Source: Bacillota bacterium
GTDB taxonomy: Bacteria; Bacillota; Clostridia; Peptostreptococcales; Anaerovoracaceae
Reading direction: 5' to 3'
Length of the DNA: 33,612 nt
Assembly: GCA_017432725.1 (NCBI GenBank)
Contig: JAFRIQ010000028.1
Coordinates: 1-33,612 of the forward strand
Shown: piece by piece, positions 1 to 33,612 of the stretch
Layout: each line of letters starts with the position of its first letter
Numbering within the stretch: position 1 is the first letter of the stretch
Position numbers and translations under genes: made by a program
Notes under the pieces: generated by a model
What the model saw: only the letters and a program-made list of their open reading frames with translations
The model's database searches: none
Told to the model about the DNA's origin: nothing

Positions 1-1
1 C

Positions 2-1543
2 CGTAAGCCTCCCGTGACGGAAGCCCCCACGGACATAGCGCCAAAAGGAGCGGATCCGGGCCTTGCCTACATATTCGAGCACAGCAAGGGAAAGAAATGC
101 CTGGTGTTCACCAATTCCAGAGAGGAATGCGAGTCCGTATGCCAGCAGCTGCGCCAGTACTGCGAAGCCAGGATGGAACCGGACCGTTTCCTCATACATC
201 ACGGGAACCTTTCGGCGGCCTACAGGGAGAGCGCCGAAGAGGAAATGAAGGACGACGAGTCCCTCATGTCCGTATGCGCGACGGCTACCCTGGAACTGGG
301 CATAGACATAGGAAGGCTGGAAAGAGCCTTCCAGATAGACGCTCCTTTCACAGTATCGGGTTTTCTCCAGAGGATGGGAAGAACGGGCAGAAGGGGAGAC
401 CCTTCGGAGATGTGGTTCGTGATGAGAGAGGATCATCCCGAAGCCAGGTCTCTTCTTCCGGAGATGATACCCTGGTATCTTCTCCAGGGCATATCCCTGG
501 TCCAGCTTTATGCACAGGAGCGCTACGTGGAGCCTCCGAATACGGAAAGGCTGCCCTACAGCCTTCTTTATCACCAGACCATGAGCACCCTTGCTTCTTG
601 CGGCGAGATGACCGCGGCGGAGCTGGCGTCAAGAGTCCTGCCCCTGGCATGTTTCCACCGTATATCGAAAGACGATTACAAGGCGCTGCTTCTTCATTTG
701 ATAGATATCGACCACATACAGCGTACGGAAAACGGAGGCCTCATAGTAGGCCTTGCAGGAGAGCGGGTGGTCAACAACTACAAGTTCTACGCCGTGTTCC
801 AGGAGAACATAGAGTACACGGTGAGGGCCGGCTCGGAAGAGCTGGGTACCATAGTTAAACCGCCACCCGCAGGCGACAAGATAGCCATTGCCGGAAGAGT
901 GTGGGTGGTGGAGGAAGTGGACCATAAGAAGAGAGTGGTCTACTGCACCCTGGTAAAGGGCAACATACCCGCCTACTTCGGAGACGTGGCGGGCGATATA
1001 CAGACCCGCATCCTGGAAAGGATGGCAAAGGTGCTGGAAGAGGATGAGGAATATCCCTACCTGATGCCCAACGCCCTGTGCAGGCTGAGAGACGCAAGAG
1101 ATGTCTTCAGGAAGTCAGGCATGGACAAAAGCCCTCTCATACACCTTGGCGGAGATATGTGGGCTCTCTTCCCCTGGCTTGGAAGCTATGCCTTCCTCGC
1201 CATGGAAAGGTTCCTCAAAATACGCTGCAGGGAAAGGCTGGGCCTAAAGGGCTTTTCGTCTTCGCGGCCCTATTACATGCAGTTCACCATGGCGGTATCC
1301 GAAAAGGATTTCTACCGCATAGTGCGGGAGGAAGCTGAAAAAGACTTCGATCCCATGGAACTGGTATATGAAAAGGAAGTGCCTGTCTTCGAGAAATACG
1401 ACGAGTACGTGCCGGCGGAACTGGTGAGAAAAGGTTTCGCCTACGGAGTCCTGGACATAGAGGGGATGAAGGAAAGGGTCCTTTCCTGGGAGGTCCCTGA
1501 AGAAGAAAAAGAACAGTACACGGGGCCCCGTATGGTATACTGA
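2..1543 (+). CDS. Lhr-like DEAD/DEAH-box ATP-dependent helicase, C-terminal part (5' end outside window)
   Basis: The frame is open from base 2 to TGA at 1543, so the gene starts upstream and only about 513 residues are visible. The GTG at 14 is not taken as the start. The visible part begins near the end of RecA domain 1. RecA domain 2 follows: 'CLVFTNSREECE' (helicase motif IV region), 'ATATLELGIDIG' (motif V) and 'QRMGRTGRRG' (motif VI with arginine fingers). After it come about 300 residues resembling the winged-helix and beta-barrel region of Lhr-type helicases ('EELGTIVKPPPAGDKIAIAGRVWVV'-like stretch near residues 275-300). Lhr-like enzymes are ATP-driven nucleic-acid translocases linked to DNA repair. 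The ATP-binding Walker A and DEAD/DEAH motifs must lie upstream and cannot be checked here. The next gene starts 33 bp downstream with no clear terminator, so read-through is possible. Confidence 0.85.
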   Translation, partial: RKPPVTEAPTDIAPKGADPGLAYIFEHSKGKKCLVFTNSREECESVCQQLRQYCEARMEPDRFLIHHGNLSAAYRESAEEEMKDDESLMSVCATATLELGIDIGRLERAFQIDAPFTVSGFLQRMGRTGRRGDPSEMWFVMREDHPEARSLLPEMIPWYLLQGISLVQLYAQERYVEPPNTERLPYSLLYHQTMSTLASCGEMTAAELASRVLPLACFHRISKDDYKALLLHLIDIDHIQRTENGGLIVGLAGERVVNNYKFYAVFQENIEYTVRAGSEELGTIVKPPPAGDKIAIAGRVWVVEEVDHKKRVVYCTLVKGNIPAYFGDVAGDIQTRILERMAKVLEEDEEYPYLMPNALCRLRDARDVFRKSGMDKSPLIHLGGDMWALFPWLGSYAFLAMERFLKIRCRERLGLKGFSSSRPYYMQFTMAVSEKDFYRIVREEAEKDFDPMELVYEKEVPVFEKYDEYVPAELVRKGFAYGVLDIEGMKERVLSWEVPEEEKEQYTGPRMVY

Positions 1544-1576
1544 ATAAAAGAAGACGCGCGAAAGGAGAGAAGCGAT

Positions 1577-2677
1577 ATGGGAAACAAGAAACTCGGTTTC
1601 GGTCTGATGAGACTTCCTCAGCTCGAAAGCGGAGAGATAGACGTGGAACAGGTAAAGAAGATGGTGGATCTCTTCCTTGCCAGCGGACATACGTATTTCG
1701 ATACGGCTTACGTATATCCCGGATCTGAAGAGGCCATAAGGAAGGCTCTGGTTGAAAGATATCCAAGGGATTCCTATACCCTTGCAAGCAAGCTCATGGT
1801 CATGCCCACCGGTATAGATGAAAAGAAAGCCAAGGAAGAGATAAAGATAAGCCTGGAGAGGACCGGCGCCGGATATTTCGATTATTACCTGGTGCACGCC
1901 GTTCAGCGCAGCAACTACCAAAAGTACGAAGAGTACGGCATCTGGGACTACGTAAAGGAACTTAAAGAGCAGGGCCTCATAAAGCACTACGGATTCTCCT
2001 TCCACGGAGATTCTGAGCTTCTGGAAGAGCTTCTTGAAAAGCATCCGGACGTTGAGTTCGTACAGCTTCAGCTCAATTACGCCGACTGGGAGAACCCGGG
2101 CGTACAGTCAAGAAGGAACCACGAGATATGCAGGGCTCACGGAAAGCCCGTCACGGTCATGGAGCCGGTCAAGGGAGGCATACTTGCAGACCCCATAGAC
2201 TCTGTCAAGAAGATATTCGACGCGGAAAACAGCGGCATGTCTTACGCATCCTGGGCGGTGCGTTTCGCAGCATCCCAGGAGGGCATACTGGCAGTATTGA
2301 GCGGCATGTCTTCCCTTGCACAGATGGAAGACAATCTAAGCTATATGACTGATTTCAAGCCTCTTGACGAGCACGAGATGGAGGTCATAGCAAAGGCTCA
2401 GGAAGCCATAGCAAAAGACCAGTCCATACCGTGTACGGCCTGCCATTACTGCACGGAAGGCTGCCCCATGGACATACCCATCCCCGAGATCTTCGCCGTG
2501 GAGAACAGAAAGAAGGGAAGCCCCGCTTTCCGTACCCAGAGAGAATATATGATTGTCACCGCCGGAAGGGGCAAGGCCGACGACTGCATACAGTGCGGCC
2601 AGTGCGAGGAAGCATGCCCCCAGCAGCTGCCCATCATTAGCCTTCTTGAGAAGTGCAGGGCTCTTGCGGAAGCTTAA
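1577..2677 (+). CDS. Aldo/keto reductase with C-terminal 2x[4Fe-4S] ferredoxin domain
   Basis: The protein has 366 residues; the ATG is preceded by AAAGGAG. Residues 1-270 are an aldo/keto reductase barrel. The catalytic set is visible: Asp42 and Tyr47 in 'FDTAYVYPGS', Lys72 in 'ASKLMV', and His108 in 'DYYLVHAVQ'. The C-terminus adds a bacterial ferredoxin region with two cysteine clusters, CxxCxxCxxxCP starting near residues 286 and 337. This arrangement is common in anaerobic Firmicutes, where the Fe-S part is assumed to pass electrons to or from the barrel. The substrate cannot be told from sequence. The gene may be co-transcribed with the helicase (33-bp gap) and ends at the bidirectional terminator at 2717-2742. 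Confidence 0.92.
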   Translation: MGNKKLGFGLMRLPQLESGEIDVEQVKKMVDLFLASGHTYFDTAYVYPGSEEAIRKALVERYPRDSYTLASKLMVMPTGIDEKKAKEEIKISLERTGAGYFDYYLVHAVQRSNYQKYEEYGIWDYVKELKEQGLIKHYGFSFHGDSELLEELLEKHPDVEFVQLQLNYADWENPGVQSRRNHEICRAHGKPVTVMEPVKGGILADPIDSVKKIFDAENSGMSYASWAVRFAASQEGILAVLSGMSSLAQMEDNLSYMTDFKPLDEHEMEVIAKAQEAIAKDQSIPCTACHYCTEGCPMDIPIPEIFAVENRKKGSPAFRTQREYMIVTAGRGKADDCIQCGQCEEACPQQLPIISLLEKCRALAEA

Positions 2678-2716
2678 GCGATATATATGAACTAAGAAAA
2701 AAGTATAAAGCAATGT

Positions 2717-2742
2717 AAAACAGCGCCTCGTGGCGCTGTTTT
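2717..2742. terminator. Bidirectional intrinsic terminator between convergent genes
   Basis: An 11-bp perfect stem AAAACAGCGCC/GGCGCTGTTTT has a TCGT loop. A-tract and T-tract sit at the stem base, so it can work in both directions. It serves the aldo/keto reductase (+) and the flavin-reductase-like gene (-). Confidence 0.9.
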
Positions 2743-2756
2743 CATATGCGCATATT

Positions 2757-3680
2757 TTACTTGTTCTTTTCTTTGGATCTCTTGTCGTTGATTATATCCA
2801 TATGCTCCTCTGTTATGAGCTCGACTCCGTTTTCCTTTGCCCAGTCCACGCAGCCCTTGAGCGCTACGGGAAGGAAAATACGGGGAACGTTGAGGAGCCT
2901 CTTCAGAGCGTCGTCGGTGAATTTGACCTTATCGTCTATCCTGTCGGCAGCATATCTTACGGAGTCGAGAGACGCTTCTCTCATGGGGAGCAGCTCCGCT
3001 CTCATCCTCTTCTTTCTGTGGAACCAGAAGTTTTTGCTGTCTCTGTAACCGTAGTCCACGGGAAGAGGCGGAAAGTCTTTAGCGGTGACTCCCCTTATTA
3101 TGGCGTCGCTGTACTGTTTCTTCATAAGGATCCTGTCTACCTTAAGTATGAAGTGTGCGCCGAACTTGGAGGTTATGCCGTTGAAATCGTGATAGGGCGG
3201 TTCGTAACCGTCCAGCTGTCCCGGGAGGTCGTTCTCGGCATGATCCAGTTCTCTCACCCAGGTGCATTCTATGACCTGGATGGCGTCGGACAGGACCATG
3301 GGCCTTGGCTCGCCGGTCTCTTCTTCTATCTGGCTCTTCTCCAGTCTGAAATTGCAGTTTTTCATCTTTTCTTCCGTGGTGTCGCCAGGCCAGCTGAGTT
3401 TTACCGCTTCCTTGAAGGTCCTGGGACTGTCGTCTATGAAGTTGATGGCGCACTTGCCGTTCCTCAGTATGTTCTGCGCGGTATTGGAAGAATTTCTGCA
3501 GGAAAGGAGCATGGCGTAGAAATCCTTGCCCGCAACGTAATATGGCTGGACCAGGGAATATGGTCCCAGATTCGTTTTTCCGTCTTCGCACAGCGTGGAC
3601 ATGATCACTGTAGGCATGGGGAAGAAAAGCGACGTCTGATAGAAGTTGTCAACGATCCTCAAATTTTCGAAACTGCTCAT
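2757..3680 (-). CDS. Flavin reductase-like (flavoredoxin, FMN-binding split barrel) protein
   Basis: The protein has 307 residues; the start is preceded by AAAGGAG. The N-terminal half resembles the flavin-reductase-like split barrel: 'PMPTVIMSTLCEDGKTNLGP' followed by 'SCRNSSNTAQNILRNGKCAINF', the usual FMN phosphate and isoalloxazine region. Such proteins bind FMN and reduce flavin or accept electrons in anaerobes. Residues from about 255 on ('VKFTDDALKRLLNVP...CVDWAKENGVELITEEHMDII') look like the small helical C-terminal domain of light-independent protochlorophyllide reductase (PCP_red type). That second match is by eye and weaker. The gene is monocistronic and converges on the aldo/keto reductase. 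The physiological partner is unknown. Confidence 0.8.
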   Translation of the reverse strand: MSSFENLRIVDNFYQTSLFFPMPTVIMSTLCEDGKTNLGPYSLVQPYYVAGKDFYAMLLSCRNSSNTAQNILRNGKCAINFIDDSPRTFKEAVKLSWPGDTTEEKMKNCNFRLEKSQIEEETGEPRPMVLSDAIQVIECTWVRELDHAENDLPGQLDGYEPPYHDFNGITSKFGAHFILKVDRILMKKQYSDAIIRGVTAKDFPPLPVDYGYRDSKNFWFHRKKRMRAELLPMREASLDSVRYAADRIDDKVKFTDDALKRLLNVPRIFLPVALKGCVDWAKENGVELITEEHMDIINDKRSKEKNK

Positions 3681-3731
3681 CGGTTCTCCTTTGTATATAT
3701 GATCCCGGATATATGAAATGTGTACATTTGT

Positions 3732-3737
3732 ATTATA
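3732..3737 (-). promoter_or_regulatory. Probable -10 box for the flavin reductase-like gene
   Basis: The minus strand reads TATAAT in an AAGGTATAATAC context, 52 bp before the start codon. No good -35 lies at 17 bp; TTGTGC at 19 bp is the best candidate. Confidence 0.45.
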
Positions 3738-3770
3738 CCTTCTAAACGGCGGTTTGGCACAATGAGTATG

Positions 3771-3800
3771 AAAAAGCGGAGTGCATTTCCGCGCTCCGCT
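3771..3800 (-). terminator. Intrinsic terminator of the 222-residue membrane protein gene
   Basis: A 10-bp stem (AGCGGAG paired with CTCCGCT, extended by a G-U pair and two G-C pairs) has a 6-nt loop. On the minus strand it is followed by five T. It lies 22 bp beyond the stop at 3822. Confidence 0.8.
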
Positions 3801-3821
3801 CTACATATATAGCTTACTTTT

Positions 3822-4490
3822 TTAGATTATCCCCGCCGGGATCAGAACGATGAGCAGCAGGGCTACCGTACCCCAGAGGCAGAGAAGGAAACGGAGCCTT
3901 TTCTTAGGTTCCATATCCGGCACGTAGTTTGCCGCCAGGAAGAAGGGAACGTAGGTGGTGATGAATACGGGCCATACGCCCCACCATTTGTATACCCAAA
4001 TGAAGGATCCGTTGGAGGTGCCCGCAAGGAAGGATTCGAAGAGGGCGAAGAGGAGGGCCATCTCTATGGCGCCTACAAGTCTGCAGTTGATTCCCTTCCT
4101 TCCGTTCTTTGCGAAGTACATGGTGCTCGTGTCGTCGGGCAGCATCTTCCAGGATATTATCCCTGCCAGGGAGAACATCATGGAAAGCTCCCAGCAGACT
4201 CCTATGAGGAGTATGAAGGTGGTGGAAGCGTTGCTAACCGACCACAGGGGGTAACCGAAGAAGTGGCCTATGACAGCGTTGGCTATCTCGTAGAGCCAAT
4301 GCACTCCGTAGAGGGCGAAGCCCGCGCATATGGCTTTGGTGTTCTTGTTCTTTACCTCGGACCAGTAGACGTAGAAGACCACTGCGAGGATGAATATAAA
4401 GGTCCAGTTGAAATTGTCTGTGCTCCTTACGGCTATGGCATTCACCATATCTTTAGCCGCCTGGGAGCCGTCTCCCCAGAATTTGAACAT
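3822..4490 (-). CDS. Trp/Tyr-rich multi-pass membrane protein of unknown function
   Basis: The protein has 222 residues with an excellent AAAGGAGG ribosome site before ATG. I do not recognise the family. About six hydrophobic segments are visible: near residues 28-43 ('WTFIFILAVVFYVYW'), 54-75, 88-115 ('TTFILLIGVCWELSMMFSLAG'), 139-156, 165-187 and 203-222. The protein ends directly after the last segment ('LLLIVLIPAGII'). Aromatic residues cluster at the segment ends, and the loops are short. There is no signal peptide and no recognisable catalytic motif. It sits alone between its own promoter and terminator, so the neighbours say nothing about its role. Confidence 0.75.
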   Translation of the reverse strand: MFKFWGDGSQAAKDMVNAIAVRSTDNFNWTFIFILAVVFYVYWSEVKNKNTKAICAGFALYGVHWLYEIANAVIGHFFGYPLWSVSNASTTFILLIGVCWELSMMFSLAGIISWKMLPDDTSTMYFAKNGRKGINCRLVGAIEMALLFALFESFLAGTSNGSFIWVYKWWGVWPVFITTYVPFFLAANYVPDMEPKKRLRFLLCLWGTVALLLIVLIPAGII

Positions 4491-4535
4491 AGGGTGCCTC
4501 CTTTGCTTAAAATGTATGAAAAATGATTACTCCTC

Positions 4536-4541
4536 ATTATA
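4536..4541 (-). promoter_or_regulatory. Probable -10 box for the 222-residue membrane protein gene
   Basis: The minus strand reads TATAAT (GTGTATAATGAG), about 45 bp before the start codon. The -35 region (GTCTTT at 17 bp) is weak. Confidence 0.45.
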
Positions 4542-4600
4542 CACCGCAGCAGGAATGAAAAGACGGTTTAAAAATATTTCGTACTTTTTGTAAAATATAC

Positions 4601-4629
4601 TTGACATATTGTCGTGCGAGGAATATATT
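4601..4629 (+). promoter_or_regulatory. Sigma-A-type promoter with overlapping palindrome for the membrane protein/XRE pair
   Basis: TTGACA at 4601-4606, a 17-bp spacer and TATATT at 4624-4629. The palindrome GACA-TAT-TGTC (4603-4613) overlaps the -35 box and is a candidate operator for the XRE regulator encoded at the end of this operon (inference). Confidence 0.8.
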
Positions 4630-4683
4630 GATGCCAGATGATCATCCTTAAAGGCATAATTTTTAGTCAAAGGAGAAAAAACA

Positions 4684-5781
4684 ATGAAAAAGACTACAGC
4701 ATTGATACTCATACTGGTCCTGGCTCTGGCAGCTGCAGCTGGGATCTGGGGCATGATAGGCGCCGCGAGGAATGACAGCGGCTATTCCTTCTCGGCGCAG
4801 AAGAACCTTGAGATAAAGGGCGGAAAAGCAGAACCCGAAAAGGTGAGCATGGATTTCGGTATAGACGAGGACGGCGATCACACTGTTTCGCTCATATGGA
4901 CGCCCATGGGAAAGGAACTTTCGGATCTTAAGGATCTTCAGCCTTCCGATTATTCTTTCATCACGGGCTGCGTCATAAGCTCGGCGGACGACCCCTGCGT
5001 CTACGCTACATCCGCAGGCTGGATGAGCGTAGACACGACCATAAACATGAAAGCCGGAAACTACACTCTCACCTTCTATTATCTTACCAGCAGGGAAGCC
5101 TACGCGGACTTTGCGGCTAAGTACTTCGGAACGGAGAGCGCGGAAACCATGGCCGACTGGTTCGAATGGGACAGCTTCAAAAAGGACGATAAGCTGGTCG
5201 TTTCCTACAGAGGCACGGTCAGCGCCGAAAACGGAGTGAGCTCCAATCTGTGGCTTGCCCTGGTCATAGTCAGCGTATCCGGCATGCTCATACTGATCAT
5301 GCTGGCCTACGTGGGAAAAGACGGCATCAGAAAAGCCGATTACGATGAGCGCCAGCAGATGGAAAGAGGAAAGGCCTCTGCCTTAGGTCTCTATACCATC
5401 ATAGGATATCTGCTCATAATGTTCATAGCCGATGCCCTGGGATTCATAGGCAGCGGTCTCCACACTCCGGTATATATGGGAGGTCTCGTTCTCTGTGTGA
5501 CTGTGAGCGCGGCTTACTCCATCTGGCATGAATGCTATTTCGCCCTCAATCAGAACAGGGTCAGGAACGTAATAGTCCTGGGCATCATCTTCCTTATGAA
5601 CCTTGCCTCCGGTATCTTCAACATGCGTCTCGCAGCCAAGATGGATCCCTTCGGAAACGGTTCCGGATCAAGGCTCTTCAGGGTAGGTTTCTGCGCCATA
5701 GAACTTGCGGCGGGCTTCCTCGTCATAGCCGTAGTCCTGTTCCTTAAGCACAGGAAGGACTTAAGAGAGGAAGAAGAGTAG
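4684..5781 (+). CDS. Membrane protein with extracytoplasmic domain, co-encoded with an XRE regulator
   Basis: The protein has 365 residues; ATG is preceded by AAAGGAG. An N-terminal signal anchor (about residues 5-27, 'ALILILVLALAAAAGIWGMIG') leads into an extracytoplasmic region to about residue 182. Then come a membrane segment at about 186-210, a cytoplasmic stretch with 'DERQQMERGKA' (about 220-230), and four more membrane segments to residue about 358. The DERQ...RGKA signature recurs in small Firmicutes membrane proteins encoded beside a short XRE regulator (recalled, not searched). The N-terminal extracytoplasmic part is unusual for those. The XRE gene follows after 19 bp and is almost certainly in the same operon. 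A sensing or membrane-stress role is possible but unproven. Confidence 0.8.
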   Translation: MKKTTALILILVLALAAAAGIWGMIGAARNDSGYSFSAQKNLEIKGGKAEPEKVSMDFGIDEDGDHTVSLIWTPMGKELSDLKDLQPSDYSFITGCVISSADDPCVYATSAGWMSVDTTINMKAGNYTLTFYYLTSREAYADFAAKYFGTESAETMADWFEWDSFKKDDKLVVSYRGTVSAENGVSSNLWLALVIVSVSGMLILIMLAYVGKDGIRKADYDERQQMERGKASALGLYTIIGYLLIMFIADALGFIGSGLHTPVYMGGLVLCVTVSAAYSIWHECYFALNQNRVRNVIVLGIIFLMNLASGIFNMRLAAKMDPFGNGSGSRLFRVGFCAIELAAGFLVIAVVLFLKHRKDLREEEE

Positions 5782-5800
5782 AAAGGAAAGGGAAAGAGCG

Positions 5801-5995
5801 ATGAAAAATCTTAAACTCAAAAGCGCAAGAGCCGCCCTGGACCTTTCCCAGCAGGATCTTGCCGATATGGTAGGCGTCTCCAGGCAGACCATAAACTCCA
5901 TAGAAAAGGGAGACTACAATCCCACCATCAACCTTTGCAGAGCCATATGCAAGGCTCTCGGGAAGACTCTGGACGAGCTCTTCTGGGAAGAATAG
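5801..5995 (+). CDS. Short XRE-family (Cro/CI-type HTH) transcriptional regulator
   Basis: The protein has 64 residues and is almost only a helix-turn-helix. Residues 4-60 ('LKSARAALDLSQQDLADMVG', then 'VSRQTINSIEKGDYNPTINL') are a standard HTH_3 domain. The ending 'LGKTLDELFWEE' is typical of the YozG/PbsX-like compact XRE class. It is the second gene of the operon starting at the 4601 promoter and likely represses that promoter. A strong terminator follows. No ligand domain is present, so any signal probably comes from its membrane partner. Confidence 0.92.
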   Translation: MKNLKLKSARAALDLSQQDLADMVGVSRQTINSIEKGDYNPTINLCRAICKALGKTLDELFWEE

Positions 5996-6008
5996 CATCA
6001 AGACAGGG

Positions 6009-6042
6009 ACATCCCGCGGCTTTTGCCGCGGGGTGTTTTTTT
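6009..6042 (+). terminator. Intrinsic terminator after the XRE gene
   Basis: ACATCCCGCGGC pairs with GCCGCGGGGTGT (12 bp, one G-U pair) around a TTTT loop, followed by a T run. Confidence 0.9.
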
Positions 6043-6054
6043 GTCTTTCTGCCG

Positions 6055-6083
6055 TTGACAAAGGGGACGGGCAAGAATAACAT
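6055..6083 (+). promoter_or_regulatory. Promoter of the TetR/flavodoxin/CPBP operon
   Basis: TTGACA at 6055-6060, a 17-bp spacer and TAACAT at 6078-6083. The start codon is at 6124. Confidence 0.75.
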
Positions 6084-6095
6084 AACAGGTGTTAT
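6082..6095. promoter_or_regulatory. Candidate TetR operator
   Basis: The inverted repeat ATAACA-GG-TGTTAT overlaps the -10 box and the expected transcription start. A second ATAACA at 6077-6082 makes a wider repeat, AATAACA-N7-TGTTATT. Position and symmetry fit autorepression by the TetR protein encoded directly downstream (inference). Confidence 0.6.
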
Positions 6096-6123
6096 TATAT
6101 GTATCCATATTTTCGGAGGACCT

Positions 6124-6696
6124 ATGCCAAAACAAGCGAGCGTAACGAAAGAAGAGATAATAGACAGCGCGGTCCGGCTCATAAGGAAAAAGGGTCACGA
6201 GGCCCTTACCGTTCGAAAGCTGGCGGCATATATAGGGTGTTCCACCCAGCCGGTGATGTACGTCTTCAGTACGGTGAAAGAGCTTAAAGACGCCGTATAC
6301 GAGCGGGCAGACCGCATGCATACGGAATATCTGCTTACAGCCCGCGAGGGCACGGACCCCATCCTTTCCATAGGACTTAACTACGTGCGCTTTGCCGCAG
6401 AAGAGCCTGAACTTTTCCGCTTTCTTTTTCAGTCCGGAGGCGCCGGCGCGCCGGATCTTCTCAGCATGATCGACTCGGAGGAGATGCTGCCCGTTCTTTC
6501 CGCAATGAAGGAAGGCACGGGCCTTGATATGGAAAAGACGAAGCAGGTGTTCATCACAGTCGCACTTTTTGTTCACGGCTATGCTAGCCTCATAGCGAAC
6601 AACGGTCTTGAGCTCGACGAAGATATCATAGCAAAACATCTTGAAAACGCATGGGACGGGGCCATGATGGCCGCCGTCCGGGAGGATAAAGAATGA
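6124..6696 (+). CDS. TetR/AcrR-family transcriptional regulator
   Basis: The protein has 190 residues. The ATG at 6124 is chosen over an in-frame upstream start at 5935 because the latter lies inside the XRE gene, upstream of the terminator and promoter. The site CGGAGG precedes the chosen start. Residues 7-53 are the TetR HTH ('ALTVRKLAAYIGCSTQPVMYVF'). The ligand domain contains 'NYVRFAAEEPELFRFLF', typical of the TetR_C_33-like class. It begins a tight operon: its stop overlaps the next start as ATGA. It likely represses its own operon through the palindrome at 6082-6095; the ligand is unknown. Confidence 0.92.
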   Translation: MPKQASVTKEEIIDSAVRLIRKKGHEALTVRKLAAYIGCSTQPVMYVFSTVKELKDAVYERADRMHTEYLLTAREGTDPILSIGLNYVRFAAEEPELFRFLFQSGGAGAPDLLSMIDSEEMLPVLSAMKEGTGLDMEKTKQVFITVALFVHGYASLIANNGLELDEDIIAKHLENAWDGAMMAAVREDKE

Positions 6697-7181
6697 AAGT
6701 CATATTGCACGATCTTGGAGAAAAATACGGCGGGATACTGGCAGCAGGATGCGATCTCGCATTACCGGCAGACGGGAAATATGCTCCCTGCCAAGGATGC
6801 TTCGGCTGCTGGACCAAACACCCTGCCGAATGCTTCATGAAGGATAAGCTCCAAAAGGTATGCCGCGTCATAGGCCATGCGGACGAGCTGGTCATAGTGA
6901 CGGAAAATCTTTACGGAGGATACAGCGCGCCGGTCAAGAACGTGCTGGACCGCTCCATAGGAACGTCGACGCCCTTCAGCACCTACAGAGGAAAGCAGAT
7001 GCATCACACTCTGCGCTACGGTAAGCACGATCTTTGGAAGGTGATCGTATACGGCGACATCACGGAGGAAGAGAAAGAATCCTTCCGCTATCTGGCTGAG
7101 CGCAATGCCCTTAACGACGGATACGAACGCTCTGAAGTTTATTTTCTCGAAGACCTTTCAAGGCTGGAGGAAGTGATATGA
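6693..7181 (+). CDS. Flavodoxin-like NAD(P)H-dependent FMN oxidoreductase
   Basis: The protein has 162 residues, with ATGA overlap to both the TetR gene before and the gene after. It resembles the iron-sulfur flavoprotein/FMN-reductase branch of the flavodoxin fold: 'APCQGCFGCWTKHPAECFMKDKL' (residues 31-53, Cys-rich), 'ADELVIVTENLYGGYSAPVKNVLDR' (FMN isoalloxazine loop) and a short alpha/beta end. The usual N-terminal 'GSPR' phosphate loop is missing; the N-terminus is short ('MKVILHDLGEKYGG'). The three cysteines at 33, 36 and 46 could bind a cluster or simply be conserved. Substrate unknown; it probably acts with the next flavodoxin-like protein. Confidence 0.8.
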   Translation: MKVILHDLGEKYGGILAAGCDLALPADGKYAPCQGCFGCWTKHPAECFMKDKLQKVCRVIGHADELVIVTENLYGGYSAPVKNVLDRSIGTSTPFSTYRGKQMHHTLRYGKHDLWKVIVYGDITEEEKESFRYLAERNALNDGYERSEVYFLEDLSRLEEVI

Positions 7182-7924
7182 AGACGGTATATATAAACTG
7201 CAGCCCTAAGAAAAAGTTCAGCGCGAGCTCATATTTCCTTTTCCTTCAGAAACTTTTCGTAAGAGGAAAGAAGGTCAGCGAAACGCTCCGCGGCCCGGCG
7301 GATCACGGGCGCATACTCGAAAATATAAAGGATGCCGATGCGGTGGTATTCGGACTTCCCCTGTACGTGGACAGCGTTCCTTCCCACGTGCTCCGTTTCA
7401 TGAAGGAGATGGAGTGCTTCTGCAAAGAAGAGAACATCCATCCCTGCGTATACTGCATCGCAAATAACGGTTTCATAGAAGGGAGTCAGAACGAGCCTCT
7501 TATGCAGTGCTTCGAAAACTTCTGCAGCCGCAGCGGCCTTCCTTTCGGCGGAGGCGTGGGCATAGGCGGAGGCGTTATGCTCAACGTCACCAGGATACTC
7601 TTCATAGTGGATATAGCTCTGCTGGTCCTTAATACGGTGCTGAGCATAGTGAACACCGGGGCCTTCTTCAGCAAGGAAGCCTGGATAAGCTTCGGAGAAA
7701 ACGCCGCTCTTCTTCTCTATTTCAATCTGGGAGTCCTTTATTACCTCGGACGTATGGGCAGCCATATATCCAAAGGAAGCTGCGCCGGGAAGAAATATAC
7801 CAGGATACTGATACCCTCCTTCGTCTTCATCCTCTTTGCGGACGTTTTCTTCATCATCGCTTCGGTGTTCGAAGGCGGCATCTTCCGCGGATGGCTGGCG
7901 AAGAAGGAGATAGAAAAAGTTTAG
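7178..7924 (+). CDS. Flavodoxin-fold oxidoreductase fused to C-terminal membrane segments
   Basis: The protein has 248 residues. Residues 1-125 are flavodoxin/NADPH-dependent FMN-reductase-like: 'MKTVYINCSPKKKFSASSYF' as phosphate loop, 'ADAVVFGLPLYVDSVPSHVLRFMKEME' as the flavin loop and 'YCIANNGFIEGSQNE'. After a Gly-rich hinge ('GGGVGIGGGVML') the rest is hydrophobic, with three segments: about residues 133-155 ('ILFIVDIALLVLNTVLSIV'), 165-187 and 211-235 ('ILIPSFVFILFADVFFIIASVF'). The enzyme would thus sit at the inner face of the membrane. It lies in an operon with TetR, a second flavodoxin-like protein and a CPBP protein. The electron partner and substrate are unknown. Confidence 0.8.
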   Translation: MKTVYINCSPKKKFSASSYFLFLQKLFVRGKKVSETLRGPADHGRILENIKDADAVVFGLPLYVDSVPSHVLRFMKEMECFCKEENIHPCVYCIANNGFIEGSQNEPLMQCFENFCSRSGLPFGGGVGIGGGVMLNVTRILFIVDIALLVLNTVLSIVNTGAFFSKEAWISFGENAALLLYFNLGVLYYLGRMGSHISKGSCAGKKYTRILIPSFVFILFADVFFIIASVFEGGIFRGWLAKKEIEKV

Positions 7925-7944
7925 GGAAAAGGAAGTTTACCGAT

Positions 7945-8616
7945 ATGAGTGCATCGCAAAAAAACGATAAAAGCAAAGTGCTGACGCTTACAGGTATCTC
8001 GGTCATGATACTGATGATACTTACGAGATTCGTTCCGGGTCTTGACGTTGCGAAATATTCCATGTTCGTCGGCCTTGCCTTTTTCTTCATAGTCGAGGCG
8101 GCTGCGAAGACTCCCGATGCAGAATCGGGTCTCCGCTTCAGGACCTTCTTCAGTGATCTTAAGAAACCCGGCGCATTGATCTTCATGCTGCTTCCCGTAG
8201 TCACTTCCATAGCTTCCATAATCTTAGGGAACATGCTTTTCGGAAGCGGCTACGTAGATCACGTGTTCGGCCGTACGGAAGACGTACTGGATTACGGTAA
8301 TATTGCCTTGCTTGCGGGAGAGTTCCTCGTAGCAGCCCTTGGCGAGGAGATAGCCTTCAGGGGCTTTTTCACAGGAAAGGGAATGGATATCTTTCCTTAT
8401 CCTTTGTGCATGATATTGTCTTCGGCATTTTTCGCTCTTGCCCATTTTTCTGCAGGAGACACCAGAGTGGTGGTTTACGACCTTGCCGGCATCTTCATCG
8501 ATGCCCTTATTTATTCTGCTGCATTTAAAAAGACGGGCAACTGCCTTGTAAGCACCGCCGCCCATTTCCTCTGCAACATGTCGGGAATCATATACATAAT
8601 GCTGACGATGAAATAG
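7945..8616 (+). CDS. CPBP-family (CAAX protease/Rce1-like) intramembrane protein
   Basis: The protein has 223 residues. The ATG at 7945 is chosen because AAAGGAAG sits just upstream; the longer frame from 7891 overlaps the previous gene and adds a charged, unlikely N-terminus. The CPBP motifs are visible: 'GEEIAFRG' (Glu134, Glu135, Arg139), 'FFALAHF' (His about 171) and 'HFLCNM' near residue 213. Six or more hydrophobic segments are present. Family members are membrane glutamate proteases, often linked to peptide self-immunity or maturation. Here it closes the TetR/flavodoxin operon, with no peptide gene visible nearby. It ends at the terminator at 8641. Confidence 0.88.
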   Translation: MSASQKNDKSKVLTLTGISVMILMILTRFVPGLDVAKYSMFVGLAFFFIVEAAAKTPDAESGLRFRTFFSDLKKPGALIFMLLPVVTSIASIILGNMLFGSGYVDHVFGRTEDVLDYGNIALLAGEFLVAALGEEIAFRGFFTGKGMDIFPYPLCMILSSAFFALAHFSAGDTRVVVYDLAGIFIDALIYSAAFKKTGNCLVSTAAHFLCNMSGIIYIMLTMK

Positions 8617-8640
8617 AAGGAAGTGTAACAGATGCAAAAG

Positions 8641-8675
8641 AAAACCGCGCGTTCACGACGCGCGGTTTTGGTTTT
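8641..8675. terminator. Bidirectional terminator between CPBP gene and the small ORF
   Basis: A perfect 12-bp stem AAAACCGCGCGT/ACGCGCGGTTTT has loop TCACG, with A and T tracts on the two sides. It ends the CPBP operon (+) and the URO-D/small-ORF transcript (-). Confidence 0.92.
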
Positions 8676-8682
8676 CTGTAAG

Positions 8683-8856
8683 CTACATCTGTATGCTTCC
8701 GAAGACTACGGCAAAGACCATTATAGGCCTGAGTTCCGGATCTACGAAGGTGACGGTATCGGGTATCTTTGCCCACCATTCTTCGCTGTATACGGGAACG
8801 TTCTTGAGAGCTTTGACTGCTTTTTTCTGATCTATGACAGCTTTTAAAATATTCAT
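8683..8856 (-). CDS. 57-residue small protein downstream of the URO-D-family gene
   Basis: A short frame of 57 codons has a strong GGGAGGT ribosome site 5-10 nt before ATG and stops at TAG just before the terminator at 8641-8675. The protein begins MNILKAVIDQKKAVKALKNV, has 'YSEEWWAKIPDTVTFVDPEL' in the middle and ends 'RPIMVFAVVFGSIQM'. I do not recognise a family. The start lies 16 bp after the URO-D-family gene on the same strand, so the two are one transcript. The C-terminal 15 residues are hydrophobic but too short for a clear membrane span. The ribosome site, placement between gene and terminator, and amino-acid composition argue that it is translated. Confidence 0.7.
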   Translation of the reverse strand: MNILKAVIDQKKAVKALKNVPVYSEEWWAKIPDTVTFVDPELRPIMVFAVVFGSIQM

Positions 8857-8872
8857 GATATACCTCCCGTCC

Positions 8873-10009
8873 TTAGTGTACGTAATTGCGAACGAAATCG
8901 TTCACGGCTATAAGGTTTTCTCTCCTGCAGTCGTTTCTGAAAGAGAGCATCTTGTTCTGGGAGATAACGAATCCGTCTCCCATTTCGTCTATGAGCATCT
9001 TTGCGCGGTCGACGCAGGTCTTGGGATCCGCTGTGCCGAGCATATCAGTGGTGAGACCTCCCACGAGAGGCATCTTCGGAAGGGCCTTTCTCATTTCGAA
9101 AATGTCGTCCAGTTCCAGGTGCATCATCGCGTTGCCCACCGGTATATCCGCAAAGTGATCCGCGAATCTTGCCACGGTGCTCTCCACGTATATGTAAGCC
9201 ATGCTCCCCGTATCTGCGCAGGCGTCGAATATCTCCTTGAGATAGGGCCAGTAGAATCTGTCGAACTGCTTTCCGTTCATTATGGCATGGGCTATGAGTC
9301 CGATATATACGTCTGCGATATAGCTGTGCTCATGATTTCCCACCGCTCTTTGCAGGCTTCCCATGGAGATGTTCTTCCAGTAGGACTGTATAACGTTGTC
9401 CAGCTTGTCAGGGCATCTTCTCATATCGAGGGATATGCCCGCTATTCCTCTGAAGCTGCTGTGGAAGGTTTCGAAGGGTGAGGATACGTTGGTGCTGGTT
9501 GAGACCATCGTGGGGATATTGTATTTGTTTGCAAATTTCTCTTCTATGTTCTTCTGGAAACCGGAAGCCTGAAGGAAGGCCATGGTGGCTTTTACGAACT
9601 GATCTGTTGTAAGGTCCGGGAACTTCCTCTGGAAGAGTATGTTGAGCCACTTAGTGGGGTTTTCCGCAAAGGCGTCATAGTCGTCCGCGGTCATGGTGGG
9701 AGCGTCCGTTACGTTTATACCGCCCGTTTCTTCGTTCAGGGTGTATGAACCGCCTCCGAGAGCGTCCATCTGGGGAAAGTGATTTCGCGTTCCAAGATCG
9801 AGATATGCGTCGAATCTGTATCTTTCATGGTTCTCGCATACTATCTTGTCCATCACTTTGGAATCGTAATATGCTTTTCTTACCGGATATCCGGAATCGA
9901 GTACTTTCCAGGTATAGTCATTGGAAAGGTTCGGGGTCACAGGCGTATGTTTAAAAAACGACGCATCTTTAAACATCTGCACCTTTTCATTGAATTCTTT
10001 TGAAAACAT
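8873..10009 (-). CDS. Uroporphyrinogen decarboxylase (URO-D)-family protein
   Basis: The protein has 378 residues; GAGAGGA precedes ATG. It matches the URO-D/MtaA-CmuA superfamily fold as seen in clostridial methyltransferase-like members: 'QFDRFYWPYLKEIFDACADTGSMAYIYVES' (about residues 247-278), 'HLELDDIFEMRKALPKMPLVGGL', and the ending 'GDGFVISQNKMLSF' where true enzymes read 'G.ILs.gcdi'. True HemE has an N-terminal 'RPPVWxMRQAGR', which is absent here; haem synthesis is therefore unlikely. A role in methyl-group transfer or corrinoid-linked demethylation is a family-based inference. It is divergent from a TetR gene and is followed in operon by a 57-residue ORF. Confidence 0.85.
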   Translation of the reverse strand: MFSKEFNEKVQMFKDASFFKHTPVTPNLSNDYTWKVLDSGYPVRKAYYDSKVMDKIVCENHERYRFDAYLDLGTRNHFPQMDALGGGSYTLNEETGGINVTDAPTMTADDYDAFAENPTKWLNILFQRKFPDLTTDQFVKATMAFLQASGFQKNIEEKFANKYNIPTMVSTSTNVSSPFETFHSSFRGIAGISLDMRRCPDKLDNVIQSYWKNISMGSLQRAVGNHEHSYIADVYIGLIAHAIMNGKQFDRFYWPYLKEIFDACADTGSMAYIYVESTVARFADHFADIPVGNAMMHLELDDIFEMRKALPKMPLVGGLTTDMLGTADPKTCVDRAKMLIDEMGDGFVISQNKMLSFRNDCRRENLIAVNDFVRNYVH

Positions 10010-10038
10010 TTCTTCCTCTCTTTCACCGCTGTTAGAAA

Positions 10039-10073
10039 AACTTGTTTTGGAACATGTTACATAACTTGTTTTG
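10039..10073. promoter_or_regulatory. Candidate operator region between URO-D gene and TetR gene
   Basis: Two direct copies of AACTTGTTTTG (10039-10049 and 10063-10073, 24 bp apart) flank the perfect palindrome AACATGTT (10051-10058). The second copy supplies the -35 hexamer of the tetR promoter. This is a plausible binding site for the divergent TetR regulator. Confidence 0.55.
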
Positions 10074-10094
10074 ATAATACCATTGTGATATAAT
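10066..10094 (+). promoter_or_regulatory. Promoter of the TetR gene divergent from URO-D
   Basis: TTGTTT at 10066-10071, a 17-bp spacer and TATAAT at 10089-10094; the start codon is at 10150. Confidence 0.75.
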
Positions 10095-10149
10095 CAGAGT
10101 CAAGGAAAACATGGTTTTCCTATATATTGGAAATAAAGGGCGGTTACGC

Positions 10150-10779
10150 ATGAAAGAAAGACTGACTAACCAGGAAAAAAGATCGAGAGAAAAAAAGCAG
10201 CGCATATACAAAGTTGCCATGAGGATGTTCTCCGAATACGGCTATGAACAGGCCACCATCAGGGATATATGCAAAGAGGCCGGCATAACCACCAGCACCT
10301 TCTACAATTTCTTCGGAGATAAGGACGGGGTGCTGCTTCAGTTCTATTACGAGATACTCGAAAAGGGCGCGTCGCATCTTGATCTGACGCCGCAGAACCT
10401 GAAAACTCCTTACCAGTCCATATGCGATTTTTTCATGAGCACCGCTTCCTTTATGGACAGCTTTTCGAAGGACGTGGCAAGGCAGACCATATTCGCCGCT
10501 CCCAAGCTTCTTCAGGGCAATTACAAGACTCTGTCCGCGGATAACGCCAGCAAAGCCATAACGGCATTCCTGGAGGAAGGGAAAAGATTCGGGACCGTAG
10601 ACAGAGATACCGACAGCAAGGCTGTCGCCGAATATCTGCTCATGTCTGCCAGCGGCATTTCGGTCTTCTGGCTAAATCAGGGAGAAGATACGAGCTATCT
10701 GGAGATAGCAGAAAAGATGATCCCCATGATCTTCCGCTCCGTGACAGATGAAAAGGTAGGCGTTACGCTGCCCGTGTAA
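10150..10779 (+). CDS. TetR-family transcriptional regulator
   Basis: The protein has 209 residues. The ATG at 10150 follows the 10089 -10 box by 55 nt and is preferred over 10111, which would start within about 17 nt of that box and add a hydrophobic 'MVFLYIGNKG'. Residues 15-60 are the TetR HTH ('IYKVAMRMFSEYGYEQATIRDICKEAGITTSTFYNFF'; recognition helix 'TTSTFYNFF'). The C-terminal ligand domain is not assignable. The divergent layout with URO-D and the repeated elements between them suggest that it controls both directions. Confidence 0.92.
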   Translation: MKERLTNQEKRSREKKQRIYKVAMRMFSEYGYEQATIRDICKEAGITTSTFYNFFGDKDGVLLQFYYEILEKGASHLDLTPQNLKTPYQSICDFFMSTASFMDSFSKDVARQTIFAAPKLLQGNYKTLSADNASKAITAFLEEGKRFGTVDRDTDSKAVAEYLLMSASGISVFWLNQGEDTSYLEIAEKMIPMIFRSVTDEKVGVTLPV

Positions 10780-10855
10780 GAAAGAAAGCGTCCCCGGGCG
10801 CTTTGGGGCGTACCGGGAATATCAAATACAGAAGTGCTGAAAGGAGAGATGCGGC

Positions 10856-11035
10856 ATGACATATTCGATCATAGGGATACTGGCCAGTATCATCCTTATG
10901 ATAAACAACAGGGATATATTCTGGAGCAGGACCGGAAAGGAACTGACGGTCACCCAGCGGAATTACCGCAAGTTTCTTATGGGTGTCTTCGCTTATCTTG
11001 TGACTGACCTTCTCTGGGGTCTGGGGCATTCTTGA
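10856..11035 (+). pseudogene. N-terminal fragment of frameshifted hybrid sensor histidine kinase
   Basis: ATG at 10856 is preceded by AAAGGAGAG. The frame codes 59 residues, beginning 'MTYSIIGILASIILMIN' and containing 'KFLMGVFAYLVTDLLWG', then stops at TGA 11033 after 'LGHS'. It is the first membrane segments of the kinase encoded downstream. The frame breaks at a tandem duplication of TCTGGGG (11013-11019 and 11020-11026). Removing one copy gives 'TDLLWGILDSHHLIKLLYAD' and joins smoothly to the frame at 11076. The repaired gene 10856-12782 would code 639 residues. Confidence 0.8.
11013..11026 (+). repeat. 7-bp tandem duplication (TCTGGGG x2) breaking the kinase frame
   Basis: Two adjacent identical heptamers. 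One copy is exactly the number of bases that must be removed to restore the frame, which points to a slippage event or a sequencing or assembly error. Confidence 0.85.
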
Positions 11036-11075
11036 CTCTCATCACCTCATAAAGCTCCTTTATGCGGACACCGCC

Positions 11076-12782
11076 GTGCATTTTGCGGCCATGGTGGGAG
11101 CCGTCATGCTCTGGACCCAGTACGTGGTTTCATATCTGGATACGGGGAACGCCTTTGAAAAGACCCTGAAAGTTACAGGACGCGCGTTCTTTGCCCTGGA
11201 GCTCGTATTCATAGCCGTCAATTTCTTTACGCCAATACTCTTCAGCTTCGGCGAAGGGGGAGAGTACCATGCGGGTATCGCAAGGTATATAACCCTGGGG
11301 ATACAGATATTCATGTTTTCCGCCACGTCGGTATATACCCTTACCGTCGCCTTCAGGGCAAAGGGAAGCGTGAGGCTGCGCCACATGACCATAGGCTTTT
11401 TCGGTATCGCCATGATGGTGCTCATCAGCATACAGGTCTTTTATCCTCTGCTTCCTCTCTACGCCATGGGATATATGCTGGGGACCTGCCTTCTCCACAG
11501 TTTCGTCGTAGAGGATGAAAAGGAGGAATACCGCAAGGAGCTTGAGGATGCCGCGAAAAGAGACCAGGAGCAGAAGAGAGAGCTGTCGGAAAGCAGGGAA
11601 GCTCTGAAAGACGCTCTGGCTGCGGCGGAGAATGCCAGCAGGGCAAAAACAGCCTTCCTCTCCAGCATGAGCCACGAGATAAGGACCCCGCTCAACGCCA
11701 TAATAGGGCTCAACAATATCGCTATGGCGGGCGAAGACGCGGGAGAAAAGACCATGGAGTATCTCGGCAAGATAGGAGATGCCGCCGGGCATCTTCTCGA
11801 GATCATCAACGAGATCCTCGATATGAGCCGCATAGAGTCCGGGAAAATGACCATACGCAAAGAGGAATTCTCCCTGACCGAAGCTCTGGACCAGGTCAAT
11901 ACTATTATCGGAGGCCAGTGTAGGGATAAGGGCCTTGATTATGAGTTCAATACAAAGGGGAGGGTCGATGAAAAATACATAGGGGACGCTGTGAAGCTCA
12001 AGCAGGTCCTCATCAACATACTGGGCAATGCGGTGAAGTTCACGCCGGAAGGCGGCAGGATAGATTTCACCGTAGAGGAAGGACCCCGTTTCGATCAAAG
12101 CGCGGTGCTTAAGTTCATCGTCAGCGATACGGGCATAGGCATGAGCAAGGAATTCCTTCCCCGCATCTTCGATCCCTTCGCCCAGGGCGATAACGCTTCT
12201 CCGGGCATGTACGGTTCGACGGGCCTCGGGATGCCCATAAGCAAAAGCATAGTGGAACTGATGAACGGCCATATAGACGTGGCCAGCGAAGAGGGCAAGG
12301 GTTCCACTTTCACCGTAACGGTCACCTTCGGCGAATCTGACTCAAAGGATGACGCGCCGCAAGAAGATCGGCCTGCCGGCGAAAAGAAAGCCGTGGATCT
12401 GCGCGGACGCAGAGTCCTTCTTGCCGAAGACGTACCGGTGAACGCCGAGATCATTATGATGGTGCTAGAGGGAAGGGAAGTCAAAGCAGAGCTTGCAGAA
12501 AACGGCAGGCAGGCCCTGGAGATGTTCAAGAGCAGCGAGCCCGGATACTACGACGCTGTCCTAATGGATATGCGCATGCCGGAAATGGACGGGCTCGAGG
12601 CCACGAGAGCCATAAGGAGCCTGGACAGAGAGGACGCCGCATCGGTACCCATCATCGCCCTTACCGCCAATGCCTTCGACGAAGACGTGCAGCGCAGCAT
12701 GCAGGCGGGGCTCAACGCCCACCTGTCTAAACCGGTGGATCCCGATACGCTGTTCGAAACGATGGAAAGACTGATTGGCTGA
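11076..12782 (+). CDS. Hybrid sensor histidine kinase / response regulator, main body (5' part out of frame)
   Basis: The open frame downstream of the frameshift has 568 residues. ATG 11076 is an arbitrary start without a good ribosome site, because the true start is 10856. Order: membrane sensor region to about residue 145 (five hydrophobic segments), coiled coil 146-185 ('EEYRKELEDAAKRDQEQKRE'), HisKA with phospho-acceptor His200 ('MSHEIRTPLNAI'), HATPase with N-box 'NILGNAVKFTPEG', G1 'DTGIGM' and G2 'GSTGLGM', and a receiver domain with 'LLAEDVPVNA', phospho-acceptor Asp498 ('LMDMRMPEMDG') and Lys in 'LSKPVD'. All catalytic motifs are intact, so decay is recent or absent. The next gene begins 13 bp downstream, which suggests a functional link with the MATE-ATPase fusion. 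Confidence 0.9.
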   Translation: MHFAAMVGAVMLWTQYVVSYLDTGNAFEKTLKVTGRAFFALELVFIAVNFFTPILFSFGEGGEYHAGIARYITLGIQIFMFSATSVYTLTVAFRAKGSVRLRHMTIGFFGIAMMVLISIQVFYPLLPLYAMGYMLGTCLLHSFVVEDEKEEYRKELEDAAKRDQEQKRELSESREALKDALAAAENASRAKTAFLSSMSHEIRTPLNAIIGLNNIAMAGEDAGEKTMEYLGKIGDAAGHLLEIINEILDMSRIESGKMTIRKEEFSLTEALDQVNTIIGGQCRDKGLDYEFNTKGRVDEKYIGDAVKLKQVLINILGNAVKFTPEGGRIDFTVEEGPRFDQSAVLKFIVSDTGIGMSKEFLPRIFDPFAQGDNASPGMYGSTGLGMPISKSIVELMNGHIDVASEEGKGSTFTVTVTFGESDSKDDAPQEDRPAGEKKAVDLRGRRVLLAEDVPVNAEIIMMVLEGREVKAELAENGRQALEMFKSSEPGYYDAVLMDMRMPEMDGLEATRAIRSLDREDAASVPIIALTANAFDEDVQRSMQAGLNAHLSKPVDPDTLFETMERLIG

Positions 12783-12795
12783 ATATATTTAGGAT

Positions 12796-14583
12796 ATGGC
12801 AAATATGCATAACTCAGATCAGAAAAGTGATTTCAAACTCATATCGAAGCTTTGCTTCAGGCTGCTTCCGGTCCAGATACTCCTTGCCATGGTCAACGCC
12901 ATCAACGGCATAGTATCGGGGATCTTCGCGTCCAATTTCATCAGCGAGGAAGCCATGGGTGCAGTGGGGCTTTTCTCTCCTGTCTCCCTCCTCGTGGGAG
13001 CAATAGGCATGATGCTCGTAGGGGGCGCCCAGATACTCTGCGGCGAGTTCAAAGGGAAAAACATGCTGGACAGGATACGGGACGTCTTCTCTTTGGACAT
13101 CATCATATCTTTAGGCTTCTCATTGCTTATAACGGCGTTCCTGCTCCTATGCGGCATATTCGATCTGACAGGTCTCTTTACCAAGGATCCCGTGCTCAGG
13201 CCTCTTTTCAACAGTTATATCATAGGCATGTCCATAGGCATACTTCCCCAGATCCTGGGGCAGCAGCTTTCGGGCTTTCTGTCCCTTGAGAACCAGACCA
13301 AAAGGACCTTCGCTGCCAGCATCAGCTACATACTGGTGAATCTGGTTCTGGACTATCTTTTCGTAAGCCGCCTTAAGATGCAGATCTTCGGTCTGGCTCT
13401 GGCGTCTTCCATAGGTCTTTGGGTATTCTTCCTGGTGCAGGCCGAATACTTCCTGTCCAAGAAAGCGCTTCTCCGCTTCAGCCCGAAGGGTCTTAAATGG
13501 GCTGACTCAAAGGATATAGTCAGGATAGGTGCTCCGGGAGCGCTGTCCTTCGGATATCAGTCTGTAAGAGGCGTAGTCCTCAATTCCCTTATACTTTCCT
13601 ACGTCGGAGCCCTGGGCTTGTCGGCGTTTTCAGCCTGCAATTCATTCATGCCCCTTTTCTGGGCCATACCTACCGGAATGGTCGCGGTCTTCAGGATGCT
13701 CGTAAGCGTCAGCGCGGGGGAAGAAGACAGGCAGACACTCAAGGATCTTATGAAGGTCGTTTTCCTCAGGTTCATACCCCTTATGTGCGCCGTTGCGGCG
13801 GGTATAATCATCTTCGCAAGACCCATAGCGGGCATGTATTTCAAAGATCCCTCTTCGGAGGTATTTCAGATGACCGCGAGAGGTTTCAGGATCATACCCT
13901 TCTGCATGCCTCTGTCAGTCATATGCATGCATTTCACCTGCTACGGACAGGCAATGAACAAGCAGCTTCTGATACACTCCCTTGCCCTTCTCGACGGAGT
14001 GGTCACCATGGTTGCGGCCTCCGCTCTTCTGGTGCCGAATCTTGGCATAGACGGTGTATATTACGCCAATATCTGCAACGGCACCGTAACGACGCTGTTC
14101 GTCCTCATATACTCATGGGCGTGTCTTAAACGTTTCCCAAGAAGTATGGAAGACCTTCTTGTCATACCGGATGGTTTCGGTTACGGCGAGGACAGCAGGA
14201 TAGACATATCCGTGGATACCATGGAAGAAGTGGTGAAGCTTTCGGACGCGGTAATGAGCTTCTGCAAAGAGAAGGGAATAGATGAAAAGAGATCCTATCT
14301 GGCGGGCCTTGCCGTGGAGGAGACTGCGGGCAACATCGTAGAGCACGGTTTCACAAAGGATAAAAAGAACCATTCCATAGACGTCAGAGTCGCGGAGAAA
14401 AACGGCGGGCTCATCATCAGGATCAAGGATGACTGCATTGCCTTCGACCCTTCGGAAAGAAAGGATATCATAGATCCCGAAGATCCCCTGAAGAACATCG
14501 GCATAAGGATGCTCTACAGTCTGGCTGACTCTGTGGAATATCAGAACATCCTGGGTCTTAACGTCCTCACCGTCCGTATCTGA
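12796..14583 (+). CDS. MATE-family transporter fused to an RsbW/SpoIIAB-like ATPase domain
   Basis: The protein has 595 residues. Residues about 10-445 form a MATE/MatE carrier with 12 hydrophobic segments ('SNFISEEAMGAVGLFSPVSL' early; 'GFRIIPFCMPLSVICMHFTCYGQA' in the second half). Residues about 460-595 are soluble and resemble the HATPase_c_2 anti-sigma kinase fold. The N-box is 'LAVEETAGNIVEHGF' (about 501-515), the G1-like box is 'IKDDCIAFDP' and the G2-like box is 'LKNIGIRMLYSLADSVEY'. Such domains in RsbW and SpoIIAB bind ATP, hold a sigma factor and phosphorylate a STAS protein. Here the domain would be tethered at the inner face of a transporter. The gene sits 13 bp after the hybrid kinase. 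The ribosome site is weak (AGGATA), which suggests translational coupling. Transported substrate unknown. Confidence 0.88.
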   Translation: MANMHNSDQKSDFKLISKLCFRLLPVQILLAMVNAINGIVSGIFASNFISEEAMGAVGLFSPVSLLVGAIGMMLVGGAQILCGEFKGKNMLDRIRDVFSLDIIISLGFSLLITAFLLLCGIFDLTGLFTKDPVLRPLFNSYIIGMSIGILPQILGQQLSGFLSLENQTKRTFAASISYILVNLVLDYLFVSRLKMQIFGLALASSIGLWVFFLVQAEYFLSKKALLRFSPKGLKWADSKDIVRIGAPGALSFGYQSVRGVVLNSLILSYVGALGLSAFSACNSFMPLFWAIPTGMVAVFRMLVSVSAGEEDRQTLKDLMKVVFLRFIPLMCAVAAGIIIFARPIAGMYFKDPSSEVFQMTARGFRIIPFCMPLSVICMHFTCYGQAMNKQLLIHSLALLDGVVTMVAASALLVPNLGIDGVYYANICNGTVTTLFVLIYSWACLKRFPRSMEDLLVIPDGFGYGEDSRIDISVDTMEEVVKLSDAVMSFCKEKGIDEKRSYLAGLAVEETAGNIVEHGFTKDKKNHSIDVRVAEKNGGLIIRIKDDCIAFDPSERKDIIDPEDPLKNIGIRMLYSLADSVEYQNILGLNVLTVRI

Positions 14584-14600
14584 GACAGCAGAAATATATT

Positions 14601-14620
14601 TTTTGTTCATTTCAACAAAA
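14601..14620. promoter_or_regulatory. Inverted repeat upstream of mgl operon
   Basis: TTTTGTT and AACAAAA are separated by six bases, 17 bp after the MATE gene. It is a weak terminator or an operator for mgl; there is no T run after it, so its role is open. Confidence 0.35.
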
Positions 14621-14688
14621 TATCCGTAAATTATTGTACGATAGCAATAAACAACTCTATTATTTTTGCAAAATCCAAGACAATTCAG

Positions 14689-14716
14689 TTGTTGTTTTTT
14701 TAGAGAAGAATATAAT
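14689..14716 (+). promoter_or_regulatory. mglBAC promoter
   Basis: TTGTTG at 14689-14694, a 16-bp spacer and TATAAT at 14711-14716 in an AT-rich region. The mglB start lies 51 bp downstream. No catabolite-repression (cre) element or riboswitch fold was recognised. Confidence 0.65.
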
Positions 14717-14767
14717 TAAGAGTAATGAAGCCGTTATTTTAACGCGCATTTAAAACAGGAGGAAAAA

Positions 14768-15727
14768 ATGAAAAAAGTATTAGCTATTGTATTAGCACTT
14801 GTCATGATCTTCTCATTCGCAGCATGCGGAAAGAAAGACGAGACCAAGACCTACAAGGTAGGCGTCTCCATCTATCAGTTCGACGATAACTTCATGACAC
14901 TTTACAGAAACGAGCTCGAGAGCTACATGAAGTCCCTTGAGACAGACAGCGTAAAGTATGACATCACCATCGTTGACGGAAAGAACGACATGGCAACACA
15001 GTCCGAGCAGATCGACACGTTCATCACTCAGAACGTTGACGTCATCATTCTCAACCTCGTTCAGACCTCTTCCGCGGAAGCACTCGTAAAGAAGGTCGTT
15101 GACGCAGGCATCCCGCTCATCCTGATCAACAGAGAGCCGGCAGCTGAGAACATGACCAACAACCCGACAGTTTGCTACGTAGGAGCAGATGCAAGACAGT
15201 CCGGAACATATCAGGGCGAAATTGTAGTCGGTCTTGACAACCACGGCGACGTGAACGGAGACGGAACAGTTTCCTACATCATGATCGAAGGCGACCCCGA
15301 GAACACAGATGCTCAGTACAGAACAGAGTATTCCATCAAGGCTCTCACAGACGCCGGAATCAAGGTAGAATGCCTCACAGATCAGGTTGGAAACTGGAAA
15401 CAGGAAAAAGGTGAAGAAATCACAGCAAGTGCTCTCGCACAGTATGGTGAAAAGATTGAAGTCGTATTCTGCAACAACGACGCTATGGCTCTCGGCGCAG
15501 CAGCGGCTATCTCCGCAGCAGGCAGAACAGTCGGCAAGGACATCTATCTCCTCGGAGTCGATGCTCTTCAGGAGTGCCAGGACATGGTCAAGGCCGGAAC
15601 AATGACAGGAACCGTTCTTAACGACCACGTAGGACAGTCCCACAAGGCAGTCGATGCAGCTATCAAGGCTCTCAACGGCGAAGCTCTCGATAACTGGTAT
15701 TGGGTAGACTACGTAAAGATCCAGTAA
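14768..15727 (+). CDS. mglB: Galactose/methyl-galactoside ABC transporter substrate-binding lipoprotein
   Basis: The protein has 319 residues; ACAGGAGGA precedes ATG. The signal is lipoprotein-type with 'FSFAACGKK', lipidated Cys20. The rest is a periplasmic-binding-protein type I fold of the MglB/RbsB group. Features matching MglB: 'YVGADARQSGTYQGEIV', 'DVNGDGTVSYIMIEGDP' (a calcium-loop-like segment with Asp, Asn and Asp alternating, as in E. coli MglB), 'VVFCNNDAMALGAAAAI', and the hinge 'DALQECQDMVKAGTMTGTVLND'. It delivers sugar to MglC/MglA. Nearly all isoleucines are ATC, unlike the ATA-rich neighbours, which suggests very high expression. A terminator-like hairpin follows and likely sets mglB above mglAC. 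Confidence 0.93.
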   Translation: MKKVLAIVLALVMIFSFAACGKKDETKTYKVGVSIYQFDDNFMTLYRNELESYMKSLETDSVKYDITIVDGKNDMATQSEQIDTFITQNVDVIILNLVQTSSAEALVKKVVDAGIPLILINREPAAENMTNNPTVCYVGADARQSGTYQGEIVVGLDNHGDVNGDGTVSYIMIEGDPENTDAQYRTEYSIKALTDAGIKVECLTDQVGNWKQEKGEEITASALAQYGEKIEVVFCNNDAMALGAAAAISAAGRTVGKDIYLLGVDALQECQDMVKAGTMTGTVLNDHVGQSHKAVDAAIKALNGEALDNWYWVDYVKIQ

Positions 15728-15759
15728 TTTGAATCAAGAAAACGTCCGCTTTGGACACG

Positions 15760-15789
15760 GCGGGCAAGCAATAGCTTGCCCGCTTTTTT
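15760..15789 (+). terminator. Intercistronic terminator/attenuator between mglB and mglA
   Basis: A perfect 10-bp stem GCGGGCAAGC/GCTTGCCCGC with AATA loop is followed by six T. Since mglA has no evident own promoter, this probably lets only part of transcription pass, giving more binding protein than ATPase and permease. Confidence 0.85.
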
Positions 15790-15792
15790 AAA

Positions 15793-15811
15793 CCAAAATC
15801 CTTAATTTTGG
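15793..15811 (+). repeat. Short inverted repeat just upstream of the mglA ribosome site
   Basis: CCAAAAT and ATTTTGG with a 5-nt loop end directly before the GCGGAGGA ribosome site of mglA. It could form an mRNA 5' cap after processing, or affect mglA translation. Confidence 0.4.
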
Positions 15812-15824
15812 CGGAGGAATAGGA

Positions 15825-17336
15825 ATGAGTGAATACACTCTTGAAATGAGGGGCGTCAGCAAGTCGTTCCCGGGCGTCAAAGCCCTCGACAACGTACAGC
15901 TGAAGCTCAGACCCGGCAAGGTCCACGCTCTCATGGGAGAGAACGGCGCCGGGAAATCCACCCTCATGAAATGTATGTTCGGCATATATACCATGGACGA
16001 GGGTGAGATATATATGGACGGGGAAAAGGTAGAGATCCACAACCCCATGGATGCTCTTAACAAGGGCATAGCCATGGTGCACCAGGAACTCCAGCCCATA
16101 CCCGCAAGAACCATAGGAGAGAACATATATCTGGGAAGATATCCTATGAAGAAGGTCCTCGGCTTCATCAAAGTCGTGGATCATCAGAAAATGTACGACG
16201 ATACGGCGGCCCTTCTCAAGAAGGTCCACATGAACTTCGACCCCAAGCAGAAGGTGGGCGAACTTTCCGTATCGCAGATGCAGTCGGTGGAGATAGCGAA
16301 AGCCATATCCGCGAACTGCAGGGTCCTCATTTTGGATGAACCTACCTCTTCCCTTACACAGAACGAAGTAGACGCTCTGTTCAGGATAGTGAACGAGCTC
16401 AAGGAAGAGGGAGTTGCTATAGTATATATCTCTCACAAGATGGACGAGATCTTAAGGATCTCCGACGAAGTCACCATCATGAGAGACGGCCAGTATATCG
16501 GTACCTGGGACGCAAAGGGCCTGACCAACGATTTCATCATCACCAAGATGGTAGGCCGCGAGCTTTCGAACCTCTATCCTCAGAGGAACAACAAGCCCGG
16601 AGAAGTCATATTCGAGGTACAGGACTTTACCTCCATCAATCCCAAGAGCTTCAGGGACGTATCCTTCGGAGTCAAAGCCGGAGAGATCCTCGGCGTCGCA
16701 GGACTCGTGGGCGCCCAGAGGACCGAACTCATGGAAGGTCTCTTCGGTATCAGATCACATACAAAGGGCAAGATACTGTACAAAGGAAAAGAGATCTCGA
16801 TCAGCCGACCCAAAGACGCCATAGACCAGGGCATCGCAATGCTCACCGAAGACAGGAGAGGAAGCGGCATCCTGGGAGTTCTGTCAGTGGCAGACAATAT
16901 TTCCGTTGCGTCTCTCAAAAAATATCTGAAGCACAATCTGTATATAGATAACGCAAAGGTAGAGGATCTGGTCCAGGACAACGTCAAGAAGATGAACATC
17001 AAGACACCGTCCTCCAAGACACAGATACAGAGCCTTTCCGGCGGCAACCAGCAGAAGGTGCTGGTAGGCAGATGGCTTGCCAACGATCCCGACGTGCTCA
17101 TCCTCGACGAACCTACGAGAGGAATAGACGTAGGCGCGAAATATGAGATCTACTGCATCATCGAGGAACTTGCCAGAGAAGGAAGAGCTGTCATCATGAT
17201 CTCTTCCGAAATGGACGAGCTCATCGGTATGTCAGACCGCATCATGGTAATGTGCGACGGAAGAGTCACAGGCTTCGTCGAAGGCGAAGACATGACGCAG
17301 GAAAAGATTATGAGTCTTGCAACTCAATTCGAATAG
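15825..17336 (+). CDS. mglA: Galactose/methyl-galactoside ABC importer ATP-binding protein
   Basis: The protein has 503 residues with GGAGGAATAGG before ATG. It is a tandem ATPase of the sugar-importer type (MglA/RbsA, usually about 500 residues). Half 1: Walker A 'GENGAGKST' near residue 38, signature 'LSVSQMQSVEIAKA' at 147, Walker B 'LILDEPTSSL' near 168. Half 2: degenerate Walker A region 'GLVGAQRTELMEGLFG', signature 'LSGGNQQKVLVGRWLA' at 404, Walker B 'LILDEPTRGID' near 425. The degenerate second P-loop is normal for this family. It powers sugar uptake with MglC; the gene order B-A-C is the classic one. Confidence 0.95.
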   Translation: MSEYTLEMRGVSKSFPGVKALDNVQLKLRPGKVHALMGENGAGKSTLMKCMFGIYTMDEGEIYMDGEKVEIHNPMDALNKGIAMVHQELQPIPARTIGENIYLGRYPMKKVLGFIKVVDHQKMYDDTAALLKKVHMNFDPKQKVGELSVSQMQSVEIAKAISANCRVLILDEPTSSLTQNEVDALFRIVNELKEEGVAIVYISHKMDEILRISDEVTIMRDGQYIGTWDAKGLTNDFIITKMVGRELSNLYPQRNNKPGEVIFEVQDFTSINPKSFRDVSFGVKAGEILGVAGLVGAQRTELMEGLFGIRSHTKGKILYKGKEISISRPKDAIDQGIAMLTEDRRGSGILGVLSVADNISVASLKKYLKHNLYIDNAKVEDLVQDNVKKMNIKTPSSKTQIQSLSGGNQQKVLVGRWLANDPDVLILDEPTRGIDVGAKYEIYCIIEELAREGRAVIMISSEMDELIGMSDRIMVMCDGRVTGFVEGEDMTQEKIMSLATQFE

Positions 17337-17351
17337 AGAGGTTCAAAGGAA

Positions 17352-18338
17352 ATGAAAAAGTTTTTTAGGTATTTTAAAGAGAACCCCATAGTTGCGCTGC
17401 TTCTTGCCGCAACTCTCGTCATGGGTATCGGTGTTGAAAATTTCGCGTCATGGGGTAACCTGAGCAACCTGATCGCAAACACCACTATCAGGTTCGTCAT
17501 AGCTCTGGGCGTATCCGGATGTCTTATAACCAAGGGTACTGACCTTTCCGCAGGCCGTCAGGTCGGTCTTGCCGGATGTATAGCAGGCATACTCATCCAG
17601 AGAGGCGATTACGCAGGGCGTGTTTCACCCTTCCCTGAAATGAACATGTGGCTCATACTTCTCATAGTGCTGGTCGTAGGAGCATTCATCGGATATATGA
17701 ACGGAACGGTCATCTCCAGACTTCACGTTCCTCCTTTCATCGCGACACTGGGTATGCAGACCATAGTCTACGGTATCTGTCTCGTCGTTACCAACGCGCA
17801 GCCCATAGGCGGATTCCAGCAGAAATATATCGATGTCATCGCCGGAAGATGGGGGAACCCGAGGGAGTTCAACCTTCCGCATCTTCTCATAGTCATGGTG
17901 GTCATGTTCGGACTGTTCTGGTTCATCTACAACAAGACGACCCACGGCAAATATATGTACGCCATAGGCGGAAACGAAGTCGCTGCTGAAGTATCCGGTG
18001 TCAACACCGGAAGATCCGTAAGGCTCATCTATATGACAGCAGGAATTATGTATGCACTGGCAGGATATCTCCTGGCAGCAAAGTCCGGCGGAGCATCTTC
18101 GGGTCTTGCTCAGGGATATGAGCTCGAAGCCATCGCAGGCTGCACCATAGGCGGTGTATCCACCACGGGCGGTATAGGAACGGTATCCGGAGTACTCATC
18201 GGAGTCCTCGTATTCGAACTCCTGAAGATCATACTCCAGTTCCTCGGCGTCAACCCCTACTACAACTACGTTGTACAGGGCCTCGTTATCGTCATCGCCG
18301 TTGCCCTGGATATCAGAAAGTACGTCAAGAAAAAGTAA
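17352..18338 (+). CDS. mglC: Galactose/methyl-galactoside ABC importer permease
   Basis: The protein has 328 residues; CAAAGGA precedes ATG and the gap to mglA is 15 bp. It is a BPD_transp_2-type permease with about ten hydrophobic segments. It carries the family landmarks 'GTDLSAGRQVGLAGCIAGIL' (after the third segment), 'VPPFIATLGMQTIVYGI' and 'YAIGGNEVAAEVSGVNT', the last the EAA-like coupling loop to the ATPase. The end is 'QGLVIVIAVALDIRKYVKKK'. Close in length to E. coli MglC (about 336). A strong terminator follows, so the operon is mglBAC only, with no regulator inside. Confidence 0.94.
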   Translation: MKKFFRYFKENPIVALLLAATLVMGIGVENFASWGNLSNLIANTTIRFVIALGVSGCLITKGTDLSAGRQVGLAGCIAGILIQRGDYAGRVSPFPEMNMWLILLIVLVVGAFIGYMNGTVISRLHVPPFIATLGMQTIVYGICLVVTNAQPIGGFQQKYIDVIAGRWGNPREFNLPHLLIVMVVMFGLFWFIYNKTTHGKYMYAIGGNEVAAEVSGVNTGRSVRLIYMTAGIMYALAGYLLAAKSGGASSGLAQGYELEAIAGCTIGGVSTTGGIGTVSGVLIGVLVFELLKIILQFLGVNPYYNYVVQGLVIVIAVALDIRKYVKKK

Positions 18339-18357
18339 TCGAAACGTATATATTGCA

Positions 18358-18387
18358 AAAGCCCGAAGCGAAAGCTTCGGGCTTCTT
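18358..18387. terminator. Bidirectional terminator after mglC
   Basis: A 9-bp stem GCCCGAAGC/GCTTCGGGC with a GAAA tetraloop has AAAA before and TTCTTT after. It can also end the convergent acetyltransferase transcript. Confidence 0.9.
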
Positions 18388-18411
18388 TGTATCTTTGCGT
18401 GTGTTTCTATG

Positions 18412-19020
18412 CTATAGGTTTTCCCAGTCTATCTTTTCGTCTTTATAGAAATATTCCCTGTCTCTTTCCGATACGGGGCGGAGCACCCTGCAGGGATTTC
18501 CCGCCGCGACGACGCCGTCCGGTATGTCCTTGGTCACCACGCTTCCGGCTCCTATGACCGTATCTTTTCCTATGGTGACTCCCGGGAGTATTATAGACCC
18601 CGCTCCTATCCACGTATTCTCCCCAATACGTACGTCCTTGTTGTACTGAAGGCCTCTGGCTCTTAGGGAAGGCTCTATGGGGTGATTTGCGGTGGCTACG
18701 GTAACATTTGGCCCGAACATGACCCTGTCCCCTATATATATGTGCCCGTCGTCCACGAAGGTCGTATTGAAGTTGCAATATACGCCCGAGCCGAAATGCA
18801 CGTGACAGCCTCCCCAGTTGGCGTAGAAGGGCAGCTCTATATAGCAGCCGTCTCCGCATTCGGCGAAGACCTCGCGCATATATTTTTGAAGCTTCTCCGG
18901 GTCTCCGGGCGAAAGAAGCAGCTCCCGCAGCCTTTTCATATTTACGGCCTGAACTTTCAGTATTTCCGGATCCCCGGGATCGTAGATAAGGCCTTTTTCC
19001 ATGCGTTCGAATTGTGTCAT
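18412..19020 (-). CDS. Sugar O-acetyltransferase (LacA/Maa family)
   Basis: The protein has 202 residues. ATG at 19020 is chosen because CAGGAGA precedes it and the family begins with 'M..E.M..G.lY.p.dpel'; the longer frame to 19083 adds unrelated residues through a palindrome. The N-terminal Mac domain ('MTQFERMEKGLIYDPGDPEI') and left-handed beta-helix hexapeptide repeats from about residue 70 ('IGDRVMFGPNVTV', 'IGENTWIGAGSIILPGVTIG', 'IGAGSVVTKDIPDGVVAAGN') are clear. His113 in 'TANHPIEP' corresponds to the catalytic His of LacA. It acetylates sugars or galactosides with acetyl-CoA. Being convergent with mglBAC, a link to galactoside detoxification is plausible but not shown. Confidence 0.92.
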   Translation of the reverse strand: MTQFERMEKGLIYDPGDPEILKVQAVNMKRLRELLLSPGDPEKLQKYMREVFAECGDGCYIELPFYANWGGCHVHFGSGVYCNFNTTFVDDGHIYIGDRVMFGPNVTVATANHPIEPSLRARGLQYNKDVRIGENTWIGAGSIILPGVTIGKDTVIGAGSVVTKDIPDGVVAAGNPCRVLRPVSERDREYFYKDEKIDWENL

Positions 19021-19039
19021 AGTTTTTCTCCTGGTTTTG

Positions 19040-19061
19040 CTTGATGCCAGCATCAAGTATA
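19040..19061 (-). promoter_or_regulatory. Palindrome and -10 box upstream of the acetyltransferase gene
   Basis: A perfect inverted repeat CTTGATGC-CA-GCATCAAG spans 19040-19057 and overlaps a minus-strand TATACT (19056-19061), 20 bp before the start codon. The position covers the expected transcription start, so it looks like a repressor site. No good -35 is visible. Confidence 0.5.
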
Positions 19062-19122
19062 CGTCCAAGGGGCTCCCCGGCATTCTCGCCGCGTTTAGGT
19101 AAAACCCGGGAGCTATTTTTCC

Positions 19123-21279
19123 CTAGCTGTCCTGGCCTTTGTATTCAATGCAGAGCATGGTTATGTCGTCAAACTGCTCGGCGTCCATAACGAAGCCTTC
19201 TATGGAGCCTCTAACGCCTTTGATGATCTCTTCGGCAGTTTCGTCCTTATGTTCGTTCAGGGTCTTGAGCAGACGGTCAAGACCGTACATCTCGTCTCCT
19301 TTTTCTCCGCCCATTGCCTCCGGGACACCGTCCGTATAGAGGAAGAGCTTGGAGCCGGGCTCCATGTCGAGATCGTACTGCTTGTATACCATGTCTTCCA
19401 TGCCGCCTACCACGAAGCCGTGCTTATCCTTCAGAAGTTCGAACTCACCGTCTTTATTTTTTATGACCGGATACTCGTGGCCCGCGTTGGAGGCTTTCAT
19501 CTTGCCCGTGCGCAGATCCAGTATTCCCACCCATACGGTGACGAACATGTCCTCTTCGTTATTGGCGGATATGGTTTTATTGGCCATGGTGAGTATCTGC
19601 GCAGGGGATACGCCCAGCTTTGCATAGCTTTGTATTATGGTCTTGGATATCATCATGAACAGGGCCGCGGGCACGCCTTTTCCGGAAACGTCGGCGATGA
19701 CCATGCACAGATGGTCTTTGTCTATCAGGAAGAAGTCGTAGAAATCCCCTCCGACTTCTCTTGCAGGATCCATTATGGCGTATATGTCCATTTCCCTCCT
19801 TTCAGGGAAGGGCGGGAATATGCTCGGGAGCATGGATGCCTGTATCCTGTTCGCAAGGGAAAGCTCCGTACTGATGCGTTCCTTTTCGGCCGTTATCTGT
19901 TCGTTCTCCGCGATATATTCCTTCATACGGGTAGTAAGGGAGGAGAAGGATTCCGCGAGGACCTGTGTCTCGTCTCCCGTATCCATATCCCAGCTGAAGT
20001 CGAGATTGTCTCCGTGCATATTGCCGACTTCGTCGGTGAGTTTCTGTATGGGTTTTACGATCTGGAGGGAAAGAGTTCCGGACACCCATACGGCTATGGC
20101 TACGGACAGCAAGATGAGTCCTATCATAAGGAAAAACGTGTTCCTCATGTAGCTGTCCGCATCCTTTACGGACTGCTCCGTTATGGCGTCCATGTTTTCT
20201 ATGAGCTGCTTCGTGGGCAGTTCCACCGCTTCTTTTGAAAGTATGACTACCATGGACCAGCCTACGGTCTTCATGGGAGAATACGCAGCGTAGCATGATT
20301 CGCCGTCTATGATGAGCTCAGAGATGCCTTCTTCACCGTCCACAGCTTTTGCCGCCATTCCGGCAAGGTCCCGGTCTTCGCATTGGCGAAGGTCCTGAGC
20401 ATCGGTGACAGCTGCCAGGATACCGTCCGCATAGGTGGAAAAGAGCACCTGCCCGCTTCTGTTGAGTATGCAGGCATTCCCGCTGCCGCCGAGGTCCGCG
20501 CTCTTTACCAGGTCTTCCATATCGTCAAGGTACATGCCGGCTCCGGCTACGGACACTAAGGCATCTCCCCTGTATACGGGAACTCCGCACATTATACCGA
20601 GCCTCGGGGTATGGGCGTCCTTCGTGACGGGCGTAAAGTAAGGCTCGCCGCTTTCTGCGGCGCCTACGTACCAGGGGCGCTCCTTTGCCTCGAGAGGCAT
20701 GAGATTTCCCGATTCGTCATATTTTTTCGCAGGGATGAAGTCGGCCTGGACCATGAATCCCGATTCCGTAGCAACGTAAATGGAGGCCATCTTGCTATTG
20801 TTTCCGTTGATGCCCATAAGAACGTCCTGTACGTTGCCTATGAGATTAAGTTCGTTTACTATTGCCGGATCCCAGGGGTTCGTATGGGAAGAATAGAGTA
20901 CCTGTATGGTAAGCTGTCCGTCCCTGCCTGCGTCCGGAAGGGGCACGCTCCTGGAAGGGTAGAGCCCGGGGTTGTTGTAGATATGTTCAGCCACCGACGC
21001 TGCGGTGAGAACGTCCTGCTTGAATTCCCTGAAGAGGTCGTCCGCTATGGCGGCCTTCTCCCCTGACAGTTCCAGTATGCGCTGTTTCGACGCCTCGGTC
21101 ATATATGCCGAGGATTTTTCTCCTATGGTATCGTTCAGATTTCTGTTGGACGCCGACATGGTCCTGGAAACTCCGATCATTCCGAAACCGAAAATAGCGG
21201 TTGCAGCAAGAAGGAGTCCCAGTACCAGGGCGAGCATCGCCATCTGTGTCTTTTTACCGAGAGATCTGTTTCTGATCAT
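19123..21279 (-). CDS. Membrane sensor SpoIIE/PP2C-type serine phosphatase (dCache-HAMP-SpoIIE)
   Basis: The protein has 718 residues. Membrane segment 1 is about residues 12-36. A large extracytoplasmic region about 45-370 has double-Cache features ('VATESGFMVQADFIPAKKYD', 'ERPWYVGAAESGEPYFTPVTKD', 'GIMCGVPVYRGDALVSVAGAG'). Segment 2 is about 388-410, then HAMP ('SLQIVKPIQKLTDEVGNM'), a coiled coil ('ISTELSLANRIQASMLPSIF') and SpoIIE phosphatase about 490-712 with metal ligands in 'REVGGDFYDFF' and 'MVIADVSGKGVPAALFMMISK', and 'LFLYTDGVPEAM'. RsbU-type proteins dephosphorylate STAS anti-anti-sigma factors when an external signal is sensed. No STAS gene is visible here. The RsbW-like domain of the MATE fusion is about 4.5 kb away and is a possible counterpart. 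Confidence 0.93.
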   Translation of the reverse strand: MIRNRSLGKKTQMAMLALVLGLLLAATAIFGFGMIGVSRTMSASNRNLNDTIGEKSSAYMTEASKQRILELSGEKAAIADDLFREFKQDVLTAASVAEHIYNNPGLYPSRSVPLPDAGRDGQLTIQVLYSSHTNPWDPAIVNELNLIGNVQDVLMGINGNNSKMASIYVATESGFMVQADFIPAKKYDESGNLMPLEAKERPWYVGAAESGEPYFTPVTKDAHTPRLGIMCGVPVYRGDALVSVAGAGMYLDDMEDLVKSADLGGSGNACILNRSGQVLFSTYADGILAAVTDAQDLRQCEDRDLAGMAAKAVDGEEGISELIIDGESCYAAYSPMKTVGWSMVVILSKEAVELPTKQLIENMDAITEQSVKDADSYMRNTFFLMIGLILLSVAIAVWVSGTLSLQIVKPIQKLTDEVGNMHGDNLDFSWDMDTGDETQVLAESFSSLTTRMKEYIAENEQITAEKERISTELSLANRIQASMLPSIFPPFPERREMDIYAIMDPAREVGGDFYDFFLIDKDHLCMVIADVSGKGVPAALFMMISKTIIQSYAKLGVSPAQILTMANKTISANNEEDMFVTVWVGILDLRTGKMKASNAGHEYPVIKNKDGEFELLKDKHGFVVGGMEDMVYKQYDLDMEPGSKLFLYTDGVPEAMGGEKGDEMYGLDRLLKTLNEHKDETAEEIIKGVRGSIEGFVMDAEQFDDITMLCIEYKGQDS

Positions 21280-21314
21280 ATGATTAACCTCAAAACCTAC
21301 ATTACTTACATATA

Positions 21315-21343
21315 AGTATCATACCGCAGCCCCGCCGCGTCAA
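21315..21343 (-). promoter_or_regulatory. Promoter of the SpoIIE phosphatase gene
   Basis: On the minus strand TTGACG (21338-21343), a 17-bp spacer and GATACT (21315-21320), 36 bp before the start codon. Confidence 0.6.
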
Positions 21344-21475
21344 TGTTTTTCGCCGTGAAAAACCGCTCCTATGCCTTGTATTTAAAGCCGCAGGGCTTTG
21401 CGGAATAAAAACCAGAGAATATATTTCTGATTTATGGTAAAATACACAAATAAACATTTTTTACGGAGAAGATCA

Positions 21476-22630
21476 ATGAAGATAGCCATCTTTACAGACA
21501 CATATAAGCCGTACGTCAGCGGGGTGACCACCCATATAGGGATACTCAAGGAAGGTCTCGAGAAAAAAGGCCATCAGGTCATGATCACTACCGTCGATCC
21601 GAAAGTCGACGAATATATATTCGAGGACAACGTTTTGTACTGCCCCGGCAGAGCCGTAAAAAAGATATACGGCTACGGTATAACAAATCCCCTGAGTTTC
21701 CACAGGCTCGACATCATCAGGGATTTCGATCCCGACGTTATCCATATACAGACGGAGTTCGCCATAGGAATGTTCGGGCTCTGGGCATCCAGAAGGCTTA
21801 AAAAACCGGTGGTATACACTCTCCATACCATGTACGACGACTATACGGATTACGTGTTTCCTCACTACGCGGATAAACTGGGCAAATCCATAGCCCACAG
21901 ATATTTCCACGTAATAGCCAGCAGGGCGGACGAGATCATAGTTCCTTCCAAAAAGGCCGTCACTTTCCTCGAGAACTGCAGGGTGGAAAGAGACGTGAAT
22001 TTCATCCCCAACGTGGCGGGAATCTCTGAGTGTCATAAAGAAAAGGCCGAAGAAGTAAAGGAAAGGCTCGGGCTTTCCTCCTGCGAGGCGGTACTTTGTT
22101 TTGCAGGCAGGATGGGAAGGGAAAAGAGCGTCGACGTTCTTCTCTTATATTTCAGTAAGCTCGCAGAAAAGCACCCGTCCGTCAAGCTCATACTCGTGGG
22201 CGGCGGCCCGGAAGAAGATAATCTCAGGAGATATGCCGAAGAGCTGGGCATTGCGGATAATGTGTACTTTACGGGGATGATTGCCCACGAAGACGTGGTC
22301 CCGTATTTCTACGCTTCGGATCTTTACGTTACGGCGTCTACCAGCGAGATGAACTCCATATCCATGCTCGAAGGCATGTCCAGCGGACTTATGACCCTCC
22401 AGCGCCTCGACGAAAGCAACAGGTACCAGATAGTCAGCGGCACCAACGGATGGACCTATGAAACGGAAGACGAATTCTGCGCCCTTGCGGAGCAGTATAT
22501 TTCGAAGAGTCCGGAAGAAAGGGCCGGGCTGAAAGAAAAATTGAGAACGTACATGAAGACCTATGGTCTCGAAGAATTCCTGGATAAAACGATTTCGGTA
22601 TATGAAAAGGTAAGGACTGAGAAAGCTTAA
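21476..22630 (+). CDS. GT4-family glycosyltransferase, probably diacylglycerol glucosyltransferase-like
   Basis: The protein has 384 residues. ATG 21476 is chosen because ACGGAGAAG precedes it and the frame begins with the family's 'MKIAIFTDTYKPYVSGVTTH'; the extension to 21434 overlaps a -10-like TAAAAT (21438-21443). GT-B fold: N-terminal acceptor lobe ('DVIHIQTEFAIGMFGLWASR', 'YTLHTMYDDYTDYVF') and C-terminal donor lobe ('VLCFAGRMGREKSVDVLL', 'LILVGGGPEEDNL'), with the retaining-enzyme EX7E motif at Glu291 and Glu299. The pattern resembles 1,2-diacylglycerol 3-glucosyltransferases and mannosyl relatives, which would place it in glycolipid or envelope synthesis at the membrane. The acceptor is inferred only. 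It is monocistronic with its own terminator. Confidence 0.88.
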   Translation: MKIAIFTDTYKPYVSGVTTHIGILKEGLEKKGHQVMITTVDPKVDEYIFEDNVLYCPGRAVKKIYGYGITNPLSFHRLDIIRDFDPDVIHIQTEFAIGMFGLWASRRLKKPVVYTLHTMYDDYTDYVFPHYADKLGKSIAHRYFHVIASRADEIIVPSKKAVTFLENCRVERDVNFIPNVAGISECHKEKAEEVKERLGLSSCEAVLCFAGRMGREKSVDVLLLYFSKLAEKHPSVKLILVGGGPEEDNLRRYAEELGIADNVYFTGMIAHEDVVPYFYASDLYVTASTSEMNSISMLEGMSSGLMTLQRLDESNRYQIVSGTNGWTYETEDEFCALAEQYISKSPEERAGLKEKLRTYMKTYGLEEFLDKTISVYEKVRTEKA

Positions 22631-22650
22631 GAAAACAAAGAAATATCGAG

Positions 22651-22684
22651 CCGTCATGAGCTATGTGCCGTGACGGTTTTTTTT
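22651..22684 (+). terminator. Intrinsic terminator of the glycosyltransferase gene
   Basis: CCGTCATG pairs with CGTGACGG (8 bp, one G-U) around a 10-nt loop, followed by eight T. The T run overlaps the next promoter's -35 box. Confidence 0.85.
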
Positions 22685-22711
22685 GTACAGATAAGGGCAA
22701 TAGTGTATAAT
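22683..22711 (+). promoter_or_regulatory. Promoter of the CXXC peptide/polyferredoxin/TlpA operon
   Basis: TTGTAC at 22683-22688, a 17-bp spacer and TATAAT at 22706-22711. Confidence 0.75.
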
Positions 22712-22763
22712 GAGCGCAGCAAACAGCAGTTCAATTCACGGCACGATAGATCGGTATCAAACG

Positions 22764-22910
22764 ATGAAGAAACAAAGAAAATTGTGGATAAGCCTCATCC
22801 TTTTCGCTGCGGCCCTGGCGGTTTGCATATACGGCGCTTTCAGGGGCGAGGCGAAGGACGTGCTCATAAAAGCCACGAAGATATGTCTGGAGTGTATAGG
22901 TCTTGGGTAA
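22764..22910 (+). CDS. Small CXXC membrane peptide (CD1871A-like)
   Basis: The protein has 48 residues. The longer frame from 22710 is rejected because that ATG overlaps the -10 box, so transcripts cannot include it. Sequence: a basic N-terminus, one membrane segment (about residues 8-26, 'WISLILFAAALAVCIYGAF'), then 'RGEAKDVLIKATKICLECIGLG' with Cys41 and Cys44. It resembles the small family named after C. difficile CD1871A (recalled), which recurs before a polyferredoxin membrane protein and a TlpA-like redoxin. The stop overlaps the TTG start of the next gene. No strong ribosome site is seen. It may relay thiol or metal redox at the membrane; function unknown. Confidence 0.82.
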   Translation: MKKQRKLWISLILFAAALAVCIYGAFRGEAKDVLIKATKICLECIGLG

Positions 22911-23787
22911 GCGTCTGAGAAAAGCGGTCCAGACACTAAATCTGATCGTTTCAAATGCATATGTGAAAGGCTTTCTTCCGGGAGGTCCTTCCGTTTACGG
23001 AGGCCCTCTCAAGAGATTTTGTGTGCCCGGGATGAACTGCTATTCATGTCCGGGAGCTCTTGGCGCCTGCCCCATAGGTTCTCTTCAGACAGCCCTGGGC
23101 GCCAGAGACAGGAGATTTCCTTCCTACGTTCTCGGTTACCTCGCTGCGGTGGGCATGCTGGCGGGGCGCTTCATTTGCGGGTGGCTGTGTGTCTTCGGTC
23201 TCATACAGGAACTCCTTTACATGATACCGACTCCGAAACTCAAAGTTCCGGAGACAGCGGACAGGCTGCTCCGCTTTCTTAAATACCTGGTGCTTGCGGT
23301 CCTGGTAGTGGGGCTTCCCCTCTTTGCAAGAGACGGCTACGGCGTGGGTGATCCCTACTTCTGCAAGTATCTGTGCCCCGTGGGCACTCTGGAAGGAGGT
23401 ATTCCCCTGGTGCTTCTGAACGGCGTTTTAAGGCCCGCTCTTGGCTGGCTGTTCAGATGGAAGATGCTCGTGCTTCTTCTCTGTGTTCTGGCATCGGTAT
23501 TCATATACAGGCCTTTCTGCAGATATATATGTCCTCTGGGAGCTTTTTATTCTCTATTCCAGAAGGTAAGTCTGGTCAAAATGAGGGTGGATGAGGGCCT
23601 CTGCACAGACTGCGGAGCCTGCAGCAAAGTATGCGGCATGAGGGTGGATCCCAGGAAAGACCCCAACAGCGCCGAGTGCATAAGGTGCGGAGAATGCAAG
23701 GACGTATGTCCGGTGCACGCTCTGTCCTTCGAGATAATGGGAAAAGAGATAGTAAAGAAGAGGGGAAAGGAAACTGAAACGGTATGA
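22903..23787 (+). CDS. 4Fe-4S polyferredoxin membrane protein (NapH/CcoG-like)
   Basis: The protein has 294 residues, apparently with a TTG start at 22903 overlapping the previous stop; GGAG lies about 10 nt upstream and no ATG occurs for 19 codons. Cysteine motifs in order: 'CVPGMNCYSCPGALGACP' near residue 40, 'CGWLCVFGLIQE' about 95, 'CKYLCPVG' about 157, 'CRYICPLGAFYS' about 209, then two ferredoxin clusters 'CTDCGACSKVC' and 'CIRCGECKDVCP' at 231-272. About five membrane segments lie between. Such proteins pass electrons from the cytosol across the membrane. With the CXXC peptide and the TlpA-like protein it would supply electrons to extracytoplasmic thiols (inference from synteny). Confidence 0.9.
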   Translation: MGKRLRKAVQTLNLIVSNAYVKGFLPGGPSVYGGPLKRFCVPGMNCYSCPGALGACPIGSLQTALGARDRRFPSYVLGYLAAVGMLAGRFICGWLCVFGLIQELLYMIPTPKLKVPETADRLLRFLKYLVLAVLVVGLPLFARDGYGVGDPYFCKYLCPVGTLEGGIPLVLLNGVLRPALGWLFRWKMLVLLLCVLASVFIYRPFCRYICPLGAFYSLFQKVSLVKMRVDEGLCTDCGACSKVCGMRVDPRKDPNSAECIRCGECKDVCPVHALSFEIMGKEIVKKRGKETETV

Positions 23788-24335
23788 AAAAGAAGATATT
23801 ATGTATATTGACTGCAGCGGCAATGCTCCTTTGTTTCGCCTCGTGCGGAGCATCGAAGGATGAGACCCCTTCAGATACCGAAGACATGAAGACCGTATCC
23901 TTCGAAACGACAGATCTCAAAGGGAACGTTGTGAGATCGGAAGATATATTCGGCAAATACGATCTTACCCTGGTCAATCTCTGGGGCACCTACTGCGGGC
24001 CCTGCATAAGGGAGATGCCGGACCTTGCCCTGCTGGATGAAAGGCTGAAGGAAAAGAACTGCGCCGTCGTAGGCGTCGTTATAGACGTAGACAGCGCAAA
24101 GGACAGAGGAATGGTAAGGACTGCCGAGGGCATAATGGAGGAAACGGGAGTAGAGTATCTCAATCTGGTTTTCTGGAGCGAGATCTACGTGGATTTTCCC
24201 GCCGAGTACATACCGACCAGCTATATGGTCGATTCGGCAGGCAGGATAGTAGACGGTCCTTTCGTGGGAGCCATGGGCGCCGATGAATACGAAAAGCTCA
24301 TAGACGACGCGCTTAAAGAGATAAAGAAGGATTGA
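23784..24335 (+). CDS. TlpA-like thioredoxin-fold lipoprotein
   Basis: The protein has 183 residues with ATGA overlap to the polyferredoxin gene. The lipobox is 'CFASCGAS' with lipidated Cys21. A TlpA/ResA-type thioredoxin fold follows: 'FETTDLKGNVVRSEDIFGKYDLTLVNLWGTYCGPCIREMPDL' region with the active-site CGPC at about residues 72-75, then 'YIPTSYMVDSAGRIVDGPFVGAM' with the cis-Pro context 'IPTSY'. It works outside the membrane as a thiol-disulfide reductant. The polyferredoxin protein is the likely electron source. A perfect-palindrome terminator follows, so the operon has three genes. Confidence 0.93.
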   Translation: MKKKILCILTAAAMLLCFASCGASKDETPSDTEDMKTVSFETTDLKGNVVRSEDIFGKYDLTLVNLWGTYCGPCIREMPDLALLDERLKEKNCAVVGVVIDVDSAKDRGMVRTAEGIMEETGVEYLNLVFWSEIYVDFPAEYIPTSYMVDSAGRIVDGPFVGAMGADEYEKLIDDALKEIKKD

Positions 24336-24342
24336 GATCGGG

Positions 24343-24367
24343 AAATGCAGCCCTAGGGCTGCATTTT
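24343..24367 (+). terminator. Terminator of the redox operon
   Basis: A perfect 24-bp palindrome (AAATGCAGCCCT and its complement) is followed by TTTTG; effective loop four nt. Confidence 0.85.
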
Positions 24368-24385
24368 GCATATATTCACGCGTAT

Positions 24386-24414
24386 TTGTGAATATGCAGC
24401 ATATAGTGTATAAT
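24386..24414 (+). promoter_or_regulatory. Promoter of the Ig-like lipoprotein gene
   Basis: TTGTGA at 24386-24391, a 17-bp spacer and TATAAT at 24409-24414. TTCAC and GTGAA flank the -35 box as a short inverted repeat (24378-24392). Confidence 0.75.
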
Positions 24415-24485
24415 ATGTATAGGAGCGTTTCGATGCTCCGCTATATGCCAAAAAAGTCAACTTTAGGAGTCAGGAGGTAAGCGAA

Positions 24486-25712
24486 ATGAAAAAGAACAGA
24501 GTATTTGCCTTGCTGCTTGTCTTTGCCATGGTGCTTTGCCTTGCATCATGCGGAGGCGGCAAGGGAGGAGAGATAATGACAGTCACCTTCGATACCGACG
24601 GCGGCAGCGCCGTCGAAGCGCAGACCACAGAAAAGGGCAATGCCATACTCAAACCCGAGACTCCGAAGAAAGAGGGATACATATTCGATAAATGGACTCT
24701 GAACGGAGTAGAATACGAGTTCGGCAGCGCCGTGACCGAAAACATCACCCTCAAGGCCGTGTGGGTGGATCCCAACGCGGGAAACGAGGGCGGTTCGGGC
24801 GGATCCGGAGGCTCTGAAGGTTCAGGCGGTTCAGGCGGGTCCGAAGGTTCCGGCAGTTCAGGTGGCTCCGGCGGTTCGGAAAGCAAACCGGAGACGGTGA
24901 AGGTGGAAAGCCTTTCATGGGAAAACAACTGGTACTGGGTACAGGAGCTCTGCTACTGCCAGCCCGTCGTGTACATCACTCCGGAATCTGCAAGGAGCCA
25001 GATCGTTTTCAGCTGCTCCGATACGAGCATAGCGACGGTGGATAAGGACGGACTCATCTACGGCATAAAGCCGGGCAACGTTACCATAACCGTAAAGTGC
25101 GGAGACAAATCTGACGATCTGCCTCTGGAGGTAAGACCGGCGCCGAAGCCCGGTATAAGCCTGAGCGATGAAAAGATCGTGCTCCACTATTCCAACAATG
25201 AAACGTCGAATCATCTGCATCCCCTTACGGTATCATTCAATAACGGGGCAGATCCCAATTCCGCGGTCACCTGGACTTCCAGCGACGTGAACGTAGCGGG
25301 TGTGGCAAACGGGGTGGTCGGCGCCAATGAGCTGGGCCATGCGGTGATCACCGCGACTACGGCTGAAGGATATACGGCCAGCTGCGAGGTCTACATTACG
25401 GGCACGGCTCTCAGGGTGTACCACAGGAACACAGGCCAGCCTCTCGGATACGGAGAACACTTCGAACAGTACTACACTTACGAGCTGGTCCTCGTGGAGG
25501 ATTCATATTATGAGAGCGGTCTTTCCAAACAGGTGAACGTTTCGGACCAGGTAGTCATCAGCGCGCCCTGGCAGATCAGCTATTCGAAGCAGGGCGACTT
25601 CGGTATAATGTACTTCGATTCGTCTATCGCTACGGGGCAGGACTACACGATACAATTTTCCGATCCCCTCAATCTGGTGGTCTCCGATCTGTACAAGATC
25701 TACGTAGACTGA
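24486..25712 (+). CDS. Surface lipoprotein: InlB-type repeat, Gly/Ser linker, bacterial Ig-like domains
   Basis: The protein has 408 residues; AGGAGGTAA precedes ATG. The lipobox is 'VLCLASCGGG', lipidated Cys22. Residues about 33-97 form a Listeria-Bacteroides (InlB B-type) repeat: 'VTFDTDGGSAVEAQTTEKG', 'PKKEGYIFDKWTLNG', 'ENITLKAVW'. A Gly/Ser/Glu linker of about 38 residues follows (101-138, 'GGSGGSGGSEGSGGSGG...'). Next is a BIG2-like Ig domain ('FSCSDTSIATVDKDGLIYGI', 'GNVTITVKCG') at about 150-220 and a second one about 225-310 ('VTWTSSDVNVAGVANGVVGA'). The last 100 residues are unassigned. Such proteins are adhesive or structural surface proteins. It is monocistronic with its own promoter and terminator. 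Confidence 0.85.
   Translation: MKKNRVFALLLVFAMVLCLASCGGGKGGEIMTVTFDTDGGSAVEAQTTEKGNAILKPETPKKEGYIFDKWTLNGVEYEFGSAVTENITLKAVWVDPNAGNEGGSGGSGGSEGSGGSGGSEGSGSSGGSGGSESKPETVKVESLSWENNWYWVQELCYCQPVVYITPESARSQIVFSCSDTSIATVDKDGLIYGIKPGNVTITVKCGDKSDDLPLEVRPAPKPGISLSDEKIVLHYSNNETSNHLHPLTVSFNNGADPNSAVTWTSSDVNVAGVANGVVGANELGHAVITATTAEGYTASCEVYITGTALRVYHRNTGQPLGYGEHFEQYYTYELVLVEDSYYESGLSKQVNVSDQVVISAPWQISYSKQGDFGIMYFDSSIATGQDYTIQFSDPLNLVVSDLYKIYVD
24784..24886 (+). repeat. Low-complexity Gly/Ser coding repeat
   Basis: GGC/GGA/GGT and TCC/TCA/TCG/AGC-type codons alternate, giving GGS, GGSE and SGS units. Synonymous codons are mixed, so it is not a simple slippage tract at DNA level. Confidence 0.8.
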
Positions 25713-25744
25713 TACCGGATCATCGGTCTGAGGCAGCAGTATAG

Positions 25745-25787
25745 AAAACCTCTAAGCAATGGAAGCCAGTGCTTAGAGGTTTTTTGT
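25745..25787 (+). terminator. Terminator of the lipoprotein gene
   Basis: A perfect 14-bp stem AAAACCTCTAAGCA/TGCTTAGAGGTTTT with an 11-nt loop, then more T. Confidence 0.92.
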
Positions 25788-25910
25788 TCAGATAACAACA
25801 GAGCGTTGTTGGAAAGTTAGATAATCATCTATGTTATCAAGATAGAATTTGTGCCGAAGAATCTGAGAAAAGCCGACACAGAGTAATATCACAGATAGTG
25901 ATGGATATTT

Positions 25911-26528
25911 TCAGCTGTCTGTTTTGCTGTCCCCTGTGACAAATGAGCTGTATCCTTCGTAATAGTAACTTTGATCCACACCTTTCATGAAGGTTTCACG
26001 ATCGTTGATCTTATCAGTCAGGGCATTCTTAAGCAAATGCCTGATTTCCAGATCGTTCACCGGGCTTCGTTCCATGGCGGAAAGATATGCTTCCCTGTCT
26101 ATAAGGCTCCAATCGACGACCTGCCCGAGCTCCTGTCTTAGGATCATGTCGAGCCAAATGCGCATACTCCGTCCGTTACCTTCTCTGAACGGATGGGCAA
26201 CGTTCATTTCAACATACTTTGCAACGATCTCATCAAAATCAGACTGCGGCATTTTCGAGATATTGTCCAGCGCAGCATCCAGGTACATAAGCGGTGCAAA
26301 GCGGACATTGCCTTTTGAGATATTGACGGTTCTTGTCTTGCCGGCAAAATCGTAAACGTCCTGGAAGAGGTATCCGTGGATCTGCTGCAGTCCCTTATAC
26401 GTTCCGATCTCGAATTGTTGAAGAATGGATTTATCGAACAATTCAGCAGCGCGGGCTTTTGTAAGTTTCTCCTCCGGCCTCGCAAACTCGGCACTATTAG
26501 TGATTCCCAGTTTATTTCCCAAAGCCAT
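25911..26528 (-). CDS. fic: Class III Fic-family AMP-transferase (self-inhibited)
   Basis: The protein has 205 residues; GGGGAAAAG precedes ATG. The N-terminus 'NKLGITNSAEFARPEEKL' is typical of the short NmFic-like group. The catalytic motif HPFREGNGR is complete at residues 112-120 (His112, Arg120). The flap region is 'TVNISKGNVRFAP'. At the C-terminus 'SYYYEG' (187-192, Glu191) fits the inhibitory (S/T)xxxE(G/N) motif of class III Fic proteins, which block their own ATP site and so need no separate antitoxin. Fic enzymes move AMP from ATP to target proteins. An upstream 42-codon stretch is in frame without a stop. The insertion element at 26655 cuts the gene from its probable promoter at 28075-28103, so expression is doubtful. 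Confidence 0.93.
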   Translation of the reverse strand: MALGNKLGITNSAEFARPEEKLTKARAAELFDKSILQQFEIGTYKGLQQIHGYLFQDVYDFAGKTRTVNISKGNVRFAPLMYLDAALDNISKMPQSDFDEIVAKYVEMNVAHPFREGNGRSMRIWLDMILRQELGQVVDWSLIDREAYLSAMERSPVNDLEIRHLLKNALTDKINDRETFMKGVDQSYYYEGYSSFVTGDSKTDS

Positions 26529-26654
26529 TTTCTTTTCCCCTACAAATCCGTTCTGTTTCCTAATCAGATCTTTGATCGTTCCCTGTTTGTTTTCCAGACT
26601 GCCGAGCCATTCGATAATGTCCTTGTCCGTATTGTTGTTCAGTTTCAGTTTTAT
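26529..26654 (-). pseudogene. 3' part of a small ORF split by the insertion element, in frame with fic
   Basis: Forty-two sense codons precede the fic ATG in the same frame, starting 'IKLKLNNNTDKDIIEWLGSL' and followed by 'ENKQGTIKDLIRKQNGF'. TAG at 26655-26657, inside or at the edge of the insertion element, ends the frame upstream. The sequence looks like short clostridial proteins of a possible ribbon-helix-helix type, but I cannot name a family. Joining it to 28022-28042 gives a start codon and a continuous frame. Either a small gene had become fused to fic, or it lost its own stop. Confidence 0.6.
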
Positions 26655-26714
26655 CTAAAAGTCAGCAAGAATACTCCCGCCTCTATAGGCGGTGAGATGA
26701 ATTGCTGTAATAAA

Positions 26715-26743
26715 TTGACAAACGAACATTTGTTTGCTATAAT
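26715..26743 (+). promoter_or_regulatory. Consensus promoter of tnpB, apparently leaderless
   Basis: TTGACA at 26715-26720, exactly 17 bp, and TATAAT at 26738-26743. Transcription should start near 26750, which is itself an ATG in the tnpB frame. No ribosome site is possible in such an mRNA. Confidence 0.8.
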
Positions 26744-26749
26744 ATGTAC

Positions 26750-27862
26750 ATGCTGTATACCAAAGGCTACAAGTACAGAATATACCCAAACAGGGCTCAA
26801 ATAAACAGGATAGAAAACATTTTCGGCTGCTGCAGATTCGTTTTCAATTACTTTCTTACCTTAAGACGCACTGCATGGAAAATATCAGGGCAAAGCATAA
26901 ACTATGTCCTTTCCTCAAGGATACTGACTTCACTTAAAAAGTACAGACCTTACGTATTTCTTGCTTCGAGTGACAGTATGGCTCTTCAGGAAAGTCTTAA
27001 AGACTTAGACAGAGCCTATCAGAACTTCTTTGATAAAAGAAACAGTTATCCCAAATACAAAAGCAAACATTTTCATAAACAGTCCTACAGGACACGAAAC
27101 GTAAATAACTGTATACGTGTAGAGGGGAAACATCTTATTCTACCGAAGGTTGGAAAAGTAAAGATAAAACTGTCGAGATCCTTCAAAGGACGCATCCTCA
27201 ATGCGACAGTATCAAGAGATCCTTCAGGTAAATATTACGTATCGCTGTGCGTAGAAGAAGAGCTCATACCAAAACCCAATGCGGGAGGCATGACAGGTAT
27301 AGACGTAGGGCTTCATGACTTCTACGTGGACAGCAACGGAAATCATATCCCAAATCCCAAGGCTTTGAGACGTTATGAGAAAAAACTTGCAAGAGAGCAA
27401 AGAAGGCTCAGCCGCAAAGTAAAAGGATCGAAAAACAGCAAAAAGCAGCGCAGGGAAGTATCCCGTATACATGAAAAGATACATAACCTGCGAACAGACT
27501 TTCTACACAAAGAGTCGACAAGGCTGGTGAGCGAAAACCAAGTCATCTGCATGGAGACTTTAAAAGTGAAGGGTATGGTAAGAAACCATCACCTTGCGAA
27601 GTCGGTATCAGACGCATCATGGAGCAGGTTCTTCAGCATGCTCAAATACAAGTCGATGGAATACGGATGCGATATCATACAGGTATCTACGTTCTTTCCT
27701 TCGAGTCAGCTGTGTTCATGCTGCGGATACAAGAATCCAGTTGTAAAAGATCTGTCGATAAGGAAGTGGGTATGTCCATGCTGCGGCGCTGAGCATGACA
27801 GAGATATGAATGCTGCGATCAACATCCTTAAAGAAGGGATGAAACTATTGACCGCAGCATAA
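26750..27862 (+). CDS. tnpB: TnpB RNA-guided nuclease (IS605 OrfB)
   Basis: The protein has 370 residues from ATG 26750; the ATG at 26744 directly abuts the -10 box and is unlikely to be transcribed. N-terminal OrfB_IS605 region 'GYKYRIYPNRAQINRIENIF'. RuvC-I 'GIDVGLHDFYVD' (Asp about 183), RuvC-II 'VICMETLKVKGM' (Glu about 269), zinc finger CSCCGYK...CPCCG, and RuvC-III 'HDRDMNAAINI' (Asp about 354). All catalytic residues are present and the length matches active TnpBs (about 370-400). TnpB uses an RNA from the element's right end to cut DNA matching the empty donor site next to a target motif, which keeps the element in place (known for the family). It may be active here. Confidence 0.94.
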   Translation: MLYTKGYKYRIYPNRAQINRIENIFGCCRFVFNYFLTLRRTAWKISGQSINYVLSSRILTSLKKYRPYVFLASSDSMALQESLKDLDRAYQNFFDKRNSYPKYKSKHFHKQSYRTRNVNNCIRVEGKHLILPKVGKVKIKLSRSFKGRILNATVSRDPSGKYYVSLCVEEELIPKPNAGGMTGIDVGLHDFYVDSNGNHIPNPKALRRYEKKLAREQRRLSRKVKGSKNSKKQRREVSRIHEKIHNLRTDFLHKESTRLVSENQVICMETLKVKGMVRNHHLAKSVSDASWSRFFSMLKYKSMEYGCDIIQVSTFFPSSQLCSCCGYKNPVVKDLSIRKWVCPCCGAEHDRDMNAAINILKEGMKLLTAA

Positions 27863-28021
27863 AAAACATCGATCTAACGTACCGTGGGGAGCACGGGAAC
27901 TTACGCCTGTGGAGACCGTGTCAGACGATACCGTTTGAAAGAACAGTATCGCAATGGTCTTTGAAGCAGGAATCCCCCGCTTCAAAGCCGTTTAGGCTTA
28001 AGCGGTGGGAGCTTCAACCCA
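27863..28021 (+). ncRNA. Probable omega RNA (reRNA) of the TnpB element
   Basis: The stretch from the tnpB stop to the right end has no ORF, contains the right-end hairpin (27977-28005) and ends in GGGAGCTTCAAC, as scaffolds of this group do. The guide would be the bases just outside, starting between about 28018 and 28025 and running into ...TTTTTGATAGTTTG. Extent and 5' end are inferred; many such RNAs start inside tnpB. Confidence 0.6.
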
Positions 28022-28042
28022 GTCTTTTTGATAGTTTGACAT
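28022..28042 (-). pseudogene. 5' end of the small ORF split by the insertion element
   Basis: On the minus strand ATG at 28042-28040 opens 'MSNYQKD' and then runs into the element. The frame continues in phase at 26654 when the element is removed with its end at 28018, 28021 or 28024. It lies downstream of a good promoter with two palindromes, as expected for a gene start. No clear ribosome site is seen. Confidence 0.5.
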
Positions 28043-28047
28043 TCTAT

Positions 28048-28071
28048 TTACCAAGGTAATCGGTGTACACC
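28048..28071. promoter_or_regulatory. Two adjacent palindromes, candidate operators of the split small ORF/fic operon
   Basis: TTACCAAGGTAA (28048-28059) and GGTGTACACC (28062-28071) are both perfect and lie between the minus-strand -10 box and the ATG at 28042. This is the layout of an autoregulated toxin-antitoxin-type promoter. Confidence 0.6.
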
Positions 28072-28074
28072 TAT

Positions 28075-28103
28075 ATTATATCACTCTGATATATCGGTAA
28101 CAA
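28075..28103 (-). promoter_or_regulatory. Promoter of the small ORF/fic operon, now separated from fic by the element
   Basis: On the minus strand TTGTTA (28098-28103), exactly 17 bp, and TATAAT (28075-28080). Confidence 0.7.
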
Positions 28104-28124
28104 CATCTGTTTGAACGGGATACA

Positions 28125-28217
28125 GGCAGCAATCGATCGAGCTTCCGAGATGATCCCGAGGAACTTGCGGAAGATATAGCTACCTTGTTCAGGAAGTGTA
28201 TCGATACTCTGAAATAA
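28125..28217 (+). pseudogene. Unassigned coding-like remnant
   Basis: A plus-strand frame without a start codon ends at TAA 28215-28217 and reads 'RSSFRDDPEELAEDIATLFR' then 'KCIDTLK'. It has good amphipathic character and looks like the C-terminal tail of a lost gene, but I recognise no family. It overlaps nothing else after the fic-operon promoter. Confidence 0.3.
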
Positions 28218-28250
28218 AATATCGGAGTTCTTTACGCTCTTTTGCAGAGG

Positions 28251-28279
28251 TTGACACAGGGCTTTGAGTCAGGGATAAT
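28251..28279 (+). promoter_or_regulatory. Promoter of the 228-residue membrane protein gene
   Basis: TTGACA at 28251-28256, exactly 17 bp, GATAAT at 28274-28279. Confidence 0.8.
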
Positions 28280-28319
28280 TAGATGAAAGTGAAATCCTGA
28301 GATAAGGAGGACCTTCAGT

Positions 28320-29006
28320 ATGGGAAATATCGATATACGTCAGCTCCTGCTCGATTCGTGCAGGACGGGCACCTGGGTCGTTGCTATCTGCGAGATACTG
28401 ATCCTTCTGCTCCTTTACAGAAAATACGAAGACAAGAAAAAGACCATGATACTGTGCATGGCTCTGATAACGCTCGGCCTTGTGGTGGATGCCCTGGTCA
28501 TATCCAACGGCATAATCCTGGGATCATATATGGAGCTGCTAACGAGGATAAGGTTCGTAGCACACGGAGTCCTCATTCCCCTGATACTGCCCATATGCGG
28601 ATATGCTCTCAACGCCAGGGAAGGTTTCATGAGATTTCTTTGGATCCTTACCCTTCTGGTCATGGCGGCAGGCGCCGCCGAAGGCTTCGCCACAAAGTTC
28701 GAGCTTGTAAGGATAGCCGGAGTTACCAGGATGGTCGCTTCGGAGGAAACACCCCAGTGGGCGAACTACATCACCATGGGCCTGTCTTTCGGTATGGTCA
28801 TACCCATGCTTCTTTGCGGACTGGTGGCCTGGATAAAGCAGAAGAACGGAAACCTCTTCTTCGCGGCCTTCTTCATGTTCCTTTTCTCGGCTCTGGGGCC
28901 TGCGACGGGGAACACCGACCTCATATTCTACGTAAGCATGTTCGGAGAAGTCCTCATGGTATTGTTCATGTATCTCTACGCTTCGAAAAAATACAGAAAA
29001 CACTGA
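28320..29006 (+). CDS. Seven-segment membrane protein of unknown function
   Basis: The protein has 228 residues with AAGGAGGA before ATG. About seven hydrophobic segments: near residues 16-33 ('TWVVAICEILILLLLY'), 42-62, 78-97 ('AHGVLIPLILPICGYAL'), 102-122, 147-168, 175-195 ('LFFAAFFMFLFSALGP') and 203-222. There are short charged loops and a Lys/Arg-rich end 'ASKKYRKH', so the C-terminus is probably cytoplasmic. I do not recognise the family; no catalytic motif stands out. It is transcribed alone, from a good promoter to a strong terminator. Confidence 0.8.
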   Translation: MGNIDIRQLLLDSCRTGTWVVAICEILILLLLYRKYEDKKKTMILCMALITLGLVVDALVISNGIILGSYMELLTRIRFVAHGVLIPLILPICGYALNAREGFMRFLWILTLLVMAAGAAEGFATKFELVRIAGVTRMVASEETPQWANYITMGLSFGMVIPMLLCGLVAWIKQKNGNLFFAAFFMFLFSALGPATGNTDLIFYVSMFGEVLMVLFMYLYASKKYRKH

Positions 29007-29025
29007 TAAGAAAAAGGTGTGAATG

Positions 29026-29053
29026 CCGGGATCCTGAGAGGTCCCGGTTTTTT
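29026..29053 (+). terminator. Terminator of the 228-residue membrane protein gene
   Basis: CCGGGA(T)CCT pairs with AGG-TCCCGG around a GAG loop with one bulge, followed by six T. Confidence 0.85.
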
Positions 29054-29080
29054 ATATTTCATATATAAATGTAAATTTGC

Positions 29081-29109
29081 TTGCAAAGTGCCCCCGATGC
29101 GTTTAGAAT
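29081..29109 (+). promoter_or_regulatory. Promoter of the HD-domain gene, apparently leaderless
   Basis: TTGCAA at 29081-29086, exactly 17 bp, TAGAAT at 29104-29109. The start codon at 29116 falls at the expected transcription start, and no ribosome site precedes it. Confidence 0.6.
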
Positions 29110-29115
29110 GGCTGC

Positions 29116-29577
29116 ATGTTGACTTTGGATAAAGGCAAAGAAGCGCTGTTTGAAGAATACTCAGAAGAAATACTCAGCCATGAGGATTACGAAAAGCTCA
29201 AAGGCTTCATGGCCCACGGAAAAATCACTCTCTATACCCATTGCGTGAACGTGGCGAGGCTGAGTCTTAAGATGAGCAGGAATAGATCCATAGATGAGAA
29301 AGCTCTCGTAAGAGGGGCGCTCCTCCACGACTTCTACCTTTACGACTGGCATGACGCAAGGATAGACGTACCTCTTTTCAAAATGCACGGATTCACCCAT
29401 CCCTTCGCGGCTTGCGAGAGAGCCAAAGAACGCTTTAAGCTGAGCGAAAAGGAACAGAACATAATAGAGAGCCATATGTGGCCTCTGACCCTTTTCACCT
29501 TTCCGAGATCAAGAGAGGCCTGGATTGTGTGCATGGCCGATAAAATAGTAGCGACAGGAGAAACATTCAAAAGATGA
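29116..29577 (+). CDS. HD-domain metal-dependent phosphohydrolase-like protein
   Basis: The protein has 153 residues. HD-domain motifs: His42 in 'LYTHCVNVARLS', then 'GALLHDFYLYDWH' with the His71-Asp72 pair, 'FTHPFAACERA' (His about 95) and 'CMADKIVA' with the final Asp near residue 143. The metal-binding set is thus complete. Family members hydrolyse phosphate esters or nucleotides; the substrate is unknown. Its stop overlaps the start of the next gene (ATGA), so it is co-translated with a CmpB-type membrane protein, a pairing I recall as frequent in clostridia. Confidence 0.88.
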   Translation: MLTLDKGKEALFEEYSEEILSHEDYEKLKGFMAHGKITLYTHCVNVARLSLKMSRNRSIDEKALVRGALLHDFYLYDWHDARIDVPLFKMHGFTHPFAACERAKERFKLSEKEQNIIESHMWPLTLFTFPRSREAWIVCMADKIVATGETFKR

Positions 29578-30197
29578 TAGCAAGACTTTTCATATATTTC
29601 TGCATAACCGCGCTCATAGGATATATCTATGAGTGTCTGGCCATGACCCTCTGGAGCGGCAAATGGGACAACAGAGGTTTTCTTTTCGGACCCATAATAC
29701 CCATCTACGGAGTGGGCTGCCTTCTGGGCCTTGCTTTCGGAGGCGTGATCGAAGACTATACCATGTTCGGAGTCTTTTTCGCGGGCTTCCTGGCATCGGC
29801 CATACTCGAATATCCTACGTCATATATCATGGAGAAGGTATTCCATGAAAGATGGTGGGATTATTCTACAGCTCCTCTCAATATCCAGGGAAGGGTAAGC
29901 CTTCTTTCGTCTCTTGGCTTCGGGCTGGCAGCGGTGATCATAGTCTACGTGATCAATATGGTCCTGGTCCCCTTCGTATGGGATATGGACCTTAGGTTTG
30001 CCAGGATACTGGGAGCGGTACTTGCCTTCGTCTTCGTTACGGATATATGCTATTCGACCTACTGTTCCAAGAAGCATATAGTGCCCAAGTATTACGACAA
30101 GATAAACGATTCCTTCAGCTACGCTGTAGATATGATCAATCCCAAAGGACGCAGCCTTGAGGCTTTCCTTCAGGAAAAGACAGGTCTTTTCAAGTAA
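29574..30197 (+). CDS. Putative ABC-transporter permease, CmpB-type membrane protein (PF06541-like)
   Basis: The protein has 207 residues, overlapping the HD gene by four bases. It resembles the ABC_trans_CmpB family: 'YECLAMTLWSGKWDNRGFLFGPIIPIYGVG' (the signature 'NRGFL.GP..PIYG' near residues 32-46), then 'ILEYPTSYIMEKVFHERWWDYS' and 'NIQGRVSLLSSLGFGL'. Five to six hydrophobic segments. The family name comes from annotation; transport has not been shown as far as I know, and no ATPase gene is near. The operon with an HD protein ends at the terminator at 30217. Confidence 0.9.
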   Translation: MIARLFIYFCITALIGYIYECLAMTLWSGKWDNRGFLFGPIIPIYGVGCLLGLAFGGVIEDYTMFGVFFAGFLASAILEYPTSYIMEKVFHERWWDYSTAPLNIQGRVSLLSSLGFGLAAVIIVYVINMVLVPFVWDMDLRFARILGAVLAFVFVTDICYSTYCSKKHIVPKYYDKINDSFSYAVDMINPKGRSLEAFLQEKTGLFK

Positions 30198-30216
30198 GCA
30201 TCGGAAACGAAGTGTC

Positions 30217-30245
30217 AAGACCCCGGAGCATTCCGGGGTCTTTTA
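30217..30245 (+). terminator. Terminator of the HD/CmpB operon
   Basis: A perfect 11-bp stem AAGACCCCGGA/TCCGGGGTCTT with GCAT loop, then TTTT overlapping the stem end. Confidence 0.92.
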
Positions 30246-30263
30246 TTGCAAAAAATCAATAAA

Positions 30264-30280
30264 TTATCGTAATACGATAA
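30264..30280. promoter_or_regulatory. Palindrome upstream of the DUF2975 operon promoter
   Basis: TTATCGT-AAT-ACGATAA is perfect, 7 bp before the -35 box. It is a candidate operator for the XRE regulator in the operon. Confidence 0.55.
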
Positions 30281-30287
30281 AAAATCG

Positions 30288-30316
30288 TTGACAAACAGTA
30301 TTTACGGGTATACTAT
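30288..30316 (+). promoter_or_regulatory. Promoter of the DUF2975/XRE/DUF4173 operon
   Basis: TTGACA at 30288-30293 with TACTAT at 30311-30316 (17-bp spacer) or TATACT at 30309-30314 (15-bp spacer). Confidence 0.75.
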
Positions 30317-30345
30317 GCTCTTGAAAACGTTCAAGGAGGCGTATC

Positions 30346-30825
30346 ATGGAACAGAAAGCTTTATCTAAATGGCTCAAGATCATAATAGTGGGAGTGGGCA
30401 TCTGCGGACTCGTAGGATATTTCCTCATCATCCCGGCATTCGGACAGTCGATGGTAAGAGACTATCCGGAATTCTCCGGATGGTACTGGCCCTGGCTCAT
30501 ATTCCTCTGGGGCACGGGGATACCCTGCTACGTAGCTTTATTCTTCGGATGGAAGATAGCGGCCAACATAGGGAACGACAGGTCCTTCTCCATGGAGAAC
30601 GCAAAGCTTCTCAAATGGATATCATGGCTTGCTGAGGGAGACGCTATCTACTTCTTCATAGGGAACATAGTCCTGTGGTTCGCGGGCATGAACCATCCCG
30701 GAGTGGTTCTGGCCATGTTCTTGGTGGTCTTTGCAGGCGTGGCCATAGCCGTGGCTGCCGCTGCGCTTTCGCACCTGGTGAAGAAAGCGGCCGTTCTCCA
30801 GGAAGAGAGCGACCTTACCATATAG
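30346..30825 (+). CDS. DUF2975-family membrane protein
   Basis: The protein has 159 residues; AAGGAGG precedes ATG. Four hydrophobic segments (about residues 10-31, 46-67, 96-114, 120-143). DUF2975 features: 'FLWGTGIPCYVALFFGWKIAANIGNDRSFSMENAKLLKWIS', where the 'i...f...na..L..is' part is diagnostic. The family is nearly always encoded directly before a short XRE regulator, as here (9-bp gap). Function unknown; a membrane partner controlling the regulator is a common guess, without proof. Confidence 0.9.
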   Translation: MEQKALSKWLKIIIVGVGICGLVGYFLIIPAFGQSMVRDYPEFSGWYWPWLIFLWGTGIPCYVALFFGWKIAANIGNDRSFSMENAKLLKWISWLAEGDAIYFFIGNIVLWFAGMNHPGVVLAMFLVVFAGVAIAVAAAALSHLVKKAAVLQEESDLTI

Positions 30826-30834
30826 GAGGCGGAC

Positions 30835-31050
30835 ATGGAAGGAGATATCATTTTCAACATAGACGTGATGCTTGCAAAGAGAAAGATGAGCGTCACCGAG
30901 CTCGCCGACAGGGTGGGCATAACCATAGCGAACATGTCCGTGCTCAAGACGGGCAAGGCCAAAGCCATAAAAGTATCTACCCTCGCAAAGCTCTGCGAGG
31001 CTCTCGACTGCCAGCCGGGAGATATACTGGAATACAGGAAAGGGGAATAG
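30835..31050 (+). CDS. Short XRE-family regulator (YozG-like)
   Basis: The protein has 71 residues; TAGGAGGCG precedes ATG. HTH at residues 9-62: 'VMLAKRKMSVTELADRVGIT', 'IANMSVLKTGKAKAIKVSTLAKLCEALDCQPGDIL'. The ending 'CQPGDILEYRKGE' is typical of the HTH_26 class partnered with DUF2975. It probably binds the palindrome at 30264-30280. Four bases separate it from the next gene. Confidence 0.93.
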   Translation: MEGDIIFNIDVMLAKRKMSVTELADRVGITIANMSVLKTGKAKAIKVSTLAKLCEALDCQPGDILEYRKGE

Positions 31051-31054
31051 GGAG

Positions 31055-32404
31055 ATGGAGGAACAAGATGCTGCCGCAAGGGCAGGCGCAAACTACATAC
31101 CTGCCGAGATACAAAGGGAAGCTTTCTCAGCTTCCGGAACGGAGCTGGTCTTTTCTCTTCTCAGCTTTCTTGCCGGGTGGTGCTACGCTAAGTCGACCCT
31201 CGGTATGGATATCGAAGACAGGCCCTGGTACCTGCTCATACTGGCGGGGATACTTGTCTTCACGGTGGAATACCTTCACAGAGAGAAAAAGAGAAGTTTC
31301 GAAAGCATGCTTCTTCTCACCTTCTTTATATCCTGCACCGCGGCTCTTGCTTTGAGAGACTTCGGGGTGTACGGGAGCATTTTCGCCTATCCCTATCACA
31401 TGGACAGGATCTGGGACTGGTGGCAGGTATTCCTCTTCGTACATATATTTTTCGTATGGTACGTGATGAGCAGGAGCGGAAAGCTTCTGGAAGGGGAGAC
31501 GGGGCATCTGCTTCCGGCGGATATGCTGAACGCATTCGTGATAATACCCGTGGGAAACCTGTTCCTAAGGATCAGAACTCTTCTTTTCGGAGCAAAGAAG
31601 AGCTTTTCAAGGAATGAAAAGGAAGGGTCGAAACCCTTCCCCTGGATGAGCGTTCTGGCTGTGATCCTCAGCATGGGTATACTGGTTGCGGCCGTATCCC
31701 TTCTGATGCAGGCTGACGACAGGTTCAATGATATATTCGAAGACATATACGACTTTTTCTATTTCGAGCCTGACGAGATATTCATGGTGCAGCTGGTATT
31801 CAGCATACCGGTGGGCGCATGGCTCTGGGGGCTCATGGGAGGAAGTTTCAGATACAGGGAAGAGACTCTCGTAAAAAGAAGAGAGGGCATATATGCTCTT
31901 CTTACGGAGCTTCGCAAGGTGCCGTCAAGGGTATGGACTCTGGTCATAGTGCTTTTCTCTGCGGTATACGCTCTGTTCTTCGCCATACAGGGGAACTACC
32001 TCTTCAGCGCTTTCTTCGGAAGGCTGCCGGAAGGCTTCATCGTATCCCAGTACGCGAGAAAAGGCTTCTTCGAGCTCTGCAAGGTCATGGCGCTCAATTT
32101 CCTTCTTCTCTGGTGCGCCACCAGATCGGCGGACGAAGAGACAAGGGAGTCGAAGGGATTCAAAACGGCCTGCGTTGCCCTTCTTGCGGAAAGCATGCTG
32201 CTTTCGGCGGTATCCATCTCGAAGCTCTGCCTGTATATATCGTCTTTCGGTATAACGCCATTAAGGCTTCAGAGCAGCTGGCTCGCTGCGGTGCTGTTTG
32301 CGGGCTGCGTAGCGTGGATGTATTCGCTGCTTACGGGGAAAAAGGTATTCAAGTACTGGATGTACTTCGGGGCGGTGACCCTTACGGTGATGGCCGTCAT
32401 ATAG
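31055..32404 (+). CDS. DUF4173/DUF4153-family membrane protein
   Basis: The protein has 449 residues, third gene of the DUF2975-XRE operon (4-bp gap; AGGGGAATAGGG upstream). About ten or eleven hydrophobic segments. The DUF4173 signature is in the second half: 'IQGNYLFSAFFGRLPEGFIVSQYARKGFFELCKVMALNFLLL' (about residues 311-352), then 'SKLCLYISSFGITPLRLQSS' (about 392-411). The family has no assigned biochemical role. Gene order matches other Firmicutes operons as I recall them. The hydrophobic protein with few charged loops is probably an integral inner-membrane partner. Confidence 0.85.
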   Translation: MEEQDAAARAGANYIPAEIQREAFSASGTELVFSLLSFLAGWCYAKSTLGMDIEDRPWYLLILAGILVFTVEYLHREKKRSFESMLLLTFFISCTAALALRDFGVYGSIFAYPYHMDRIWDWWQVFLFVHIFFVWYVMSRSGKLLEGETGHLLPADMLNAFVIIPVGNLFLRIRTLLFGAKKSFSRNEKEGSKPFPWMSVLAVILSMGILVAAVSLLMQADDRFNDIFEDIYDFFYFEPDEIFMVQLVFSIPVGAWLWGLMGGSFRYREETLVKRREGIYALLTELRKVPSRVWTLVIVLFSAVYALFFAIQGNYLFSAFFGRLPEGFIVSQYARKGFFELCKVMALNFLLLWCATRSADEETRESKGFKTACVALLAESMLLSAVSISKLCLYISSFGITPLRLQSSWLAAVLFAGCVAWMYSLLTGKKVFKYWMYFGAVTLTVMAVI

Positions 32405-32471
32405 CCGAAAATTTCAGATGTTTCATAAGGATCGAAGACCGGGCAACAGCCCGGTCTTTTCAATAGAAAGA

Positions 32472-32500
32472 TTGACAAAAGGGGATATATCCCATATACT
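32472..32500 (+). promoter_or_regulatory. Promoter of the DUF2442-HTH gene with operator in the spacer
   Basis: TTGACA at 32472-32477, exactly 17 bp, TATACT at 32495-32500. The spacer holds the perfect palindrome GGGATATATCCC (32482-32493), an ideal place for repression. Confidence 0.85.
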
Positions 32501-32529
32501 GTTTTTGGAGTCTTTATGAGGGATACAAT

Positions 32530-33000
32530 ATGTTTCACAGAGCAACAGATCTGAAATTCAAGGAAGGCACGGCACTGGAAGTGACTTTTCAGAACGGGGA
32601 AGTCAGGCAGTTTGACGTGTCTTCTTTATTCGGAAAGTATCCTCAGCTTAGAGCGCTGGAAGACAGGCAGCTATTCCTATCGGGAACGCTTCTGGGCTTT
32701 TTGGGAATCGTATGGAACGATGAACTGGATCTTGAAGTAGAAACAGTCTATGAGATGGGGAAGCTCGTAAGAAAAGAGCCGCCTGCCCCCGGCGCAGCGG
32801 CGGGAGACGCCGTATCTTTAGCAAGGGCCGCAAAGGGTATTTCTCAGAAAGAACTGTCAGAACTGACCGGAATAGACCAGTCCGACATCTCGAAGATAGA
32901 GAGAGGCGTCGCCAATCCTTCGGTGGGCACTTTATCCAGGATAGCCAGGGCTCTAGATGCCGAACTGGAAATTGGGATCACAGCGAACGATAAGAAGTAA
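32530..33000 (+). CDS. DUF2442 - XRE HTH fusion regulator
   Basis: The protein has 156 residues. Residues 1-80 match DUF2442 ('LKFKEGTALEVTFQNGEVRQFDVSSLF', then 'LFLSGTLLGFLGIVWNDELDLEVETVYEMG'). Residues 95-150 are a canonical XRE HTH ('SLARAAKGISQKELSELTGIDQSDISKIERGVANPSVGTL'). DUF2442 proteins are often in toxin-antitoxin-like gene pairs with DUF4160, but no DUF4160 gene is visible. Autorepression through the palindrome inside its promoter is likely (inference). The start lacks a strong ribosome site (GAGGGATAC, 30 nt from the -10 box). A glutaredoxin-like gene follows after 27 bp. Confidence 0.9.
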   Translation: MFHRATDLKFKEGTALEVTFQNGEVRQFDVSSLFGKYPQLRALEDRQLFLSGTLLGFLGIVWNDELDLEVETVYEMGKLVRKEPPAPGAAAGDAVSLARAAKGISQKELSELTGIDQSDISKIERGVANPSVGTLSRIARALDAELEIGITANDKK

Positions 33001-33027
33001 GTAAGCAACATATACAGGAGGAACTAA

Positions 33028-33339
33028 ATGATAAAGATCTACGGAATGCCAACTTGTCCGTACTGCGACTACGTATACGAGCAGATCAAAGGAAGAGAAG
33101 AAGAGTTCGAATATATCAATATAGGCGAGAACATCAGGAACATGAGCGCCTTCATGAGGATGAGAGACCAAAGTCCCGTTTTCGATCACTGCAAAGAGAT
33201 AGGCGACGTAGGCGTACCCGCATTTGTTTTCGAGGACGGCAGGATCTCCATTGATCCCGCGGATGCCGGCCTCGTAGAATACGGTTCCCCTGCAGCTTGC
33301 TCCATAGAAGATCACAAGAGCGGAAGAAAAGGCTGCTGA
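33028..33339 (+). CDS. Glutaredoxin-like thiol-disulfide protein
   Basis: The protein has 103 residues; CAGGAGGAA precedes ATG. Thioredoxin-fold start 'MIKIYGMPTCPYCDYVYEQI' with redox motif CPYC at residues 10-13, the classic glutaredoxin active site, and 'DVGVPAFVFEDGRISI' with cis-Pro in 'GVPAF'. The C-terminal tail 'YGSPAACSIEDHKSGRKGC' adds two more Cys (about 91 and 103), unusual for glutaredoxins and possibly a metal site or second thiol pair. It is likely co-transcribed with the DUF2442 regulator and ends at the terminator at 33375. Confidence 0.9.
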   Translation: MIKIYGMPTCPYCDYVYEQIKGREEEFEYINIGENIRNMSAFMRMRDQSPVFDHCKEIGDVGVPAFVFEDGRISIDPADAGLVEYGSPAACSIEDHKSGRKGC

Positions 33340-33374
33340 CCGGTCCCGTTTCCAAGCGATCAATTATCTCAAGT

Positions 33375-33407
33375 AAAGGAGTCCTGAAAGCATTCAGGAC
33401 TCCTTTT
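33375..33407. terminator. Bidirectional terminator between glutaredoxin-like and LysR genes
   Basis: A 13-bp perfect stem AAAGGAGTCCTGA/TCAGGACTCCTTT with a 6-nt loop. The stem overlaps the last codons and stop of the convergent LysR gene. Confidence 0.9.
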
Positions 33408-33612
33408 CTATGTCTTTGTTCAATATGTCCTTAAGTCCGCTGAGGAAAGTCGCTGCTTCTTCGCTGAGGGCGCGGTTTTCCGAGTGGAGATAGCCGAAAG
33501 ATACCCGGTCTTCGAATCCTTTGATGAGGGCTGCTGAAAAGCCGTATTCTCCGTAAACGTTTTTTACCCAGTAGCTCCCTATATTGCAAAGCTCCGTCTG
33601 CTGAAGGGCGCG
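33394..33612 (-). CDS. LysR-family regulator, C-terminal 72 residues (5' end outside window)
   Basis: The frame is open from the window edge to TGA at 33396-33394. The visible residues read '...NVYGEYGFSAALIKGFEDRV' and 'SFGYLHSENRALSEEAATFL' 'SGLKDILNKDIEKES'. The pattern 'v.fgyl.se.r.LS..a..F...l' is the C-terminal end of the LysR substrate-binding domain. The DNA-binding domain lies outside, so target and effector are unknown. The gene is too short for the usual ORF listing because it is cut by the window. Confidence 0.7.
   Translation of the reverse strand, partial: RALQQTELCNIGSYWVKNVYGEYGFSAALIKGFEDRVSFGYLHSENRALSEEAATFLSGLKDILNKDIEKES

Follow-up and report, generated by a model that had tools for sequence, protein, structure and literature searches.

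The window, as the whole stretch of 33,612 nucleotides analysed here is called, carries at positions 12796–14583 (+) a gene whose product joins a MATE exporter to a HATPase_c_2 domain. All sampled fusions of this kind fall into a single MATE lineage, and in many relatives the gene is found in operons together with genes for small STAS proteins and SpoIIE-type phosphatases. The reading preferred here, which stands at roughly an even chance, is that the HATPase_c_2 tail docks a STAS protein and that the MATE exporter is the output, or at least the membrane arm, of a partner switch.

Domain architecture of the fusion protein

The open reading frame begins with ATG and extends for 595 residues without an internal stop; a second in-frame ATG lies at 12805. 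The original prediction of a MATE carrier running without a stop into a soluble ATPase-type tail is borne out by this single frame, in which both Pfam domains score above their cut-offs. The carrier part (residues 1–445, positions 12796–14130, +) matches MatE (PF01554) in two stretches, that is, with the two repeats of a MATE carrier, at 1.4e-24 and 87 bits against a cut-off of 24.9. Its nearest NCBIfam model is TIGR00797, at 104.5 bits, which is under the cut-off of 147.4. When the profile of the 80-row family described below is compared with the PDB, PfMATE (3vvn) is matched at 4.2e-23 and BH2163 at 6e-18, and the alignment covers about residues 36–446. The solved chains matched comprise 440–499 residues and align only to the carrier part, whereas the fusion has an extra tail. 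The last hydropathy peaks fall near residue 444. Residue D400, whose role in the carrier we take, by analogy, to be that assigned in known MATEs, is present in 79 of 80 window-type rows and in 6 of 16 rows of the wide set. Ion-coupled export is a trait of the MATE family, and for the fusion it may be carried over from the family.

A HATPase_c_2 domain, which had been predicted for the C-terminal tail, is present there at residues 476–593 (14221–14574, +), with an E-value of 3.2e-13 and 50.2 bits against the curated cut-off of 27.4 (PF13581, Pfam); searched alone, the C-terminal 141 residues match the same domain at 1.3e-14. The nearest NCBIfam models of the tail are RsbW and RsbA, both below cut-off, and at 20.6 bits against the 145 of the RsbW equivalog the tail is RsbW-like only. 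A PDB search with the tail profile gives no match at E 0.01; loosened to E 10, it returns B. subtilis RsbW (6m36) as the best, weak match at 0.019, together with three weaker ones. Since the 80 relatives kept from named genomes share the full-length architecture, the fusion is a real gene and not an assembly join.

Distribution and origin of the family

Scanning named genomes for two conserved motifs yields 433 places encoding relatives, from which 80 full-length fusions were kept, 49–59% identical over the best segment. According to the record titles, 79 of them belong to Bacillota and one comes from a metagenome bin titled Chloroflexi; the Bacillota titles include 27 Lachnospiraceae, 14 Erysipelotrichaceae and 9 Oscillospiraceae, along with 24 that give no family. 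Cultured carriers of the fusion include Butyrivibrio proteoclasticus P6B7 and 'Sarcina' sp. DSM 11001. Within the window's order, 51 of 393 genomes show a match at 1e-60, part of the matches being unfused MATEs; the order-level set used below consists of 51 fusion rows from 35 genomes, two of the rows being partial. At the phylum level (398 genomes), full-length fusions at 1e-70 are found in seven genomes besides the window's own (G548, G421, G540, G678, G652, G435 and G722), and the same search also returns long frames with carrier-only matches (e.g., 617 and 790 aa).

A tree built by a quick method from the carrier columns only groups 40 fusions with one unfused MATE in a single clade, apart from 65 unfused carriers, with a support of 99. 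The fused/unfused label changes twice on this tree, compared with a mean of about 32.5 changes after shuffling. A careful tree of 52 rows, made without six long rows and with a random draw of 27 from the remaining unfused ones, separates 24 fusions and the same unfused MATE from the 27 unfused carriers with a support of 100/100; in both trees the unfused MATEs are those returned by the searches, and nearer ones may exist.

The unfused MATE inside the fusion clade (L196:8967–10340 (−), genome G334) lies beside a SpoIIE gene, and for this reason it may either have lost its HATPase domain or represent an early branch. Two further relatives, L130:610–3279 (−; 890 aa) and L136:1441–4146 (+; 902 aa), are triple fusions of MatE, HATPase_c_2 and HD-CE, the last domain (PF24391) scoring 133.6 and 130.4 bits, respectively. 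No description of a MATE–HATPase fusion was found in one open-access library, searched mostly by titles and abstracts; the combination of MatE and HATPase_c_2 is presumably listed in protein databases.

Partner-switch genes near the fusions

The gene neighbourhood was surveyed by de novo gene calls at 83 loci and all-against-all clustering, with 78 loci counted after five had lost the focal gene to greedy gene calling. Genes for SpoIIE phosphatases, for small STAS proteins and for a STAS-x-HATPase protein recur beside the fusions, as does a PHP-type gene. A search with common profiles detects STAS or SpoIIE at 22 of 80 named-genome loci, at 4 of 20 loci of a second fusion set and at 1 of 20 controls with an unfused MATE; a Fisher test of 22/80 against 1/20 gives 0.025. 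The sole control with a partner gene is L196, the unfused MATE that groups with the fusions. When only genes within 4 kb and on the same strand are counted, the figures are 21 of 80, 1 of 20 and, among the controls in which the query found the carrier, 0 of 18. The stretch read is without STAS or SpoIIE at 58 of the 80 named-genome loci and at 16 of the 20 loci of the second set. These two sets overlap (L087/G008, L110/G239, L073/G295) and consequently are not summed.

At the order level, STAS or SpoIIE lies within 9 kb of 18 of the 51 fusions against 2.9 expected, and 11 of the 51 have one within 4 kb on their own strand against 0.73 expected; here the expected counts are derived from match counts and genome sizes assuming even placement, kinship is not corrected for, SpoIIE rows are taken to about 1e-10 only, and genomes without a fusion are left out. 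In the phylum-level regions, SpoIIE is on the strand of the fusion in 8 of 8 cases (seven genomes). Tight links take the form STAS–fusion–SpoIIE (L241), STAS–SpoIIE–fusion (L202) or STAS–fusion–GNAT–SpoIIE/HATPase (L197), among others, with L199 like L197 except for an unassigned gene in the GNAT place. Further arrangements are fusion–SpoIIE with a 4-bp gap (L247), STAS–x–fusion–SpoIIE (L246) and STAS–x–fusion–GNAT–SpoIIE–HATPase (L201). In B. proteoclasticus P6B7 (L125), the fusion is flanked by a STAS-x-HATPase gene on one side and by SpoIIE and STAS genes on the other. Fourteen loci, partly chosen for a nearby STAS match, serve as illustration and are counted only where they are also order-level rows.

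The phosphorylation site of the STAS proteins reads SSAG in 12 of 12 STAS genes listed near fusions, and SSAG or SSGG in 42 of 49 STAS matches of another set. Some of the HATPase_c_2 domains in fusion operons are themselves fused to SpoIIE. In several of the operons that belong to the subclade discussed in the next section, the fusion and SpoIIE are separated by a GNAT-type acetyltransferase gene (L197:6494–7429, L201:3877–4926, L243:10363–11388); the GNAT Pfam match passes the cut-off in L201 and L243 but falls short of it in L197, and L199 has none.

ATP-site residues of the fused domain

Residue conservation was assessed in 109 relatives, 80 of them found in named genomes by motif pattern and 29 by profile. 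The 80 rows were picked by motifs containing the residues in question, and the 29 profile-found rows are therefore the fairer test; L106 was left out of the fusion alignment (A3). The domain had been predicted to possess an N-box together with G1-like and G2-like boxes. The N-box is present at about residues 507–518 (14317–14352, +; E508-E509-T-A-G-N513-I-V-E-H-G-F), where E509 and N513 provide the ExxxN of RsbW/SpoIIAB-type domains. E509 is conserved in 80/80 and 29/29 rows (109 of 109) and N513 in 79/80 and 26/29 (105 of 109). The other two boxes, which are defined as DxG (G1) and GxG (G2) in RsbW/SpoIIAB-type domains, are retained only in part. G1 (14428–14451, +; D545-D-C547-I-A-F-D-P) reads D-D-C in the window protein: D545 is kept in 80/80 and 26/29 rows (106 of 109), and Cys547 replaces the usual Gly in 80/80 and 23/29. 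Sequence comparison leaves a remnant of G2 (14494–14508, +; N567-I-G569-I-R571), with KNIG at the position where companion HATPases have GGLG. A loss of the ATP-binding Asn and Gly residues across homologues, which would have spoken against the original prediction, is thus half observed: the G1 Gly is replaced in most homologues, and the Asn is kept except in a deep subclade and some far rows.

This subclade comprises 10 fusions, with a support of 98 for all 10 in the quick tree and 98/96 for 8 of them in the careful tree. Its members have no ExxxN: in 10 of 10, the N-box Asn has given way to L, V, M or S. The G1 Asp is missing from all 8 rows in which that box is readable. The companion HATPases in the operons of the same subclade retain the N-box Asn, the G1 Asp and GGLG in 5 of 5 cases. 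Among the 12 HATPases compared that are not fused to a MATE (8 from fusion operons, including these 5, and 4 from elsewhere), N-box Asn and GGLG occur in 12 of 12 and the G1 Asp in 11 of 12, that of L202 being Asn; among 19 fused domains, GGLG is found in L246 only. Outside the subclade, the N-box Asn is also absent from L208, L209, L245, L248 and L126, and L209 has lost the N-box Glu as well.

The strongest case for output over kinase is made by the subclade, in which an apparently dead ATP site stands next to an intact HATPase. The main rival to docking is a membrane-bound STAS kinase, in which the tail would be an active serine kinase of the RsbW/SpoIIAB type and the MATE part its sensor, with substrate or ion state setting STAS phosphorylation. 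Such a kinase is rather unlikely overall; in the window class, which retains E509, N513 and D545, the domain may still bind ATP or phosphorylate a STAS protein. The phospho-site of the adjacent STAS genes and the fusion of other operon HATPase_c_2 domains to SpoIIE are also consistent with it. Even in the window class, however, Cys stands in for the G1 Gly and there is no GGLG, and the subclade that lost its N-box Asn (and the G1 Asp in the 8 readable rows) has yet retained the operon with canonical HATPases. Several observations count against docking in turn. The near-invariance of E509, N513 and D545 in the window class fits an active kinase equally well, and the loss of Asn outside one subclade also fits plain decay. 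In addition, most loci are without STAS or SpoIIE in the stretch read, and for the window itself the SpoIIE gene is distant and STAS lies on another contig.

Genome-level co-occurrence and sigma factors

Among fusion genomes, STAS is found in 36 of 36, against 9 of 19 genomes of the same family without a 1e-60 match (Fisher 3e-6), and SpoIIE below 1e-20 in 34 of 36 against 5 of 19 (Fisher 3e-7); these figures are not corrected for kinship, and the comparison genomes are the first 19 listed, less G010, which was excluded because of a fusion-like fragment. STAS, SpoIIE and HATPase domains thus occur together or in the same genome, and at part of the loci they do so at the operon level. The predicted link to partner switching is supported by neighbourhood and co-occurrence, but it does not extend to a partner gene near most window-type loci.

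Sigma factors of SigB/SigF size (PF04539, 25–48 bits, frames of 244–279 aa; own classification) are present in 14 of 37 fusion genomes. None is found by PF04539 in the other 23, of which 10 are at least 90% complete; the search or the assemblies miss some sigma factors, as the window's own genome, G295 and G308 are without any match, even to a housekeeping sigma, and its counts cover SigB/SigF-size sigmas, with ECF sigmas outside and two fusion-less genomes in the search not counted. A sigma factor, one of the outputs originally proposed, is weakened by these 23 genomes and does not hold as the general case. Partner-switch genes without a sigma target have previously been noted for Methanomicrobiales in a passage of PMC2686161.

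It is improbable that the domain is an anti-sigma factor that keeps a sigma factor membrane-bound until its release by STAS: the nearest named tail models (RsbW and RsbA, below cut-offs), the RsbW match in the PDB and the 14 genomes with a SigB/SigF-size sigma are in keeping with this role, but the 23 genomes in which the imperfect PF04539 search, with ECF sigmas outside, finds none speak against it. A similarly small chance is given to a stabilising or dimerising tail without a signalling role, the neighbourhood then being hitch-hiking, which would agree with the loss of ATP-site residues in part of the family and with the window-type loci lacking partner genes, but not with the site motifs conserved in 80 rows or with operon links that recur in deep lineages.

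The exporter as a proposed output of a partner switch

In the preferred reading, that of an exporter controlled through STAS docking, a SpoIIE-type phosphatase would sense a signal and dephosphorylate the serine of the STAS protein within its SSAG motif. The STAS protein would be rephosphorylated by a canonical HATPase kinase encoded elsewhere in the operon or genome, either as a free protein or as part of a fusion with SpoIIE or STAS-APH. In its unphosphorylated form, STAS would bind the MATE-fused domain and change transport, a step proposed by analogy with the non-sigma output in SiaC–SiaD. Taking the fusion, its lineage, residue conservation, operon links and co-occurrence as observed, we infer STAS binding, the direction of control and the cargo. 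The second of the two options originally proposed, a phospho-switch controlling export, appears to fit better than a sigma output as the general case, mainly because the subclade has lost ATP-site residues while its companion HATPases keep them.

A more specific proposal, held tentatively and at somewhat less than an even chance, is that a mostly-Bacillota MATE lineage is gated directly by STAS phosphorylation, that the HATPase domain of the subclade is a kinase-dead STAS receptor, and that some deep members export the products of neighbouring NRPS, GH3-type or peptide clusters. If true, product release in those deep members would be switched post-translationally.

The family resembles the RsbU/RsbV/RsbW and SpoIIE/SpoIIAA/SpoIIAB systems in its HATPase_c_2 domain and, in the operons of many relatives, in an SSAG STAS gene and a SpoIIE-type phosphatase. 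It differs from them in that the HATPase is fused to an exporter, with Cys in G1 and without GGLG, and in that the genome is often without a SigB/SigF-size sigma. The SiaABCD system of Pseudomonas aeruginosa is likewise made up of a SpoIIE-type phosphatase, a kinase and a STAS-like protein, the last of which, when unphosphorylated, binds an output that is not a sigma factor. As set out in sections of PMC8457831, phosphorylation of SiaC precludes its binding to SiaD, and unphosphorylated SiaC binds and activates the SiaD cyclase; the same sections describe the STAS proteins HsbA and BgrV as modulators of other cyclases, and the non-sigma partner-switch outputs they name are diguanylate cyclases. 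SiaABCD thus acts on the diguanylate cyclase SiaD, whereas here the output would presumably be an exporter that itself carries a HATPase domain.

SLC26/SulP transporters with a cytoplasmic STAS domain, as described in part of PMC8256260, also join a transporter to one half of the STAS/HATPase pair. They carry the STAS half, whereas the MATE fusion carries what would be the STAS-binding half, and the carrier families differ; the MATE–HATPase design mirrors SulP–STAS from the other side. If docking is true, a transporter with the STAS-binding half in cis would extend partner-switch logic to export control. The fusion also marks a MATE lineage that is easily mistaken for plain efflux pumps, and the cultured B. 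proteoclasticus P6B7 is a ready test system.

Possible cargo

NRPS, GH3 or adenylating genes are found near the fusion at 7 of 24 deep-lineage loci (14 of these 24 being partly chosen for partner genes), at 2 of 80 named-genome loci and at 3 of 20 loci of the second set. They occur at 1 of 20 controls, which is again L196, and were not found in the window. On these counts, such neighbours were rejected as a general rule and retained for deep lineages only. NRPS-type genes adjoin deep-lineage fusions at L040:10042–19226, L206:3154–10961 and L248:4963–10349, and natural-product cargo is suggested for these lineages. At L042:1599–3473, a SpoIIE-HATPase_c_2 fusion (Pfam) stands directly after an apparent NRPS C-terminal part and is followed by small precursor-like and radical-SAM-like genes, all of these flanking genes being recognised by eye.

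Surroundings of the gene in the window and its assembly

A hybrid sensor kinase gene (11076–12782, +; HisKA, HATPase_c and receiver domains) ends 13 bp before the fusion. The position directly after a sensor kinase is as predicted, but the link is not a conserved one: the cluster of this kinase amounts to 7 genes within four genes of the fusion across the 78 loci and also swept in unrelated DegV-like genes, and the kinase was rejected as a conserved partner. Over 10856–12782, the kinase seems to be broken into two frames, the break falling at a tandem TCTGGGG repeat (11013–11026, by eye); this may reflect either a fault in the assembly or a genuine frame disruption.

A gene at 19123–21279 (−) encodes a protein of 718 aa with dCache_1 and SpoIIE phosphatase domains (Pfam 1.3e-14 and 1.1e-51), whose best NCBIfam match is SiaA (91.7 bits; cut-off 700). 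The assembly has three SpoIIE matches, and this is the only one that is neither a remnant (contig C68) nor weak (contig C25, 1.2e-4). Because this phosphatase is encoded on the opposite strand, 4.5 kb away, a tie between it and the fusion is a guess. The window's assembly, which is 75% complete, contains two STAS matches, both on contig C68 and not on the contig of the fusion. On C68, only the first and the last stretch of a SpoIIE are left; at the same place, the sister genome G008 (locus L046) has a longer SpoIIE, in a 576-aa frame. The C68 locus (L044:5199–7441) comprises STAS, the SpoIIE remnant, a STAS-APH-HATPase_c_2 gene and a PHP-like gene, the APH part being TIGR02172-like but below cut-off. 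Elsewhere in the window, a TnpB-like gene with OrfB_IS605, Cas12f1-like_TNB and HTH_OrfB_IS605 domains lies at 26744–27862.
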